From positions 1 through 64,000 of the forward strand of contig NZ_AUML01000002.1 in the NCBI RefSeq assembly GCF_000430665.1: a stretch of 64,000 bases of DNA. The letters are read 5' to 3'. The notes beneath the pieces were generated by a model. The model did not search any database. It was not told the DNA's origin and saw only the letters and a program-made list of their open reading frames with translations. This DNA comes from Aquimarina muelleri DSM 19832. Its GTDB lineage: Bacteria; Bacteroidota; Bacteroidia; Flavobacteriales; Flavobacteriaceae. Positions 1 through 64,000 of the stretch are shown here, one piece after another. The position numbers were made by a program, and so were the translations under genes. Within the stretch, counting starts at the first letter, position 1, and each line of letters opens with the position of its first letter.

Positions 1-351
1 ATTACCAGTACTCCAACAACCATATCCAATACCCCAAAAATGTCTGCCCCAATATTTATGCTTCAATTCAGGAAATTCCTCTTGAAGCTTTCTAGAACTT
101 CTGCCTTTTAATTTCTTAACTAAATCACTTACTTTTTGAGATGGACGATACTCTAAATGCATATGAACGTGATCTTTAGAAATCACTCCCTTTAAGATTT
201 GAATATCCTCAGAATCACATATTTGTATCAATAGAGAACGACAGCGTATCTGAATATCACCTTTCAAAACATGATAACGATATTTTGTACTCCAAACTAT
301 ATGAACGCTCAACCGAGAAACACTATGACCATTTGACCTTTGTTCTTGCAT
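1..351 (-). CDS. tnpA: IS200/IS605 family transposase TnpA (3' end outside window)
   Basis: The first 117 codons of a Y1 HUH transposase lie here and the gene runs off the left edge. The HUH metal-binding motif is visible as KDHVHMHLEYRP (about residues 60-71), preceded by the typical VWSTKYRYHVLKGD opening and followed by SDLVKKLKGRSSRKLQ and the HFWGIGYGCWSTGN block. The catalytic Tyr helix lies beyond the edge. TnpA of this family moves single-stranded DNA with subterminal hairpins. The start is the ATG at 349-351. No TnpB is seen on this side. The family call is firm; completeness cannot be judged. Confidence 0.92.
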   Translation of the reverse strand, partial: MQEQRSNGHSVSRLSVHIVWSTKYRYHVLKGDIQIRCRSLLIQICDSEDIQILKGVISKDHVHMHLEYRPSQKVSDLVKKLKGRSSRKLQEEFPELKHKYWGRHFWGIGYGCWSTGN

Positions 352-387
352 AAAACAAAGATAAAGGTTTTTAGAAGCTAAAGCGAA

Positions 388-403
388 ATGCACTAAAGTA
401 CAT
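388..403. repeat. Small imperfect hairpin upstream of tnpA, possible IS left-end hairpin
   Basis: The sequence ATGCACT-AA-AGTACAT is a 7-bp stem with one mismatch, 37 nt upstream of the transposase start. IS200/IS605 elements carry subterminal hairpins of this sort at the left end. The link is inferred from position only. Confidence 0.3.
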
Positions 404-503
404 AGTTTTAACTATTTTTGAGACCAATAAATTAATAGATTTAATCAAAAGAGTTTGATTTGGAATGCATTTGTAAAAAAATACTTTTTCTTTATATTAT
501 AAT

Positions 504-1403
504 TTAGGAATACAAAATTAAAAACACTCCTATCATAATACCCAATAATGGAATTAATTTCTTTCGCTTATTTTTTTCTTTAAAAACAAGACCACCAATA
601 ACAACAGCAATTAATATCTGACTTCGTTTTATAGCAGATAATAGCATAATTAATGCTTCAGGATCTTGTAAGGCTTTAAAATAAAAATAATCTGCAGCTT
701 GTAATAAAATACCAACAGCTACAATAGTCCACCTCCATTTAAACTCTTTTCGTTTTTCAACATAAGGAAACCATGTTATCGATAAAATGACCAATAAAAT
801 TAATATAGTGTACCAACAAAACCAAAACTGTAAGGTTTGTGGATTCAACTCCAAATGTTGAATTAAGAATTTGTCATATAAACCACTGGAAGCTCCTAAA
901 AATGTTGCTCCAATAATAGCGAATATCCATTTATTACTTTTAAAATTAATCCCTTCTTTTTTTCCTATTTTAGAATATAGCAATACTGAAAAGATAATAA
1001 GAAAAAAACCTATCCATTGTAAAAAATTAGGTTTCTCCTGATAAATTAAAATAGCACCAATAAAAGTAAAAAAAGGACCAGCTGAACGTATCGGAGTAAC
1101 AATAGTTATAGGCAAATGCTTTAAGGCTTGATATGCCAAAACCCAAGATGTTGTCATTATCATTGATTTCACAAAAATAAAACCATGAGTTTTCCAAGAA
1201 ATGCTAGTAATCTGAAATCCTATTTCTTTAGTATATTCTGGAAAATAGAGAGAGCCTATAAAAAATGGAAGAAGTAACAAAAATCCAGAACAAATTGTGC
1301 CCAAAAGCACAGGAAAAACTTCATTTCCTTGTACCGCATGTTTTTTACACAAATTATGTAATCCTAAAAAAAGTGCTGCCAATAAGCCTAAATACATCCA
1401 CAT
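504..1403 (-). CDS. EamA/DMT-family membrane transporter
   Basis: A 299-aa protein with about ten hydrophobic segments arranged as two repeats of five, the layout of the drug/metabolite transporter (EamA) superfamily. The first half holds a KKHAVQGNE loop after TM1 and the typical P-I-R-S-A-G-P-F-F motif around residue 107. The second half ends with KRSQILIAVVIGGLVFKEKNKRKK, the usual last EamA pair with positively charged tail. It probably exports a small metabolite across the inner membrane; the substrate cannot be told. The start is ATG at 1403, with a second ATG two codons in. Confidence 0.85.
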   Translation of the reverse strand: MWMYLGLLAALFLGLHNLCKKHAVQGNEVFPVLLGTICSGFLLLLPFFIGSLYFPEYTKEIGFQITSISWKTHGFIFVKSMIMTTSWVLAYQALKHLPITIVTPIRSAGPFFTFIGAILIYQEKPNFLQWIGFFLIIFSVLLYSKIGKKEGINFKSNKWIFAIIGATFLGASSGLYDKFLIQHLELNPQTLQFWFCWYTILILLVILSITWFPYVEKRKEFKWRWTIVAVGILLQAADYFYFKALQDPEALIMLLSAIKRSQILIAVVIGGLVFKEKNKRKKLIPLLGIMIGVFLILYS

Positions 1404-1480
1404 GGCGCGAATATAGTTTTTTAAGCCATTTTATAATTAAAAAACTAAGTGATTTTTATGATTTTTAGAAATAACCAATT

Positions 1481-2125
1481 TTATTTAAATGTATAGCGTT
1501 GCTCATCTGTTGAAGATGCATTTAGTAATTGATTAAATGTTCTTATAGTATTAAAATTTCGGGTAATTTCTCCAGATACAGCGACTCCAGAAACACCTGT
1601 CTCTAGTATATTTGTAACATCTTCTATAGTTATACCTCCAACACCAATAATTGGAGTTTCAGTTTTTAAGATCTCTGTAATTGCAGTATATCCATTTAAA
1701 CCTAAAGCTGTACTTAAAATGTCTTTGGTTGTTATTTGTCTAAAAGGACCTAAACTAATATAATCAACTTCTTTACCAATTAATGTTTCGCAATCTTGTA
1801 AGGTATTTGCTGTACCACCAATAATTTGCCAAGAGTCTAAATATTTTCTGACTATAGTAGGACAGTAGCCTGTTTTTTTTAAGTGTACACCATCTGCTTT
1901 AACTTCTTTTGCTATTTTGTAATGATCGCTAATAATTAATCTAGTTTGAAAATGAGAAGTAATCTCTCTGGCTTCTTTTGCTAATTTTAAAAGTTTTTTT
2001 GGGGAAATATTTTTAAAACGTAATTGCACTAATTCTGCGCCAGAGGTACATGCTTTCTGGATGTTTTCCAGATGTTCTTTGGGAGAATTTCCTTGAGATA
2101 TGTAGTGTAGTTTAGATATAATCAT
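1481..2125 (-). CDS. thiE: Thiamine phosphate synthase
   Basis: A 214-aa TIM-barrel enzyme that couples HMP-pyrophosphate with the thiazole phosphate to give thiamine phosphate. Family marks are the N-terminal LVQLRFKN, the VHLKKTGY strand, the IIGGTANT turn, the DYISLGPFRQITTKD pyrophosphate loop (about residues 120-134) and the C-terminal IIGVGGI phosphate-binding strand. The usual IND-R motif reads IISDHYK. The gene stands alone, without thiC/G/H beside it and without a visible TPP riboswitch upstream. It could be a TenI-like thiazole tautomerase paralogue, but the GPFR-TTK loop favours ThiE. Confidence 0.85.
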   Translation of the reverse strand: MIISKLHYISQGNSPKEHLENIQKACTSGAELVQLRFKNISPKKLLKLAKEAREITSHFQTRLIISDHYKIAKEVKADGVHLKKTGYCPTIVRKYLDSWQIIGGTANTLQDCETLIGKEVDYISLGPFRQITTKDILSTALGLNGYTAITEILKTETPIIGVGGITIEDVTNILETGVSGVAVSGEITRNFNTIRTFNQLLNASSTDEQRYTFK

Positions 2126-2306
2126 GTCTTAGTTAATTATTATTGGATACATTTTACCAAATAAACTTATGCTTAAATTAAAAAAAAGTTGTGTTCTAAT
2201 ATTTTGCATTTTTAAAGGTATTCATAAAAATATCTTTCTTAACTATTACACAAACATAGTAGTGTTTAATTAAGGACATGTTATAATATATCCTAATAAC
2301 GGTACC

Positions 2307-2918
2307 TTAAATACTAACTATTTTGGAATGTTCCATAAAGTAAGACTCAAAACGTTTTAGTTTTGGATGTATGTTTTCTGAATATAATACAAATTGGCAT
2401 TTTTTAATACTTTGAGTAATCGAAACAAGAGCAGTATATACTGAATTTTGAGTTAGAAATTCAGCATCGTCTATACTAAATATCTTTAGTTGAGAAGTAC
2501 TTACTCCATTCAATAAGAACAACTTGTTCATGGTCTTGGGTGTAGAAATAAGAATATCTACCCCCATAAATATTTCTGATTTTTGCACATCAATATGAAG
2601 CTGTTCATACCCTACATAAACTCGTAATGAATTATGTTTAGTATATGTTAAAAAAGCATCATATAATTCCATAGCTTTTTCCTTATTTTCTACAAGAACT
2701 ACGGCTCTTGGTGCATTTCCCACTGCTTCACATTTTAATTTTTGCAAAGTTGTAAGTATAAGCGTAGTTGTTTTTCCACTATCCTTTGGAGCGGTGCAAA
2801 AAACATTAGCTCCACTTTTTATTACAGGAATACTACTTTTCTGAAAAGGAGTAGGTGTTGTTATTTCTAGATACTCTAGCTTCTCTTGTATATCGGAGTG
2901 TAATTTTTTAAAAGGCAT
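2307..2918 (-). CDS. Single-domain DEAD-box-like ATPase
   Basis: A 203-aa protein matching only the first RecA domain of DEAD-box RNA helicases. A Q motif is seen (TPTPFQKSSIP, about residues 21-31), a Walker A reading APKDSGKTTT (43-52), a VLVENKEKAMELY motif Ia region and an ISTPKTM motif Ib. The DEAD box is degenerate (SIDDAEF) and no SAT motif is evident; the second RecA domain is absent and the frame ends cleanly. Small proteins of this type appear to be a regular flavobacterial family rather than a truncation. ATP binding is likely, unwinding by itself is doubtful. Confidence 0.8.
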   Translation of the reverse strand: MPFKKLHSDIQEKLEYLEITTPTPFQKSSIPVIKSGANVFCTAPKDSGKTTTLILTTLQKLKCEAVGNAPRAVVLVENKEKAMELYDAFLTYTKHNSLRVYVGYEQLHIDVQKSEIFMGVDILISTPKTMNKLFLLNGVSTSQLKIFSIDDAEFLTQNSVYTALVSITQSIKKCQFVLYSENIHPKLKRFESYFMEHSKIVSI

Positions 2919-3171
2919 AGAAATTAAAGAGGTAACAGTTTAGCGTAAAATTCATAAATAATAAAAGCAAATATACTACCTAGAAACGAAATAAAAGGAC
3001 GTAATCACTTTTTCTATTTTAGAACTCCAGTTGCTGATATGCTATTAAATTAATAAAACCCTTATATAAAACAAATAATACATTTACCAAAAGGGCACTT
3101 TCCTTTGGTAAAAATGAAGTTAAATCTATCTTAATTGATATAAGTCAACAGTATTGATTTTTATAGTAATG

Positions 3172-3179
3172 TAAATTTG
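3172..3179 (+). promoter_or_regulatory. Bacteroidota -7 promoter element (TAAATTTG)
   Basis: TAAATTTG fits the Bacteroidota -7 consensus TAnnTTTG and lies 28 nt before the ATG of the Old Yellow Enzyme gene. No clear TTTG is found at the usual -33 distance. Confidence 0.5.
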
Positions 3180-3207
3180 TAATATTAATAAACTATAAAT
3201 ACAGTAT

Positions 3208-4302
3208 ATGAGCAAACAACATTTATTAACTCCATATAGTAAAAACATTACCCTAAATAACAGAATTGTCATGGCACCTATGACACGTAGTAGGGCAAAT
3301 AATGAAGGTAATGTACCAACTGATGATTTACATGGTTTGTACTACGAACAACGTGCATCAGCAGGTCTAATAATTACAGAAGGCTCCCAAGTATCAAGTA
3401 AAGCCGTAGGTTATATAAATACCCCTGGTATCTTCACAGAAGCACAATTACAAGGTTGGAAAAAAGTAACAAAACGAGTACACGATAAAGGTGGAAAAAT
3501 ATTTATTCAATTATGGCATGTAGGGCGTATATCACATCCTGATTTTCATGATGGAGAATTGCCATTATCCGCATCAGCTATAAATCCAAATACTAAGTCA
3601 TATACTCCAGAAGGATTTAAAGATACTGTTACACCTAAGGAAATGACTATTACTGATATTAAAACTACGGTTAGCGATTTTCAAAATGCAGCAAAAAATG
3701 CCGTAAAAGCAGGTTTTGATGGAGTAGAAATACATTCCTCTAATGGCTATTTATTTCATCAATTCTTTAGTGAATCCTCTAATAAAAGAAGGGATGAATA
3801 TGGTGGTAGTATAGAAAATAAAACTCGTTTCTTTTTTGAAGTATTAGATGCCATGAAAGAAGTGATCCCACAGGAAAAAATTGGAGCACGTTTTAATCCA
3901 TCACTAAATGGTCTATTTGGTATGACTATAGATAAAGACACAATCCCAACGTTTGAATACATCATTAAAAAATTAAATAATTATAATTTAGCATATGTAC
4001 ACCTTTCTGAGCCATTTACAGATGTTTCAGAAACACCATATGCCGTAACAGAAATTGCTAAGCATTTCCGTCCGCTATATAATGGAACATTAATGATTAA
4101 TACAGCGTTCGATCAAGAAAAAGGAAATAAAATAATTGAAGAAGGATATGCAGATTTAGTTGCTTATGGCAAACCATTTATCTCAAATCCAGATTTAGTG
4201 GAGCGTTTTAAAAATAATTTAGATTTGGCAGAATGGGATCAAGACACATTTTATACAACAGGAGCAAAAGGCTATACAGATTATCCTAAAACCTCAAAAT
4301 AA
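3208..4302 (+). CDS. Old Yellow Enzyme family alkene reductase (NemA-like)
   Basis: A 364-aa FMN-dependent ene-reductase. The N-terminal FMN-binding stretch NRIVMAPMTRSRA, FIQLWHVGR, and the substrate-binding HSSNGYLFHQF (His and Asn of the HxxN pair plus Tyr, about residues 177-187) are present, followed by SSNKRRDEYGGSIENKTRF, which is diagnostic of the family. The C-terminal ADLVAYGKPFISNPDLVERF closes the barrel. It should reduce activated C=C bonds or nitro compounds with NAD(P)H in the cytosol. It appears monocistronic, with a -7 promoter 28 nt upstream and a strong terminator 140 nt downstream. The physiological substrate is unknown. Confidence 0.93.
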   Translation: MSKQHLLTPYSKNITLNNRIVMAPMTRSRANNEGNVPTDDLHGLYYEQRASAGLIITEGSQVSSKAVGYINTPGIFTEAQLQGWKKVTKRVHDKGGKIFIQLWHVGRISHPDFHDGELPLSASAINPNTKSYTPEGFKDTVTPKEMTITDIKTTVSDFQNAAKNAVKAGFDGVEIHSSNGYLFHQFFSESSNKRRDEYGGSIENKTRFFFEVLDAMKEVIPQEKIGARFNPSLNGLFGMTIDKDTIPTFEYIIKKLNNYNLAYVHLSEPFTDVSETPYAVTEIAKHFRPLYNGTLMINTAFDQEKGNKIIEEGYADLVAYGKPFISNPDLVERFKNNLDLAEWDQDTFYTTGAKGYTDYPKTSK

Positions 4303-4444
4303 ATAGTTTAACTAAAACACGTAGCTTTGAAATCATTTTATGGAGAAAATATTATTATGGGGATAACGCGTATTGCTATATCTTTAATTCCATCCTAAAT
4401 TAACATCTGGAAACTTATTATGTTTTCTGTTTTATTTTAGATCA

Positions 4445-4482
4445 AAAAGCAGTACCTAAAATGATTTTAGATACTGCTTTTT
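4445..4482 (+). terminator. Rho-independent terminator after the Old Yellow Enzyme gene
   Basis: AAAAGCAGTA pairs with TACTGCTTTT, and the interior holds CTAAAAT-ATTTTAG, giving a long stem, followed by a T run. It is 140 nt downstream of the reductase stop. Confidence 0.75.
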
Positions 4483-4487
4483 TGTTG

Positions 4488-4618
4488 TAACTCGAGTTCG
4501 ATTAATTAATATTCAGATGTCCCATAAAAATCGTCAATTTGAGTAATTTTCCGTATCAGTATCTCGACAAATCCTGTCTTGAATTCGATACAAAATTCTT
4601 AGCAGAATTTTACTCAAA
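4488..4618. repeat. Dispersed repeat, copy A (inverted copy at 31849-32023)
   Basis: Two blocks, TAACTCGAGTTCGATT at the left end and an ATTCTTAGCAGAA-TTTACTCAAA block at 4586-4618, recur in reverse orientation and in matching order at 31849-32023. The inner sequence has diverged. It carries no gene and looks like a genome-wide non-coding repeat. Confidence 0.6.
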
Positions 4619-4966
4619 CAGACGTATTTCAAAAATGAATCGAACTCAGTCCATCAATGGACAAATCCAAATAATTAGTCATATGATAAATTTGTTGTAT
4701 CACTATAAATATTTTTTTTCACTACACTTATCCAGTATAGATATAATTACTGACTATAATAAACTCAACTTGTTTCGTACAATCTATATTCTTTAATTGT
4801 TTCTTTTAAATAGGTAATACCCTCTAGATACATAAGGGAAAACACTCATTATAAAGGGGGTAAAAACCTATTGTATCATGCTTACCTATAAATTAATTTA
4901 GCTACTCAATCAAGATATAAAAGATCTCTTGATACAATTCTAAATATTAATCATAATACTTTTTAG

Positions 4967-5167
4967 ATGAATTATTTAAAAAAACTTTTTCCTAGCATAG
5001 TTAGTATTCAAGATTTAACAAGAATAGGTGCTAGTCTTACTTTTTCTATCTGTTTTGCAGAACTGTTTTTTAAATTTGGAAGTTTTACTTTAGAATGTTT
5101 ATCATTTCTTATTCTATGGTTTTTTACCAATAAACTCATTGACTTCTTAATGATGAAAAAGAAATAA
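4967..5167 (+). CDS. Small membrane protein of unknown function, first gene of a four-gene cassette
   Basis: A 66-aa protein with a charged N-terminus (MNYLKKLFPS), a hydrophobic stretch at about residues 22-37 (GASLTFSICFAELFFKF) and another at about 42-60 (LECLSFLILWFFTNKLIDFL), ending in MMKKK. It could be a two-helix hairpin in the inner membrane or a holin-like peptide; no family is recognised. Only one base separates its stop from the next ATG, so it is very probably translated together with the 662-aa protein. A role in membrane release or anchoring of that product is a guess from size and position. Confidence 0.6.
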   Translation: MNYLKKLFPSIVSIQDLTRIGASLTFSICFAELFFKFGSFTLECLSFLILWFFTNKLIDFLMMKKK

Positions 5168-5168
5168 C

Positions 5169-7157
5169 ATGAAAACAATTACTATAAAGCAAATCAAGTG
5201 TTTCGAAAATGAAGATTTAGCAGGGGATGATGAAATACGTCTCGAAATTAGAGCCGATGGTAATACTACAGACACCTTACATAATGAAGATTTTAATGAT
5301 GGAGAGACATGGACATTAAATAAATCTTATAATTTCACTAATCATATACAGTTTAAGATGATGGAAGGGGATTGGCCAGATCCTGATGATCATTTAGGAA
5401 CACATATCATTAATTCGAACACCTCTCTTATTAATGCAGCAGTATCTTTTACAAAGGACGATGCTGATTATGAATTGCTATTTGATCTTATCGTTCAAAA
5501 CACAACGACCCCTGCAGAAACAACTGATCCACTCACAGGTTCTATAACAATTCGCCAATTTTTTAGTAGAATAGGAAAAGGCATTATTCCCCAAGCAGAA
5601 TATGATAATTATATTGAGGATAATAGGCTATACAGAATAGGCAATGAAGTTATTAGTCTAAGAGATACTTTTCAACGTCATAGTTCTCAAGATGGTAATA
5701 AAAGTAACACAAAATGGGTTCGCAATTGGATCCAGACTCATTGCAACTATAGAAGTCCGGATACGTATATAGGAGATAAACCAGAAGTGTCCTCAGCAGT
5801 TAGCATTTTTTTTACAGGAAAAAATTGGAAAACAGTTAAAAATGAAAAAAGTGTTCAGATTTCAGGATTTCAAGACTATAGCAGAGTTACTTATACAGAT
5901 AATCCATTTACTCATGAAACCAGAGATTGGAACTGGGATGTAATTCCAGACCCTCAATTCATGTATTTATTAGGAGAAGGGTATAAAGGTAAGGGGAGTG
6001 GAACAAACAGAATACCTGTTATTCATAATGAATGGGAAACAGGATCATTTCCCTTGCAATGGCGTCCATTTTGGGGAGAATATCTTACCTTTTGGGGGCG
6101 TCATATATGGGATGTAGGACATGCCCCAACAGTTACCGAAATTCATCCAGCACACACTATTATAAGAGAACATACCAGTGCTGCTCCCATAGGAACAAAT
6201 AGAGTAGTGGTACCTATTAATGAAGCATATATTGGTATGGGGTTATCTGGGGGGTATCCAGGACATAGCGGAGATAGATGGGATGCAGAATTTGGAGGAG
6301 TTCCGGATGATGTATGGGGGGATACTACAGATTGCTGGTCTACAAATCTAAAAAAACATCCAGTTAAATTTAAGTTTTACCCACCTGTTAAAAGACCCAA
6401 TAATAATGCTACTCTAAAATTTAACATAAAACTTTGTCAACATATTTTAGTAAATAACAATAATGAGTTAGACGATTTTCTCGAACTTACCCAAAATGAT
6501 AACCCAGCCTATGGCGGAGAGGATTTAGCATTCAGAGATTGGAATACAACTTCTGGTTTTAGTAGAGAAAATACCAGTAATGAGTTTAAGCCTTCTTTCA
6601 CTCTTAAAGAAGGCCCAGATGGTATGCAATCCTATTATGATGTTGTGATAGACTTAAGCGAAATGTCTAAGATCCCTGTGGGCTATCATGCAATCATTCA
6701 ATGTGGGTGGAATACCACAGCAAATACTACATTACAAAAATATGAAGTAACTTTTAAAACCATTAAAGCACTATCAACAGATGAATGGTATGATGATTGG
6801 CATTTGTATTATGGGGTTAATGGCCTTTGGAGTGCCTGGTGGACTGATGATTTTGTAGAAGAGGGGGATACCTATACACACAATAAAAAATTTAGTTTTT
6901 GGACCGTAGATGATATGCCTATTGTAATTAGAGATACAGGTATAGAATGGGATGGAACAGATTATGCTAATGAAAAACTAGATACTATAGATCTAATTCT
7001 TAAAGGGGCGGATCACTTTAATAGTCTTCGAAGTAAAGCAGCCACAGACGATCACTTAACAATACTCTCAGATACTTCAAATATTATCGAGTTTAGAGTA
7101 AAGGGAAAAGGTGGAGATACTTCACATCAATGGAAGATAAAAATCGAAAAAAAATAA
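5169..7157 (+). CDS. 662-aa protein of unknown function with a C2-like N-terminal domain
   Basis: No family was recognised with certainty. Residues 1-110 form a beta-rich, acidic module (ITIKQIKCFENEDLAGDDEIRLEI...) that resembles small C2-like sandwiches; a second, related beta module seems to close the protein (about 590-662). The middle is rich in Trp, Asp and His and contains GRHIWDVGHAPTVTEIHP (about residues 316-333), a His/Glu/Asp motif suggestive of a metal or catalytic site. No signal peptide, TM segment or lipobox is present, so it is either cytosolic or exported by a non-Sec route. It is packed between the small membrane gene and the 340-aa gene. Existence of the gene is certain, function is open. 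Confidence 0.85.
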   Translation: MKTITIKQIKCFENEDLAGDDEIRLEIRADGNTTDTLHNEDFNDGETWTLNKSYNFTNHIQFKMMEGDWPDPDDHLGTHIINSNTSLINAAVSFTKDDADYELLFDLIVQNTTTPAETTDPLTGSITIRQFFSRIGKGIIPQAEYDNYIEDNRLYRIGNEVISLRDTFQRHSSQDGNKSNTKWVRNWIQTHCNYRSPDTYIGDKPEVSSAVSIFFTGKNWKTVKNEKSVQISGFQDYSRVTYTDNPFTHETRDWNWDVIPDPQFMYLLGEGYKGKGSGTNRIPVIHNEWETGSFPLQWRPFWGEYLTFWGRHIWDVGHAPTVTEIHPAHTIIREHTSAAPIGTNRVVVPINEAYIGMGLSGGYPGHSGDRWDAEFGGVPDDVWGDTTDCWSTNLKKHPVKFKFYPPVKRPNNNATLKFNIKLCQHILVNNNNELDDFLELTQNDNPAYGGEDLAFRDWNTTSGFSRENTSNEFKPSFTLKEGPDGMQSYYDVVIDLSEMSKIPVGYHAIIQCGWNTTANTTLQKYEVTFKTIKALSTDEWYDDWHLYYGVNGLWSAWWTDDFVEEGDTYTHNKKFSFWTVDDMPIVIRDTGIEWDGTDYANEKLDTIDLILKGADHFNSLRSKAATDDHLTILSDTSNIIEFRVKGKGGDTSHQWKIKIEKK

Positions 7158-7165
7158 ACTGTATT

Positions 7166-8188
7166 ATGAATATAATACCACAAATAGAATTAGCGATCAC
7201 CCAAGGAAGATTACTAAAAAGGCTCAAAAATACAAAAGGAACCCACAATTATATAAATCCAATAGAATTAGCAATTCCAGCTTTACTTTCCGTATCAGGA
7301 GGACCTAAAGAAATAGTGCCCTATTATCAAAATACTTCCGATAATATAAGTGATATTAAGGTAGTTTTCAAAGGTATATTATACCATACAGCCAATGCAA
7401 TGCTTACTCATAACAAAAAATTAGGCGAAATGGCACTCAATCATCCCGCAATACGTGACAAAATTCATGTCGGCCCACTTGCTCGATTAACATATCCAGA
7501 AAAAACAACTAGAGCTCTGGGATTATTATTCGTAGATACATCAACATATTTAGGATTACGTAATAAAGGAAATATGGATTGGGATGATGGTACTTATGAA
7601 ACTGCAATGGCAATAAGCTATCTTTGGAGAAGGGTTATGACCGATAAGTTTAAGTTAACCCAATCGCATAATCAAGTTCATTTTGAAACCAGAATATATT
7701 TAAAAAACTTGTTGAAAAAATATCCAGACCAACCCTTTGTTCGGTTTGTAGAAGAACGCTTTAAAATGGCATGGTATTTAAAAAATGATCCACAAAAAAA
7801 AGAAGTTAAAAATTATTTCTCTACACTTTCTAAAATCAAAGGTACAGATGATACCTCTAAGTTATGGCGTTTACTTAGTAATTCATCACTCATTGATTTT
7901 GGTTTACGCTATCCTGATCCAGAACTACTACAAGAAAGTTTTGAAAATCTGGAATCTGATTTAGAACAAAAAATAATAGAACAACCTGCAATACAACTAG
8001 CGAAGGCAAAAATGTTTGCACAAATTAAAGATACTACTTCAGTAAAAAAAATAGCATTAAAACTTTCTAAATATAATAGTATATTTTATAAAAAAGAGTC
8101 CATACAACTCTACAATATAATTGGAGACACAAAAAAATCAACCCTTTTACAAAAACAACTTTTAAACACACAAAATTATGGCAACTGA
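7166..8188 (+). CDS. 340-aa helical protein of unknown function
   Basis: The protein starts best at the ATG at 7166 (MNIIPQIELAITQGRLL), 8 nt after the previous stop; an ATG at 7130 would overlap the upstream gene by 28 nt and add twelve Lys/Asn-rich residues. The rest is alpha-helical, with PIELAIPALLSVSGGPKEIV near the start, a central RLTYPEKTTRALGLLFVD segment, and a C-terminal half with helix pairs that could form TPR-like repeats. No signal peptide or TM segment is seen. Its stop overlaps the start of the repeat protein by 11 nt. No database family is recognised; a structural or chaperone role for its neighbours is conjecture. Confidence 0.8.
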   Translation: MNIIPQIELAITQGRLLKRLKNTKGTHNYINPIELAIPALLSVSGGPKEIVPYYQNTSDNISDIKVVFKGILYHTANAMLTHNKKLGEMALNHPAIRDKIHVGPLARLTYPEKTTRALGLLFVDTSTYLGLRNKGNMDWDDGTYETAMAISYLWRRVMTDKFKLTQSHNQVHFETRIYLKNLLKKYPDQPFVRFVEERFKMAWYLKNDPQKKEVKNYFSTLSKIKGTDDTSKLWRLLSNSSLIDFGLRYPDPELLQESFENLESDLEQKIIEQPAIQLAKAKMFAQIKDTTSVKKIALKLSKYNSIFYKKESIQLYNIIGDTKKSTLLQKQLLNTQNYGN

Positions 8189-8993
8189 TATTCGATTAGA
8201 TAATACTGTAGTAGAAGTAATTGGTAATTTCACCAATTTCAAAAAAACAAAAACCAGTAATACTTCCGTACAAATTGATTCCAGATATGGTAACATTACA
8301 TTAGGAGGTAATAATCAAGATGGTGATTTTACAGTAAAAAGCAAGAATGGCGAAAATACATTATCTATTAATGGTGATGGTGCGAATATGGTACTCGGAG
8401 GAGGTGGACAAAATGGAGATTTTTATGTCAAAAACAACCAAGGTAAAAATACGGTTCATATTAATGGTAAATATGGTAACATTGCTTTAGGAGGTAATGG
8501 TCAAGACGGTGATTTTGTAGCACTTAATAAAGAAGGAAAAAATACAGTTAACATTAATGGATTACATGGCAATATTATATTAGGCGGAAATGGACAAGAT
8601 GGAGATGTGCTGGTAAAAGATAAAAATGGAAATACAACTATACATTTAGATGGAACTGCTAAAAGTGCAAGAATAGACAATAACCTTTCTGTAGGTAATA
8701 CTGGATCAGGAGGAGATATATTTGTAAAAAACAATGAAGGAAAAAAGACTGTTTTTTTAAGTGGTGATCAAAATAAAATTACAATAGGGTCAACTACAAA
8801 TAGCGGGAAAATAGATCTTAAAAATGCAGATAATATTAGTGTAGTTTTTATGGATGCAGAAAATAAAACAGTAACCATTGATGGCGAAATTTTCTTAAAA
8901 ACTACAGATAGCACAACTTTGGGGGTATTAGCAGAACTTCAAGCTTTACGCCAAGAGTTAGAAACCTTAAAAGCAACTGTAAATGATTTGTAA
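8178..8993 (+). CDS. 271-aa repeat protein with C-terminal coiled coil
   Basis: Residues 38-160 are four tandem copies of a roughly 31-residue unit, GN-I-x-LGGNGQDGD-x-x-VKxKxGxxTxxING, starting near residues 38, 69, 100 and 131; two decayed copies follow near 169 and 200. The Gly/Asn/Asp-rich spacing suggests a beta-solenoid or a trimeric fibre shaft. Residues 249-271 (ELQALRQELETLK within) form a short Leu heptad coiled coil, as used for trimerisation in phage tail fibres and adhesins. There is no signal peptide. Similar LGGNG-DGD repeats occur in scattered uncharacterised bacterial proteins. The start overlaps the upstream stop by 11 nt, so the cassette is translationally linked. Confidence 0.85.
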   Translation: MATDIRLDNTVVEVIGNFTNFKKTKTSNTSVQIDSRYGNITLGGNNQDGDFTVKSKNGENTLSINGDGANMVLGGGGQNGDFYVKNNQGKNTVHINGKYGNIALGGNGQDGDFVALNKEGKNTVNINGLHGNIILGGNGQDGDVLVKDKNGNTTIHLDGTAKSARIDNNLSVGNTGSGGDIFVKNNEGKKTVFLSGDQNKITIGSTTNSGKIDLKNADNISVVFMDAENKTVTIDGEIFLKTTDSTTLGVLAELQALRQELETLKATVNDL

Positions 8994-9037
8994 ACTACCA
9001 TATTCTTAAAAAAGGTAACACTATAAATTCACACACA

Positions 9038-9058
9038 ATATGTCTGGAATGGAATGAT
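9038..9058. repeat. Partial copy of the island repeat ATGTGT-TGGAATGGGA
   Basis: ATATGTCTGGAATGGAATGA resembles the 3' part of the 40-bp repeats at 9809-9848 and 11803-11842. It precedes parDE. Confidence 0.4.
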
Positions 9059-9137
9059 TAATTAATAGTTTTAATTTTGGTATGCTTAATGAATACTATA
9101 TATTACACCAATAGTATGATTATATAAACATTCAATT

Positions 9138-9395
9138 ATGTCAACAATTAGAAAAACGATCACATTTACAGAAAAACAAGATAAGTGGATCAAATCTCAA
9201 ATTAAGGCAGGAGAGTTCACAAATGATAGTGAATATCTTCGTGATTTAGTAAGACGTGACCAAGCTAAAAAAGCAAAATTTTCAGTACTTAAAGCTGCTA
9301 TAACTGAAGGTATGGATAGTGGTATTAGTGATAAATCTGTGTCAGATATTATGAAAGAAGTGGAAGAACGTATGCGAGCGGATGGGCGTTTATAA
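9138..9395 (+). CDS. parD: Type II antitoxin, ParD/CopG family
   Basis: An 85-aa antitoxin with the ribbon-helix-helix opening RKTITFTEKQDKWIKSQIKAG and the SEYLRDLVRRDQ helix typical of ParD. The C-terminal acidic tail (SDIMKEVEERMRADGRL) should wrap the toxin. It binds its own promoter and neutralises ParE. The stop codon overlaps the start of parE by 14 nt, the usual arrangement for this pair. Confidence 0.93.
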   Translation: MSTIRKTITFTEKQDKWIKSQIKAGEFTNDSEYLRDLVRRDQAKKAKFSVLKAAITEGMDSGISDKSVSDIMKEVEERMRADGRL

Positions 9396-9672
9396 AATAT
9401 CAAGAAAAGCAGAGATGGGTCTTTTCAAATTATATGAATACGGAATTGAAACATTTGGGTTAAAACAGGCACAAGCATATTTAATGGGAATGCACGATAT
9501 GTTTCAGATTCTATCAGACAATGTCAATCTTGGGCGTGATGCATCAGAGTTTATTTTATCATTAAAACGATTTTCTTATAAATCTCATTCTATTTTTTAT
9601 TTGGCTACAGATATTGATGTTTTGATTGTTCTTGTATTGAATCAAAGTATGGATTATGAAAAAAATTTATAG
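9382..9672 (+). CDS. parE: Type II toxin, ParE/RelE superfamily
   Basis: A 96-aa toxin whose sequence follows the ParE pattern closely: KISRKAEMGLFKLYEYGIETFG, QAQAYLMGMHDMFQILSDN, NLGRDASEF, KRFSYKSHSIFY and a final LNQSMDYEKNL. ParE proteins poison DNA gyrase; the sequence is intact, so the pair is probably active. It is the first of several cassettes in this island to be followed by a piece of the palindromic repeat (9727-9750). Confidence 0.93.
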   Translation: MGVYKISRKAEMGLFKLYEYGIETFGLKQAQAYLMGMHDMFQILSDNVNLGRDASEFILSLKRFSYKSHSIFYLATDIDVLIVLVLNQSMDYEKNL

Positions 9673-9726
9673 ATTTTAATTCACATTTTTGATACAATTT
9701 TATATAATGCAAATTATGAATTACAG

Positions 9727-9750
9727 TTTTGTATTATAATGTACTTGCGT
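9727..9750. repeat. 3'-end fragment of the palindromic island element
   Basis: TTTGTATTATAATGTACTTGCGT matches the right end of the element at 11672-11694 (TTTGTACTATAATGTTCTGCGT) with two substitutions and a one-base insertion. The left half is absent here. Confidence 0.5.
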
Positions 9751-9808
9751 GAAGTTTAATTTATAAAAAGCAATCGAGCGCATAGGCAGCGGCAATACGG
9801 CACCCATT

Positions 9809-9848
9809 CGATGATAGGAGAGTAGGGAAATGTGTGTGGAATGGGAAT
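9809..9848. repeat. 40-bp island repeat, copy 1
   Basis: The stretch CGATGATAGGAG ... ATGTGTGTGGAATGGGAAT recurs with a few changes at 11803-11842 in the same orientation. It precedes the broken ATPase gene here and the 751-aa protein gene in the second copy. Confidence 0.65.
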
Positions 9849-10122
9849 ATATGTTATTATTTTAAATTGTTTAAATCATTTTCATCACATTGTATTACAA
9901 TATATAATAAAATGTATTTTTGAATAAAAAAAGAATTAAAGAAATCAATGGAATCTAGGATATATAATACTGAAGGAATTAAGTGAAAAAAAATGTCTAT
10001 TTATGATGTTGCAAATATTTTGAAGAACATAGTATATTAAATAACAACCAGTTGATTTATTCTTTGATGTTTTTATATTCAGCTGATATAATAGATTTTA
10101 GTGAACCTTACATTTATGCTAA

Positions 10123-10442
10123 ATGATTAGATTAAGAAAACTCTATACATTTCCTAAAATCACTAAACCTATATTTTTAAAGATGGGATAAATTTCATTT
10201 TAGGTAAACGTGATTTATCATCCAATAAAACCAATGATGTTGGGAAATCTATGTCTATGGAGTTTCTTAATTTTTGCCTTTTGAGAAGAGAAGATGGAAG
10301 TAGGGTTCTTAAAATTCCAAAAACGATTTTAGATCCAGATACTCAAATATGTTTGGACATTGAAATTAATAGTAAACCTTTAACAATAGGCTTAGGAGAA
10401 CAATTAAAAAAATCATTTGATCAAGTTAATAGTTTTAAATAA
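10123..10442 (+). pseudogene. Remnant of an ABC/SMC-type ATPase N-terminus (DUF2326/ABC-three-component-like)
   Basis: Reading from the ATG at 10123 gives MIRLRKLYTFPKITKPIF; after a one-base deletion in a T/A run near 10176-10181 the next frame continues DGINFILGKRDLSSN, KTNDVGKSMSMEFLNFCL. This is the classical start of SMC/RecF-like ATPases, with Walker A as NDVGKS. It stops at 10442 after about 105 residues, whereas intact relatives run to several hundred. The downstream 100 bases do not restore it. The gene is thus both frameshifted and truncated. Such ATPases belong to phage-defence modules (ABC-3C), which fits the island. The family name is an inference from memory. Confidence 0.6.
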
Positions 10443-10545
10443 AAAGTAGAATCTTTTCAAAACCATATTATTCTAGGACGATATTAACCAAATCTGATAG
10501 GTTTATTAGAGGAAATAAATATTCTGAAAAATAACATTTTATATA

Positions 10546-10989
10546 ATGAATAATAAAGATATACGTTGGCATCAACGTTTAAGTAACTATAATAAAGCAT
10601 TAGCACAATTTAATAAGGCTATCAATATAGCTAACGAAAGAGAATTAACTGAATTAGAACAACAAGGTTTAATTCAATCGTTCGAATTTACGCACGAATT
10701 AGCTTGGAATGTAATGAAAGATTATTTTTTTTACCAAGGTAATCCAGAAATACGAGGTAGTAGAGATGCTACAAGAGAAGCTTTTAAATTTAACTTAATA
10801 AGTACTGGAGAAATATGGATGGATATGATTATTAGTCGTAATAAAACCACTCATACTTATGATGAGGATACAGCTAATGAAATTGTTAGTAATATCTTAA
10901 ATGATTATGTTCAGTTATTTAATGATTTTAGTGTTAAAATGATTGAGTTAAGAGAAGGAGAACAACAAGATTTATTTGAAGAAGAATAA
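10546..10989 (+). CDS. hepT: HEPN-type toxin / nucleotidyltransferase substrate-binding protein (HepT-like)
   Basis: A 147-aa all-helical protein of the HI0074/HepT group. It contains FEFTHELAWNVMKDYF (about residues 46-61), REAFKFNLI, and the catalytic motif R98-NKTT-H103-T-Y105, a perfect RX4HXY. In HepT toxins the Arg/His pair cleaves RNA and the Tyr is AMPylated by the partner MntA to silence the toxin. The next gene, starting one base after its stop, encodes that partner. The C-terminus is acidic (QQDLFEEE). The functional call is strong; whether it follows the HepT scheme exactly is inferred from the motif. Confidence 0.88.
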   Translation: MNNKDIRWHQRLSNYNKALAQFNKAINIANERELTELEQQGLIQSFEFTHELAWNVMKDYFFYQGNPEIRGSRDATREAFKFNLISTGEIWMDMIISRNKTTHTYDEDTANEIVSNILNDYVQLFNDFSVKMIELREGEQQDLFEEE

Positions 10990-11301
10990 ATGAAATATGG
11001 TTTAAGCAAGATATCAATTGAAAAAATACTTGAAGTATTTAAAGCTAACTCGGAAATAGAAGAAGCAATTATCTTTGGATCCCGAGCTAAAGGTAATTAT
11101 CGTGAAGGATCAGATGTAGATATTACGTTAAAAGGGGATAAATTAACTTTTGATAAATTATTAAGAATTGAAAGCCAAATAGAGGATAAGTTCTTACCAT
11201 ATAAATTTGATCTATCAATATTTGAAAATATCGATAACAAAGAATTAATAGATCATATAAATAGAATTGGTAAGGTGTTTTATAATAGAAAAAGTCTATA
11301 A
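10990..11301 (+). CDS. mntA: Minimal nucleotidyltransferase antitoxin (MntA-like)
   Basis: A 103-aa protein of the MNT fold with the active-site signature G30-S31-RAKGNYREGS-D42-V-D44, that is GSX10DXD. Later KFDLSIFENI provides the third acidic position of the fold. MntA proteins transfer AMP to the Tyr of the HEPN partner and so neutralise it. The gene follows directly on hepT without spacer. Eleven bases after its stop begins the motif ATTATGTAAAATAGAAT, which also follows the last gene of the island. Confidence 0.88.
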   Translation: MKYGLSKISIEKILEVFKANSEIEEAIIFGSRAKGNYREGSDVDITLKGDKLTFDKLLRIESQIEDKFLPYKFDLSIFENIDNKELIDHINRIGKVFYNRKSL

Positions 11302-11311
11302 ATTCTTTAAT

Positions 11312-11328
11312 ATTATGTAAAATAGAAT
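11312..11328. repeat. 17-bp island motif ATTATGTAAAATAGAAT, copy 1
   Basis: The identical 17-mer occurs at 16207-16223 and 17076-17092. Copies 1 and 2 begin 10 and 2 nt after a stop codon; copy 3 forms the right end of palindromic element 2. Confidence 0.75.
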
Positions 11329-11423
11329 TTAAAAGTTTAAAATCTGTAGTCATATCCTCACTTAATACCCAAGAAACTACTTTGTCGGTCTGCTAAATCT
11401 ATAATAACGGTTAAATAATTCCA

Positions 11424-11497
11424 TACGCGATTTTTAATAAGAGCAAAAAGGTTAGCTTTTATTTTGGCGTTGACAAGCGTTGGATAATTGTGTGTAA
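11424..11497. repeat. Direct repeat of the island, copy 1 (second at 16649-16720)
   Basis: Both copies run from TACGCGATTT to AATTGTGTGTA through a GC-richer core (TTTTGGCGTTGACAAGCG here, TTTTGGTGTGGCCAAGCG in copy 2). Each stands upstream of a palindromic element, so the whole block is repeated in the same orientation. Confidence 0.65.
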
Positions 11498-11523
11498 AAT
11501 AAAATTGAATCACTGTGGGATAT

Positions 11524-11701
11524 TTTACATAATATTACATTATAGCTACGAATGATCTTAACGTTTCTCAAATTGGCTTTTACATAATTGCTGACGATAT
11601 AAAACACCTGACGGTGTTATGATATCTGCAACTATGTAAAATGCAAGCATCCGCCAATTTGCTACAATAACATTTGTACTATAATGTTCTGCGTTATGTA
11701 A
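11524..11701. repeat. Palindromic structured island element 1
   Basis: A 178-bp imperfect palindrome. Outer arms 11524-11554 pair with 11671-11701 (TTACATAA ends, ACATTATAG inside). A middle stem AAATTGGC 11570-11577 pairs with GCCAATTT 11653-11660, then TTTTACATAATTGC 11578-11591 with GCAACTATGTAAAA 11628-11641, and a top hairpin AACACC-TGAC-GGTGTT 11603-11618. On the 3' arm a small side hairpin ATGC-AA-GCAT sits at 11641-11650. The same plan with other arm sequences is found at 16903-17084. Confidence 0.8.
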
Positions 11702-11802
11702 CTTTGCTTTGGTAAAAAGCTTTTACCAGAACTAATCTTCTTTTATTTTTTTCTTTCTAGAAGTTTCTTTAAAAAATGTAATGGAATATGCTTTTCCCAA
11801 AG

Positions 11803-11842
11803 CGAAGATAGGAGCGAAGTGGGAATGTGTATGGAATGGGAT
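11803..11842. repeat. 40-bp island repeat, copy 2
   Basis: CGAAGATAGGAG ... ATGTGTATGGAATGGGAT corresponds to the repeat at 9809-9848. It lies 73 nt before the 751-aa gene. Confidence 0.65.
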
Positions 11843-11915
11843 TATTCTTTCTAATCTTCAATTAATTACGGAATTCCATAAAAAGATACTTGTTAAAATT
11901 AACTAAATTTGAACT

Positions 11916-14171
11916 ATGGATTATTTTACACTTTGCGTCACTTTTATTTCTCTTTTATTAGGTATAGCCTATCCTATCCTGATACAAATTACATCAGAAG
12001 ACAAGTATTCTTCCGAAGCTATACTTGACCTTTTCGAAACCAGTAATAGAAAGAGATTTTTTACTATAAATTTAATAATATCTCTGGTTTTAGTCCTCTT
12101 AGTATATCTAAAATTCCCACCTCTTTTTTCATTCAACGTTGAGTGGATGGATTATTTATTTAATAATTCAGCCAAGATTTTGCTTTTAATTTTTTCTGTT
12201 CTTCTCATAATAAATTTCTTTAGACTTATTAATTTAATACAGACATTTTATAGAACCACTAGACTCATAGACTTTTTAGGCAAACAAAGGAAAAAGGTAA
12301 TTGAGAAAAATGATTTTACTTCTTTTGAGGGAATGTCTGATATTTTGTTTTGGTCTATCCAAAATCAAAATTTAAAAGTTGCTAGAAAAGTTAGCGGTTA
12401 TTTTTATGAACTATTTCAAGAATATAGAGAGAATTGGGATAAAGAACAGGATAAAAAAAATGAAGGTTTAATTTACCCTGATTTATTTTATGGAGTGGTT
12501 TATAATACGATAGAGCAAAGTGTAAAAGCGGACAAAAACAGTTTCAAATTTTTAGAAGCTAGAACAAGCGGTTTAACTTGGTTACTTGGGGAGTTTAGAT
12601 GTCCAAAGATTAGTGAAAGAACTTATGTCTGGATGTGGAGAAATATTGTATTAGCAATTGAAAATAATCGATTGGATTTAGTTTTTATGCATTGGAGTAG
12701 TGCGCATCAATACTTTCAAATGAATTTAGAGTATTTAACTCCTGAGTATGACAATTCTTCTAGAGAATTAATAGTAACAAATCAAAAATTAATAGATGAA
12801 AGAGCTAATGAAAGAGAACTTTTCTTAGAATTTCATTACGCATTAGGAGGATTACTTCTTTATAAAAACAAAATTAAATTCATTAAAAAATTGTTCAGCT
12901 ATACGACAAGTCAACCAGCTGATTATTATTTGTTACCGATACATATGAATCAAGTTTTTCATATGTTTTTTAAGTTTTTTGACCCAAATGAAAGACATTT
13001 TCCGTGGATAACTACCAAATATTATTTTCCAGATTTGGATGGAGTAGGGGCTCAAGGAGTTATAAAAAATTGGATATGTCAGTATATTGGAATACTGTTC
13101 ATAAGGCAATTTAACATTCACGCATATTACACATATCAAGTTCCAACTGAAAATCCAATTTTGCCAACTACTACATCAGAAAAAAGGCATTGGCTTGATA
13201 ATATAAGTTACTTTAAGGAAATAATTAAAACTAAAGTTAATGATAAAGAATTAATGAAAATTTTAAATTTCAAAATTGATTCTCAATATTTAGATAAAAT
13301 AAATAATATAGAACAAGAAATTAAGAATGACTTTGATTATGCAGAAAGAACAGCTGTTCCTTTGGATGAAAAAGTCGAATTGTATTTTAATACTGTAAAG
13401 CAACTTTTACCACCAACATTTGAATCATTAGAACTTATTAATAACAATAGCAAAGAGCCTGAAAAAACTGAAACAGAAGTTTTAAATATAGTCGGACAAA
13501 CTAATTTAACTGAAAAGGGTTCTTTTACGGACAATGGAATTGCCCATTTAAATTTTCATAGCTTTTTGCCTGAAACAACAAATAGAAGAATCAAAGAAAA
13601 CTTATCTTCAATTTTTTATGTAAAATCGAATGAACATTATTACGTAACACAAGAAGATGCCTTTAAATCATTAGACAATCTTAAAATTAAATCAGATAAA
13701 CATATTATTATTCTATTTGGGATAATGAATTTCTCTTATTACATCAATAACTTAAATATCCAAGGTCTATCTGAAAAAGATTATAAAGGAATTAAAATCA
13801 TACATTTTCCCGTTAGCGTTAGAAATGTTGGAACTTCATTATTTGTGCTTAAGAAAAAGCATTTGCCTTGGATAGGTTTCAATGAAATTCCAGATGAGCA
13901 TATTAACCTCTACGAATTAAAGCTATTAAATGATAAGTATAAATTATATAGTACAGTATCAGATTTAAATACTAATAATGAATTACGAGAAGCAATAATT
14001 AAAGAGGGAAAGGATAAAGATACAGATTTAGAAAAATATGTTTATCAAGGAATTAACTTTAGGACAACTCTGAGATTTAGTAAAAAACTCAAATTAGTTA
14101 GAATTCAAATCAAAGGATATTTTGATAATGGAAGAACTGTTAATAGTTTGAGTGATATCAAGAAGTTTTAG
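11916..14171 (+). CDS. 751-aa membrane protein of unknown function
   Basis: Three N-terminal membrane helices are visible (about residues 4-24, 47-69 and 86-108), followed by a long soluble part. After TM3 there is a basic linker (TRLIDFLGKQRKKVIEK), then Trp/Tyr/Phe-rich helical sequence, a low-complexity acidic stretch near 505-525 (NNSKEPEKTETEV), and a C-terminal beta-rich domain of about 200 residues. No catalytic motif was recognised. The low GC content, the repeat-bounded position and the neighbours (HEPN and GIY-YIG-like genes) mark it as accessory. A membrane-acting defence role is a guess. Confidence 0.8.
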   Translation: MDYFTLCVTFISLLLGIAYPILIQITSEDKYSSEAILDLFETSNRKRFFTINLIISLVLVLLVYLKFPPLFSFNVEWMDYLFNNSAKILLLIFSVLLIINFFRLINLIQTFYRTTRLIDFLGKQRKKVIEKNDFTSFEGMSDILFWSIQNQNLKVARKVSGYFYELFQEYRENWDKEQDKKNEGLIYPDLFYGVVYNTIEQSVKADKNSFKFLEARTSGLTWLLGEFRCPKISERTYVWMWRNIVLAIENNRLDLVFMHWSSAHQYFQMNLEYLTPEYDNSSRELIVTNQKLIDERANERELFLEFHYALGGLLLYKNKIKFIKKLFSYTTSQPADYYLLPIHMNQVFHMFFKFFDPNERHFPWITTKYYFPDLDGVGAQGVIKNWICQYIGILFIRQFNIHAYYTYQVPTENPILPTTTSEKRHWLDNISYFKEIIKTKVNDKELMKILNFKIDSQYLDKINNIEQEIKNDFDYAERTAVPLDEKVELYFNTVKQLLPPTFESLELINNNSKEPEKTETEVLNIVGQTNLTEKGSFTDNGIAHLNFHSFLPETTNRRIKENLSSIFYVKSNEHYYVTQEDAFKSLDNLKIKSDKHIIILFGIMNFSYYINNLNIQGLSEKDYKGIKIIHFPVSVRNVGTSLFVLKKKHLPWIGFNEIPDEHINLYELKLLNDKYKLYSTVSDLNTNNELREAIIKEGKDKDTDLEKYVYQGINFRTTLRFSKKLKLVRIQIKGYFDNGRTVNSLSDIKKF

Positions 14172-14275
14172 GAAAATGTTAGAGTAATGAAGGGGGTTCT
14201 TTAAAGCTAATCTCTATAATTTTGGAGTTGAATCAATGTCCAAACAAAAAATGATATATATACTTACAATACATA

Positions 14276-15505
14276 GTGAAAAAAGATAAAAAATATTACG
14301 GAGACATCTGGTTTGTAGGTAAAGAAGATAAAAAACAGTTTTGTGTTCTCTTTTTTAAAGATGATGATATATTTCTTGAAACAAACCTGTGCTCTGAAAA
14401 AAGAGTTTATAAAGAATTACAAATTGTAGGCACATTCACAGGTGTTGGTTATGTTACGTTTATTGATTGTAGAATCCAAAACTCTGCTTCTGGTATCTCA
14501 GAACTAAGAATATATAGACCTAAATATACATTTGTTAGTACAAGTCATTTTATTAATGCAATTGATTTACAAATCAAGGAATTCTCTGTTGTAAATAATG
14601 CTATTGTTAAATGGGTTAATTTTATGAATTGGTTCGATACTCAAACAAATAACTTATCAACGAAAGAGTTTAAAGATGAATTCAAGATTGAAAAAGAAGG
14701 ACTAATAATCGAAATTCAACATTACATAAATTATCATTCAAAAAATCGTTCAGAACTCCATATAACAAATAAAGGAGCCATAAAGTTTACTTTAGATAAA
14801 CCAGTCGCAATTCTCAAAGCTATTGAGATTTATAATCAGTTCCAAAAAGTATTACAGCTATTAAGAGGTGGCTCAGAAAAATTTAGTGAGTTTAGCTTTA
14901 AATGTCTTAGTTGCAATGAATGGAAAGAACTTTATTATAATGACAAAAATTTATCTAAAAAAACACCCACTTTTGTCCATACAAATTATGATGAGATAAC
15001 AGATGATTTGAATAAAGTCTTGGAAGTAGTTTATAATGATAATGACTTTAAATTTTGTCTTGATAGATTGATGGAAAATTTTATTACCAACCACTCAAGT
15101 CATAGCAAGAGATTTACAAATAGTATATCAGCATTTGAAGCATATTGTAAAATATATTCTGGTATTAATCCTCCTAACTTAAAGAAATACATAAAACATT
15201 ATAAATCTGCTTTTAAGTTAATAGGAAAACTAACTGATGAAGATTGGGAAACGTTTCCTAGTAAACTGATAAGGTCTAGGAATTATCACATTCATAGTGA
15301 TTTAAAAAATAAAAATATTTTTACAGATTTCGAGCTATTGTATATTAGTTTTTTAATTGATTATGTTATTGGGTATCTACTTTTAAAAAACATAGACGCT
15401 TCTAATTTATTACTTGATAAATTTATAATGCACGGTAATTCTGTATATGTAGATATGAAACGTACTAATCAAATATTGGGAACAAATCCATTAGAGAATG
15501 AATAG
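14276..15505 (+). CDS. ApeA-like HEPN-domain protein
   Basis: A 409-aa protein starting at a GTG; no ATG lies upstream in frame before the stop at 14252. Residues 8-90 (GDIWFVGKEDKKQFCVLFF, GTFTGVGYVTFIDC) match the layout of the ApeA N-terminal domain. Residues about 255-390 form a helical HEPN domain with FTNSISAFEAYCKIY and the motif R335-NYHI-H340 (RX4H) inside IRSRNYHIHSDL. HEPN proteins of this group are RNases; ApeA itself is an anti-phage protein. Intact motifs suggest activity. The stop overlaps the start of a 36-codon ORF (ATGAATAG). Confidence 0.75.
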   Translation: MKKDKKYYGDIWFVGKEDKKQFCVLFFKDDDIFLETNLCSEKRVYKELQIVGTFTGVGYVTFIDCRIQNSASGISELRIYRPKYTFVSTSHFINAIDLQIKEFSVVNNAIVKWVNFMNWFDTQTNNLSTKEFKDEFKIEKEGLIIEIQHYINYHSKNRSELHITNKGAIKFTLDKPVAILKAIEIYNQFQKVLQLLRGGSEKFSEFSFKCLSCNEWKELYYNDKNLSKKTPTFVHTNYDEITDDLNKVLEVVYNDNDFKFCLDRLMENFITNHSSHSKRFTNSISAFEAYCKIYSGINPPNLKKYIKHYKSAFKLIGKLTDEDWETFPSKLIRSRNYHIHSDLKNKNIFTDFELLYISFLIDYVIGYLLLKNIDASNLLLDKFIMHGNSVYVDMKRTNQILGTNPLENE

Positions 15506-15608
15506 TGAATATTTAAAATACGAGCTAAAAGAATTCAATTTAGAATTATTTTCAAAACCAAATGGGAGGGAAGGAGTTGATTTTTTAATAGGAGATTACC
15601 AATTATGA
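15498..15608 (+). CDS. Short ORF of 36 aa, translationally coupled on both sides
   Basis: The ATG at 15498 overlaps the stop of the HEPN gene and the TGA at 15606-15608 overlaps the ATG of the next gene (TTATGA). The product has about 36 residues, is charged (EYLKYELKEF at the start, IGDYQL at the end) and resembles nothing known. The double overlap is the main evidence that it is translated. It may be a small antitoxin-like partner, or only a coupling peptide. Confidence 0.4.
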   Translation: MNSEYLKYELKEFNLELFSKPNGREGVDFLIGDYQL

Positions 15609-16204
15609 ATATAAAAGATGAAATCTTAGTCATACACAAGGTTTTTGAGTCCATAAGTAATAAAGTTGTGTCTGAAACTGATGATAGGGTAAGTAAAACA
15701 TTTAAAATAAGCGACTTACCCAACCACAAAGACTTTACTATAGATGTAAATGCACACGCAAATTCGAGAAATATATTTACCGAGTTAGATAAAATAAAAT
15801 GTGATTGTTTATATTGGTTTGATTTAAAAACAGTTGAACAAGCGAAGGAATTAAATAACCTTTTAAATAAATATAGAGAGACTAACATAAAAGGGACTGA
15901 AAGTTATAGAAGTGTGCCTGCAACAAACAAAAATGATAATAGTAATGTTTTATATGTAGGTGTTCGTCGTGGTGGCTATACTAAAAAATGGAATTTAACA
16001 AATATCACTGGAAGAATTAATCAACATCTTGGTTATTATCACAATGGAAACACACAAGGTTTGCAATTAATACACTTTGCAAAAGATTGTGATTTTGATA
16101 TAACAATTAACGTTATTAAAATTGAAAATCCCAATAGTATTTATCTAAATATAATTGAGAAAATAGTTGCACAAAAACTAAAACCTCTTTGTGGTAGACA
16201 TTAA
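15605..16204 (+). CDS. GIY-YIG-like nuclease protein
   Basis: A 199-aa protein. The C-terminal half carries NVLYVGVRRGG (residues 114-124) as the YIG-type strand, RINQHLGYYHNGNTQGLQL with a candidate catalytic Arg at 137, Glu185 in IIEKIVAQ and a final LKPLCGRH, the order seen in GIY-YIG nucleases. CLYWFDLK at 68-75 could be the first, GIY-like strand separated by an insertion. It is coupled to the preceding short ORF. Nuclease function is plausible, not certain; it fits a defence context beside the HEPN protein. Its stop is followed 2 nt later by the 17-bp island motif. Confidence 0.6.
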   Translation: MNIKDEILVIHKVFESISNKVVSETDDRVSKTFKISDLPNHKDFTIDVNAHANSRNIFTELDKIKCDCLYWFDLKTVEQAKELNNLLNKYRETNIKGTESYRSVPATNKNDNSNVLYVGVRRGGYTKKWNLTNITGRINQHLGYYHNGNTQGLQLIHFAKDCDFDITINVIKIENPNSIYLNIIEKIVAQKLKPLCGRH

Positions 16205-16206
16205 AC

Positions 16207-16223
16207 ATTATGTAAAATAGAAT
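16207..16223. repeat. 17-bp island motif ATTATGTAAAATAGAAT, copy 2
   Basis: Identical to 11312-11328 and placed 2 nt after the stop of the GIY-YIG-like gene. Confidence 0.75.
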
Positions 16224-16648
16224 CTAAAATCTCAAAAATGGCCTCAGAAAACTTTGGGCTAAACAATAGGCAAAGGAGCGTCCATATTTTAGAGGTCTAG
16301 TACTAAGGTTTAATCAAAGTTTTCCATATTCATTCTAGTTATAAACAATCTTATAAGTTAGAATGTTTTCTAAAATATAGCGACTGCGCCGTACATTGTT
16401 TCCAAAGTTTTGTGCAGCCTTGATTTTTTTGTTTAGCTCACGCGTTAATATTTTATTGGAGTTCGTGAATCTCCTAAAGTCGATTTCTTTTTTTATCAAG
16501 ACAAAAAGATATGCAAACCCTTAGAATGTTTAATCTGTGTTCTGCAGATAGCATGTGTATAGAAATTATCTCGTCAGAGTAATTTTATACTTATGCGGCA
16601 ACCTTCACGAGAATAGCGTAAAAACTTTTATCACGTATATTTTATCAA

Positions 16649-16720
16649 ATACGCGATTTATAAATTACCTAAAAGTGTTTGCTTTTTTTGGTGTGGCCAA
16701 GCGATGGCAAATTGTGTGTA
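16649..16720. repeat. Direct repeat of the island, copy 2
   Basis: Second copy of 11424-11497, from TACGCGATTT to AATTGTGTGTA, in the same orientation. Confidence 0.65.
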
Positions 16721-16779
16721 GAGAAAAATGCATTGAGCATTTTTATTTACAAAACAATAAAGCGGTCGGGCGCGGCAAT

Positions 16780-16820
16780 TTTACATAACGGCAAATTATA
16801 GCTACAAATGGTAAACGTGA
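16780..16820. repeat. Left-arm fragment of the palindromic element
   Basis: TTTTACATAACGGCAAATTATAGCTAC and the following AAATGGTAAACG resemble the left outer arm of elements 1 and 2, without a matching right arm nearby. Confidence 0.45.
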
Positions 16821-16902
16821 GGTTTAATCATAAACGCTACAAAATAATTTTAATGACCCCAGTAGCTACGATTATTATGAAATAGAATTATCCTGGGATA
16901 TT

Positions 16903-17084
16903 TTACATAGTATTACATTATAGCTACTAATAATAAACTGGCGTGAGTAAAACGGCTGTTACATAAATGCTAACGATATAGACCTAAAGGCGCTATATCT
17001 GCATCTATGTAAAATAGAACCGAAAAAGTTCTATTCGCCGTTTTACTCATATATTATATTTGTACTATAATTTATATTATGTAA
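16903..17084. repeat. Palindromic structured island element 2
   Basis: A 182-bp palindrome with the plan of element 1. Outer arms begin TTACATAG and end TATGTAA. The middle stem GAGTAAAACGGC 16945-16956 pairs perfectly with 17037-17048; GTTACATAAATGC 16958-16970 pairs with 17001-17013; GATATAG 16975-16981 pairs with 16993-16999. The side hairpin AATAGAAC/GTTCTATT (17013-17020, 17028-17035) sits on the 3' arm. Middle stem and side hairpin differ in sequence from element 1 yet pair in both. Confidence 0.8.
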
Positions 17085-17186
17085 AATAGAATGTTTTAAA
17101 ACAGCTACTCTATATTAGAATTGCTGTTTTAAAATTTATTTATGATTTTGGTGTTTTAAGCTTTTCTAAAACGTAACATATTTATC

Positions 17187-18737
17187 TTACCAAGATATCG
17201 GCACATAGTCTTTTAAAAATTTTCCTGCCCAATGTTTTCCTGTATTGATACCGTCAAATAATGGATCCATAACTCGTGCTGCACCATCTACAATATCTAA
17301 TGGCGGTTGAAAATCATGTAGTTCTTCTTTTCTTTTTGCCAAAATTGCAGGATCTTCGTCTGTAACCCAACCTGTATCTACAGCATTCATAAAGATTCCT
17401 TCTTTTGCTAAACTACCCGCCGCTGTATGCGTTAACATATTTAAAGCTGCTTTTGCCATATTGGTATGCGGATGACGATCTTCCTTAAAAAAACTATGAA
17501 ACTTTCCTTCCATAGCAGAAACATTAATTATATGTTTTTGCCCTGTATAGTCTTTTTTCATAATTTCAGATAAACGATTGCATAATACAAATGGCGCTAC
17601 CGAGTTTACCAATTGTACTTCTATCATTTCTGTAGTTTCAATTTCTCCAAGTTTTAAACGCCAACTATTTGTGGTTCTTAAATCTACTTGCTGTAAATCT
17701 GCATCCAACTCCCCTTCTGGAAATACCTCCTTAGCAACCAGTGAATTATCAAAACTATATGGTATTTGTGATAGCTTTGCAGATGCTCGTAAACCTATTC
17801 CTGGTTCTGGTCCATGCCAAGTTACTGGCATATTTTGATTAGATGATGCTCCTGTAGTCAATGCTTGCAATTCTTGTAAACACTCCAGATGATCTACTAA
17901 TACGTCTTTAGCATATTTTGGTAATTCTTCTATTGGCAATTGCTCATTTTCCATTAAATGGGAATAAAACCCAGCAGGACGCCTAACCGTTTGTGCAGCG
18001 TTATTTATTAATATATCTAAACGCTTATACCGTTGCTCTATAAAATTACAAAAAATCTCTACACTAGGTATATGTCGTAAATCTAACCCATGAATTTTTA
18101 ACCGATGTCCCCACGAAGTAAAATCATCTTCTCTAGAAAAACGTAATGCTGCATCTACAGGAAAACGTGTAGTTGCTACTACCGTTGCACCTCCTCGTAA
18201 TAGCATTAAAGCAATATGGTACCCTATTTTTAAACGGGATCCGGTAATTATAGCTACTTGCCCTTTAACATCGGCTGTTTGAAAACGTTTCGCATAATTA
18301 AAATCACCACATTCGCCACACATAGTATCATAAAAATGATGTAGTTTGGTAAATTCGGTTTTGCATACATAACAATTTCTTGGTGAAGATAATTCTGGTT
18401 GCTCTGTATTCCTGATTTCAGATACTGGAAGCAATTTTGGAGCTACAAATACGGTAGCTTCTCGAGCACTTCGTATTCCTGTTTTTTTACGGGCATCTTT
18501 GTTTCTTGCAGCAATCTTACGCTTTGCCGCTTTTTCAGAGTCCTTTTTTCTTTGTTTAAACTCCTCCTTATTAGGTCTGGATAACATCCCTGCAGCTTTC
18601 ATTAACGCGACTCTTCGCTCTTCAGAAATATCAAAAATAGTATTAGTATTAGATATTAATTTTTCTAATGTTATAATGCACTGATCTATTTCTTCGATAG
18701 TAACTCCTTGTTTACTATCTATTTCATTCTGTTCCAT
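17187..18737 (-). CDS. SDR-family protein with N-terminal coiled region and zinc ribbon
   Basis: A 516-aa protein in three parts. Residues 1-90 are helical and very basic ([22 protein letters not shown]). Residues 122-143 hold CYVC and CGEC, a four-Cys zinc ribbon. From 158 on there is an SDR Rossmann fold with TGSRLKIG (165-172), NNAAQT (245-250) and Ser407 in INVSAMEG. At the YxxxK position the sequence reads T425-NMA-K429, so the catalytic Tyr is absent while Lys remains. Classical dehydrogenase chemistry is therefore doubtful; nucleotide binding or a non-redox role is possible. It seems a coherent, intact family and stands alone. Confidence 0.82.
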
Positions 18738-18901
18738 AAAAAAAAATAAGCTGGCAAATTTAGTTTTAAAATCGGTATCTATACCATCTTATTTAAACAT
18801 TTTACCTAAGTAAGTGACGAAAAACCATACTTTAGCATTAATTATTGATATTCAATTAATTACACATGAATTTGTTTTGATATAGTGTTATTTATGAATA
18901 G

Positions 18902-18921
18902 ATTCCGTTCTTCAACGGAAT
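18902..18921. repeat. Perfect 8-bp inverted repeat between divergent genes
   Basis: ATTCCGTT and AACGGAAT flank a CTTC tetraloop. There is no T run, so it is more likely an operator or RNA hairpin than a terminator. Confidence 0.45.
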
Positions 18922-19038
18922 GATAAATCAGCTCATCTCCATATTGTGTGTATTTTGTCATGTATAAAGACATTTTATGTATAAAATTTTAGGAGGACTT
19001 CTACGCAAAAAATCTCCTGTTTTCATACATAAATATCA

Positions 19039-19046
19039 TACTTTTG
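19039..19046 (+). promoter_or_regulatory. Bacteroidota -7 element TACTTTTG, 4 nt from the start codon
   Basis: TACTTTTG matches TAnnTTTG and ends four bases before the ATG at 19051. Transcription would start at or very near the A of the ATG, giving a leaderless mRNA. A -33 box is not clear. Confidence 0.55.
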
Positions 19047-19050
19047 CGTC

Positions 19051-20253
19051 ATGTCAAAAAAGAAGCTTGCACAATTAGAGTTTATAACTCTAATGGCCTC
19101 CCTAATGTCAATCGTAGCACTTGCTATTGATGCTATTTTACCCGCTCTGGATAATATTGGAAAAACAATCGGAACCACACAACTTTCGGATAATCAACTG
19201 TTAATAACCATGATTTTTTTAGGTCTGGGTATTGGTCCATTAATTTTTGGCCCTATTTCTGATAGTTTAGGCAGAAAACCGATTGTTTATATTGGTTTTT
19301 TAATATTTATTGTAGCTAGTTTTATTTGTATTTATTCTACGAGTATAGAAATGATGGTTTTTGGCAGAATCTTACAAGGAATTGGACTTTCTGCCCCAAG
19401 GACTATAAGTATTGCAATGATAAGAGATTTATTTACAGGAGATTATATGGCACGTATTATGTCCTTTATTACCGTAGTATTTATTTTAGTGCCTATTATA
19501 GCACCAGCAATGGGCAAATTTTTTCTGGATCATTATAATTGGCAAGCAATATTTTATGTACAGCTTATATTTAGTATTCTGGTTTCTATCTGGTTCTGGA
19601 AAAGACAAGCAGAAACCTTAGAGTTATCTAAGCGAATAAAATTTACTCCCACTATTTTTATAGATGGTATAAAAGAATTAGTTAAACATAAAACTACAAT
19701 TGGCTTTACCATTATTTCTGGCTTTATTACAGGTTCTTTTATGGTATACCTAAGTACCTCTCAACAAATATTTGAGCAACAATATCATTTAAAAGAAGAG
19801 TTTCCTTATATTTTTGGGCTTTTGGCAATATCTATTGGTTCTGCTATTTTTCTAAACGGAATATTTGTGATTAAATATGGTATGGAAAAACTGGTAACAG
19901 CTTCTTTATTTGCTTTTTTTGGTGTTTCCTTATTGTATATTCTACTATTTTATAATTCTCCCAACCCAAGTGTCGTTGTTTTGTTATCGTTTTTTGCAAT
20001 GCAATTTTTTTCTATTGGCTTTTTATTCGGAAATTTAAGAGCTCTCGCAATGCAACCAATTGGGCATATTGCAGGAATCGGTGCAGCAATCACTGGCTTT
20101 ATTTCTACTATCATGGCTGTTCCTATTAGTATGTACATAGGTAAATTTGTAAAAGACTCTACTTTGCCTTTATTTATAGGTTTTTTACTATGCGCAACAC
20201 TATCTATCGTTATACTTTTATACTTAAAAATAATAGGAAAAACAGAAAGATAA
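19051..20253 (+). CDS. MFS transporter of the Bcr/CflA drug-resistance type
   Basis: A 400-aa inner-membrane protein with twelve hydrophobic segments. The opening (MASLMSIVALAIDAILPAL) and the motif A loop GPISDSLGRKPIVYIG (about residues 71-86) with FGRILQGIGLSAPRTISIAMIRDLF after it are the marks of Bcr/CflA-type exporters (DHA1). These expel bicyclomycin, sulfonamides and similar compounds with protons. The gene may be read from a leaderless transcript. It is followed by the YceI-like gene after 74 nt. The substrate is unknown. Confidence 0.9.
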   Translation: MSKKKLAQLEFITLMASLMSIVALAIDAILPALDNIGKTIGTTQLSDNQLLITMIFLGLGIGPLIFGPISDSLGRKPIVYIGFLIFIVASFICIYSTSIEMMVFGRILQGIGLSAPRTISIAMIRDLFTGDYMARIMSFITVVFILVPIIAPAMGKFFLDHYNWQAIFYVQLIFSILVSIWFWKRQAETLELSKRIKFTPTIFIDGIKELVKHKTTIGFTIISGFITGSFMVYLSTSQQIFEQQYHLKEEFPYIFGLLAISIGSAIFLNGIFVIKYGMEKLVTASLFAFFGVSLLYILLFYNSPNPSVVVLLSFFAMQFFSIGFLFGNLRALAMQPIGHIAGIGAAITGFISTIMAVPISMYIGKFVKDSTLPLFIGFLLCATLSIVILLYLKIIGKTER

Positions 20254-20327
20254 ATTATTAATTTCATTACATTTCTTCTTAGAATGATGTTTGATTATCT
20301 GTATCTTTAAAAATTTACTTTTAGTAT

Positions 20328-20909
20328 ATGAAAATTTTTATTTACATAGTAATAAGTATGTTTTTAATAGAAGGAGTCGCTCAGAATATTCTTACAAATG
20401 AATTAGCTCCTAATCCAAAACTTGATTATACTCTAATTAATGATTTTAAAAGACTTGAATTTGATAAAGAAAAATCTAGAATATCTTTTGATTGTAAAGA
20501 AGGAAATACTTCTGGTACCATTTCTGGGTTAGATTTTAAAATTAAATTTAACCCAAAAGACCCTGAAAATTCTAGTTTTATTGGAACTGCCCTTGTAAAA
20601 ACATTAGATACCGATAATTTTTTAAGAGATGGTCATCTTATGTGGGAAAAATTCTTTTATAAAAAAAAGTACCCAAAAATATTATTTAAAAGCACCCACG
20701 TAGTTGCCTTTGGCGAAAACACATACAAAGTTATTGGTAATTTGACTATAAAAGGGATAGAAAAAGAGGTTATTATTACATTCTCCCAAGATGATAAAAA
20801 ATTACTGGGTATTACCACTATTTATACTAGTGATTTTGGAATCCATATTCACGAAAATCGAGAACAGAATAAACTGGATGTACGTTTTTATTTTCCTATT
20901 CTCCCATAA
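20328..20909 (+). CDS. YceI-like periplasmic protein
   Basis: A 193-aa protein with a signal peptide (MKIFIYIVISMFLIEGVAQN, cleavage after about residue 18) and a YceI-like beta-barrel: FDKEKSRISFDCKEG at the start of the domain, the ISGLDFKIKFNP strand, FLRDGHLMWEKFF where family members read LR..F, and IGNLTIKGIEKEVIITF. YceI proteins bind isoprenoid-like lipids in the periplasm. It converges on the phosphopantetheinyl transferase gene with only four bases between stops. The assignment is based on the pattern of the barrel. Confidence 0.78.
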   Translation: MKIFIYIVISMFLIEGVAQNILTNELAPNPKLDYTLINDFKRLEFDKEKSRISFDCKEGNTSGTISGLDFKIKFNPKDPENSSFIGTALVKTLDTDNFLRDGHLMWEKFFYKKKYPKILFKSTHVVAFGENTYKVIGNLTIKGIEKEVIITFSQDDKKLLGITTIYTSDFGIHIHENREQNKLDVRFYFPILP

Positions 20910-20913
20910 TTTT

Positions 20914-21456
20914 TTAGATCAAAGCTACAAATGCCGAGTATTGCCCATGATGCGTTATCGATATTGGTATTGGTGTTGTTTTTTGATCTATACGTATAGT
21001 CGGTACGCCATTATTATCCTTTTCAAAACAAATTAAAGATATATGTGTATTTAGTTTTTGACAGATAATTTTCTTTGCTTCATAGCGTATGTCTGCAATA
21101 TTTTCATAAACCGAAGAAAAATAATCTTTATCCGAAATCCTAGCAATTGTATACATATATGTATCCTTAATTTCTGTATTTGTTTTATAGACCGAATTAT
21201 CGATATACACTTTCCCTACTAGGGTACACTCAAAACTTTTTGGATTGAGCGCAGGAGATAGCTTAAAACGCCTTTGATGAGCTTTATATACAGCTTCTTT
21301 CATGCTCCAATATTTCCACACTAACATTTCAGGATTTTTAGAGCTCAAAATATCCTTTTGTTCGGCACTGGTACATATTTTTTGTAACCAGCCCCTTCTC
21401 TGCCAATTACTTTGCTCTTTGGCTACTTGAAGATCTACAATATCATTGCCGATCAT
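20914..21456 (-). CDS. 4'-phosphopantetheinyl transferase
   Basis: A 180-aa transferase that loads the phosphopantetheine arm of CoA onto carrier-protein serine. Visible are IGNDIVDL at the N-terminus (Mg-binding Asp5 and Asp8), W50-SMK-E54-AVYKA (the WxxKEAxxK helix) and a C-terminal ISITHHGQYSAFVALI strand. It overlaps the ACP gene by four bases (ATGA) and is the last gene of the cluster, so it most likely activates the cluster's own ACP. Confidence 0.9.
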   Translation of the reverse strand: MIGNDIVDLQVAKEQSNWQRRGWLQKICTSAEQKDILSSKNPEMLVWKYWSMKEAVYKAHQRRFKLSPALNPKSFECTLVGKVYIDNSVYKTNTEIKDTYMYTIARISDKDYFSSVYENIADIRYEAKKIICQKLNTHISLICFEKDNNGVPTIRIDQKTTPIPISITHHGQYSAFVALI

Positions 21457-21707
21457 TTTGCTTTCAATTTTTGTTCTATTACTTGTATAGAAGCTTTAAC
21501 GGTTAACATTTTTTCCATTGCTTCATTATCTATTTCGATATCAAACTCATCTTCTACATCGAGTATTACATCTACCAAATTAGCTGAATTAATCTCCAGA
21601 TCTTTTATAAAATCGGTGTTTTCATTAAGATTTTGAAGCCCTTCTTCATTTTGCACATACGGCGTTATAATTACCCTTAGTTTAGATAGTAATTGTTCTT
21701 TATTCAT
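21453..21707 (-). CDS. Acyl carrier protein
   Basis: An 84-aa ACP. The attachment serine is Ser41 in DLEINSANLVDVILDVED, followed by the acidic recognition helix. The N-terminal helix (NKEQLLSKLRVII) and C-terminal helix 4 are normal. It is dedicated to the cluster by position, between ketosynthase (24 nt upstream) and its phosphopantetheinyl transferase (4-nt overlap), and is distinct in motif from a fatty-acid DSLD-type ACP. Confidence 0.93.
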   Translation of the reverse strand: MNKEQLLSKLRVIITPYVQNEEGLQNLNENTDFIKDLEINSANLVDVILDVEDEFDIEIDNEAMEKMLTVKASIQVIEQKLKAK

Positions 21708-21731
21708 TTTTTTGTGTTTAAATCGTCTATT

Positions 21732-23006
21732 TTAGGAATACTTTTTAAAAATAACACATGCATTTACATCTCCAAATCCAAAACTAGCTTTGGCTATAAT
21801 GTTTGGAGAAAAATCTAGTGTACGAGTAGGAATTTTTTCTCTATTAATTAAAGATGCAATTTCTGGATGCAGATCTTCACAATTTATGTTACCAAACACA
21901 TAATTTTCTTTAAGCTGCAATACCGTTGCAACACTTTCTATACTTCCTGATGCTGCAAGACAATGCCCTACCATACTTTTTAAGGAATTAATATAAGGAA
22001 AATCTTCTCCTTTTCGTTTTAATGCTTCACACCAATTTTGTATTTCATCTACATCTTTAATCGTAGCAGTTAAATGTCCATTTATAACATCTATATCCTC
22101 AGATTGTATACTTGCATTATCTATTGCTTTACGAATACAACGTTGTACTGCTTCATTATTGGGAGCGGTCATACTACCGCCACCACGTTGTCCACCACTA
22201 TTTACATGACCTCCTAATATTTCGGCATATATAGTTGCTCCTCTTTTTTTGGCACTCTCCAAGCTTTCTAGAACCAAAGCTCCTGCTCCACTACCTGGTA
22301 CAAAACCACTAGCAGTAGCACTCATAGGTCTGGAAGCTTCTGTTGGGTTATCATTGTATTTATATGGTAAAATGCGCATAGCATCAAAACCTCCCCAAAC
22401 GTAAGGACCACTATCACTAGTACTTCCTGCAAGGATAACTTCTGCTTCGTTATTAGTAATACGGTTATACGCCATTAAAATAGCTTCTGTACCTGTACTA
22501 CAAGCAGAAGAATTAGTGGTAACCATATTTCCGCAACCAATCATCCCCCCCAAAAAAGCACTAATCCCGCTCGCCATAGTTTGTGTAACTGTTGTGCTTC
22601 CTAATCTTCTAACATTTCCATTATCTACTTTATAAATGGCTTCTCTAAATTTATCTACTCCCAATATTCCTGTACCAAAAATCACTCCTGTATCCCAAAG
22701 AGGAATATTTGATTTGTTTACAGAAAACCCTGCATTTTGCCATGCATCCATACCTGCCATCACTCCATATTCCATACCAGAAGCACTTAAACCTTTTAAT
22801 TGAATAGAGTTAAAGTAATCATTTAAATATTCTTTTTTATATATTGGTAAACCAGCTATTTGACACGAAAAATTTAATCTTTTTAATTCTTCAATATAAC
22901 ATATACCACTCACCCCCTTTTGAATATTTGAATTAAATTCTGAAACGTTCGTTCCGCTTGAAGAAATTACCCCTAACCCCGTTATAACTACACGTCTTTT
23001 ATTCAT
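21732..23006 (-). CDS. Beta-ketoacyl-ACP synthase (FabF-like KS)
   Basis: A 424-aa condensing enzyme. The nucleophile is Cys169 in NSSACSTGTEAI; the two histidines are His311 (in NGHLTAT, replacing the common HGTGT) and His348 (in MVGHCLAASG). VVITGLGVISSSG opens the fold. It extends an acyl chain on the cluster ACP with malonyl units by decarboxylative condensation. The start overlaps the end of the hydrolase gene by 8 nt. The altered HLTAT motif marks it as a specialised KS rather than the housekeeping FabF. Confidence 0.9.
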   Translation of the reverse strand: MNKRRVVITGLGVISSSGTNVSEFNSNIQKGVSGICYIEELKRLNFSCQIAGLPIYKKEYLNDYFNSIQLKGLSASGMEYGVMAGMDAWQNAGFSVNKSNIPLWDTGVIFGTGILGVDKFREAIYKVDNGNVRRLGSTTVTQTMASGISAFLGGMIGCGNMVTTNSSACSTGTEAILMAYNRITNNEAEVILAGSTSDSGPYVWGGFDAMRILPYKYNDNPTEASRPMSATASGFVPGSGAGALVLESLESAKKRGATIYAEILGGHVNSGGQRGGGSMTAPNNEAVQRCIRKAIDNASIQSEDIDVINGHLTATIKDVDEIQNWCEALKRKGEDFPYINSLKSMVGHCLAASGSIESVATVLQLKENYVFGNINCEDLHPEIASLINREKIPTRTLDFSPNIIAKASFGFGDVNACVIFKKYS

Positions 23007-23901
23007 TATTTATAGCAAGATTAATAATAGATATTATTTTTTGCAACCCCTTTTTTGCTTCAGGTAAGATTGGTAAAAAAGGCCAAATATGTGGCATCTT
23101 TTCACCAAAAATTACATCGACAGTTGTTTTATTTAGTTTTTCTATTTTTTCAACCAATATTTCTTGATCTGGTGTTAAAATATCGTTACTAGCCATAAAA
23201 AGATGTATTGGAGGAAAGTTTTTAAAGTCTCCATATAAGGGTGAAATTAAAGGATCTTTTAATGATCGTTCTCCAGCACACATTTTTTTTGCTGATTTCA
23301 CTCCTTTTTTACTAAGAATAGGATCGATTAAATCTATAGATTCTATTTTTGGATTAGTTAAACTAGCATCAACCATAGGCGTAATAGCAATCAATCTACT
23401 CGGAGTTTCTTTTTCTTCTTTTAATAGTCGCTGTGTAAGAGTCATTATTAGGTTTCCTCCTACAGAATCCCCAATCAAAATAATTTTAGATGGATCAAAT
23501 ATTTTGATAGCTTCTAAATAAACTTGATATATATTTTCTGTTATTGTTTTGATAGTATATTCTGGTGCTTTTGGATAATCTACCACCCAAGCACTAGAAC
23601 GTGTCTGTTTTACAATTTTAGAGATAGTTTTCCAGTTTTCTTGAGTTGGACCATAAATAAAAGCTCCACCATGACAATATAATAATAAGAATCCTGTATC
23701 TGCTTCATTAGGCCAAATGTGGGTTACTTTGCTATTATAAATTTTTTTAGACTCAAATTTCAATCCTAATAGCAGTCGTAAATTTGGAGTATGTATGTCT
23801 TGTTTTCTTTTTTTTAAAAAATCAATTGGATCTTTGGTCCAAGATTTTTTTTCTCTTTTTATTTTAAGTGCTAATTTTAATAATGAATACCTTAAACTCA
23901 T
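22999..23901 (-). CDS. Alpha/beta hydrolase of the hormone-sensitive-lipase type
   Basis: A 300-aa cytosolic hydrolase. The oxyanion motif HGGA (77-80) and the nucleophile elbow GDSVGG with Ser146 are typical of HSL-family esterases; an Asp in SNDILTPD and a late His (KMPHIWPF) complete the triad. No signal peptide. In the cluster it may act as an acyl esterase or thioesterase that releases or edits an intermediate, or transfer an acyl group. The substrate is inferred only from location. Confidence 0.88.
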   Translation of the reverse strand: MSLRYSLLKLALKIKREKKSWTKDPIDFLKKRKQDIHTPNLRLLLGLKFESKKIYNSKVTHIWPNEADTGFLLLYCHGGAFIYGPTQENWKTISKIVKQTRSSAWVVDYPKAPEYTIKTITENIYQVYLEAIKIFDPSKIILIGDSVGGNLIMTLTQRLLKEEKETPSRLIAITPMVDASLTNPKIESIDLIDPILSKKGVKSAKKMCAGERSLKDPLISPLYGDFKNFPPIHLFMASNDILTPDQEILVEKIEKLNKTTVDVIFGEKMPHIWPFLPILPEAKKGLQKIISIINLAINNE

Positions 23902-24341
23902 ACTTTATTTTTGTTAAATGCCAATCCTGACACTATCCCTTTAGCAACTAAAACACCTTTAGAGTTATGCATTACTACATTACATTTTAATTTATTAAAT
24001 CTGAAATAAACTTTATTGGCTTTAACAATTACTTTTTCTTCAGGAAATACAGGCTTATAAAAATTCATTTCGTTGCTAGTCATAGCAACTCCAAAGTCCT
24101 GTGTATCCCAAACTCCTTTTAGCAAATAAATACCAAAACAAGCTAATCCTATCTGCGCCATACATTCTGTAAGTATAACACCAGGAGTAATAGGGGTATC
24201 TATAAAATGTCCTTCATAAAAATATTCATCTTTTTGAAATATATAATTCCCTATAATATGATCATCATCTACCTCTATTATTTCATCTACAAATAAAAAC
24301 GGTTTGGTATAGGGCAATTTTTGTATGATATCTTTATTCAT
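23898..24341 (-). CDS. FabZ-type 3-hydroxyacyl-ACP dehydratase
   Basis: A 147-aa hot-dog enzyme. The start is placed at 24341 (MNKDIIQKLPYTKPFLFVDEI); an ATG at 24371 would overlap the upstream lipoprotein gene. The active-site helix reads YEGHFIDTPITPGVILTECM, with His and the family's Glu. It dehydrates 3-hydroxyacyl-ACP, the step between ketoreduction and enoyl reduction. It overlaps the hydrolase start by four bases. Confidence 0.88.
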   Translation of the reverse strand: MNKDIIQKLPYTKPFLFVDEIIEVDDDHIIGNYIFQKDEYFYEGHFIDTPITPGVILTECMAQIGLACFGIYLLKGVWDTQDFGVAMTSNEMNFYKPVFPEEKVIVKANKVYFRFNKLKCNVVMHNSKGVLVAKGIVSGLAFNKNKV

Positions 24342-24354
24342 CAAAATAATTGGA

Positions 24355-24834
24355 TTAAAAAGCACATCCATTTGGTAATGGCTCTACGGTTTCTAAATTA
24401 CTGGCAAAAGTATTACCCAAAGTACTTTTTTTAAATCCTTTGGCTATACTACCTGTATATATTTTGGTACTATATCCTGTAGTATTCATGTGTACGCGTA
24501 TATACACCTTTTGCTCTTTTGTTATTTTTACAGGGCCACCTGACCTTACAAAAGGTTGTTCGTGTACATGGCTATGTGCCAAAACTCTACGGTAGATTAG
24601 TTTTTTATCCTCAGAGATAACTTCCCACCAATTTGCATATTGATCACACCCTTTATCAGGGCTTTGGATACCCACACTAAAAGAGTACCCATTTTCGATA
24701 CTTGTAACCGAAACACTGGTTACTTTTGCTTCGCTATTAGAATTATTATCTAAATTCTGCGCAATACTATTATCTTTTTTACAAGACATTGTATACAAAA
24801 GAAATGGTAGAAATATAAGTAGTCTATTTTTCAT
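24355..24834 (-). CDS. Lipoprotein of unknown function within the polyketide cluster
   Basis: A 159-aa protein with a lipoprotein signal (MKNRLLIFLPFLLYTMSCKK, lipidated Cys18). The mature part has an acidic Asn/Ser-rich linker and a beta-rich domain with Cys/Trp residues (GCDQYANWWEV), a His-rich loop (LAHSHVHEQPFVRSGGPVKI) and a C-terminal NGCAF. The two distal cysteines could form a disulfide in the periplasm. No known family was recognised. Its position between SDR and dehydratase suggests that the cluster's product, or its transport, has an envelope step. Confidence 0.8.
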   Translation of the reverse strand: MKNRLLIFLPFLLYTMSCKKDNSIAQNLDNNSNSEAKVTSVSVTSIENGYSFSVGIQSPDKGCDQYANWWEVISEDKKLIYRRVLAHSHVHEQPFVRSGGPVKITKEQKVYIRVHMNTTGYSTKIYTGSIAKGFKKSTLGNTFASNLETVEPLPNGCAF

Positions 24835-24900
24835 ATCTTATAACGTTAATTAATGGGTTCATTTTTTGTATTCTATAAATTTCTGTTATGTTTTAAAACT

Positions 24901-25692
24901 TTAATTCAAATGCTCTCCTCCATTTACAGGAATGACACAACCATTAATCCATGCTGCTTCATCTTTACATAAAAGATATGCTACATTTGCAACATCCTGA
25001 GGTGTTGTAATTCTATTAAATGGATTTCGATGTATACTATGCTCTATTATTTTTTCATAACCTGGGATAAGACGCAAAGATTGTGTGTTTACTGCTCCTG
25101 GTTGTAAACAATTAGCTTTGATACCGTATGGCGCAAACTCTAGAGCTATACTTCTTGTAATTGCTTCTAAAGTTACTTTTGCTGCAGAAACTGCTGCATA
25201 ATTCTTCCATGCCTTTGTATTTCCTTCACTTGTAAAAGAAATAACTCTGGCATCTTTGGTAAATAATTTAGCGTTAAAAACAGATATTACCCAGTCGTAC
25301 AGGCTTATTGCCATAGCATTTATGGTTAAATGAAAATCATCATTTTTTAATACTTGTTCTGCATTAATCATAGGTTTTAGATTTCCTTTTGCAATACTAT
25401 GTATTATTGTTTTTATGCCCCCTTCATCTGTAATCTGAATAATTTTCTCTATTGTTTCTGCTCGTTTTTCTGGTTTTAACATATCTATATGAAAAGAACA
25501 AAACTTTACTTCTAAATTTTTAATTTCTTTAAAATCAATTTCAATTTGTGGTAGTTCACTTTTACGATTGCGGTAGACAATAATAATATTCATGCCATGT
25601 TGTGCTAATTTTTTAGCGGTAGCTAATCCCAAACCACTACTACCACCTAAAATAAGCGCCCATTCATTTTTATTTTTAAAATCTTTGTTCAT
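24901..25692 (-). CDS. SDR-family enoyl/ketoacyl-ACP reductase (FabL-like)
   Basis: A 263-aa SDR with LILGGSSGLGLATAKKLA as cofactor site, IHSIAKGNLKPM (HS-A motif seen in enoyl reductases such as FabL/FabI), a YAAVSAAKVTLEAITRSIA catalytic helix with Tyr and Lys, and IPVNGGEHLN at the end. Members of this group reduce enoyl-ACP, some 3-ketoacyl-ACP. As the cluster has no other reductase it might carry out one reduction, with the second supplied by primary metabolism. A gap of 66 nt separates it from the lipoprotein gene. Confidence 0.82.
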   Translation of the reverse strand: MNKDFKNKNEWALILGGSSGLGLATAKKLAQHGMNIIIVYRNRKSELPQIEIDFKEIKNLEVKFCSFHIDMLKPEKRAETIEKIIQITDEGGIKTIIHSIAKGNLKPMINAEQVLKNDDFHLTINAMAISLYDWVISVFNAKLFTKDARVISFTSEGNTKAWKNYAAVSAAKVTLEAITRSIALEFAPYGIKANCLQPGAVNTQSLRLIPGYEKIIEHSIHRNPFNRITTPQDVANVAYLLCKDEAAWINGCVIPVNGGEHLN

Positions 25693-25734
25693 CTCATTTG
25701 TAAGATTTCTTGTTTATAAAAAACTACTGATTAT

Positions 25735-26787
25735 TTACCATTCCAGTAAGATTCGTTGTGCTGTGAATCCTGGTCCAAAACTTAACATCAACCCTGTTTC
25801 TCCTGTCTTTGGTGTTTGCTCCATAAAGCGTTCTAACACATAAAGCACTGTAGCGCTACTCATATTACCATATTCTTTTAAAACAGCTTTAGTATCGTCT
25901 ATATTTTTACCCAAATATCCAAAAAGATCTTCTACAGTTTGCACTATTTTTTTTCCTCCGGGATGAAAGATAAGATGATCGATATCTTCGATGTTTTTAC
26001 CATGTTTTTTCAAAAACGGATGGATTATCTCGGGAAAATGTTCTGCGATTGTTTCTGGTACTTTAGGATCTAATATCATTTGTAAACCGCCATTGGTTAC
26101 TTGAAACCCCATCATAGATGTTGCATTATAAAAATGATACATTTCATCTCCTAAGATTTTAGGCCCTATAGCATCTTTTTCTGAAGATAAAAGCGCACAT
26201 GCTGCTCCATCCCCAAAAATAGCCGCACTTACCATATTGGTCATGCTATAATCGTTTAACTGAAACGTGGCCGTAGGAGATTCTATAGCAACTACTGCTG
26301 CTCTCTTACCAGAGTTTGCTTGTAGAAAATTCCTTGCATAAATAATACCAGAAACCCCTGCTACACATCCCATTTCTGTAACTGGTAGCCGTACAATATC
26401 TTGTTTAAGATCAAGATCATTAATAATATATGCATCTACAGAAGGGATCATAATACCAGTACAACTAACCGTAATTATATAGTCCAGAGATTTTGGATCC
26501 CAATTTGCTTTTTCTAACGCTTTTTTAACCACTGATATGCCTAGTTTTTTTACTTCTCGTACATAAATATCATTCTTATTCTCAAAAGAAGTAGCAGAAA
26601 AAACCTCTTCGATACTCATAATACCATAGCGCCGATCTACAGCTGCATTTTCAAAAATCTTAATTACTTTTCTTTTGAAACGATCATTCTGAGCGGCCAA
26701 CCATGTAGAAACATAAGGCAAGATATCTTTCGTATCTCTCACAAATTGTGGCAATTGTTTGGCAACAGTAACTATTTTTACACTCAA
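25735..26787 (-). CDS. Type III polyketide synthase (chalcone synthase superfamily)
   Basis: A 350-aa homodimeric ketosynthase. The Cys-His-Asn triad is complete: Cys141 in TEMGCVAGVSG, His275 in IFHPGGKK and Asn308 in EYGNMSSATVLYV. The opening VAKQLPQF and the C-terminal LMLSFGPGFTAQRILLEW are family hallmarks. It condenses several malonyl-CoA units onto an acyl starter and cyclises them to a pyrone, resorcinol or phloroglucinol. Downstream methyltransferase and FAD enzymes are usual partners. The adjacent ACP/KS set suggests that the starter comes from the cluster's own ACP. Confidence 0.94.
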   Translation of the reverse strand: MSVKIVTVAKQLPQFVRDTKDILPYVSTWLAAQNDRFKRKVIKIFENAAVDRRYGIMSIEEVFSATSFENKNDIYVREVKKLGISVVKKALEKANWDPKSLDYIITVSCTGIMIPSVDAYIINDLDLKQDIVRLPVTEMGCVAGVSGIIYARNFLQANSGKRAAVVAIESPTATFQLNDYSMTNMVSAAIFGDGAACALLSSEKDAIGPKILGDEMYHFYNATSMMGFQVTNGGLQMILDPKVPETIAEHFPEIIHPFLKKHGKNIEDIDHLIFHPGGKKIVQTVEDLFGYLGKNIDDTKAVLKEYGNMSSATVLYVLERFMEQTPKTGETGLMLSFGPGFTAQRILLEW

Positions 26788-26808
26788 TATCTTTGTTTTT
26801 AAATTTTA

Positions 26809-27522
26809 TTACTCTTTTATAAGAATCCATCTAAATCTGAAAGCCCATTTCCAATCTACCATGTATTTAGATACATTTATTTCTTTAGAAAACTGTAAGA
26901 GTTCTTGTTTATTAAACCCTCTTTTTATAGAAACCAATCCATCATTTTTTGCTATATAACTTTTAATAAAAAAGAAACTAAATATTTTAAAAAGATAATA
27001 TGCAATTACACTACGATGCAAATCATTTATAATAACTGCTTTATTAGCAAGTATAAAAGACTTTTGCACTATTTCTTTAATCTGTTCATTATCAAAATGA
27101 TGCAATGTTAATGTACTAATTATAATATCACAAGAAAACTTTGAGGCATCTATCTCTAAAATATTTTGTTTAAAAAATGATATTTCTGGATAAGACTCAC
27201 TCATTTTTTTGGCACTTTGTAAACTTTTTTCGTTTAGATCTATTCCGATTAATTTTACGTTTCTTTTTTTCCTTCTGAATATCTCTGCTATAATTCTTAG
27301 CATTTCTCCATCTCCACATCCCAAATCACAAATAATAATTTCTTTTGATGTAGGCACTTTCTTAATCAATCTGTGTATTGCTTTAATGGTGATATTATTA
27401 CCTCCTAACCATCGATTTACTTTAGAAATATCCGACAAAGCTTTTTTTAATGCTTCTTTTTCTGTGTTTGGATCATCCATCATCTCTAGTTCCTTGCTTC
27501 TATGCTTAAAGTTTACAGACAT
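26809..27522 (-). CDS. Class I SAM-dependent methyltransferase
   Basis: A 237-aa methyltransferase. Motif I is IICDLGCGDGEML, followed by VKLIGIDLNEKSL (acidic end of beta2) and IIISTLTLHHFD (motif IV region). The C-terminal half is hydrophobic and basic, fitting a lipid-like substrate. It most likely methylates the type III PKS product at O or C. It overlaps the FAD enzyme gene by 10 nt and lies 21 nt before the PKS gene. Confidence 0.88.
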   Translation of the reverse strand: MSVNFKHRSKELEMMDDPNTEKEALKKALSDISKVNRWLGGNNITIKAIHRLIKKVPTSKEIIICDLGCGDGEMLRIIAEIFRRKKRNVKLIGIDLNEKSLQSAKKMSESYPEISFFKQNILEIDASKFSCDIIISTLTLHHFDNEQIKEIVQKSFILANKAVIINDLHRSVIAYYLFKIFSFFFIKSYIAKNDGLVSIKRGFNKQELLQFSKEINVSKYMVDWKWAFRFRWILIKE

Positions 27523-28658
27523 ACTAATGGTTCTCCGTGGGTTTGTTTTATAATTTGGGGTACAATACCCGGTATTGCATTTGCTACCAAATAAGAAATA
27601 TACTGTAGATTTTCGTTTAATACTATTTTTTGTAAAACTCTACCAGCATATAGTCTCTTGTAAAATGTATTCTTCCATTTTAGACTATATTCTTTTTCTA
27701 TATATGTTCTATGCAATGATGTACTATCATAATTATTAATCAATAACTCGCTTAGTATTTTTGCACTTTGTATTGCCATTGCCATACCATTTCCACAAAG
27801 TGGATGAATTAAACCAGCTGCATCTCCTATCATAAAAACGTGGTTCTCCACAGGTTTTTTCTTTTCAAAATTAATTTGACTTATAGTTATTGGGGATTCA
27901 AAAAGAGGTTCTGCATTCTTAAAAAAGTGATTTAAAAAAGGATTTTTACACAGTACTTCTTTTTGAAAGATAGCTATGTTTTTATATTTTTTAAAACTAT
28001 CATAAGAAACTAGATAGCAAGAATTTACTGTATTATTTTCCACCATAGAAAGCCCACAATATCCGCCTTTAAAATTGTGCAGAGCAACAGTATCTGGTAT
28101 TATATCTGCCTTATAGTGTGCTTTTATTGCTAACCAAGGGGATTTTTGAAAAGCAAAATCTCTTTTTAGAGTTTTATCTAACTGCGTTCGTTTGCCATAT
28201 GCCCCGATTACATAATCGCTAGTTATTTCGTGATTATTAGATGTAGTTATTGTAAATATATCTTTTTGATAGGAAACACCAATTACTTGATCATTTATTA
28301 ATAAAACTCCTAGTTTTTTTGCTTTTTCCCATAGGTAATTATCTAAAGTATATCTACTAATACCAAAACCTCCTAATGGCATAGTACTATTTATACTATT
28401 TCCTTTTTGAGTACTAATGCAAAACTTTGAAATAGATACAGGTTTTAGAGAATCTAGATCTATATCTAAAAAATCAAAATAAGGTAATACTTCATTTGAT
28501 ATATACTCTCCGCATACTTTGTGTTTAGGATATGTATCTTTTTCAATAATAGAAACAAAAATTCCTGCTTTAGCCAAATGTATAGCACTTATTAACCCTG
28601 CGAGTCCTGCACCAATTATAGTTATATGTAAATGTTTATTCAAGTATTGAAGGTACAT
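27513..28658 (-). CDS. FAD-dependent oxidoreductase (geranylgeranyl reductase-like)
   Basis: A 381-aa flavoprotein. ITIIGAGLAGLISAIHLA is the dinucleotide-binding fold, KHKVCGEYISNEVLPYF the CGE motif of the GG-reductase family, and MIGDAAGLIHPLCGNGMAMA the FAD ribityl-binding motif. An ATG at 28721 would put the first codons across a terminator (28675-28703), so the start is taken at 28658 (MYLQYLNKHLHIT). It is the first gene of the cluster and may hydroxylate or reduce the polyketide. No promoter box could be fixed. Confidence 0.85.
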   Translation of the reverse strand: MYLQYLNKHLHITIIGAGLAGLISAIHLAKAGIFVSIIEKDTYPKHKVCGEYISNEVLPYFDFLDIDLDSLKPVSISKFCISTQKGNSINSTMPLGGFGISRYTLDNYLWEKAKKLGVLLINDQVIGVSYQKDIFTITTSNNHEITSDYVIGAYGKRTQLDKTLKRDFAFQKSPWLAIKAHYKADIIPDTVALHNFKGGYCGLSMVENNTVNSCYLVSYDSFKKYKNIAIFQKEVLCKNPFLNHFFKNAEPLFESPITISQINFEKKKPVENHVFMIGDAAGLIHPLCGNGMAMAIQSAKILSELLINNYDSTSLHRTYIEKEYSLKWKNTFYKRLYAGRVLQKIVLNENLQYISYLVANAIPGIVPQIIKQTHGEPLVCL

Positions 28659-28674
28659 AAAATTTGAGCATAAA

Positions 28675-28703
28675 AAAATCCCAACTATTTTAGTTGGGAT
28701 TTT
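28675..28703 (-). terminator. Terminator after the OmpA-like lipoprotein gene
   Basis: AAAATCCCAACT-ATTTT-AGTTGGGATTTT is a perfect 12-bp stem with an A run on its left that becomes a T run on the minus strand. It separates the OmpA-like gene from the polyketide cluster. Confidence 0.82.
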
Positions 28704-28728
28704 AAATATTGTGTAGTACAATAACTTA

Positions 28729-29421
28729 TTATTGTTTCACTTGTTTTTTAGCATCTTGCTTCATTTTTTCATTAGCAACAACACCAAGTTCCACTCTTCT
28801 GTTTTTAGCTCTACCTTGTGGGGTTGTATTATCATATTTTGGAAGTGTTTCTCCATGAGCATAAGTTGTAAGACGACTTTTACTTATTCCTTGGGACACC
28901 AAATAATTGGTGACTGCGTTCGCTCTTTTTTGAGATAATGTCATATTATAAGTGTCATCTCCAGTACTATCTGTATGTCCTTCAACAATTATGTTTGTAT
29001 CTGGATATTCTTTAAATATACCTGCAAGTTTATTAAGATTAGTTTTTGACTTTGTGTTAATATCTGATTTATTAGTAGCAAAATAAACACCACTATTTTC
29101 ATCGAATACAATATTAACTCCTTCTCCTACTCTGGTTACTTCTGCTCCAGGTATTTCAGATTCGATTTTTTGAGCTTGTTTATCCATTTGTTTACCGATA
29201 ACACCACCAGCAACACCACCTACGACACCACCTATTACAGCTCCAAGGGCAGAATTTTTACCTTTTACATTATTCCCTATGATTCCTCCCAGAATAGCTC
29301 CAGCAGCAGTACCTAATACTGCTCCTCTTTGTGTTTTATTTGAATTTTTAACAGCCTCACAACTTGTTAAAATTGTAATTGCAATTACAGCCGCTATTAT
29401 ATTTTTAAGATTTGTATTCAT
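28729..29421 (-). CDS. OmpA-family lipoprotein with glycine zipper
   Basis: A 230-aa outer-membrane lipoprotein (YiaD-like). Signal peptide and lipobox end at LTSCEAV. Residues 35-75 form a glycine zipper (GAVLGTAAGAILGGIIG and GGVVGGVAGGVIGKQ). The C-terminal OmpA domain binds peptidoglycan, shown by GHTDSTGDDTYNMTLSQKRA and the ending PQGRAKNRRVEL. It ties the outer membrane to the cell wall. The gene is followed by its own terminator and lies 16 nt from the lipocalin-like gene, with which it may be cotranscribed. Confidence 0.92.
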   Translation of the reverse strand: MNTNLKNIIAAVIAITILTSCEAVKNSNKTQRGAVLGTAAGAILGGIIGNNVKGKNSALGAVIGGVVGGVAGGVIGKQMDKQAQKIESEIPGAEVTRVGEGVNIVFDENSGVYFATNKSDINTKSKTNLNKLAGIFKEYPDTNIIVEGHTDSTGDDTYNMTLSQKRANAVTNYLVSQGISKSRLTTYAHGETLPKYDNTTPQGRAKNRRVELGVVANEKMKQDAKKQVKQ

Positions 29422-29437
29422 TATTTAATGATTTGAG

Positions 29438-29917
29438 TTATTGTATTTTATTAAAATTCATGGTGATCACAAAAGGTTTACCTTCCAAACTTACAGTCAT
29501 TGCCCAAGTCATTGTAGCATCATCTAAGTGTTGTAAAGCCATTCTATATCCAGCATTATTATTTGTACTCTTTTTCTTTTCGTCAACTGGTTTAAACATG
29601 AAGTAGTATTCTCCATCACCTTCTGGTTTTGGGATTGTAAATCTAAAATTTCTTGCTCCTGTAGAAATACAACTACTTTGATTTACATTATACATTCCTG
29701 TATTATTATTAGGAATAAATTTCCAAACACTACCTGTAAAACATTCTGCAGTAGCATCATTATAAAGTTTGACATCAAAAATACCTTGACGATCATAAGA
29801 GATTTTATCAAGTGACCACTCCCCTTTTAATGTTTTTTTGGCAGCAATAACAGTTTGTTGTGTAGTATTACAAGAAGCTAGTAATACTACGGCAATCAAT
29901 AAGATAAGTTTTTTCAT
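29438..29917 (-). CDS. Lipocalin-like lipoprotein
   Basis: A 159-aa lipoprotein. The start at 29917 gives MKKLILLIAVVLLASCNTTQQ, a clear lipoprotein signal with lipidated Cys16; a longer frame from 30061 lacks this signal at its N-terminus. The mature part begins LKGEWSLDKISYDRQG, a lipocalin-like first strand, and continues as beta strands to VITMNFNKI. It may bind a lipid or act in envelope stress; no ligand can be named. It is upstream of the OmpA-like gene. Confidence 0.8.
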   Translation of the reverse strand: MKKLILLIAVVLLASCNTTQQTVIAAKKTLKGEWSLDKISYDRQGIFDVKLYNDATAECFTGSVWKFIPNNNTGMYNVNQSSCISTGARNFRFTIPKPEGDGEYYFMFKPVDEKKKSTNNNAGYRMALQHLDDATMTWAMTVSLEGKPFVITMNFNKIQ

Positions 29918-30572
29918 GGTTATAAATATGGTTATAAATTTTTGTTTCATAAAAATAGCTAATAATGTTAACGTTTCAAAGATTATTATATTTCTAATTA
30001 AATAAATATTAATGGAAAATATAAATGAAAAACTTCGATGAAATACACCTATTTCAGCCAAATTTAAAATAAAAGAAATATTTCTTTATTACACATAATA
30101 TTAACAAGAAAATACTTTAATAATTGTCTCTATTAAAAAAATAATTACCTCAAAATAAAAAATAAAAACTTGCTACTACTTCTTATTTATTAAGACTCTG
30201 TAGGATACGGTAAGATTAATAAGTAAAGAAGGAGTTAAAAAAAGAATGGGATACCTAATATTTATAGATAATACTACATTAGTGTGATATACAACACGAA
30301 AATATTGCTGTTTTCACGTAAACAAATCTAAACAAATTATATTTAATTTGTACGCGAGTATAACAAGTATTAAGTCATAAAACTACAGATGCAAATCCAG
30401 CAAGACAAATCATAAATATGTTTAAAATAACAATGAATAAAATCTATATTCTTTATGAAACTCGAGGTTTTTTTTTATATAAATTTTTAATCTCTTACGC
30501 TATAAAATATTTAATAAATAAACAATAATCATACTTACTCTAAGGGGGCTTAGAAATTTTCATCAACAAAAC
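29918..30572. other. 655-bp divergent intergenic region
   Basis: Divergent promoters of the lipocalin-like gene and the opine-dehydrogenase-like gene lie here. A small hairpin TCTAAG-GGGG-CTTAGA ends 18 nt before the ATG of the latter. No coding frame or clear -7 box was found; the DNA is about 75-80 % AT. Confidence 0.55.
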
Positions 30573-31742
30573 ATGAAAGAAATAAAAACAATAGGGATAA
30601 TAGGAATGGGAACCATCGGTAATTCGATTTCTTATATTTTACAACAAGCAGGTCTAAATGTAATTGGGTTTAAACATAAAAATAGAGGAGGACAAATGTT
30701 TAAAGAACTCATGGAAAATGGTAAAATAGAAATAGTCAATGATACAGGGTATGACATATTTCCTAGAAAGGATACTTTACAAATAAAAGTTACCTCTTCT
30801 TTACAAGAAATTGTGGCTAAATCTGATTTAATATTTAATTGTTGCCTCTTTCCTCAAAACTCAACAATATATGAGTTTAGTAAATTAGAAAAAGCATCCC
30901 TTAAAAAACGAAAAATCCCAATTTTAGCTATTCCAGGAACCTTAGGGACTAATTGGTTAATTGGTCTGGAGAGTCTAAATGTAGGGTTAATGGGATGTTC
31001 TCCTATATTCGCAACAAAAAAAGATACCCATTCTCTTGAAGGTATAACCACAAGCTTATTAGATTTTAAATCAAAAATACCTATAGGTTATGATGATTTA
31101 GAAACTCGGTTATTTTTATTAGACTTTCTAAATGAACACTTTAAATTTAAAAATAATGCTTCAACTTTTATAGATGGAGGTAGTTCTATTCAAACAGCTT
31201 TAAGTTCCCCTGTTTCAGCAATAAATGCGTCAGCAATTTGTGATAATGCTGAAAAGCTTATCCATTCAAAAAAAGAAACAATAAAGGAAGATATATATAT
31301 GCTAAGTGAAGAATACTCCCTGCTCTTCCAAAAAATTTTTGATGAGCAATTAACGGTAGCCAACCTATTACAAATTCCGAAACCTCAAACCATAAAAGAA
31401 TGGTTACGAAATCGTAAAAAAAATATTCAAGCTGATAATATAACTGAGATGCTAGAAGAAATCTATAAAGAAAAGTACATTACTATTTCAAAACAAGATA
31501 GACGCTTATCAGAAACATTTTATGCATTATCCTATTTTAGTTTTTTTGCAGAAGCACTTGGGCATACGGTATCTACAACAAATCATTTACTCTATAAACT
31601 CAATGACTTACAAAAATCTGTCAACACAGATCCTTTTTCTGAAAATATTATTTTATCACTTAAACAATCAGCAACATCATACGCTGAGCATATAAAGGTA
31701 AAAAGAAACTCAAATAAAAGAAAAGAAACCCAAATGGTATGA
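30573..31742 (+). CDS. Opine (octopine/nopaline) dehydrogenase-like oxidoreductase
   Basis: A 389-aa two-domain NAD(P)-dependent enzyme. The N-terminal Rossmann site is TIGIIGMGTIGNSISYILQ with FKHKN following beta2. The middle has a PGTLGTNWL loop; the C-terminal helical domain contains SSPVSAINASAICDNAEKL, typical of the octopine dehydrogenase/6-phosphogluconate dehydrogenase-like group. Opine enzymes reduce the imine of an amino acid and an alpha-keto acid. There is no nicotianamine-type synthase neighbour, so metallophore formation is not indicated. The exact reaction is open. Confidence 0.65.
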   Translation: MKEIKTIGIIGMGTIGNSISYILQQAGLNVIGFKHKNRGGQMFKELMENGKIEIVNDTGYDIFPRKDTLQIKVTSSLQEIVAKSDLIFNCCLFPQNSTIYEFSKLEKASLKKRKIPILAIPGTLGTNWLIGLESLNVGLMGCSPIFATKKDTHSLEGITTSLLDFKSKIPIGYDDLETRLFLLDFLNEHFKFKNNASTFIDGGSSIQTALSSPVSAINASAICDNAEKLIHSKKETIKEDIYMLSEEYSLLFQKIFDEQLTVANLLQIPKPQTIKEWLRNRKKNIQADNITEMLEEIYKEKYITISKQDRRLSETFYALSYFSFFAEALGHTVSTTNHLLYKLNDLQKSVNTDPFSENIILSLKQSATSYAEHIKVKRNSNKRKETQMV

Positions 31743-32203
31743 TATTGATAGGCTGTTGGTTGTATTGAACTATTAAAACGATTTTTTCTGTTTTTTTTAA
31801 TACTATCCGTTTTTAATAACCTGAGTTAGATTCATCTAAAATGTATCATTTTGAGTAAAGTTCTGCTAAGAATTTTGTGTCGAAAAGTAGCTTCTCAGTA
31901 CTAAAAATCTATTCTCAACAGCTCTGTTGATTTTGCCAAAGTATAATTTTTTATCCATGTCATATTGAGCCTTTCAGAAGGCTCAATACAGGCTGACTAA
32001 TGCGAAAAATCGAACTCGAGTTAGTAGTATGAAAAAACAATTTGTAGATTACATTGGTATAAGATGAAACAAAAAATATCTATCTCATTTTGTCAAAATT
32101 TACTATAAATTTCATTACTATTTTTAGGAATATTTTTCAAATATATTTATTTTTTTTATCTGAAAGAGTTTTCATAAATGGAAGAATAATTATTTAAATT
32201 GTA
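31743..32203. other. 461-bp intergenic region with the second copy of a dispersed repeat
   Basis: It holds the dispersed repeat (31849-32023), including a hairpin ATTGAGCCT-TTCAGA-AGGCTCAAT near 31964-31987. No gene is seen. Confidence 0.6.
31849..32023. repeat. Dispersed repeat, copy B (inverted relative to 4488-4618)
   Basis: TTTGAGTAAA-TTCTGCTAAGAAT at the left and AATCGAACTCGAGTTA at the right are reverse complements of the blocks in copy A, in mirrored order. The spacer is about 45 bp longer than in copy A. Confidence 0.6.
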
Positions 32204-33529
32204 TTATTCTTCCTTGTTTCTCGGCACTCTAAATAATAGAATAAGACCTATAATAAAAAAGAGAACTAAAAAGAGAATTGAATACCTAACGCTTCCTGTT
32301 ATTTGAGCTATAATACCATAAGAAAACATACCTATTACAATACCAAGTTTTTCGGATACATCATAAAAACTAAAATAGGATGCTGTATCTACAGCATTTT
32401 TAGGCAAAAACTTAGAATATGTAGACCTAGATAAAGCTTGTATTCCTCCCATAACTAGTCCAACAACTGCTGCTGTAATATAAAATTGAAATGGCGTTGT
32501 TATTGTATATGCATATACACAAATCCCTATCCATATAAAATTAAGAGAAATAAGTACTTTTATATTCCCAAATTTTGAAGAAGCCTTGGATGTTAATATC
32601 GCTCCAAGCACAGCCACTAATTGAATCAATAGAATACTTATAATTAAACCTGTAGTTGCATTTTGTTCACCCCAGTCAAGTTCTTCGATTCCGAAATAGG
32701 TTGCAATAAGCATGATAGTCTGTACTGCCATACTATACACAAAAAAAGCACTTAAATACCTACGTAGTTTTATATTATTTTTAAGGGCTTTCCATATCAT
32801 CTTTAGTTCTTTAAAACCATTAAAGACAACGGCTTTAGTCAGCACGTCTTTTTTGTTCCCTTTTGGAAGATAATAATAGGTGTACTGACTAAAACCAATC
32901 CACCACACTCCTACCATTATAAAAGATAATCTAGTTGGCTCTCCTTCATCTTCAAAACCAAACCAATCATATTTCAAAATCATAATTAAATTAATAATCA
33001 AAAGGATTACACTACCCACGTATCCTAAGGAATATCCTTTTGCACTAATTGCATCTTGTTGCTCTGGAAATGCAATATCTGGAAGATAAGAGTTGTAAAA
33101 AACTAAACTAGCCCAAAAACCAATTAATGCTAAAAAATAACATAACAAACCAAACCAAAGGTGCTCTAAACTAAACCAATACAATCCTATACAAGATAAT
33201 GCTCCTAAATAACAGAAAAATTTAAGGAATTTTTTTTTATTTCCTATGTAATCTGCTATTCCAGAAAGTAAAGGACTAATTATAGATACGGTTAAGAATG
33301 CTAAAGCAGTTACATAGCTTATTAAAGAATCATTATTAAAGTCAAAACCTAAAAAACGTATTGTATCATTAACTATATCCCCTTTATCGTTTCTAACAAT
33401 AGTTAATGCTCCCCAAAAAATAGGAAATATTGCAGAAGAAATAGTTAAATTATATACTGAATTCGCCCAATCATAAAATGCCCATGCATTCAATAATTTT
33501 TTACTTCCTTTTGGTAATATTTCACTCAT
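32204..33529 (-). CDS. MFS transporter of the UMF1 (Atg22-like) family
   Basis: A 441-aa inner-membrane protein with about twelve TM segments. The opening KKLLNAWAFYDWANSVYNL is the signature of UMF1-type transporters related to the yeast vacuolar Atg22 amino-acid effluxer. SGIADYIGNKKKFL is the motif A loop and GGIQALSRSTYSKFLP the characteristic second-half loop. The substrate in bacteria is not known. The gene is transcribed alone, with a terminator upstream at 33606-33640 that ends the M48 transcript. Confidence 0.9.
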   Translation of the reverse strand: MSEILPKGSKKLLNAWAFYDWANSVYNLTISSAIFPIFWGALTIVRNDKGDIVNDTIRFLGFDFNNDSLISYVTALAFLTVSIISPLLSGIADYIGNKKKFLKFFCYLGALSCIGLYWFSLEHLWFGLLCYFLALIGFWASLVFYNSYLPDIAFPEQQDAISAKGYSLGYVGSVILLIINLIMILKYDWFGFEDEGEPTRLSFIMVGVWWIGFSQYTYYYLPKGNKKDVLTKAVVFNGFKELKMIWKALKNNIKLRRYLSAFFVYSMAVQTIMLIATYFGIEELDWGEQNATTGLIISILLIQLVAVLGAILTSKASSKFGNIKVLISLNFIWIGICVYAYTITTPFQFYITAAVVGLVMGGIQALSRSTYSKFLPKNAVDTASYFSFYDVSEKLGIVIGMFSYGIIAQITGSVRYSILFLVLFFIIGLILLFRVPRNKEE

Positions 33530-33605
33530 TTACTATAGAATTTTTATAATTATCTTATTAGACTATTTGATAATAAACACTGTATTCATTGCAATTTACA
33601 ATATA

Positions 33606-33640
33606 TATAAAAAGCTGTTCTGAATATGTTCAGAACAGCT
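33606..33640 (-). terminator. Terminator after the M48 peptidase gene
   Basis: AGCTGTTCTGAA-TATG-TTCAGAACAGCT is a perfect 12-bp stem; on the minus strand it is followed by TTTTTATATAT. It lies 45 nt past the peptidase stop. Confidence 0.85.
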
Positions 33641-33683
33641 TCCAAAGTAAGTATAATCTTTTTAAAATTTATACTCTTTACAA

Positions 33684-34505
33684 TTATTTAAAAGTAGTTA
33701 CTCCAAATTTTCTAGCTTCAGCCTTTGCAGAAGGAGACCACGCTGTAAGATTAGCAATACGGGTATCATTTGATGGGTGTGTACTCATAAATTCTGCTGG
33801 TGCTTGTCCTCCACTATTAGCTTTCATTCGTTTCCATAATTCTGCAGCTTCATCTGGATTATACCCTGCAATAGCCATTAACTGTAAACCTATACGATCT
33901 GCTTCGGTTTCATGACTTCTACTAAAAGGCAACATTACACCAAACTGACTACCTAAACCAAATGCAGTACCTACGATTTGTTGTGTTTTTGAATCTTTAC
34001 CGCTTACTGCAATTGCGGTTGCTGCTCCTGCTACCTGCTGAATTTGACCAGCACTCATTCTTTGTTGACCATGATTTGCTAATGCGTGAGCAACTTCATG
34101 TCCCATTATTGCTGCTACTCCTGTTTCATTTTTTGCAATTGGTAAAATCCCTGTATATACTACAATTTTGCCTCCAGGCATACACCAAGCATTGACCGTT
34201 TTATCCTCTACAAGATTATACTCCCATTTATAATCTTTAAGATATCCTTGATATCCATTAGCATTTAACCAACGTTCTGAGGCTTTTGCTATCTTTTGTC
34301 CAACTCTGGTAACCATTTCAGCATCAGTTGTACCTTTTAATACCTTGTTTTCTCCTAAAAACTGATTATACTGCTGAAAAGCCATCGGTAATATCTGAGA
34401 GTTAGGCACTAATGCTAATGTCTGCTTACCAGTAAAAGGGTTAGTAGCGCAAGACATAAATAGCATTATGGTTCCTGTTATAACTATAAATTTTCGTGTG
34501 TTCAT
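33684..34505 (-). CDS. M48-family zinc metallopeptidase lipoprotein
   Basis: A 273-aa lipoprotein peptidase. The start at 34505 gives MNTRKFIVITGTIMLFMSCA with lipidated Cys; the longer frame from 34532 would bury this signal. The zinc site is GHEVAHALANHGQQRM (HEVAH), and the third ligand lies in SRSHETEADRIGLQLM. WCMPGGKIVVYTG precedes the active helix as in BepA/LoiP-like enzymes. It should act in periplasmic quality control of outer-membrane proteins. Confidence 0.92.
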   Translation of the reverse strand: MNTRKFIVITGTIMLFMSCATNPFTGKQTLALVPNSQILPMAFQQYNQFLGENKVLKGTTDAEMVTRVGQKIAKASERWLNANGYQGYLKDYKWEYNLVEDKTVNAWCMPGGKIVVYTGILPIAKNETGVAAIMGHEVAHALANHGQQRMSAGQIQQVAGAATAIAVSGKDSKTQQIVGTAFGLGSQFGVMLPFSRSHETEADRIGLQLMAIAGYNPDEAAELWKRMKANSGGQAPAEFMSTHPSNDTRIANLTAWSPSAKAEARKFGVTTFK

Positions 34506-34631
34506 ATAGTATACTTTCTTGTAAAAATTCATTCGGTTAAAATTACAAAAATTACTGCCTACATTTTATAACAATTTATAATATTTCTTTTAAATTATCT
34601 ATATATTACTTTAATGATCGATAAAATGCAT

Positions 34632-37037
34632 CTATGCAGATACAATATGTAATTCTGTAAAATCTTTTGGAACTATTATGATATTATTTTCACTATCAAA
34701 TTTTATACTTTCTAAGGAAACAACAACGTTATCAATTTCTATTTCATGAATTTTAAAAGGAAGTCCTATTAGTTTTATCTGCATTGTTTCATATTCGGTA
34801 ATATAACTACCATCTTTATGTTGTTGTATAATTATCTCATTTTCTTTTCCTGTAAATGAAAAACTTCTAAGACTAAATCTTCCTTTGGCATAATCATAAC
34901 CATCATGCGCATCTTCATATACTTTAGAAACTTCTTTGTTTCCTAAGCAATAGTAGGCTTCTAGTTTTAATTCTTCTATTTTCTTTTCTCCCACATATTG
35001 CTGTATTGGATATTTGGGGATGATAGCTCCTTCTTTTATAAATAACGGAATAGTATCTAGGTCTGCATCTACCCATTGTTCCATTCCTCCTTTTACATAG
35101 TTTCCTGTCCAGTAATTATACCAATTTCCTCTGGGGATATACATTCTCCGACCTTTAGCATTTGGTTCTTGTATAGGGCAAACTAAAATTTGATTTCCAA
35201 AAACAAATTCATCTGTTCTGTAATGAGTTTGTGGGTCTTTTTGATCAAATAGTACTAAAGATTTCAGCATAGGAATCCCAAATTCTGCATACTCCCAAAA
35301 CATGGTATACAAGTATGGTAGCAATTGATATCTTAATTGAACATATTTTCTGGTTACTTCTACAATTTCTTCTCCAAATGTCCAAGGTTCTTGATTACCA
35401 TGATCTCCAGAGGAATGGGTACGACAAAAAGGGTGAAATACTCCCAGTTGAATCCATCTGGCATACAACTCGCCTGTCGGGTGTTCTGCAAAGCCGCCAA
35501 TATCACTACCAGTAAAAGACATACCGCTCATACTCATACGTTGTGCTTGAATATTAGCTATCCAAAGATGCTCCCATGTTGCTACATTATCACCTGTCCA
35601 AGAGGAAGTATATCGTTGTGCACCAGAGTAAGCTGATCTGGTAATAATAAAAGGTCGTTTTGGATAAGCAAACCGTTTTACTCCTTCATACGTTGCTCTT
35701 GCCATTTGGGTGCCATAAATATTATGTGCTTTTCTGTGGCTACAGTGGTTACCATCATAATCATGTCGTACATCGTTTGGAAATGTTTTACCAGGCACTT
35801 CCATTACCGCAGGCTCATTCATATCATTCCATACTCCTTTTACTCCAACCTCTCCTATAATTTCTTTAAATAATCCAGCCCACCATTCTCTAACTTCGGG
35901 ATTTGTAAAATCTGGAAAAAAACATTCTCCTGGCCATACTTTTCCTCGCATATAAGGACCATCGGCTCTTTTACAGAAATAATCATTGTTTATTGCTTCT
36001 TTATAGACAAAATAATCATTATCAATTTTAATACCTGGATCTATAATTACTATGGTTTTAAAACCTTTTTCTAATAGCTCTGATACCATCCTTTTGGGAT
36101 CTGGAAAATATTCCTTATTCCATGTAAAACATCTAAAACCTTCCATATAATCAATATCTAAATAAATGGCATCACATGGGATTTGAAGTTCTCTAAATTT
36201 ATTGGTTATTTCTTTTACTTTGCTTTCTGGATAATAGCTCCATTTACATTGGTGATATCCTAATGCCCATAAAGGTGGTAACTCTGGCTTTCCTGTAAGA
36301 TCTGTGTATCGAGTAATTACTTCTTGCATATCAGGGCCATAAAAGAAATAATAGTTCATTTCTCCTCCTTGTGCCCAAAAACTAGTTACATTACGTCTTT
36401 CATGACAAAAATCGAAAAAGGTTTTGAATGTATTGTCAAAAAAGATTCCGTAAGCTCTTTCTTCATGCATACCAATATAAAAAGGAACACTTTTGTATAA
36501 AGGATCTTGGTCTTTACCAAAAGCATATTGATCTGTAGCCCAGTTCTCTACACGTTTTCCTTTTAAGTTAAGGTGCATAGGCTTATCTCCAAGACCATAA
36601 TAACATTCTCCTTGCGGTGCAGATTTGCTCATTTTTACAATATTCCCTCCATATTGATGACTTTGTTCCCAATGAAAACCCCAATCATCTTTGCAAACAA
36701 CATTATCATCCTTATCATATATAGTTACATGAATATTTACTTTAGAAATATGGATGCTTATTTTTGAAGTAGTAATAATATATGCTTTTTCATTTTCTTC
36801 TACTTTTAACATACTATATCCTCTAGCTCCTGTTTCACTAATAGCATAGGAAAAATCTTTTTCAAAATTAGTATCCGTTGCATATCTAAAGCGAATAACA
36901 CTTCCTCTTAATATAGTAAGTTGTAAAATCACTCCATTATCTGTAGTGAAATTAAGTTTATCTACATTTTGTGAAAAGGAAATTATTTTACCCGGAAACA
37001 AATTCCCTTTTTGTTCTAATTCTGTATTTATAATCAT
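34632..37037 (-). CDS. GH31 alpha-glucosidase
   Basis: An 801-aa glycoside hydrolase of family 31. The nucleophile lies in GVWNDMNEPAVMEVPG, and the acid/base region is SFTGSDIGGFAEHPTGELYA with THSSGDHGNQEPW after it. The N-terminal beta domain, the (beta/alpha)8 barrel and two C-terminal beta domains fit the usual length of about 800. No signal peptide is present, so it works in the cytosol, most likely trimming alpha-1,4-glucans or maltodextrins. It lies 267 nt after glgB in the same direction, possibly as a separate unit. Confidence 0.93.
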   Translation of the reverse strand: MIINTELEQKGNLFPGKIISFSQNVDKLNFTTDNGVILQLTILRGSVIRFRYATDTNFEKDFSYAISETGARGYSMLKVEENEKAYIITTSKISIHISKVNIHVTIYDKDDNVVCKDDWGFHWEQSHQYGGNIVKMSKSAPQGECYYGLGDKPMHLNLKGKRVENWATDQYAFGKDQDPLYKSVPFYIGMHEERAYGIFFDNTFKTFFDFCHERRNVTSFWAQGGEMNYYFFYGPDMQEVITRYTDLTGKPELPPLWALGYHQCKWSYYPESKVKEITNKFRELQIPCDAIYLDIDYMEGFRCFTWNKEYFPDPKRMVSELLEKGFKTIVIIDPGIKIDNDYFVYKEAINNDYFCKRADGPYMRGKVWPGECFFPDFTNPEVREWWAGLFKEIIGEVGVKGVWNDMNEPAVMEVPGKTFPNDVRHDYDGNHCSHRKAHNIYGTQMARATYEGVKRFAYPKRPFIITRSAYSGAQRYTSSWTGDNVATWEHLWIANIQAQRMSMSGMSFTGSDIGGFAEHPTGELYARWIQLGVFHPFCRTHSSGDHGNQEPWTFGEEIVEVTRKYVQLRYQLLPYLYTMFWEYAEFGIPMLKSLVLFDQKDPQTHYRTDEFVFGNQILVCPIQEPNAKGRRMYIPRGNWYNYWTGNYVKGGMEQWVDADLDTIPLFIKEGAIIPKYPIQQYVGEKKIEELKLEAYYCLGNKEVSKVYEDAHDGYDYAKGRFSLRSFSFTGKENEIIIQQHKDGSYITEYETMQIKLIGLPFKIHEIEIDNVVVSLESIKFDSENNIIIVPKDFTELHIVSA

Positions 37038-37149
37038 ATAATTATCTTCTTTTTAATTAGGTTTGGATATATAAAAGAACAATATCTAAATTGATTTCGA
37101 AACAATTTGTATTAGTATTTATCCATAAAAAATATATGAAAACGTTTGA

Positions 37150-37174
37150 TTTTAAGACCTTCAAGGTCTTAAAA
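37150..37174. repeat. Palindrome TTTTAAGACCTT-C-AAGGTCTTAAAA
   Basis: A nearly perfect 25-bp palindrome 113 nt upstream of the glucosidase start, between it and glgB. The loop of one base makes it a cruciform-like site; it is a possible operator or a dispersed repeat. AAGACCTTCAAGGTCTT-type sequences are common in flavobacterial spacers. Confidence 0.55.
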
Positions 37175-37304
37175 TTCCAAGCATCGACAAAGTGCATCTG
37201 GACATCTTCTGACCTCATTTAGCTTTCGATGAAGTAGACCTAAACACTTTATAACTTTATCCAATCACCGGCGAAGTGTGTCCAAAAGAATCACTTGCAC
37301 AATG

Positions 37305-39221
37305 TTATTGCTTTATCTTAAAAACCACTGTTGCAAGGGGTGGTATTGTAATTTCTGCTGCATATTTTCGGTATTGCCAATTTTTAAGCATAATTTTTAT
37401 TTCTTCAGTATTAGAAATACCACTTCCATTATATTTTTTAGCATCGCTATTAAAAACTTCGACTAGTTTACCTTTTTTTGGTAATCCAATTCGATAATTA
37501 GTTCTTGGTACAGGAGTAAAATTGCATACTACAATTAAACTATCCTTTTCTTTAGTTCCTTTTCTTATATAAGCAATAACAGAATTTTGATGATCTTCAT
37601 AATTAATCCATTCAAAACCAGATATTGTAAATTGTTGTTCGTATAATGCTGGATTATTTTTATATAAGATATTTAAATCGATAATTATTTTTTGAATTCC
37701 CGAATGATAGTCATATTGAAGCAAATGCCAATCTAAACTATGTTGAAAATCCCATTCTGCTCTTTGTGCAAATTCTGCTCCCATAAACAATAAATTAGTT
37801 CCTGGGTGCGTAAACATGTAACTATATAATAATCTAAGATTTGCAAATTGTTGCCATTCATCGCCTGGCATTCTACCAATAATACTACTTTTACCATGTA
37901 CTACTTCATCATGGGATAATGGAAGCATAAAATTTTCTGTGAATGCATACGTCATACTAAACGTTAATTCGTTTTGATGATGTTTTCTGTATACTGGTTC
38001 TTTTGCAAAATATTGAAGAGTATCGTGCATCCATCCCATCATCCATTTCATTCCGAAACCTAATCCACCAAGGTAGGTAGGTTTAGAAACCATAGGAAAA
38101 GATGTGGATTCTTCTGCTATCGTTTGCACATCAGGAAAACTTGCATAGATTTCTTCATTTAGCTCTTTCATGAAGGTAATTGCTTCTAAGTTTTCTCTAC
38201 CACCAAATATATTAGGCTCCCATTCGCCTTCTTTACGCGAATAATCCAGAAAAAGCATAGAGGCAACTGCATCTACCCGTAAACCATCAATATGGTATTG
38301 GTCTAACCAAAAAATGGCATTACTAATCAAAAAGCTTTTTACTTCATTACGTCCATAATTAAAAACTAAACTTTTCCAATCTGGATGGTACCCTTTTCTT
38401 TTGTCGGGATGTTCATATAAACTAGTACCATCAAAAAGACCTAACCCATGAGCGTCTTCAGGGAAATGAGAAGGTACCCAATCTAAAATAACACCAATAT
38501 CGCTGGCATGAAATTTATCGACTAAAAGCTTAAATTCGTCTGGATATCCAAAACGAGATGTTGGCGCAAAATATCCTGTTAGTTGGTATCCCCAAGAAGG
38601 GTCATACGGGTACTCCATAACTGGCATTAGTTCTACATGAGTAAATTCCATTTTTTTTACATATGAAACCAATTCATCTGCCAGTTCTATATATGATAAA
38701 GATCTGTTTTCTTCTATATTTTTTTTCCAGGAACCTAAATGTACTTCGTATACAGAAAAGGGCGCATCGTTCGTATTATGCTTTTTTCGGTTCTGCAACC
38801 AATTATTATCGTTCCATTGATACTCATCTTCCCATACGACAGAAGCAGTTTTTGGTGGATGTTCACACCGTCTGGCATAGGGATCTGCTTTTTCTGTCTG
38901 TATATCGTTATGGTTAGAATGTATTTTATACTTATAGATATCTCCTTTTTTTATATCGGGGATAAATCCTTCCCATATACCAGATTGATCCCAACGCACA
39001 TTTAAAAGATGCTCACCTTCTGCCCAATGATTAAAATCACCGACTACAGAAACTGATTTTGCAGATGGTGCCCATATTGCAAAGTATGTTCCTGATATTC
39101 CATTTATGGTGGTTAGATGAGATCCCATTTTTTTAAATAGGCGATAATGTTTACCTGCTTTAAAAAGATGGATATCAAATTCTGAAAATAAACTATAAGA
39201 GGTTACAATACCCATATACAC
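37305..39221 (-). CDS. glgB: 1,4-alpha-glucan branching enzyme
   Basis: A 638-aa GH13 enzyme that makes the alpha-1,6 branches of glycogen. It has an N-terminal CBM48 (GTYFAIWAPSAKSVSVVGDFNHW, split by residues), PYDPSWGYQLTGYFAPTSRFG, the nucleophile in HIDGLRVDAVASML, the acid in TIAEESTSFP and LSHDEVVHGK as the third catalytic region. The start may be the first or third codon (MYM). It follows glgC after 8 nt and so belongs to one operon with glgA and glgC. Confidence 0.95.
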   Translation of the reverse strand: MYMGIVTSYSLFSEFDIHLFKAGKHYRLFKKMGSHLTTINGISGTYFAIWAPSAKSVSVVGDFNHWAEGEHLLNVRWDQSGIWEGFIPDIKKGDIYKYKIHSNHNDIQTEKADPYARRCEHPPKTASVVWEDEYQWNDNNWLQNRKKHNTNDAPFSVYEVHLGSWKKNIEENRSLSYIELADELVSYVKKMEFTHVELMPVMEYPYDPSWGYQLTGYFAPTSRFGYPDEFKLLVDKFHASDIGVILDWVPSHFPEDAHGLGLFDGTSLYEHPDKRKGYHPDWKSLVFNYGRNEVKSFLISNAIFWLDQYHIDGLRVDAVASMLFLDYSRKEGEWEPNIFGGRENLEAITFMKELNEEIYASFPDVQTIAEESTSFPMVSKPTYLGGLGFGMKWMMGWMHDTLQYFAKEPVYRKHHQNELTFSMTYAFTENFMLPLSHDEVVHGKSSIIGRMPGDEWQQFANLRLLYSYMFTHPGTNLLFMGAEFAQRAEWDFQHSLDWHLLQYDYHSGIQKIIIDLNILYKNNPALYEQQFTISGFEWINYEDHQNSVIAYIRKGTKEKDSLIVVCNFTPVPRTNYRIGLPKKGKLVEVFNSDAKKYNGSGISNTEEIKIMLKNWQYRKYAAEITIPPLATVVFKIKQ

Positions 39222-39229
39222 ATTTTTGG

Positions 39230-40501
39230 TTATAATTTAAACCCATCTGGAATTACAGTTCCTTTTTTTATTACAACAACTCCTTCTCGTATTACATAGA
39301 CATCTTGTTCTGTGTCTTCTAAATGAGCTCCTCCATTTATAACAACATCATTTCCTATACGTACGTCTTTATCAAGTATGGTATTATTTATATAACATCT
39401 ATCCCCTACTCCTATTGAAGGAATTCCTTCTTCATAATCTTTATCTAATTCTTGCATATCTTGATATGAGTTAGCTCCTATCATATATGTGTTCTTAATA
39501 CTAGTATCTTTGCCTATTCTGGATCTAATACCGATTACAGATCGCTCTATTTCTTTAGCATTAATAATACAGCCTTCTGCAATCATGGATTTATCTAACC
39601 GGGTTCCCGAAATTTTTGATGGAGGTAATATCCTCGGTCTGGTTAAAACAGAATTGTTTTTGTTAAATAGGTCAAATTTAGGTACATCATCTGTTAAACT
39701 AATATTGGCTTCAAAAAAAGCAGGAACATTACCTATATCTGTCCAGTATCCTTCGTATTGGTATGCAAGAACTTTATTTTTAGTAATAGATTGCGGAATA
39801 ATTTCTTTTCCAAAATCTATAGTATCCGTATTAGATAATGTATCTATTAATAATTGTTTATTGAAAATATAAATCCCCATAGAGGCTAAATAATTTCTCT
39901 CTTCTTTTTGCATTTCCAGGCTTACTTCAGACTCCCAACCAGAAAGTTTTTCTAAACTTGGTTTTTCTATAAAGGAGGAAATAAAACTATGTTCATCTGT
40001 TTTTAAAATCCCAAACTGAGTAGCTTCTTTAGATTTAACGGGTATGGTAGCTATAGAAATATCGGCTCCTTTATTAACATGAGCGTCTATCATTTCATTA
40101 AAATCCATTTTATATAGTTGATCTCCTGATAATATTAAGGCGTATTCGAACTCATGATTTAGTAATTGATACATCGATTGTCGAACTGCATCTGCTGTGC
40201 CTTGATACCATGTTTTATTATCGGGAGTTTGTTCTGCTGCCAATATATCCACAAAAGCATCACTAAAAGTACTAAAAACATAAGTGTTTTTAATATGTCG
40301 GTTTAATGATGCTGAATTAAATTGTGTAAGTACAAACATCCTTTTTATATCACAATGAATACAATTTGAAATAGGAATATCTACTAATCTATATTTTCCG
40401 GCTATGGATACTGCGGGTTTAGACCGCTGATCTGTAAGGGGTGATAGGCGGGTTCCTTGACCTCCTCCTAGAATAATGGCTAGAACTTTTTTGTTGATCA
40501 T
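39230..40501 (-). CDS. glgC: Glucose-1-phosphate adenylyltransferase
   Basis: A 423-aa ADP-glucose pyrophosphorylase, the committed step to glycogen. LAIILGGGQGTRLSPLTDQR is the nucleotide-binding loop with SKPAVSIAGKYRLVDIPISN following; ILSGDQLYKMDF holds the metal-binding Asp. The C-terminal part is a left-handed beta-helix (IGNDVVINGGAHLED). It overlaps glgA by four bases, and glgB follows 8 nt later. Confidence 0.95.
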   Translation of the reverse strand: MINKKVLAIILGGGQGTRLSPLTDQRSKPAVSIAGKYRLVDIPISNCIHCDIKRMFVLTQFNSASLNRHIKNTYVFSTFSDAFVDILAAEQTPDNKTWYQGTADAVRQSMYQLLNHEFEYALILSGDQLYKMDFNEMIDAHVNKGADISIATIPVKSKEATQFGILKTDEHSFISSFIEKPSLEKLSGWESEVSLEMQKEERNYLASMGIYIFNKQLLIDTLSNTDTIDFGKEIIPQSITKNKVLAYQYEGYWTDIGNVPAFFEANISLTDDVPKFDLFNKNNSVLTRPRILPPSKISGTRLDKSMIAEGCIINAKEIERSVIGIRSRIGKDTSIKNTYMIGANSYQDMQELDKDYEEGIPSIGVGDRCYINNTILDKDVRIGNDVVINGGAHLEDTEQDVYVIREGVVVIKKGTVIPDGFKL

Positions 40502-41916
40502 TTATATTGTATTAGTGTTTCATATATGGTTACATATTGATGTGCAGACCGACTCCAAGAGTGATCGATTTGCATTATTTGTTGTTGTATTTCCCTATAT
40601 TTTTTTTGATCATCATATAAAGTAACAGCTCGTTTTATAGCATGGCAAACATCCCATACAGAGGCATTATTATGGCATATTCCAAAACCATTTTCTCCTA
40701 TATCTATGATGGTATCTTTAAGCCCTCCTGTTCTTCTAACTATTGGTATAGTACCATATCGCAATGCGTATAACTGATTTAATCCACAAGGTTCTACTCT
40801 TGATGGCATTAATAAAAAATCTACTCCAGAGTATATGATATGAGAAAGTTTTTCATCATACCCTATAAATACATTATAATTACTAGAAAACTCTTTTTGC
40901 AAGGATTGTAAACGTTTTTCTGTTTCTAAATTTCCAGAACCTAAAATCAAAATATTAATAGTTTCATTATTAGTTAAGTATTCTTTTACAATGTCTGGTA
41001 AAAGATCTGCGCCTTTTTCTCCAACAAGTCTTCCTATAAAACCAAAGAGTGGTTTATCTATATCTAAATTAAAATAATTACATATCCATTTTTTATTTCT
41101 TTTTCGGTTTTCTGTAACATTTGTACTATTGTAATTTTTAATAATCATTGGGTCTGTTTCAGGATCCCATATTTTGGTATCAATACCGTTAAGAATCCCA
41201 ACACATTTTTTTTGTTCATCCTTCAAAAGGTTTTCTAATCCATTGGCTTTTTCTTGTAACTCTTGCATATAACTAGTGGAAACTGATGTTACCTGCCAGG
41301 CACACTTAATACCTGATGCTAATGGGTTAATACAGTTATCCCAATCTAATAATCCTATTTTTTCTTTATCAAAATCTGGTAAATAATTTATCTTATCCAA
41401 AGATAACTGTCCTTGGTATTGTGCATTATGAATAGTTAAAACGGTGGGTATTCTTTGTAACTTTTCGTACATATATACGTGAGACATCATAAAAGGTATT
41501 AATCCCGTATGATGATCATGACAATGTATAATATCTGGAATAGCATCCATATTAGATACCCAATCTAAAACTGCTAGCTGAAAAGAGATACATCGCTCTA
41601 TATCATCTTCATAATTATATACATTTGGTCTATCTAATAATCCTTCGATATAAATTAGATATGCATCAAAACCTAGATCTGGAGATATTATTTTTTTTAC
41701 ATAAAATACATGTGTAATATCGGCTAACCGTATCGCACTTGTATAAACAGTTTCTAACTTTGACTTTTGTATAAATGTATTGCTATAAAAAGGAGTTATT
41801 ACACTGGTATTACCCCCTAGTTCATTTTGATATTTTGGCAATGCACCTACTACATCTGCCAATCCACCAACCTTGGCTATTGGATAACATTCGAAACTTG
41901 TATGAAGAATGTTCAT
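40498..41916 (-). CDS. glgA: Glycogen synthase (ADP-glucose)
   Basis: A 472-aa GT5 glycosyltransferase adding glucose from ADP-glucose. It opens FECYPIAKVGGLADVVGALP (KxGGL motif), has TIHNAQYQG and HCHDHHTGLIPFM, and in the C-terminal half MPSRVEPCGLNQLYALRYG with the catalytic Glu and GGLKDTI. It is the first gene of the operon; 185 nt upstream separate it from the AlkD-like gene. The order A-C-B suggests coordinated synthesis of branched glycogen. Confidence 0.95.
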   Translation of the reverse strand: MNILHTSFECYPIAKVGGLADVVGALPKYQNELGGNTSVITPFYSNTFIQKSKLETVYTSAIRLADITHVFYVKKIISPDLGFDAYLIYIEGLLDRPNVYNYEDDIERCISFQLAVLDWVSNMDAIPDIIHCHDHHTGLIPFMMSHVYMYEKLQRIPTVLTIHNAQYQGQLSLDKINYLPDFDKEKIGLLDWDNCINPLASGIKCAWQVTSVSTSYMQELQEKANGLENLLKDEQKKCVGILNGIDTKIWDPETDPMIIKNYNSTNVTENRKRNKKWICNYFNLDIDKPLFGFIGRLVGEKGADLLPDIVKEYLTNNETINILILGSGNLETEKRLQSLQKEFSSNYNVFIGYDEKLSHIIYSGVDFLLMPSRVEPCGLNQLYALRYGTIPIVRRTGGLKDTIIDIGENGFGICHNNASVWDVCHAIKRAVTLYDDQKKYREIQQQIMQIDHSWSRSAHQYVTIYETLIQYK

Positions 41917-42101
41917 AAAGAAAATTTGCCTGTTATTTAAATCATTTAAAGTTATGAAAAATGAAATAAAAAAAAGGTGTTATTATCTTAAAAAGAACAA
42001 GTTATAATGATTATTTAATAAAAATGTAATTGAAATTTTTTATTATAATTACTCTGTATTTATAACGAAGTAAAAGCCATAAACTTTGGGTTGTTTTATC
42101 G

Positions 42102-42902
42102 TTATTTATGTATTGTTCGTAAAGCTTTTTTTATAATATATCCTGTTTCTTTTGTTTGTGATTGTGTTTTCCATTTGTTGCACACTTTTAGTACCCAATC
42201 TGGTCTTGTTTTACTCGCGTCATTTAACCAATTTCCTACAGAATCCCTTACATATTTAGAATCATCAGATTTAAGTGGATCTAATATTGTTATTGCTTTT
42301 TCTGGAGATTCTTTGAGTTCATCAATTTTTTTAGTCCATACACCGATTGGTCTTATAACCTCTACTGCAAATCGTCTTATATTCTCCTCTTTACTAGAGG
42401 TCCATTTGGATAAAATACCTATTGCAATATCTAAATTATCTATAATAGTATCTTTAGAAGAAAATATTGCTACTTCTCTAACTCCAAAATGAGAATCTGC
42501 AGCAAAAGGTAGAATTACTTCTAGTTTTTTATCAATTTTGATTTCCCGAGAACCTAACCAATATGCAGCCCAACATCTAGGAACATCAGATATATGATTG
42601 GAAAGATAATTTATTATATCTGGATCATTCGTTAATTGTAAAAAAGTAAGTCCGATTACTTTAGTATTAGAATTTGCTGAAGGTTTTTCTTGTGCCGATA
42701 TACTTTCATAAAAACTATCATACCAATCTAATTTTCCTAAATCAGTTAAGATATTTTTTAATAAAATTAATTGATCTACTGCTAACCACTCAATTAAATT
42801 AGCGGTTTGGATATTTCCTTTATTTAAATATTCAAGAACTGTTTTATCTAAATCTTTAAAGCTTCTGGCTCCTTTTCTTTTAAGAATATATTCTGGTATC
42901 AT
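42102..42902 (-). CDS. DNA alkylation repair protein (AlkC/AlkD-like, HEAT repeats)
   Basis: A 266-aa helical solenoid of HEAT repeats. The segments FGVREVAIFSSKD, EENIRRFAVEVIRPIGVW, DDSKYVRDSVGNWLNDASK and RPDWVLKVCNKW are the series known from AlkC/AlkD-type glycosylases, which excise 3-methyl- and 7-methylpurines without base flipping. The Trp-rich concave surface fits this. The gene is single; the 122-aa gene upstream may be cotranscribed after a 68-nt gap. Confidence 0.85.
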   Translation of the reverse strand: MIPEYILKRKGARSFKDLDKTVLEYLNKGNIQTANLIEWLAVDQLILLKNILTDLGKLDWYDSFYESISAQEKPSANSNTKVIGLTFLQLTNDPDIINYLSNHISDVPRCWAAYWLGSREIKIDKKLEVILPFAADSHFGVREVAIFSSKDTIIDNLDIAIGILSKWTSSKEENIRRFAVEVIRPIGVWTKKIDELKESPEKAITILDPLKSDDSKYVRDSVGNWLNDASKTRPDWVLKVCNKWKTQSQTKETGYIIKKALRTIHK

Positions 42903-42970
42903 TTTATAAAATTAGATTAAAGTAGTTAAAATGGTAGTATGTAAAACATAACATAATTAATCTCTAAATA

Positions 42971-43339
42971 TCATTCTTCAAATTGATTAAACATATCAAA
43001 ATAATACATTTGCACTGATTGTGATTTTATTACTGAAAAAGCAATAGTAGCTTTTTCGTTTTGGGCAAGATCTGCTGCTGCAGATTTAGCAGAGTTTATA
43101 TCTCTCCAATAAATAATATCCATATATTTTCCATTCTCATTTTTAGCAGTTATTCTCTCTACAAAACCATAATATAGTTTTACAATATCATTAAGAGAGG
43201 ACAATGCCTTTTTAGCATCTTTTTCTGTATATCCTGGATTTATTTCAAATAAAACTACCTCTACTACTTTGGGTTTATTATTAGTTAATATTAGATTTTG
43301 ATTAGGTTCTTTTACACAATCAAACAATAGGTTTATCAT
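42971..43339 (-). CDS. Small protein with possible dimeric alpha/beta-barrel (ABM-like) fold
   Basis: A 122-aa protein. VVEVVLFEINPGYTEKDAKKAL, IVKLYYGFVERITA, YMDIIYWRDINSAKSAAADL and FSVIKSQSVQMYYFDMF follow the strand-helix-strand order of ABM-type monooxygenase domains. No catalytic residue is apparent; the role is unknown. It lies 76 nt after the WYL regulator gene, possibly in the same unit. Confidence 0.6.
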   Translation of the reverse strand: MINLLFDCVKEPNQNLILTNNKPKVVEVVLFEINPGYTEKDAKKALSSLNDIVKLYYGFVERITAKNENGKYMDIIYWRDINSAKSAAADLAQNEKATIAFSVIKSQSVQMYYFDMFNQFEE

Positions 43340-43415
43340 TATAATTAAAATTAAATATTCAAAATTTTAATCAAAACTAACTTGTACTTAAGACACCCCT
43401 ATGTCAGTAGTGTTT

Positions 43416-44117
43416 TTAAGAAGAAGCATAAAGATTATAGGTTTCGGCATATTTTTTATAATACTCTTCTAAGCTAAAATGTTTTGGAGGAAAGAGTTCT
43501 TGTGTTTCGATAAGATTTATTATACGATCGGTTCTAAATTCTCGATAATCATTCCTTAACCTGCAATGCGCAATCATAATCCAAGTATTGTTTGTAAAGT
43601 AAACACCTAATGGCTCTATTAATCTTTTACTAAACTCTTTAGAGGCTGCAGTGTACTGGATCTCTAAAACCCTAAAATCAGTAATCGCTTGTTGAATAAC
43701 AGATAAAGAGGTACTAGGTTTTATTTTTTCTCTATTATATGTAAATACACGTTGCTCTAGAATTTGTAGTTTTTCTTTTTGTGTAGTTTTCAATACTGCT
43801 ATTACTTTATCTATAGCTTCTTGATATTCGTTAATAAGAGATTGATCATTATTTGTTTTTATAATTTTAGAAGCTGTAAGTAAGGCATTAGCTTCTTTTT
43901 CGGTGAACATAACTGGAGGTAAAGAATAACCATCCACCAAAAAATACCCAGTTCCTGCTTCTGCTCCAATAGGCACTCCTGCATCGGTTAATGCTTGCAT
44001 ATCTCGATAAATAGTACGTAAACTTACCTCAAACTTATTGGCTAATTCTGCTGCTTGAACAATTTTTTTAGATTGCAGTTTTACTAATATAGCTGTTAAT
44101 CGATGTAATCGTTTCAT
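43416..44117 (-). CDS. YafY-type transcriptional regulator (HTH and WYL domains)
   Basis: A 233-aa regulator. The N-terminal HTH_11 has LAILVKLQSKKIVQAAELAN and SLRTIYRDMQALTDAGVPI, with EAGTGYFLVDGYSLPP before the WYL part. The WYL domain (about 130-215) includes VYFTNNTWIMIAHCRLRNDYREFRTDRI. WYL domains bind nucleic-acid or small ligands and often switch stress or defence genes. The start codon abuts the antiporter gene, so both are one transcription unit. Confidence 0.9.
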   Translation of the reverse strand: MKRLHRLTAILVKLQSKKIVQAAELANKFEVSLRTIYRDMQALTDAGVPIGAEAGTGYFLVDGYSLPPVMFTEKEANALLTASKIIKTNNDQSLINEYQEAIDKVIAVLKTTQKEKLQILEQRVFTYNREKIKPSTSLSVIQQAITDFRVLEIQYTAASKEFSKRLIEPLGVYFTNNTWIMIAHCRLRNDYREFRTDRIINLIETQELFPPKHFSLEEYYKKYAETYNLYASS

Positions 44118-45427
44118 TATTCGGATTTGGTTTGGTTTGATGTTGCAATCTCATCCATTTCACTTAAATCTGTTGTATTATTAATAAAACATTCTGTTTC
44201 TTCCATGTTTTCTTTTGTTTCGATGGTAGCTAATTTAATTGAGTTCATTTTTTTATCTCTTATCATTCCACCAGTCATTATCAAACTAGTTCCTATAATG
44301 ACAAATAATAAAACCCCTGGCTCAAATCCTTCAATTATTGCTTCGGAAGGAATTGCATAAAACAATAGTACTGTAATCAATCCTCTTGGAGCTATAAATA
44401 ATTGAGGAGAAATATCTTTCCCTATAAAAAGACGTAACAAGCCGTATCGTATAACATAAATAGATATTAATATTAAAATGCTTATTACGGTAACTTTTAA
44501 ACTTAAAAGAGAAGATAATACTATAGTTACTCCGAAAATAACAAAAAATAAAGTACGAACAACAAAAGCCGTTTCGGCAGTAATAACATGTAATTCGTGA
44601 TAAATAGATTTTGCTTTTTCGAAATCAAGGTATCCTCTAAGTTTTCCTTTAAAAAACAATTTCATATTAGCTATTACCAACCCAAAAATTAAAATAATGA
44701 TTAAAGAAGATAAATGCATTTTTTTACCTAGTGCGTATAGTAATAATAACACCGCAATAAGCAAAAAAAGTTTAACTGGACTTTTGATTTTTTGAAATAT
44801 CAAGATAATAGCATAGCTCGCTATTAAGGAAATTATGATAGTTATGATTAAATTCAAAAAGAAGCCTCCGACACCAGTATCCTCTGCAGGATTTAATCTA
44901 CCTATAAGAAAATAAAAGAGCATAATACCCAGAATATCAGAAAATGTACTCTCGTAGATATGAAATTCTTTTTTTGTATTAGATAAGGAAGAAACACTTG
45001 GTATAATAATAGCGCTAGAAAGTATCGATAAAGGAGTAGCATATAACCAAGCTGATAGCATTGTCATTCCTGGTATTAAAGCCTTTAAAATTACTGCAGC
45101 AATAAATGCAGAAGCGATTAAACCAATTAAGGCAATAGCTAATGATTTAAAAATAGGCATTAATTTATCACTTTTTAACTCTAACTCTAAAGCTGCTTCT
45201 AATACAATCATAATTAGACCTACTATCCCCAAAACTTCTAACATAGGAAAAAAATCAATGACATCTCCTCCAAACGATTTAAGAATATATTGAAAAACAA
45301 CTCCTAAAACAATCAATAATAATACTGCAGGAACATTAGTCTTTTTTGCAACTCCATTAAAAATAAAAGATAAAATAATAGTTAATGAAATTCCAATAAT
45401 AACATTGTAAGAAGAAAATATTTCCAT
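44117..45427 (-). CDS. Cation:proton antiporter (CPA family)
   Basis: A 436-aa inner-membrane protein with twelve to thirteen TM segments of the Na+/H+ (K+/H+) exchanger family. Segments such as LIMIVLEAALELELKSDKLMP, ATPLSILSSAIIIPSVSSL and YESTFSDILGIMLFYFL, with an Asp in the sixth-helix region, match the exchanger core. RGLITVLLFYAIP is the last conserved loop. The C-terminus is short and cytosolic. It exchanges monovalent cations for protons; specificity is not evident. It is linked by one base to the WYL regulator. Confidence 0.88.
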   Translation of the reverse strand: MEIFSSYNVIIGISLTIILSFIFNGVAKKTNVPAVLLLIVLGVVFQYILKSFGGDVIDFFPMLEVLGIVGLIMIVLEAALELELKSDKLMPIFKSLAIALIGLIASAFIAAVILKALIPGMTMLSAWLYATPLSILSSAIIIPSVSSLSNTKKEFHIYESTFSDILGIMLFYFLIGRLNPAEDTGVGGFFLNLIITIIISLIASYAIILIFQKIKSPVKLFLLIAVLLLLYALGKKMHLSSLIIILIFGLVIANMKLFFKGKLRGYLDFEKAKSIYHELHVITAETAFVVRTLFFVIFGVTIVLSSLLSLKVTVISILILISIYVIRYGLLRLFIGKDISPQLFIAPRGLITVLLFYAIPSEAIIEGFEPGVLLFVIIGTSLIMTGGMIRDKKMNSIKLATIETKENMEETECFINNTTDLSEMDEIATSNQTKSE

Positions 45428-45682
45428 AGAGTAGGTATATAACCAGATAATGTAAGTCGATTTGTAAACGAAGGAAAAGATAGTAAATTATTTTGAGTAA
45501 AGAATTTAGTCATTAATCATTTTATCTTCGTTAAATAAGTAAAAAAAAGGAATCTGGGTTTATACTCAGTAAAAACTTTCTCTTTCATTTCGAGGTAAGC
45601 ATTGAAGAATAAAACCCTATAATGTGAATTAAAAACGAAATACTTAAATTTATCGTCTGTATTTATTTTTAAAAGAAAATAT

Positions 45683-46555
45683 ATGTCTAATAAAGGATTA
45701 ATTATAAAAGAACGAAGCCGTGATATTGGTGATTTTTTAGTTGGTAGACTTATACCTTTTAGAAAAAAAAGAATGGTCGGTCCTTTTGTATTTATTGACC
45801 ATATGGGACCAACTACTGTAAAAAAAGGACATTATATAGATGTCGATCAGCACCCTCACATTGGTTTGTCTACATTAACCTATATGCTCGAAGGAGAATT
45901 ACAACATAGAGATAGTACTGGTACAAACCAACGCATTTTTCCAGGATCTGTAAACTGGATGGTTGCAGGAAAAGGAGTTACCCACACAGAACGGACTCCA
46001 AATGATCTTAGAAATAAATCCGAGTTTAGTATTCATGGGTACCAGATTTGGGTGGCTTTACCCAAAGAACAAGAAGATATTGAACCAGAATTTCATCACT
46101 TTGAATCTAATAGTCTACCTAGATGGAACGATAATGGAACTGAATTTTGCTTGATTGCAGGAAACGGGTATGGCAAAAAATCGCCAGTACCTGTACATTC
46201 TGAATTGTTTATGGTCGAAATAAAGACGAAACAACGTTACGAATTACAAGTTAAGGGTGAATTACAAGGGGAGATCGGAATTTGTATTATAAAAGGAGCT
46301 ATTGAAGCTTGCAACGACGTTATTAAAAAAGGTAATATGCTTGTTTCTAAAACCGAAGACACTTGTTCTGTAGTTTTACAACCCGAAACACATGTATTAT
46401 TATTTGGAGGACAACCATTTAAAGAAGAACGTCATATATATTGGAATTTTGTGTCCTCTAGCATTAAAAAAATCGAAATAGCTAAATTACGCTGGCAAAA
46501 TAACGAATTTCCAAAAGTTAGTGATGACAATACCTATATTTCTCTACCTAAATAA
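45683..46555 (+). CDS. Pirin-family protein
   Basis: A 290-aa bicupin. The metal-binding N-terminal cupin reads VFIDHMGPTTV, DVDQHPHIGLSTLTYMLEGE and LQHRDSTGTNQ with the three His and Glu ligands present; GSVNWMVAGKGVTHTERT follows. Bacterial pirins can have quercetinase activity or regulate pyruvate metabolism. It is single and converges on the RlmI-type gene, whose stop is 28 nt away. Confidence 0.93.
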   Translation: MSNKGLIIKERSRDIGDFLVGRLIPFRKKRMVGPFVFIDHMGPTTVKKGHYIDVDQHPHIGLSTLTYMLEGELQHRDSTGTNQRIFPGSVNWMVAGKGVTHTERTPNDLRNKSEFSIHGYQIWVALPKEQEDIEPEFHHFESNSLPRWNDNGTEFCLIAGNGYGKKSPVPVHSELFMVEIKTKQRYELQVKGELQGEIGICIIKGAIEACNDVIKKGNMLVSKTEDTCSVVLQPETHVLLFGGQPFKEERHIYWNFVSSSIKKIEIAKLRWQNNEFPKVSDDNTYISLPK

Positions 46556-46583
46556 TGTTTTGTTTTTTAAAGAGGATACGCTT

Positions 46584-47798
46584 TTAATCCAATGTATAAT
46601 ACCCACATTTTAAGTAAGCACCTTCAGGAAACATAATAGGATGATCTATATCGTGATATGTCTTTTCTAGTATCTCAAACGTTCTTCCAGAAGATAGAAT
46701 ACTCTCTTCAGAGATTGCGAAAAAATCTTCTGCGATAACTCTTGAGGAACAAGATGCCAACACTAATATCCCTCTATTTACTACTAATTTAGCTCCAAGT
46801 TTTGCCAATCTGATATAACTGTTTTTTCCTTTAAGTATTTCACTTTCTCGTTTTGCAAATGAAGGAGGATCAATAACTACTATGTCGAATTGTTTTTTTT
46901 CGTTTATCAATGTTTGCAAACCTTCAAAAGCATCTGCTACTATAACTATATGTTTTCCTGTATGCGTATTTAATTTGGCATTTTCTTTTGCCATATCCAG
47001 TGCTTGTTTGCTTATATCTAAACTAGTAACTTCTTTAGCTCCTCCTTTTAAAGCATGAACCGAAAAACCTCCTGCATAAGAAAACACATCCAAAACAGTC
47101 TTATCATCTGCTAACTCCCCTACTCTTTTTCTATTATGACGATGATCTAAAAAATATCCAGTTTTATGTCCATGAATTACATTTGCAGAAAATAAAACAC
47201 CATGTTCTTTAAAAATAACTACCTCATTTTCTAGTTTCCCATAAATAACTTTTCCATCTTTTAGTCCATACAAATTTCCTTTTGTTTGTAGTGATCTACT
47301 TAATCTTAAAACTACAGTTTCGCACTTTGTAATAGAAATTAGATGTTTTACAATCCAGTTTAAATAAGGTAACCAAATATGAGAATATAATTTAATTACT
47401 AAAACGCTATCATAAATGTCTGCAATAAAACCCGGAAGGTTGTCATTTTCACCAAACAATAATCGGTAACTATTTGTATCTGTTTCTAACAAAGCTTTTC
47501 GTTTTTCAAAAGCCAGAATTATTTTATTTATAAACCAATCCTCATTAATTTGTGCTGATTTACCAAATTGAATAAGTTTTATGCGTATAGGAGAATAAGG
47601 ATCATACAATCCACAAGCTAAAAATCCATTTTTCTTGTTGTCATACACTATAACTATATCCCCAGCCTCTCCTTCTGTATTTTGCTTAACAATACTTTCC
47701 GAAAATACCCAAGGATGTTTTCGTTTTACCATCTTTTCTGCAGAAGGCTTTAGTTTTACAGCTAATCTTTTTGTTTCTATGTTTTGTATAATATTCAT
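46584..47798 (-). CDS. rlmI: Class I rRNA methyltransferase of the RlmI type (PUA domain)
   Basis: A 404-aa enzyme for 5-methylcytosine in 23S rRNA. The start at 47798 (MNIIQNIETKRLAVKL) is preferred to an ATG three codons upstream. The N-terminal PUA domain ends near residue 80; HKTGYFLDHRHNRKRVG, VLDVFSYAGGFSVHALKGGA is the SAM-binding motif I, and FDIVVIDPPSFAK is motif IV. LVLASCSSRV provides the motif VI Cys. RlmI is the best match; relatives with the same layout modify other bases. Confidence 0.88.
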   Translation of the reverse strand: MNIIQNIETKRLAVKLKPSAEKMVKRKHPWVFSESIVKQNTEGEAGDIVIVYDNKKNGFLACGLYDPYSPIRIKLIQFGKSAQINEDWFINKIILAFEKRKALLETDTNSYRLLFGENDNLPGFIADIYDSVLVIKLYSHIWLPYLNWIVKHLISITKCETVVLRLSRSLQTKGNLYGLKDGKVIYGKLENEVVIFKEHGVLFSANVIHGHKTGYFLDHRHNRKRVGELADDKTVLDVFSYAGGFSVHALKGGAKEVTSLDISKQALDMAKENAKLNTHTGKHIVIVADAFEGLQTLINEKKQFDIVVIDPPSFAKRESEILKGKNSYIRLAKLGAKLVVNRGILVLASCSSRVIAEDFFAISEESILSSGRTFEILEKTYHDIDHPIMFPEGAYLKCGYYTLD

Positions 47799-47850
47799 CA
47801 CAAGCAAGAATACTATATTTTTTGATATTCTGTAAAAATAAATAAATAAA

Positions 47851-47882
47851 AAACGAGACTATTTTTATAAAGTCTCGTTTTT
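47851..47882. terminator. Terminator-like hairpin not preceded by a recognised gene
   Basis: AAACGAGACT pairs with AGTCTCGTTT around a 10-nt loop, with T-rich tails on both strands. It lies upstream of both flanking divergent genes, so it ends neither of them. It may end a small RNA. Confidence 0.6.
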
Positions 47883-48256
47883 AAAATAGATTTTAGAGTA
47901 ATTTTTAATAATTAAGAAACCTTAATAAAATATTTTCAAAAATATTCTATTAATAAGACCCTACATTATCTAGGCTTTGTGAAATTTGATTTGTGTAAAT
48001 ATTTTAGCTGATTTAAACACACCATAATTTAACAATGTAATACTTATTTCAAAAATAATATATTATCCATTATAAACATATACGGTAAAAACATAAAAAA
48101 AATACTGTTTTTAATCAAAAAAATACTCACCTCTAGATAAGTGCTCTATAAATAGCCTTATAGCTAATCTATATAAGTAACTAGCTTACCATAATTAGAA
48201 GAACTCATTTTAAATTTTTATTACATCCATTTAACATATTTATAAAATTAAATATA

Positions 48257-48264
48257 TACATTTG
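48257..48264 (+). promoter_or_regulatory. Bacteroidota -7 element TACATTTG, 4 nt from the ArsR start
   Basis: TACATTTG fits TAnnTTTG and ends 4 nt before the ATG at 48269. The mRNA would be leaderless or nearly so. Confidence 0.55.
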
Positions 48265-48268
48265 TATT

Positions 48269-48580
48269 ATGACTGATAAAGAAATATTAGAAATCCATAA
48301 AGTTTTGTCCAATTCTACTAGAATGGATATTTTAAAATGGCTAAAAAATCCTGAGGCAAATTTTCCTCCACACAAAGACTTAGGGCATTTTAATGACGGA
48401 GTATGTGGTCAAAATATTCAAGATAAATCTGGTTTATCACAACCAACAATATCTCATTATCTAAATAATATGCAAAAATGTGGATTACTTATTACCACAC
48501 GACATGGTAAATGGACCTATTTTAAAAGAAATGAAATAGTTATTCAGCAGTTTTTAACCTCTATCAATAAGGTTTTATAA
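48269..48580 (+). CDS. ArsR-family winged-helix regulator
   Basis: A 103-aa HTH protein. VLSNSTRMDILKWLKNPEANF opens the winged helix; QDKSGLSQPTISHYLNNMQK is the recognition helix and LLITTRHGKWTYFKRNEIV the wing. A CGQ segment with Cys before helix alpha4 might sense an oxidant or metal, but the usual ELCVCDL motif is absent. It probably controls the following SDR and PhzF genes, which run in the same direction. Confidence 0.88.
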   Translation: MTDKEILEIHKVLSNSTRMDILKWLKNPEANFPPHKDLGHFNDGVCGQNIQDKSGLSQPTISHYLNNMQKCGLLITTRHGKWTYFKRNEIVIQQFLTSINKVL

Positions 48581-48765
48581 AAAAATATAGCTAACATATT
48601 TACAAAATTAAATATATAATTATAAAAACTCACTTCATGGGGATAAAAAAGTAAACATTGAAGCTATTAGAGAAAAAGAAGTTTCCATTATGTTTATTAA
48701 ACTAAAAAACTTGATAAGTACTGGTACTATAATAGAAGAACTAACAAAAAATAAATAGAAATTAT
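48581..48765. other. Spacer with a possible gene remnant
   Basis: Between ArsR and SDR genes. From about 48629 to 48759 one frame stays open to a TAG (..GDKKVNIEAIREKEVSIM..) without a good start, so it could be the tail of a lost gene. Confidence 0.35.
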
Positions 48766-49365
48766 ATGAAAATATTAGTTATAGGTTCTACAGGAACCAT
48801 TGGATCTGCTATATATAATGATTTAAAAAAAGATTATAATACTGTATATGGTGCCCACAGAAATAGTCAGTCCTACTCTATTGATCTCACTAAAAAAGAA
48901 TCTATACAAGCATTATTTAAAAAACTACCAAAATTGGATAGTATAATTAATGCAGCAGGAACTGCTGTATGGAAACCTTTTTCACAACTTACTGAGGAGG
49001 ATTATTATGTTGGTATACAAAGTAAACTAATGGGACAAGTAAACTTAGTTCATCTAGCACAAGAGTATCTAAATGATAAAGGTTCTATAACATTAACAAC
49101 TGGTATTCTAGCAGAACATTATGAACCAAATGCTGTAGGTTTATCTTTAATAAATGGCGCGATACACAGTTTTGTTAAGTCAGCATCAAACGAATTAATA
49201 CGTGATATAAGGCTTAATGTAGTAGCTCCAGGAGCTATTGCAGGAGCTTTTCCTGAGGATAAAAAATTCGCAGGATACCTCCCTGTTAAAATAGAAGATG
49301 TTGTAGGTATTTACAGGCAAATTCTTAATAACTCTAGCACAGGAGGAGTGTATAAAATATATTAA
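48766..49365 (+). CDS. Short-chain dehydrogenase/reductase
   Basis: A 199-aa SDR, shorter than the usual 250. ILVIGSTGTIGSAIYNDL is the cofactor site, IINAAGTAVWKPF the NAAG motif, LTTGILAEHYEP follows the active Ser region, and LSLINGAIHSFVKSASNEL is the catalytic helix, with Asn-Gly in place of the usual Tyr but Lys retained later. LNVVAPGAI supports SDR. The specificity is unknown. It follows ArsR and precedes PhzF by 20 nt. Confidence 0.85.
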   Translation: MKILVIGSTGTIGSAIYNDLKKDYNTVYGAHRNSQSYSIDLTKKESIQALFKKLPKLDSIINAAGTAVWKPFSQLTEEDYYVGIQSKLMGQVNLVHLAQEYLNDKGSITLTTGILAEHYEPNAVGLSLINGAIHSFVKSASNELIRDIRLNVVAPGAIAGAFPEDKKFAGYLPVKIEDVVGIYRQILNNSSTGGVYKIY

Positions 49366-49385
49366 AAATTAAAAAATTAAAAGAA

Positions 49386-50171
49386 ATGAAAATTCCAATA
49401 TATCAAATCGATGCTTTTACTAAAACTTTGTTTGGGGGAAATCCAGCTGCAATTTGTCATTTACCTTATTGGTTAGAGGATCAAACCCTACAAAATATCG
49501 CCATAGAGAATAATCTTGCAGAAACAGGATACTTTGTAAAAAAGGAAGATATTTATGAAATAAGATGGTTTATGCCACATGCAGAAATTGACTTGTGTGG
49601 ACATGCTACTTTAGCATCGGCTTATGTTATTTTTAATTATCTTGATTCTACAATTAATGAAATAACGTTTTCTTCAAAAAGTGGAATTTTGAAAGCTAAA
49701 AAAGAAGAAAACGGATCTATCACTCTAGATTTTCCTTCTAGACCACCTGCTCCTATTGATATTCCTGATAAAGTACGTAAAGCATTAAAATCAAACCCTA
49801 TTGCTACTTTTGCTGCCAGAGATATAGTAATCGAACTCTCTTCTGAAGAAGAAGTAGTAAATGAAATCCCTAATCTGGATCTGTTAAAAGATTTACCTTA
49901 TCTATGTATTATAATTACTTCTACAGGAAAAAACGCAGATTTTGTTTCTCGTGTTTTTGATGCAAATGGTATTATTCAGCCAGAAGATCCTGTTACTGGG
50001 TCGGCTCATGCTACCTTAGTTCCTTTTTGGGCAAAAAAACTAAATAAAACTACTCTTAAAGCGCAACAGTTATCAGTACGAAAAGGAGAATTAGATTGTA
50101 AAATAGATGGAAATCGTGTTTTTCTTAGTGGATATTCTGTTCCCTATTTAATAGGTGAAATTGAAATATAA
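49386..50171 (+). CDS. PhzF-family isomerase/epimerase-like protein
   Basis: A 261-aa protein of the PhzF/diaminopimelate-epimerase fold. IYQIDAFTKTLFGGNPAAIC, NNLAETGYFVKK (catalytic Glu), IRWFMPHAEIDLCGHATLA and VTGSAHATLVPFWAKKL are the four conserved family blocks. PhzF itself isomerises an intermediate of phenazine synthesis, but most members have other, unknown substrates; no phenazine genes are near. It ends 46 nt before the convergent helicase gene. Confidence 0.93.
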   Translation: MKIPIYQIDAFTKTLFGGNPAAICHLPYWLEDQTLQNIAIENNLAETGYFVKKEDIYEIRWFMPHAEIDLCGHATLASAYVIFNYLDSTINEITFSSKSGILKAKKEENGSITLDFPSRPPAPIDIPDKVRKALKSNPIATFAARDIVIELSSEEEVVNEIPNLDLLKDLPYLCIIITSTGKNADFVSRVFDANGIIQPEDPVTGSAHATLVPFWAKKLNKTTLKAQQLSVRKGELDCKIDGNRVFLSGYSVPYLIGEIEI

Positions 50172-50192
50172 AAATCACTCTTTTAAAAAACA

Positions 50193-50235
50193 TTATTTAT
50201 GGAAAATTAGTTTTAAACTAATTTTCCATAAATAA
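50193..50235. terminator. Long bidirectional hairpin between phzF-like and helicase genes
   Basis: A 21-nt arm (TTATTTATGGAAAATTAG...) and its complement meet with one base between them, giving one of the longest palindromes in the window. It includes the stop and last codons of the helicase gene on the minus strand. Confidence 0.8.
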
Positions 50236-51738
50236 TTGATTGATTTTGGTTCTTAGTTTTCGTTTATAATCCTCTTCTAACCAATCTCTATAGTTTTTGG
50301 TGCTCTTGCTAATACAATAAGAATATCTACGTACTCGATATTCTATATCTTGATCTAAAAGCCTACTTAAAATTCGAGCGTCAAAAACATCTTCACTATT
50401 CTGAACACACATCTTTGCATGCTGTTCAATAGAGTTTTCTAATACCGTCAAACTTCTTAGTCCAAATTTTTTGGTTTTTGAATACTCTTCTTCTATATCA
50501 AATTGAATATCTTCAGAGTTTTCAAATTCTCTTCGTAATTCATCAGGGAGTACATATTTAAAATTTCTTTCAATTTCTTCATCTCCTACTAAATTATCAT
50601 AATAAAAATCTGGTGATCTAAAAATAGATTGCCAATCCATTTCTGCATTCCATAAACCAAATCTTGCAGTATTATTTCCTAGGTCTAATATATTAAACTC
50701 TGGTTTTGTTGGTAAAATTCGAGATCCCCTACCTATCATTTGAAAATATAAAGTAAGGGATTTTGTAGCTCTATTAAGAATAACTGTTTCTACAGTAGGC
50801 TCATCAAATCCCGTAGTTAAAATACTAACCGAACTAAGTATTGCATCCTCAGTATTCTTAAACCAAGCCAAAATATCTTCTCTTTCTTGTTTACTATTTG
50901 TATTATCTAAATGTCTAATAGGGTATCCTGCTTTCCTAAAGGTCTCATACACATAAATAGAAGTATTGATACCATTATTAAAAATCAATGTTTTTTTACC
51001 TTTAGATCTTTCTTCATACGCATGCAAAAGTTTATCCTGCATTTGCATATTAGTATATAACTCTTCTGAAGATTTTACAGTATAATCTCCATTCATTCCA
51101 ATCTTTAAAGATCCCAAACCTACATCAAATGTATAAATTACAGGTTTGGCTAAAAAACCACTTTTAATTAATGAATTTATTGTGTCTCCTACAATCAATT
51201 CATTATAATTATCCTTCATAGGAAGCTTCATATTAGAACTAAGCGGTGTAGCTGTAACTCCCAAAATAAAGCAATTTTTAAAAAACCTAAAAAGCTTTCT
51301 AAACGAATTATAATGAGCCTCATCAATGATTACCATTCCTACATTATGCAATTCTACATCATCCTCATTTAGCCTATTATTTAGAGTCTCTACCATAGCG
51401 ACAAAACACATATATTCGTTTTGATCATCCAGTTCTTTTACAGAACTATTTATGATTTTGTTTTTAACTCTAAATTCTTTTAACATTTTAGAAGTCTGAG
51501 CACAAAGTTCTATACGGTGTGTTAGAACTACCACCTTTTTTTTGGTAGACTCTATGTATCGCCTAACGATCTCAGAAAATATAACCGTTTTTCCACCTCC
51601 TGTAGGAAGTTGATATAACAAATTATATTTTTTCGGAAACTCCTCTAATCGGCTAAATATCTTATCGATATCTCGTTGCTGATAATCGTATAGTACTTTT
51701 TGTTCTTTTTTATCAATATCTGTGGGTTGTAATCCCAT
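50218..51738 (-). CDS. Superfamily 2 DEAD/DEAH helicase
   Basis: A 506-aa helicase of the type III-restriction/UvrB-like group. Walker A is QLPTGGGKTVIFSEI, Walker B IIDEAHYNSF, motif III GVTATPLS, and motif VI QMIGRGSRI with STLTTGFDEPTV before it (S-I-L-T-T-G-F-D). The start is taken at 51738 (MGLQPTDIDKKEQ) where an AAAAGA lies before the ATG; an ATG at 51774 adds twelve hydrophobic residues. A C-terminal extension of about 110 residues is peculiar to the subgroup. The role in repair or RNA processing is unknown. Confidence 0.85.
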   Translation of the reverse strand: MGLQPTDIDKKEQKVLYDYQQRDIDKIFSRLEEFPKKYNLLYQLPTGGGKTVIFSEIVRRYIESTKKKVVVLTHRIELCAQTSKMLKEFRVKNKIINSSVKELDDQNEYMCFVAMVETLNNRLNEDDVELHNVGMVIIDEAHYNSFRKLFRFFKNCFILGVTATPLSSNMKLPMKDNYNELIVGDTINSLIKSGFLAKPVIYTFDVGLGSLKIGMNGDYTVKSSEELYTNMQMQDKLLHAYEERSKGKKTLIFNNGINTSIYVYETFRKAGYPIRHLDNTNSKQEREDILAWFKNTEDAILSSVSILTTGFDEPTVETVILNRATKSLTLYFQMIGRGSRILPTKPEFNILDLGNNTARFGLWNAEMDWQSIFRSPDFYYDNLVGDEEIERNFKYVLPDELRREFENSEDIQFDIEEEYSKTKKFGLRSLTVLENSIEQHAKMCVQNSEDVFDARILSRLLDQDIEYRVRRYSYCISKSTKNYRDWLEEDYKRKLRTKINQLFMEN

Positions 51739-51910
51739 GAATCTTTTATTAAAATAAGCTACAAAACTAAGCACTTTTAAAGGTTATATGAAAGAATTCT
51801 TAAAATATATTTCCAGAACTTATAATTATTAAATGTTAATTATTCATAATTGTTTAAGTGCAAAGCCTTTGTTATTTTAATTTTAACGTTCAAAATCATA
51901 TACATATTCG

Positions 51911-52780
51911 ATGCCTAAAATTGATAAAGATTTAATTCCTGTTCAAACACTTTTAATTCCAAAACCAATTTTATATACTGCAAAAATTTTAAATATTGTT
52001 TCTCCTTTCTTAGCTTCCAAGTATGCTGTCAGAATATTTTTAACTCCTTTTAGTTACAAAATACCTGATAGAGAAAAAGGAATGTTTGAGCAGAGTAAAA
52101 AGGAAAAAGTCTATGTGCAAAAAATTAACAAAGAAGTAATTGTGTACAACTATGGTATTTCTAAAAAGAAAATCCTTTTAGTCCATGGGTGGTCTGGGAG
52201 CGGCACACAACTATCCAAAATTGCAGATCAATTATTAGATCATGGGTATAGCACTGTTAGTTTTGATGCTCCTGCACATGGTAGAGCACCAGGCAAAAGA
52301 AGTATGCTGACATATTTTATCGAAACTATATATCAGTTAGAAAAAACACATGGCCCTTTTGAAGCTGCAATAGGGCACTCTTTAGGTGGAATGTCATTAT
52401 TAAGAACGACTAAATATGGTTTAAAAATTAAAAAATTAGTTATAATTGGTACTGCCAATAGTATTTCTGCTATTACTAAAAACTTTGTAAAAAACTTACA
52501 ACTAGATCAAAAAGTAGGAAAACTTTTAAAAGCATATTTTGACAAAAAATATGGAGAAGATTTAGATAATTATTCCGGAGCTGTTTCTGCAAAAGGAATA
52601 ACCGTACCAACATTAGTAGTACATGATATAAATGATGTAGATGTTCATTACAGTGCTGCTCAAGAAATTAGTGATAATTTAGAAAACAGTGAATTATTAA
52701 TAACCGAACAGCTAGGACATAGAAAAATCTTAGGAAACCCTAAAGTTATCAATAAGATTATAAATTTCATTTTGGAATAG
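51911..52780 (+). CDS. Alpha/beta hydrolase
   Basis: A 289-aa protein. LLVHGWSGSGTQLSKIAD gives the oxyanion loop, STVSFDAPAHGRAPG the strand-3 region, IGHSLGGMSLL the nucleophile elbow with Ser, VVHDINDVDV the acid and QLGHRKILG the His. No signal peptide; the N-terminus (about 50 residues) has a hydrophobic stretch, PKPILYTAKILNIVSPFLAS, that may touch the membrane. The substrate is unknown. It precedes the MsrB pair. Confidence 0.85.
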   Translation: MPKIDKDLIPVQTLLIPKPILYTAKILNIVSPFLASKYAVRIFLTPFSYKIPDREKGMFEQSKKEKVYVQKINKEVIVYNYGISKKKILLVHGWSGSGTQLSKIADQLLDHGYSTVSFDAPAHGRAPGKRSMLTYFIETIYQLEKTHGPFEAAIGHSLGGMSLLRTTKYGLKIKKLVIIGTANSISAITKNFVKNLQLDQKVGKLLKAYFDKKYGEDLDNYSGAVSAKGITVPTLVVHDINDVDVHYSAAQEISDNLENSELLITEQLGHRKILGNPKVINKIINFILE

Positions 52781-52852
52781 TTCTTGCAATGTTATTCAAA
52801 GCAAATTTGTACGACTATTAATTAAAACTTTAGTTAACTTTATTTAAAAAAG

Positions 52853-53338
52853 ATGAAACATTTAATTTTAGCATGTTTGGGAGTTCTAATAATAAGTTGT
52901 ACAAGCAATGCTCAGAAAAACACAATAAAAAAAGATAAAAAATATGCTGTTTCCAAAGCTAATGCAGAATGGAAGGAGATTTTATCCTCTGAACAATATT
53001 ATATTTTAAGACAAGCAGGAACCGAAAGGCCATTTTCAAGCCCTTTAAACAAAATATATACTCCAGGAGTATTTCATTGCGCAGCATGCAATACCCCTAT
53101 ATACGAAAGTAAATATAAATTTGATAGTGGTACTGGTTGGCCAAGTTTTGATCGAGCAATAGACGGAAGTATTGATAAAGATGTAGATCATAAATTAGGA
53201 TATGCAAGATCCGAATTGCGATGCGGAACTTGTGGCGGGCATTTAGGTCATGTATTTAATGATGGACCTAAAGAAACTACAGGAATGCGGCATTGTATTA
53301 ATGGCGATGCCATGACTTTTACACCTAATAAAAAATAA
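52853..53338 (+). CDS. msrB: Peptide-methionine (R)-S-oxide reductase, lipoprotein form
   Basis: A 161-aa MsrB with a lipoprotein signal ([19 protein letters not shown]; Cys16), so it acts in the envelope. The zinc cysteines are in CAACNTPIY and [10 protein letters not shown], the catalytic Cys in [10 protein letters not shown], and GTGWPSFD is present. It repairs R-methionine sulfoxide in exported proteins. One base separates its stop from the start of a second, cytosolic MsrB. Confidence 0.93.
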
Positions 53339-53339
53339 A

Positions 53340-53744
53340 ATGAGTAAATACCCTATTAAAAAAACAGAAAGCGAATGGAAGACACAACTTTCTGAAGAAC
53401 AATACAGAGTATTACGACAAAAAGGAACCGAAAGACCTTTTACAGGAGAGTATAATATGCTTTTTGAGAAAGGTACTTATATTTGTATAGCGTGTAAAGA
53501 ACCTTTATTTGATAGTACTTCCAAATTTGATTCTGGATGTGGCTGGCCTAGTTTTGATGCATCTATAGAAGGCGCTATAGAATACATAAAAGATTCCTCG
53601 CATGGTATGATTAGAACAGAAATAGTATGTGCAAACTGTGGAGGACATATAGGGCATGTTTTTGACGATGGACCTACCCCCTCTGGACAACGATATTGTG
53701 TAAATTCTGTTAGCATAGACTTAGACAAAAAACAAAAATCTTAA
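53340..53744 (+). CDS. msrB: Peptide-methionine (R)-S-oxide reductase, cytosolic form
   Basis: A 134-aa MsrB without signal sequence. [11 protein letters not shown] and [10 protein letters not shown] bind zinc, GCGWPSFD and RYCVNSVSI (catalytic Cys) are complete. It works in the cytosol, while its upstream twin works in the envelope; the pair is read as one unit with a 1-nt gap. Confidence 0.93.
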
Positions 53745-53763
53745 TAAACAAAAATTGATATTC

Positions 53764-54246
53764 ATGAAAAAAATCTTAACATTACTATTTTTAGCTACAT
53801 TGATGCTCACTTCTTGTCGAAATGATGATGATGTTGATTTCGATACTATTGGGCAAACTTTTGAAATTGATAGAGTGAATTTTGTAACACCAGAATTTGT
53901 TGTTAACATCCCTTACCCTGAGAGCATACAAGTCTTTGACGCTGATGTTGTATTAGTATATCGTTTAGAAGAAGTTATAGATGGTCGTGAAGTTTGGGAA
54001 CCACTACCTACAGCACCTATCTTTTTAAATGATGTAGACAACACTACTATTTCATATAGATTTAATTTTACATCACGAGATATAGATATTTATTTAGAAA
54101 GTAATAACAGAAACTTAACCCCTCCAGATCTTTACGGTAATCAAGTATTCAGGATCGTAGTAGTACCTTCTGCTTTTGCAAAAAATACTAAGGTAGATCT
54201 ATTAGATTTTAATGCAGTACAATCTGCACTGCATTTAGAATTTTAG
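53764..54246 (+). CDS. Lipoprotein of unknown function
   Basis: A 160-aa protein with a lipoprotein signal (MKKILTLLFLATLMLTSCRN; Cys18), then DDDVDFDTIG as an acidic linker. The rest is beta-rich with no recognised domain. The start is ATG at 53764; the TTG at 53755 would extend it by three codons. It follows the MsrB pair by 19 nt and is closed by a terminator, so it may belong to the same envelope-repair unit. Confidence 0.8.
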   Translation: MKKILTLLFLATLMLTSCRNDDDVDFDTIGQTFEIDRVNFVTPEFVVNIPYPESIQVFDADVVLVYRLEEVIDGREVWEPLPTAPIFLNDVDNTTISYRFNFTSRDIDIYLESNNRNLTPPDLYGNQVFRIVVVPSAFAKNTKVDLLDFNAVQSALHLEF

Positions 54247-54309
54247 AAAAGATAAAATTGTATTTATCGTTATTATAACAGATAAACACGATAAAAAATA
54301 TCAAAAATT

Positions 54310-54339
54310 AACACCAAGTTACATAAACTTGGTGTTTTT
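54310..54339 (+). terminator. Terminator after the MsrB/lipoprotein unit
   Basis: AACACCAAGTT-ACATA-AACTTGGTGTT followed by seven T. It is 63 nt past the lipoprotein stop. Confidence 0.88.
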
Positions 54340-54439
54340 TTATTAGATTTCGTGCTAATCTTATTAGTAGGGAATATCTAAATACTTTTTTCATTAGCTG
54401 AATTATCCTTAAATTCGTGACTTCAAAAAATTGACACTT

Positions 54440-55831
54440 ATGAACACATATGATATCATCGTTTTAGGTAGTGGCCCTGGAGGGTATGTAACTGCAATAA
54501 GAGCCTCACAATTAGGTTTCAAAACCGCTGTTGTTGAAAAAGAGAGCTTAGGAGGAGTATGCTTAAACTGGGGGTGTATTCCTACAAAAGCGCTATTAAA
54601 GAGTGCGCAAGTATTTGAATATCTAAAGCATGCCTCAGATTACGGGCTTACTATAGATAACTTTGATAAAGATTTTGATGCCGTTGTAAAACGAAGTCGC
54701 GATGTGGCAGGTGGGATGAGTAAGGGAGTTCAGTTCCTTATGAAAAAAAATAAAATCGATGTTATTGAAGGCTTTGGAAAATTAAAAGCCAGCAATAAAG
54801 TAACAGTTACCGGGTCTGATGGAAAAGCAACAGATTATGAAGCTAAACATATCATTGTTGCAACCGGAGCAAGATCTAGGGAGCTACCTAATCTACCTCA
54901 AGATGGTAAAAAGGTAATTGGATATAGAGAAGCTATGACTTTAGAATCACAACCAAAGAAAATGATTGTTGTAGGTTCTGGAGCTATTGGTGTAGAATTT
55001 GCACATTTTTATAATGCAATGGGTACAGAGGTAACCATCGTAGAGTTTTTACCTAATCTTGTTCCTTTAGAGGATGAAGAAGTTTCTAAACAATTTGAAC
55101 GTAGCTTTAAAAAAGCTGGTATTAAAGTTATGACAAATTCTTCTGTAGAAAGTGTAGATGTAACAGGTAATGGCGTTAAAGCAACGGTAAAAACTAAAAA
55201 AGGAGAAGAAATTCTTGAAGCTGACATTGTTTTATCTGCAGTAGGTATTAAAACAAACATAGAAAATATAGGCTTAGAAGAATTAGGGATTGCCACAGAT
55301 AAAGATAAAATCGTCGTTAATGATTGGTATCAAACCAATATTCCGGGGATTTATGCAATAGGAGATGTAGTTCATGGTCCTGCACTAGCTCATGTAGCCT
55401 CTGCAGAAGGAATTACTTGTGTAGAAAAAATTGCAGGAATGCATGTAGAACCTATAGATTATGGTAATATTCCAGGATGTACTTATGCTACTCCCGAAAT
55501 TGCCAGCGTAGGAATGACGGAAAAACAAGCTAAAGAGGCTGGGTATGAGTTAAAAGTAGGTAAATTTCCTTTCTCTGCTTCTGGTAAAGCTAGTGCTGCA
55601 GGAACCAAAGATGGTTTTGTAAAAGTTATTTTTGATGCTAAGTATGGCGAATGGTTAGGATGCCATATGATAGGTGCTGGTGTTACCGATATGATAGCAG
55701 AAGCTGTTTTAGGACGTAAACTGGAGACTACAGGTCATGAAGTATTAAAAACCATACATCCTCATCCAACGATGAGTGAAGCTGTTATGGAAGCTGTTGC
55801 AGATGCTTATGGCGAAGTAATTCATATTTAA
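54440..55831 (+). CDS. lpdA: Dihydrolipoyl dehydrogenase
   Basis: A 463-aa FAD/NAD flavoenzyme, E3 of the 2-oxo-acid dehydrogenase and glycine-cleavage complexes. Start at ATG 54440 (MNTYDIIVLGSGPGG). The redox disulfide is Cys41/Cys46 in GGVCLNWGCIPTKA; VVGSGAIGVEFAHFY is the NAD site and TIHPHPTMSEAVME contains the catalytic His/Glu. The gene stands alone, with its own terminator, and serves several complexes. Confidence 0.96.
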   Translation: MNTYDIIVLGSGPGGYVTAIRASQLGFKTAVVEKESLGGVCLNWGCIPTKALLKSAQVFEYLKHASDYGLTIDNFDKDFDAVVKRSRDVAGGMSKGVQFLMKKNKIDVIEGFGKLKASNKVTVTGSDGKATDYEAKHIIVATGARSRELPNLPQDGKKVIGYREAMTLESQPKKMIVVGSGAIGVEFAHFYNAMGTEVTIVEFLPNLVPLEDEEVSKQFERSFKKAGIKVMTNSSVESVDVTGNGVKATVKTKKGEEILEADIVLSAVGIKTNIENIGLEELGIATDKDKIVVNDWYQTNIPGIYAIGDVVHGPALAHVASAEGITCVEKIAGMHVEPIDYGNIPGCTYATPEIASVGMTEKQAKEAGYELKVGKFPFSASGKASAAGTKDGFVKVIFDAKYGEWLGCHMIGAGVTDMIAEAVLGRKLETTGHEVLKTIHPHPTMSEAVMEAVADAYGEVIHI

Positions 55832-55905
55832 TCTTTAAAATTAAAAGATTAACTCTAAGTGTTTTTCCTTATAAACACTTAATCGTTATGACTGTTTTAT
55901 AAATT

Positions 55906-55947
55906 AAAAAGTGCGAGGTTAATTTTAAAATTAACCTCGCACTTTTT
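55906..55947. terminator. Bidirectional terminator between lpdA and aroQ
   Basis: A perfect 42-nt palindrome with 21-nt arms beginning AAAAAGTGCGAGG and ending CCTCGCACTTTTT. A/T tails on both sides make it act on both convergent transcripts. Confidence 0.92.
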
Positions 55948-56026
55948 AGTATATATTCTAATTATCTAATTCTTTCCTTTGGTAAGTTTTGTTCCTTTTT
56001 ATTACTAAAACAAACGTATATACTTG

Positions 56027-56452
56027 TTATTTTTTATTTAACAAAAAACTTTGAATTGCAAGTGTATAACTTTGCATACCAAACCCTAAAATTATACCTC
56101 TAGCATTAGGGGAAATATAAGATTGATGCCTGAATTGCTCTCTTGCAAAAGTATTAGAAATATGAACTTCAACTACAGGAACAGATATAGCCTTAATTGC
56201 ATCACCAATCCCTATAGATGTATGAGTATACGCACCTGCATTAAGGATTACTCCATCAAATTTATCTTCTGCTTCTTGTATTTTAGTAATTAATTCCCCT
56301 TCCATATTAGATTGAAAATAAGCTAATTCAGTTTCTTTAAACTGAAATTGTAGTGTAGTAAAAAATTCTTCAAAAGTTTGATTACCATAGATATCAGGCT
56401 CTCTTTTTCCTAATAAATTAAGGTTTGGTCCATTTAAAATTAATATCTTCAT
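56027..56452 (-). CDS. aroQ: Type II 3-dehydroquinate dehydratase
   Basis: A 141-aa enzyme of the shikimate pathway. ILNGPNLNLLGKREPDIYGN holds the catalytic Arg and Tyr of the lid; FDGVILNAGAYTHTSIGIGD and VEVHISNTFAREQFRHQSY with the catalytic His complete the site. It functions as a dodecamer in the cytosol. It lies next to an unrelated barrel gene and xerD is some 3 kb away on the other strand. Confidence 0.95.
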   Translation of the reverse strand: MKILILNGPNLNLLGKREPDIYGNQTFEEFFTTLQFQFKETELAYFQSNMEGELITKIQEAEDKFDGVILNAGAYTHTSIGIGDAIKAISVPVVEVHISNTFAREQFRHQSYISPNARGIILGFGMQSYTLAIQSFLLNKK

Positions 56453-56491
56453 AAAACTATTAAATTTATTTAGAAATCATATAGATCATAT

Positions 56492-57124
56492 TTACAATCC
56501 TTCGTTTTGTCTTCTGTTATTCTTAGTTTTAAATAAATATCCAACAGACAATTGTGCTACAGAATGATTAAAATTAATATCTGACGTATCTAGACTATTA
56601 ATATTAGTTAAGCCTAAATTATATCGCAATTGAAAAAACAACCCACTTTCTAACTTATACCCAGCTCCAAAATTCCAACTAAAATCAAAATCACTAAAAG
56701 CATCAAAAAATTCATCTGGAGTATCCTTTGCAGATTCTGCAGCATTTGCTAAAGTTGCAAATTGTGGACCAGTTTCTAAACTAAATCTATCTGCAAAATA
56801 ATATTTTGCAATAACAGGTAGTGCTAAATAATTTAAACTAATTTTATTCTCTACCCCTTCTTCTTTAAATCTATATCCTTGAGCAGAGTATAACACCTCT
56901 GCTTGCAAAAAAAAACGTTGGGATACGGGAAACTCTATAACAGCCCCCAAATGCATACGCACTCTTGCATCTGTGTTTTTTATATCTCCTGCTATATTTG
57001 CATAATTGGCTCCAAATTTAAATCCTGCCCGTGTATACAATTTTTTATTTTCATCTTGCGCATACAAATTAGTAACCGAAATGAACAATAAACTCGTAGT
57101 AATTAGAAAAAAAATACTTTTCAT
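56492..57124 (-). CDS. Outer-membrane beta-barrel protein (porin-family, PorT-like)
   Basis: A 210-aa protein with a Sec signal peptide (ending LYAQDEN) and an eight-stranded barrel with alternating pattern. LYTRAGFKFGANYANIAGD and YLALPVIAKYYFADRFSLETG are the usual first and middle strands of the outer-membrane beta-barrel family of Bacteroidota, and VGYLFKTKNN near the C-terminus. It is paralogous to the gene at 57429 (same blocks). Function: unknown envelope protein. Confidence 0.88.
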   Translation of the reverse strand: MKSIFFLITTSLLFISVTNLYAQDENKKLYTRAGFKFGANYANIAGDIKNTDARVRMHLGAVIEFPVSQRFFLQAEVLYSAQGYRFKEEGVENKISLNYLALPVIAKYYFADRFSLETGPQFATLANAAESAKDTPDEFFDAFSDFDFSWNFGAGYKLESGLFFQLRYNLGLTNINSLDTSDINFNHSVAQLSVGYLFKTKNNRRQNEGL

Positions 57125-57428
57125 TTATTTATATATTTTTAAACAGCTTAGATACATATAACTTCTAAATAACTTTAAAATTCATAGATTAAATACATAT
57201 GACCTGCTCTTTATTTAGATTATTTACTCAAAAGTAATTTTATTTTTCAATAATCTAATATATAGCTATAAAAAAAGCATTTCGACAAATTCGAAATACT
57301 TTTAAATAATAGTTATTAAAGTCTAAAAAATAAAATCAATAAGCTCAAAGCAAGCTCACTAGGTATGTTTCCTAAAATATATTTTGTTTTCGAGCCAAAC
57401 TTTAGGAAATTAAATTCCACAATGTGGA
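57125..57428. other. 304-bp intergenic region
   Basis: It holds the terminator at 57271-57304 for the upstream gene; otherwise nothing distinctive was seen. Confidence 0.5.
57271..57304 (-). terminator. Terminator of the 57429 barrel gene
   Basis: ATTTCGA-CAAAT-TCGAAAT with flanking A and T runs; the minus strand ends with seven T. It lies 125 nt past the stop. Confidence 0.65.
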
Positions 57429-58034
57429 TTAAAACTTATACCCTACTGAGAATTGAGCCATAGAATTTTTCTGTTTAACATCATCAAAACTTGCTGCATC
57501 ATTTATATTAGACAATCCTATATTATACCGAGCATCAAAGAAAGCCCCCATATCTAATTGGTACCCTAAACCTAAAATTACTCCAAAATCAATACTCTTA
57601 AAATTATCATCTATATCTGTTTCCTTATTTACATCCATAGCTTCAACTTTACTTTTTGCTGAAATTAAAAAACCAATCTGTGGTCCTGCTTGGAGAGTAA
57701 AACCTTGAATCACATAATATTTTGCTATTAAGGGTATGTTAATATAATCTAACTTCATTGTAGTTTTTGCAGAAAGACCTAAGAGATTGTTTTTAAATTT
57801 ATCTCCTTGTGAAGAATATGATACTTCTGGCTGAAAAGCAAATTTATCTGTGATTGGAATCTCAACAACAGACCCTAAATGAAAACTTGTTCTCCCTTCA
57901 AAACCCTCAGTATTATCACCAGAAATATTTGCTAGATTAACACCTGTCTTAACACCAAACCTTACATCTTCTTCTTGTGCAATAGTTATTAAACTAAAAG
58001 AAACTAGAACTACAAATATTAATGTTTTTTTCAT
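57429..58034 (-). CDS. Outer-membrane beta-barrel protein (porin-family)
   Basis: A 201-aa protein with a signal peptide (MKKTLIFVVLVSFSLITIAQ) and a barrel: VRFGVKTGVNLANISGDN, DYINIPLIAKYYVIQGFTLQ, IDFGVILGLGYQLD and MAQFSVGYKF at the end. It is a close paralogue of the barrel at 56492, probably by tandem duplication. It ends in an aromatic residue as outer-membrane proteins do. Confidence 0.88.
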   Translation of the reverse strand: MKKTLIFVVLVSFSLITIAQEEDVRFGVKTGVNLANISGDNTEGFEGRTSFHLGSVVEIPITDKFAFQPEVSYSSQGDKFKNNLLGLSAKTTMKLDYINIPLIAKYYVIQGFTLQAGPQIGFLISAKSKVEAMDVNKETDIDDNFKSIDFGVILGLGYQLDMGAFFDARYNIGLSNINDAASFDDVKQKNSMAQFSVGYKF

Positions 58035-58269
58035 AATAATAGGTTTTATTAATTAGAGAACAAAAATAATTTTTTTATCTATTCGGCAAACTATAAATAA
58101 TTATTTATAGTTAATACCTTTACAAATCAAACAATAACTCACTAAAAACAAATACATTAAATAAATCAATTTTAATTTCAGATAGTTTTATATAAATCAC
58201 TTAGAATTAAGAAAAAGAATCTATATTAAAATTTAGTAACTATTTAACATTTTATACAAGTAATATACC

Positions 58270-58277
58270 TACTTTTG
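58270..58277 (+). promoter_or_regulatory. Bacteroidota -7 element TACTTTTG
   Basis: TACTTTTG, 28 nt before the ATG of the barrel gene at 58306, fits TAnnTTTG. The -33 region has no TTTG. Confidence 0.55.
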
Positions 58278-58305
58278 CAGGCAATTTTAAACCAAAATAA
58301 TTATT

Positions 58306-58896
58306 ATGAAAAAAATAATCTTAACTGCATTGGCAGTAGTAAGTTTTACTTTGGCAAGTGCTCAAGAAGAAAATGGATCAGGATTTGCTAAAGGAGATGT
58401 ATTTATCTCTGGAGGATTTGGATTTGGATCTGAAAAAACTGGAGACGACAAAACAAACACGTTTAATATATCTCCAAGAGTAGGTTTCTTTGTTTCTGAA
58501 AATATTGCAGCGGGAGCAAGAATAAACTTTTCAAGTGAAAAACGAGAATTTGGAACTAACGAAGAGACATATTCAACTACAAGTTTAGGAGCATTTGGAA
58601 GATATTATATATCTCCTGCAAGTAAATTTTCTCTTTTTGGTGAATTAGGAGTTGATTACATTGCTTCAAAATTTAAAGAAGAAGGTGAGCCTGATGATAA
58701 ATCAAATGGATTTGGATTTGGATTTGCTCCTGGTGTAAGCTATTTTATTAGCAATAACTTTGCTCTTGAAGCTACATGGGGTATTTTAGGATACAGAACT
58801 GTTAAGCCAGATGTTGATAATGCGGAATCAACTAATAACTTTGATTTTGGAGTTGACTTACAAAACATCAATCTTGGTTTAGTATATAAATTCTAA
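58306..58896 (+). CDS. Outer-membrane beta-barrel protein
   Basis: A 196-aa protein with a signal peptide (MKKIILTALAVVSFTLASAQ). The barrel has GDVFISGGFGFGSEKTGDD, ISPRVGFFVSENIAAGARIN, GAFGRYYISPASKFSLFGEL and ends INLGLVYKF. It belongs to the OmpW/OprF-like small barrels and differs in blocks from the PorT-like pair on the other strand. The gene is closed by a terminator at 58976. Confidence 0.88.
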   Translation: MKKIILTALAVVSFTLASAQEENGSGFAKGDVFISGGFGFGSEKTGDDKTNTFNISPRVGFFVSENIAAGARINFSSEKREFGTNEETYSTTSLGAFGRYYISPASKFSLFGELGVDYIASKFKEEGEPDDKSNGFGFGFAPGVSYFISNNFALEATWGILGYRTVKPDVDNAESTNNFDFGVDLQNINLGLVYKF

Positions 58897-58975
58897 AAAA
58901 AAATGCTGAGTTCTAAATAAAAATATATCTAAGAATTATTTTATATTTACTAGAACAAGCTTAAATTTTTAGTAG

Positions 58976-59009
58976 AAATACCATCTCATCTATTTGAGAT
59001 GGTATTTTT
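58976..59009 (+). terminator. Terminator after the 58306 barrel gene
   Basis: ATACCATCTCA-TCTATT-TGAGATGGTAT followed by a T run. It is 80 nt past the stop. Confidence 0.88.
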
Positions 59010-59129
59010 TATTTTAGAAATAATTACACTCTATCGAAATAAACTATTTGATAAAAATTAAGAACTAATTAACATAGGATACAGGTAAATTAAATAGTTT
59101 CGCTATGAATTTTAAACACTTCAAATACA

Positions 59130-59666
59130 ATGAAAAGATTGTTAATAATTATCACATTAACTATCACGAGTTTAACATCTATATGTGCTCAAAATAAAGA
59201 GCAAACTTTAAAAGGGAAATGGCTAATTGAAGCTAATACTAATTTTGGTAGTGCAAGTTCTGCTAATACCAGTATTCAATATACAAATTTTTCGGATGAC
59301 AAAGGCTCTATATTAAACCTTGGGGCAGAAGCTGGATATTTTATAATGGATGATTTAGCCCTCAAAATAGGGCTTGGCTATGGGTCTGTAGATACTGGTA
59401 AAGAATCAAAATCATTAAACACTTTTTCTTATAAAATAGGTGCCAAATATTATATTAAAGGAATCATCCCTTTTCAGATTAATTATAATGGCGCTAGTGT
59501 AGAACAAAAAGAAAATCCATCCTATTTTGGTATTCAAGGTGGTTATGCTATTTTCTTAGGAAATACAGTAAGCATAGAGCCAGGGTTAGGATATGATTTT
59601 AGTCTAAATGACAACTTGTATTCGGATGTTTTTCAATTTAATATAGGGTTTGCTATTCATCTATAA
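59130..59666 (+). CDS. Outer-membrane beta-barrel protein
   Basis: A 178-aa protein with a signal peptide (MKRLLIIITLTITSLTSICA) and repeated amphipathic strands: WLIEANTNFGSAS, LNLGAEAGYFIMDDLALKIG, TFSYKIGAKYYIKGIIP, FGIQGGYAIFLGNTVSIEPG and FNIGFAIHL. Family as the preceding gene. Its stop is 11 nt before the GTG start of xerD. Confidence 0.85.
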   Translation: MKRLLIIITLTITSLTSICAQNKEQTLKGKWLIEANTNFGSASSANTSIQYTNFSDDKGSILNLGAEAGYFIMDDLALKIGLGYGSVDTGKESKSLNTFSYKIGAKYYIKGIIPFQINYNGASVEQKENPSYFGIQGGYAIFLGNTVSIEPGLGYDFSLNDNLYSDVFQFNIGFAIHL

Positions 59667-59677
59667 AAATTTAAAAT

Positions 59678-60577
59678 GTGAAATGGAGTCATGCAATAAA
59701 AGATTTTGAGCATTATTTACGCATTGAAAGAGGGCTTTCAGAAAACTCTATCATTAGTTATATTTTGGATATAGAACGATTATTAAAATTTCTTAACGAT
59801 CAAAATATTACCACTACTCCCCTATCTATTGAAAAGGATATCGTGCAACAATTCATTTTTGAAACTGCAAAATTAGTTAACCCTAGATCACAATCCAGAA
59901 TTATTTCTGGTTTAAAAAGTTTTTTCAATTATCTTGTTTTTGAAAATTATAGAGAAACTAATCCTATGGAACTTATTGAGTCTCCTAAAATAGGAAGAAA
60001 ATTACCAGACACTTTATCTGTAGAAGAAATTGATCTTATTATCTCTCATATTGATTTAAGTACACCTGAAGGTGAACGCAATAGGGCAATCATCGAAACT
60101 TTATATGGATGCGGCTTACGAGTAAGTGAATTAATTACCTTAAAAATATCTAGTTTGTTTTTTAACGAAGGATATATTAGTGTAACAGGAAAAGGTGATA
60201 AACAAAGATTTGTTCCTATTGGAGATGTTACTAAAAAGTACATTTCTATTTATAGAACAGAAATCAGAAATCATATGGATGTTAAAAAGGGGCATGAAGA
60301 TACATTATTTTTAAATCGGAGAGGCAAAGGACTTACTCGGGCTATGATTTTTACAATTATAAAACGATTGGTAGAAAAATCTGAAATACAAAAAAAAATT
60401 AGCCCACACACTTTTAGACACTCTTTTGCCACTCACCTACTAGAAAACGGAGCAGATTTAAGAGCCATACAGTTAATGTTAGGGCACGAAAGTATTACTA
60501 CTACAGAAATATATATGCATCTAGATAGGAGTCATTTAAGAGAAGTTATGAACAGTTTTCATCCCAGAAAAGGATAA
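59678..60577 (+). CDS. xerD: Site-specific tyrosine recombinase XerD
   Basis: A 299-aa recombinase that resolves chromosome dimers at dif with XerC. Catalytic residues are all present: Arg148 in GCGLRVSELI, Lys172, His244 and Arg247 in HTFRHSFATHLL, His270 in MLGHESITTTEIYMH and the nucleophile Tyr279. It begins with GTG (KWSHAIKDFEHYLRIERG); no ATG lies in frame upstream. Single SAM-like N-terminal domain. The gene looks like the housekeeping copy, not an integron integrase. Confidence 0.95.
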   Translation: MKWSHAIKDFEHYLRIERGLSENSIISYILDIERLLKFLNDQNITTTPLSIEKDIVQQFIFETAKLVNPRSQSRIISGLKSFFNYLVFENYRETNPMELIESPKIGRKLPDTLSVEEIDLIISHIDLSTPEGERNRAIIETLYGCGLRVSELITLKISSLFFNEGYISVTGKGDKQRFVPIGDVTKKYISIYRTEIRNHMDVKKGHEDTLFLNRRGKGLTRAMIFTIIKRLVEKSEIQKKISPHTFRHSFATHLLENGADLRAIQLMLGHESITTTEIYMHLDRSHLREVMNSFHPRKG

Positions 60578-60578
60578 A

Positions 60579-60617
60579 AAAAAGAGTAATTATTAGGTTC
60601 ATATAATTACTCTTTTT
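60579..60617 (+). terminator. Terminator after xerD
   Basis: A perfect 15-bp stem (AAAAAGAGTAATTAT and its complement) with a 9-nt loop and T run. It is also placed to end the minus-strand pseudogene on the other side. Confidence 0.9.
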
Positions 60618-60637
60618 AATTTACTAATTAAGATACT

Positions 60638-61522
60638 TTAATTTGGTCTTGTTACTCTGCCAGAAGGCACTTCTGTAAAAGTATCCATAATTACCGTATT
60701 TTCTGATCCTGTAGTTATTCCAGCTGTCTTAACAAGTGGTCTTATAAAAAATGGAGCAGGGTCATTATCCTGAAAGGGTTCAATAGTAATAAAAACTTTT
60801 TTGCCAGTTACTTTTGCAGGTAATGTAATTCCTGTTAATGGAACCTGACTTGGTATAACAAGAAAATCTTCTCCAGGAAATGCTGGCACTGTTCCTCCAG
60901 AACCTTTATAAAAGTTTCCGTCATCAGTTACATTAGTTTTAGAAAATGTACCTGTCGACAAGGTCTTTCCATCAAACTCAACCCATCCTTCATATTTCCA
61001 CCCTTTTGCTAATGAAGGAAGAGATAAACCTTCTTCTCCTGCACTATTCCTAAACCATACTCCAAACTCATCATTACCATTATCTACACCATTCACATTA
61101 TCTGTAGGTGTTGCTAAGAAAAACTGACCTGAAACATTGGTAAGATCTGCAACAACAGACGAAAAACTAAGCTGTGCAGAAGTACCTTTAAAATCCCTAC
61201 CAATATTTTTGCATCAGAAGGTATATTATCATTATCTCCTTTGGGCTCTATTGTTACAACAAATTGTGTTGCTTTTTCTATATCTGATACCAATACCTCT
61301 AACTTTACAAGTCCTGAAGGGTTAGTAAATTTTGAAATTGGCTTTGCTACTCCATCTACAATAAGCCAACCTTGATAAGAAGTACCTCCATTTAGAGTTT
61401 CTAAACCAATAATATCTATTGTGATAGTCATAACAGCAGGACCGTCATCATCATTAGAACATGAAGTGAATAATACTAGTATAAAAACAGGTATTAAAGT
61501 TAAAATTTTTCTTTGTCATCAT
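60638..61522 (-). pseudogene. Lipoprotein gene broken by two frameshifts
   Basis: Three frames combine to one protein of about 290 aa. After ATG 61522 the frame needs one base less in the run GAAAAATTTT near 61506-61512 to give KILTLIPVFILVLFTSCSN, a lipoprotein signal. It then continues MTITIDIIGLETLNGGTSYQG. A second shift near 61196-61202 (GTAGGGATT) is needed to reach DFKGTSAQLSFSSVVADLTN and the rest, with two similar repeats (TIEPKGDNDN and TIEPFQDNDP). The repeats suggest an internally duplicated surface domain, resembling anti-sigma-like or DUF-type lipoproteins. Sequencing errors in homopolymers or real decay could both explain it. Confidence 0.7.
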
Positions 61523-61563
61523 TTTGCTTTTTAATCTCGATACATAATATAGACGTTTATATA

Positions 61564-63099
61564 CTATTGTTGAATAGGTTCTTCTACATTTGAAGTTTTA
61601 AATAACTCTAAAAATGAAGCTCCTATATGAGAAACTATTTCACTAGCTATTAATCCTTCAAAACTGGTTTTTTGTACTGCTATATCTCCAGCACTCCCAT
61701 GTAAATATACACCAAAAACAGCAGCATGCAAGGGATCATATCCTTGTGATAGCAATCCAGTAATCATACCTGTAAGTACATCTCCACTTCCTGCTGTAGC
61801 CATACCTGGATTTCCGTTATTATTTACATATAATTGATTTTCAAATACTGTAATAGAATTAGCACCTTTAATTACAATTATACAATTGTGTGTTTTTGAA
61901 AATGCTTTAGTTTTTTCGATTTTATCAAAATCATCTTTCCAATTCCCTATTAATCGTTCTAATTCTTTTGGATGTGGAGTTAATATGGTGTTTTTAGGGA
62001 GTTTTTCTAAAAACTTTGGATTATTTGCCAGAATATTGATCCCATCAGCATCTATCAAAAGTGGGGATTTATTCTCGCTTAAAAATTCTTCAAAAGCTTT
62101 TGTAGTTTTAATGCTTGTTCCCAAACCTATTCCTATTCCTATTGCAGAAGCTTTAAAATCTAATTTAATATCCTCTAATTCATCATCATTATCTGTAATT
62201 ACCATTGCTTCTGGAACAGTACTTTGCAACACTTCATATCCACACTCTGGTATATATGCTGTAACTAACCCTGCACCTGTTCTTAATGCTGCCTTAGTTG
62301 CTAGAACAACACTTCCTGTTTTACCATAACTTCCTCCTATAATAGCACAATGCCCATAAACCCCCTTATGACTAAACTTAGGTCTTGGTCGATATAATGG
62401 TAATACTTCATTCTTACTTATTAAGATACCAATTCCTGGACTTTGGTTTAGAAAGGAACGATCTAATCCAATATCAATAACTTCTAGATCTCTAGTATAA
62501 ATACCGGTTTGTGGTAAAAAGAATATTAATTTTGGTAATTGAAATGTTACAGTTATATCTGCATAAATAACTCCTTCTGGATCATCCGGAGCTTTATCTG
62601 TATACAAACCAGAAGGAATATCTATAGATAACGTAAAGCATCTTCCTTTATTAATATGTTTTATTAGCAATATTACCCATGGTACTAAAGGCCTGTTTAA
62701 ACCAATACCAAAAATTGCATCTATAATCATATCTTCCCTATTAATTTCTGGTAAATCTGCTTCCGATTTAAGTTGTATAGGCCAGTTTTTAGATATTTCT
62801 TTTAATCGGTCATAGTTTATCAAAAAACTTTTGGATCTATTATCGCTAAAATTTACTATATATGTCTTTACATTATATCCATGTTCTAGTAATAATCTAG
62901 AAATCACAAGACCATCTCCTCCATTATTACCAATACCACAAAAAACATGAATTAAAATCGGAGAGCCTTGTAATCGATTATGAATTAAATTAAAAGTTTG
63001 TGTTGCAGCACGCTCCATCAATTCTAAAGATGTAATTTGTTCTGTATTCATTGTGGCTTGATCTGCTTCTCGCATCTGTTGTGCAGAAAATATTTTCAT
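61564..63099 (-). CDS. nnrD: Bifunctional NAD(P)H-hydrate epimerase/ADP-dependent dehydratase
   Basis: A 511-aa repair enzyme for damaged NAD(P)HX. The N-terminal YjeF_N domain (1-215) has FCGIGNNGGDGLVISRLL and a DAIFGIGLNRPL loop; the C-terminal ribokinase-like domain has CAIIGGSYGKTGSVVLATKA, LLIDADGIN and GNPGMATAGSGDVLTGMI with the catalytic Asp. It epimerises and dehydrates the hydrate with ATP or ADP. A clear two-domain fusion as usual in bacteria. Confidence 0.95.
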   Translation of the reverse strand: MKIFSAQQMREADQATMNTEQITSLELMERAATQTFNLIHNRLQGSPILIHVFCGIGNNGGDGLVISRLLLEHGYNVKTYIVNFSDNRSKSFLINYDRLKEISKNWPIQLKSEADLPEINREDMIIDAIFGIGLNRPLVPWVILLIKHINKGRCFTLSIDIPSGLYTDKAPDDPEGVIYADITVTFQLPKLIFFLPQTGIYTRDLEVIDIGLDRSFLNQSPGIGILISKNEVLPLYRPRPKFSHKGVYGHCAIIGGSYGKTGSVVLATKAALRTGAGLVTAYIPECGYEVLQSTVPEAMVITDNDDELEDIKLDFKASAIGIGIGLGTSIKTTKAFEEFLSENKSPLLIDADGINILANNPKFLEKLPKNTILTPHPKELERLIGNWKDDFDKIEKTKAFSKTHNCIIVIKGANSITVFENQLYVNNNGNPGMATAGSGDVLTGMITGLLSQGYDPLHAAVFGVYLHGSAGDIAVQKTSFEGLIASEIVSHIGASFLELFKTSNVEEPIQQ

Positions 63100-63329
63100 A
63101 GATTATAATTTGTTTTAATAACTGTTTAATTTATAAATATATCATTAAAAATTACTAGTAATTCTTTTAATTCCTAAACCAAAGTCTATTAATATTTAAA
63201 TACTAACTTACATTATCGTTAAATTATCAATTTATATAAGAATATGATATTTAAAAACGTTATTTATTATTGAATTAGCAAAAGTTTAAGAACACCATTA
63301 TTTTAATTTTCTTTAAAAGTAAAAAATTA

Positions 63330-63337
63330 TACATTTG
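63330..63337 (+). promoter_or_regulatory. Bacteroidota -7 element TACATTTG upstream of the thr leader
   Basis: TACATTTG, 23 nt before the ATG of the leader peptide, fits TAnnTTTG. It would start the thrA mRNA. Confidence 0.55.
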
Positions 63338-63360
63338 AACTCACAAAGTAAAGCAAAGTA

Positions 63361-63480
63361 ATGTTTAGTATCGTTCTCTTATCGGCTTTATTACCCTTCT
63401 TAAGAACTATAATTGTTTCTAAGACTTCTTCTTCTATTATTACTACTGGTACTACAATTATTATTACCCCTAGGGGTTAA
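63361..63480 (+). CDS. thrL: Threonine/isoleucine-rich leader peptide of the thrA operon
   Basis: A 39-codon frame reading MFSIVLLSALLPF, LRTIIVSKTSSS, IITTGTTIIITPRG. It has 7 Thr and 8 Ile among its 39 residues, 11 of them in the last 14 codons, and stands 92 nt before thrA. This is the arrangement of an attenuator leader that senses charged tRNA-Thr and tRNA-Ile, as in the E. coli thr operon. The last codons include the palindrome ACCCCTAGGGGT (63466-63477). It is too short for routine calling. Confidence 0.85.
   Translation: MFSIVLLSALLPFLRTIIVSKTSSSIITTGTTIIITPRG
63466..63477 (+). promoter_or_regulatory. Palindrome at the leader stop, attenuation hairpin candidate
   Basis: ACCCCTAGGGGT is self-complementary and covers the end of the leader frame just before its TAA. 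ATTACTA at 63439-63445 could pair with TAGTAAT at 63530-63536 as an alternative structure. No strong T run follows, so a translational or non-canonical attenuation is possible. Confidence 0.5.
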
Positions 63481-63572
63481 TTTATATATACTTTCGGCAT
63501 AATACACATGTAGTTTACATAAAAAACTATAGTAATCTTTATTATTAACTTCAATCTAACTAAAAAAATATC

Positions 63573-64000
63573 ATGAACGTTCTAAAATTTGGGGGTTCTT
63601 CTGTAGCAAATGCAGAAACAATAGAAAGCGTAATAGAAATCATAAATCAACAATCTCAAGACCAACGATTATATGTTGTAGTTTCAGCCTTAGGAGGTGT
63701 TACAGATCTTTTATTACAAGCAGGAGCAGAAGCTTCTGCTAATGATGAAAATTATAGAAATACGCTCTTAGAAATTGAAAAAAGACATCTAGAAACTGTT
63801 AAAACCCTTATACCTGTTCTATCACAAAGCGCAATAATCAGTAAGGTTAAAGCTAAACTTAACTCCTTAGAATCTTTATGTGAAGGAGTTTTTCTTTTAA
63901 GTGAACTATCGGTTAAAACAGCCGCTGTAATTGCTAGTTTTGGAGAAATTCTATCTTCTTATATTATTTATGAAGCTGCAAAAATAAGAGGATTGGATAT
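63573..64000 (+). CDS. thrA: Aspartate kinase, probably bifunctional aspartokinase/homoserine dehydrogenase (truncated by window end)
   Basis: The first 142 codons are present. The opening MNVLKFGGSSVANAETI is the aspartokinase ATP-binding start (KFGGSSVA), followed by VVVSALGGVTDLLLQAG and ASFGEILSSYI (SFGE motif). The homoserine dehydrogenase part, expected behind in thrA, lies outside the window. It makes aspartyl phosphate in the threonine pathway. The Thr/Ile-rich leader upstream supports the thrA identity rather than lysC. Confidence 0.9.
   Translation, partial: MNVLKFGGSSVANAETIESVIEIINQQSQDQRLYVVVSALGGVTDLLLQAGAEASANDENYRNTLLEIEKRHLETVKTLIPVLSQSAIISKVKAKLNSLESLCEGVFLLSELSVKTAAVIASFGEILSSYIIYEAAKIRGLD

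Follow-up and report, generated by a model that had tools for sequence, protein, structure and literature searches.

Integron attC arrays are built of cassettes, carry sites that fold as single strands and grow as arrays, and the R-box motif of attC reads GTTRRRY. A folded single strand is also the attachment site of CTXphi, in whose attP(+) an inverted dif-like site is folded onto a direct one as ssDNA (PMC4246890, PMC5357621). Attachment of the dif type, folding of a single-stranded attP(+) and the use of Xer are known from this system, as far as the accessible part of that literature goes. Within the Bacteroidetes, the accessible text of two reports describes ssDNA phages that lack a recognised integrase and have dif-like sequences at their borders, namely Microviridae-related proviruses (PMC3091885) and the PhiCjT23-like prophages of Flavobacterium (PMC9719478); of the seven microvirus proviruses, three (BMV4-6) are described with an additional dif-like sequence (PMC3091885). 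The excerpts available for other taxa describe mobile elements at dif, such as Legionella LME-1, the 57-kb gonococcal genetic island and the 29-kb EludIMEX-1 (PMC9765430, PMC5357621), and, in Acinetobacter, small modules of genes that lie between Xer sites (PMC7399989, PMC5790767).

The locus considered here lies in a window of 64,000 nucleotides, the whole stretch of Aquimarina muelleri DSM 19832 DNA that was analysed. Two palindromic elements in this window are very probably the attachment-site hairpins of Xer-exploiting modules, integrated at dif by a CTXphi-like attachment that would use the XerC and XerD of the host. As in CTXphi, there are two inverted dif-like sites, one whose centre is extended (to 12 bp in CTXphi and to 9-10 in the modules) and the other with 5-7; the folded single strand pairs, an integrase of their own is missing, insertion is at dif and tandem chains are seen (PMC4246890, PMC5357621). 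Unlike CTXphi as portrayed in those excerpts, the modules have no recognised phage genes, possess two inverted sites in several genera and carry a cargo that is defence-enriched across a family, with hairpins that span 63-357 nt in all. Likewise, by the accessible descriptions, the Microviridae-related and PhiCjT23-like proviruses hold replication and capsid genes, whereas the modules hold accessory and defence genes; LME-1, the gonococcal island and EludIMEX-1 appear as single elements, whereas the modules form arrays of small units with folded sites; and the Acinetobacter modules are plasmid-borne resistance modules, in contrast to the chromosomal dif and folded sites found here. A literature search whose scope ended short of subscription papers and preprints returned no prior description of such arrays. 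The sites and elements of the window are as follows.

9731..9749, + strand: degenerate internal junction, GTATTATAA-TGTACTTGCG, with the XerD arm lost, read directly and by comparison.
11524..11701, + strand: folded element of the preceding module (first element), with an inverted site at 11524-11549 (fold z -6.29).
11676..11702, + strand: internal junction, an attP1-type direct site of a kind also found elsewhere, at the left end of the last module; XerC arm 11676-11684, 9-bp centre TGTTCTGCG 11685-11693, XerD arm 11694-11702.
11685..17070, + strand: last integrated module, measuring 5386 bp between its two XerC-arm edges.
16780..16805, - strand: second inverted dif-like site (C-type), centre CGGCAAA, which recurs 5' of the B-type site in other genera.
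16902..16927, - strand: inverted dif-like site (attP2-type, B-type) of XerD arm, 7-nt centre TATTACA and XerC arm with one extra base, predicted to fold onto the arms of the direct site.
16902..17084, + strand: folded right-end element (second element) of inverted site, variable stems and direct site (fold z -7.29).
17062..17087, + strand: putative chromosomal dif, right border of the array, so assigned from its layout, single copy, GC skew and place as last direct site; XerC-type arm GTACTATAA 17062-17070, 6-bp centre TTTATA 17071-17076, XerD-type arm TTATGTAAAAT 17077-17087.

The exact 26-mer GTACTATAA-TTTATA-TTATGTAAAAT is present as one copy each in 35 of 52 genomes of the genus and absent from 17, and a reversed-pattern control gave no match. 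In the complete genome G006, where dif is at 478,824, the GC skew switches sign from the 300-kb sample to the 600-kb one and switches back half a genome away; G003 is weakly consistent with this, and G020 is too noisy. On the strength of its sequence, the site is best described as a putative dif, at which the modules would be inserted. At 8 of the 31 dif loci inspected among the 35 genomes with the 26-mer, an intact inverted site within 330 bp is missing.

Candidate enzymes are encoded by the host. The window itself contains one of them:

59678..60577, + strand: xerD (TIGR02225, 331.0 bits against a cut-off of 329.6).

An XerC-like gene elsewhere in the genome scores 301.5 bits, below its cut-off of 335.15. 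By family search, neither tyrosine (PF00589) nor serine (PF00239) recombinases were found in any of 14 array regions, whereas outside the arrays the same genomes have PF00589 in 14 of 14 and PF00239 in 8 of 14 cases; the resolvase nearest to an array is that of G006, some 24 kb upstream of its dif. A module-borne recombinase was also rejected on the ground that the sole phmmer match to the XerD of the window among 1098 locus ORFs ends just outside a left end. The modules apparently lack phage genes and use the chromosome-separation enzymes of the host rather than an integrase of their own.

The first-pass annotation had likened the elements to integron attC sites, and they might be read as such sites in a cassette array whose integrase has been lost or lies elsewhere. 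Like integron arrays, the modules are cassettes with folded single-strand sites in a growing array, and one orientation, extra bases in one arm of the folded sites, varied cargo and one main locus all speak for that reading. However, no IntI exceeds the family cut-off in the 52 genus genomes, where the better matches among tyrosine recombinases leave out roughly positions 182-239 of the profile. Moreover, the module arm reads GTTATGT, which does not meet the R box, the core sequence differs, the arms and centres match Xer half-sites at a dif-like site, and the integration point is dif, the last site having the 6-bp centre. We therefore hold identity with attC to be very unlikely; the folded attP(+) of CTXphi-type elements is the closer parallel.

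The architecture of the arrays, which can be read directly, points in the same direction. In all 11 arrays the final direct site is one with a 6-bp centre, and the internal direct sites have centres of 9-10 bp in 20 of 20 cases, drawn from nine arrays (the G012 and G006 stretches have none); the degenerate junction at 9731..9749 gave no match in this motif scan. Positions 11685-17070 are therefore taken as one module inserted at dif beside earlier remnants, an order of events that we infer. A genome scan yielded at least 117 stretches, so that its list of genera is a lower bound; one of them, with an unusual centre, comes from a record whose title reads Alphaproteobacteria. Among the 117 loci listed, 73 sites have centres of 6 bp, 44 of 9-10 bp, five of 7 bp and three others, and the left-type sites, defined by a centre ending in GCG, have 9 bp in 35 of 44 and 10 bp in 9 of 44. 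The left-type sites lie upstream of the 6-bp-centre site on the same strand in all 13 non-Aquimarina genomes with both on one contig (25 of 26 loci, from 24 genomes, were covered). Modules are found across the Flavobacteriaceae, chained in one orientation, and Maribacter species have the same flanks with different modules. One module was found in two array positions, and complete modules are seen again in a different order. Not every module is at dif: two left-type sites of Wocania G096 are elsewhere, and in both G092 and G094 an additional module occupies a site whose centre is altered.

Recurrence in other orders would also be expected if the modules were swapped by homologous recombination between their long ends, following transformation or conjugation, with Xer having made only the first insertion long ago; indeed, the ends are conserved over hundreds of bases and offer ample homology. 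Yet such swapping leaves unexplained why the last centre has 6 bp and the internal ones 9-10 bp, why some modules sit at secondary sites that have an XerC-like arm, and why the hairpins covary as described below; we regard it as unlikely.

Attachment by Xer, in contrast, would give the fold itself a role. The two elements had been placed at 11524-11701 and 16903-17084 in the first-pass annotation, as palindromes with common outer and inner arms and with a middle stem and side hairpin that differ in sequence yet pair. We recovered them there, with the second beginning at 16902, and confirmed this pattern. Their outer arms are XerD- and XerC-type half-sites, and their 3' ends differ meaningfully, the first having the 9-bp and the second the 6-bp centre. 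Folded as ssDNA, the first reaches -30.2 kcal/mol (shuffle mean -13.5) and the second -32.2 kcal/mol (shuffle mean -13.0), values equalled by none of 200 shuffles in either case. Both arm pairs are formed in the in silico fold of 96 of 106 elements, a set in which identical sequences were counted once and 26 loci were dropped as duplicates by judgement. The inverted centres measure 5-7 nt in 105 of the 106, and the direct centre is 7 bp long in eight, among them several C-type sites read in the opposite direction. The C-type region at 16780-16893 alone (z -0.38) and the short element L348 (z -0.23) fold no better than shuffles.

The first-pass annotation had further argued that the folded form is what matters, and for the middle and inner stems this stands. 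In an alignment of 35 long copies from Aquimarina and other genera, hand-chosen from those found with short and broken copies left out, both partners are changed in 13 of 45 pairs. All 13 sit in the middle and inner stems, where the fold is conserved through compensatory changes; the two outer helices, formed by the Xer arms, have none, and to them the argument does not extend. The covariation score is 0.184 against a shuffle mean of 0.075, is attained by none of 500 shuffles and falls to 0.023-0.033 when the partner is slid, while the number of further pair types is not above that of shuffles (23 against 21.7; 156 of 500 shuffles). RNAalifold missed the middle stem, which was placed by column pairing, and the figure of 96.2% of cells paired leans towards structure for this reason. 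We suggest that the stems between the arms covary because only pairing is needed there, and that the arms are nearly fixed because they are the protein-binding sequence.

Strong covariation, together with the position of the elements between operons, could also be claimed for a structured noncoding RNA or a regulatory element of defence operons. This is extremely unlikely, since the arms equal dif half-sites, the minus strand of the element folds well too (z -7.66), the position of the elements tracks direct sites and not one gene type, and Rfam has no match in the window at gathering thresholds. Of RNA and ssDNA, the latter is the likelier form of the fold.

As had been anticipated from the two elements, many further copies with compensatory changes exist, and they adjoin accessory genes. 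All of them are in relatives; the genome of the window has only these two at BLAST level, which comes close to the lack of other copies that the first-pass annotation had named as counting against its reading. The copies found in the single-contig relatives G003, G006, G020 and G026, where the seven best candidates per genome were scored, likewise all lie within about 30 kb of one place, as a dif-anchored array would give. A transposon or MITE was also considered and rejected: the copies in the genome of the window are at one place, and a third loose-pattern match (contig C17) is without an inverted partner.

We infer the following chemistry of integration from a single-stranded intermediate. 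At the right end of a module, the inverted dif-like site with its 5-7-nt centre lies shortly upstream of the direct XerC-type arm; as ssDNA, XerD arm would pair with XerD arm and XerC arm with XerC arm, giving a forked hairpin with one dif-like stem. Host XerC, with XerD, would then exchange a single strand at the XerC arm and so link this stem to the chromosomal dif. The left junction would receive a centre of 9-10 bp, on which Xer is expected to act poorly, and on the right a 6-bp dif would be regenerated, at which further modules could therefore insert and chain in one orientation.

The cargo and the conserved module ends of the window are as follows.

9138..9672, + strand: ParDE pair (PF03693, PF05016), probably cargo of an older module; a homologous pair is present in 6 of 10 other arrays and in Bizionia and Lacinutrix loci.
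10546..11301, + strand: cargo pair of the preceding module (PF08780, PF18765, PF01909), presumably of the HepT/MntA type, to judge from two of the Pfam families.
11703..11845, + strand: conserved left-end leader with hairpins, preceding the cargo and ending near GGAATGGGAT; by eye, similar sequence follows internal sites in other arrays and genera.
11916..14171, + strand: cargo ORF of 751 aa, no family found in family searches.
14276..15505, + strand: cargo ORF, ApeA-like HEPN defence protein (PF18862 and PF18739 over cut-off; PADLOC PDC-S58, Cas13-ApeA).
15605..16204, + strand: cargo ORF of 199 aa, no family over cut-off, with homologues at one locus of Aquimarina sp. RZ0 and one of Algibacter.
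16205..16901, + strand: conserved right-end noncoding region, sharing several hundred bases of homology with further terminal spacers in Aquimarina.

A PDB sequence search with two of the cargo ORFs gave no match. Across the modules, the cargo consists of accessory genes, among which antiviral defence families are enriched. A random 100 of 171 module ORFs match 241 PADLOC families, against 37 matched by 100 of 217 flanking ORFs, with 24 Aquimarina loci excluded; these figures count matched families rather than proteins and are inflated by related models, and the 37 mean that flanking ORFs match some defence models too. Module ORFs from loci with a right end only may include native genes, and flanking ORFs may belong to a neighbouring module.

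If the reading given here is true, it would explain where common marine bacteria of one family store a share of their defence genes and in what way these are exchanged without any integrase. It joins two rarely meeting fields, the single-strand folding of sites, as in attC and CTXphi, and defence islands. Internal sites of 9-10 bp with a 6-bp dif at the end provide a signature for reading arrays in genomes, which may be used to mine them for unknown defence systems. More tentatively, the dif of Flavobacteriaceae might be a Xer-driven analogue of the integron, to which defence cassettes from a standing pool, devoid of recombinase and virus genes and travelling as ssDNA circles, are serially added; the circles would fold into a CTXphi-like attP(+) and be added at dif by the chromosome dimer machinery of the host. 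With similar reserve, we can imagine that ssDNA phages infecting these hosts package the circles as satellites, or that conjugation or transformation moves them.

Several searches bear on such a vehicle. Among the 25 families listed of 111 Pfam families matched by 100 of the 171 module ORFs, a T4 gp19-like tail tube is the one phage-type match and no other phage gene appears; no replication or transfer gene was identified in the modules. An inovirus helper was considered and rejected: Zot is present in 10 of 52 genus genomes (nine over cut-off, best 30.2 bits) with no link to the arrays seen and is absent from the genome of the window. No plasmid carriers were found, and a shorter query at E up to 1 gave short matches in 13 records (best E 0.01), two of them from Adhaeribacter. 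In viral contigs, the exact left-end, leader and dif patterns have no match each, and a loose pattern has 45 stretches, most of them judged chance from context; the contigs L192, with terminase, portal and primase genes, and L208 have a compact hairpin of the same layout. Phage records matching at E up to 5 number 128, and most of those listed look like chance, apart from two groups. Three Microviridae records from Ciona contain a dif-like stretch of 31-36 nt, and small Cellulophaga phages contain one of 26-27 nt (best 96.2% at E 0.004), in 13 records, with five of the six listed being 6.4-6.6 kb long.

The first-pass annotation had described two palindromic elements whose arms diverge in sequence while remaining complementary. 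Both are present where it placed them and fold far beyond expectation from shuffled sequence; compared with each other, they have like outer and inner arms, and a middle stem and side hairpin that differ yet pair in both. The main features of the window are as follows:

11524-11701, first folded element
11685-17070, last module in the window (a unit of cargo genes with Xer-type ends)
16780-16805, C-type inverted site
16902-17084, second folded element
16902-16927, B-type inverted site, the 5' part of the second element
17062-17087, direct site with a 6-bp centre, putative dif
59678-60577, xerD

At the BLAST level, the window genome holds no copies besides these two. With a 341-base query at E <= 0.001, 59 of 91 genomes match, the window genome counted: 48 of the 52 Aquimarina genomes and, with matches spanning only ~25-46 bases, 11 of 39 genomes elsewhere in the order. 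Several genomes of the genus have copies scattered across 13-50 kb on one contig. The expectation of further copies with compensatory changes was borne out in relatives, as seen in an alignment of 35 long copies, some from Aquimarina and some from different genera. The middle stem was placed by column pairing because RNAalifold did not recover it, and pairs were counted on the full structure of 45 pairs including this stem. Paired cells amount to 96.2%, and both sides have changed in 13 of the 45 pairs (107 such cells versus 36.6 in shuffles, counts that are inflated by shared ancestry, so that the per-helix pattern is the informative measure). All 13 lie in the middle and inner stems, with none in the two outer helices. 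The covariation score of 0.184 exceeds both that of shuffles (0.075) and that obtained with the partner slid (0.023-0.033); the count of further pair types in this alignment does not stand out from shuffles. By eye, one copy (G027; L046:8169-8348) has its inner hairpin inverted relative to its relatives, with the fold retained.

The outer arms correspond to Xer half-sites. When GTDB genomes were scanned for the element's 3' end, at least 117 stretches matched; those among the matches listed are nearly all from Flavobacteriaceae by record title, in genera that we take to be mostly marine. Among these listed matches, 73 sites have 6-bp centres (mostly TTTATA, TTAATA, and TTTACA), 44 have 9-10-bp centres of the GCG-ending left type, five have 7-bp centres (four of which are C-type inverted sites seen on the opposite strand), and three have other lengths. 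The 6-bp class has the sequence GTACTATAA-TTTATA-TTATGTAAAAT, which by its sequence has the layout of dif, namely, a XerC arm, six bases, and a XerD arm, the E. coli site serving for comparison. Published accounts give dif as 28 bp (PMC4246890, PMC3091885) with a 6-bp centre (PMC4246890). The exact 26-mer of this class occurs as a single copy in 35 of the 52 Aquimarina genomes and is absent from 17. In one complete genome (G006), GC skew in 20 samples flips sign from 300 to 600 kb, an interval that contains the site (478,824), and flips back half a genome away; of two other genomes, G003 is weakly consistent and G020 too noisy. In addition to the xerD gene in the window, the genome encodes on another contig a XerC-like protein whose best match is XerC, with a score under that family's cut-off.

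A second, inverted Xer site makes up the 5' half of each element, with a XerD arm, 5-7 nt, and a XerC arm with extra bases. Across 106 elements of 63-357 nt, the inverted centre measures 5-7 nt in 105, and in 96 the predicted fold has both sets of arms paired; the C-type site at 16780, by itself, folds no better than shuffled sequence. According to PMC4246890, CTXphi attP1 (12-bp centre) and the inverted attP2 (5-7-bp centre), 90 bp apart, fold into attP(+), whose entry into dif is catalysed by XerC; the layout of our elements is that of attP(+) as described there. The variable stem is positioned where pairing alone would matter.

The arrays have a uniform orientation, with the dif-like site last. 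Across 11 Aquimarina array stretches, the final direct site always carries a centre of 6 bp, and the 20 internal direct sites, found in nine of these, all have 9-10-bp centres. Successive direct sites are spaced 1.6-11.4 kb apart in 19 of 20 intervals; the remaining interval, of 32 kb, may hide worn sites. In other genera, a left-type and a 6-bp-centre site share a contig in 13 of 24 genomes, in all 13 with the same orientation and the 6-bp site last (18 intervals of 1.4 to 30 kb, 14 of them below 13 kb). In a Lacinutrix genome (G106), two inverted sites precede every one of five successive direct sites, the last of which has the 6-bp centre. The inverted site is absent or worn in 8 of 31 Aquimarina dif loci.

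Comparison within Maribacter shows turnover of modules at a fixed site. A left-flank query from Maribacter spongiicola (G091) matches 20 of 36 genomes of the genus, six besides G091 over ~400 bases at 90-97%, and a flanking 199-aa gene is common to five (87-95%). In G091, G145, G118, and G134, the flank extends through a XerC-type arm and is followed by the conserved left end, after which the sequences diverge; this junction is rearranged in G146 and more diverged in G148. The single visible module of G091 (ORFs of 304, 253, 372, 256, and 155 aa) recurs as the second module of G146 at 66-89% identity, and its first gene also opens a module in G118 (87%). The cargo of G145, G134, and G148 consists of other genes, and the right flank is common to G091 and G134 (76-88%). 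Judged from these sequences, dif is the main integration site and not the sole one, because modules or left-type sites also lie elsewhere: further modules occur at G094:C37 (L355:2164-7855), where the XerC arm is kept and the XerD arm altered, and at a site with a XerC arm at G092:C1:1045869-1051901, with altered centres TTATTC and TTGTTC, respectively. Wocania G096 has two left-type sites away from dif, one by eye near tRNA-like sequences, and its third array extends past the scaffold end.

The cargo is enriched in defence genes. In the window it comprises an ApeA-like HEPN protein, a HepT/MntA-type pair, ParDE, and two ORFs without a family; other arrays carry an RT_UG9-type defence reverse transcriptase, a HerA-DUF4297 fusion, a STAND NTPase, an operon with HNH, HATPase, and C5-methylase proteins, and an Eco57I/MmeI-type methylase protein. 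In other genera, 241 PADLOC families are matched by 100 of 171 module ORFs versus 37 by 100 of 217 flanking ORFs, a comparison that counts families and is a rough measure. The module matches include type II methylases and the E1-E2 and NucC models, which we take to represent CBASS. Pfam adds SAVED and McrBC, along with ordinary enzymes and transporters; PF00589 and PF00239 have no match inside the array stretch in any of 14 genomes. A 136-aa ORF (L048:15448-15858, with homologues in three further arrays, G014, G001, and G051) repeatedly adjoins the module right end and has no Pfam, PADLOC, or NCBIfam match.

We propose that a module would pass through a single-stranded circular intermediate, with strand exchange by XerC, and that the newest module would lie nearest dif. 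Dif-bordered ssDNA phages of Flavobacterium and Bacteroidetes are known (PMC9719478, PMC3091885), and a stretch similar to the dif-like site is carried by Microviridae from Ciona and by small Cellulophaga phages; therefore, a helper phage is a possible source or carrier of the single strand. Conjugation or transformation is possible on an equal footing, and a search of viral contigs for exact module ends found none. In two viral contigs (L192 and L208, the former encoding terminase, portal, and primase), a compact hairpin of inverted and direct Xer sites precedes CTTAGCTTGGG, resembling the module left end. The attachment-site type itself is already known, being that of CTXphi-like IMEX, mobile elements exploiting host Xer. 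Our literature search found no description of a family-wide set of modules of this type that are defence-enriched, lack recognised phage genes, and are chained at dif in Bacteroidota, and it is this aspect that appears new.

Several smaller features were also observed. A ~60-nt palindromic element with an end like TGCGAGATGATGTGGCTGG is inserted in several spacers, even within Xer arms, at the following places:

L048:8880-8950
L052:6735-6795
G015 array (L054), about 3.0 kb

A CCCTGAGCTTGTCGAAGGG palindrome is likewise inserted in spacers. Between dif and a conserved MFS gene, the window encodes a 516-aa short-chain dehydrogenase-type protein (17187-18737), which among 31 dif loci occupies that place in the window genome only; a DUF4251 protein fills the gap in several relatives. 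Long near-perfect palindromes adjoining genes at 50192-50236 and 55898-55955 are perhaps terminators.
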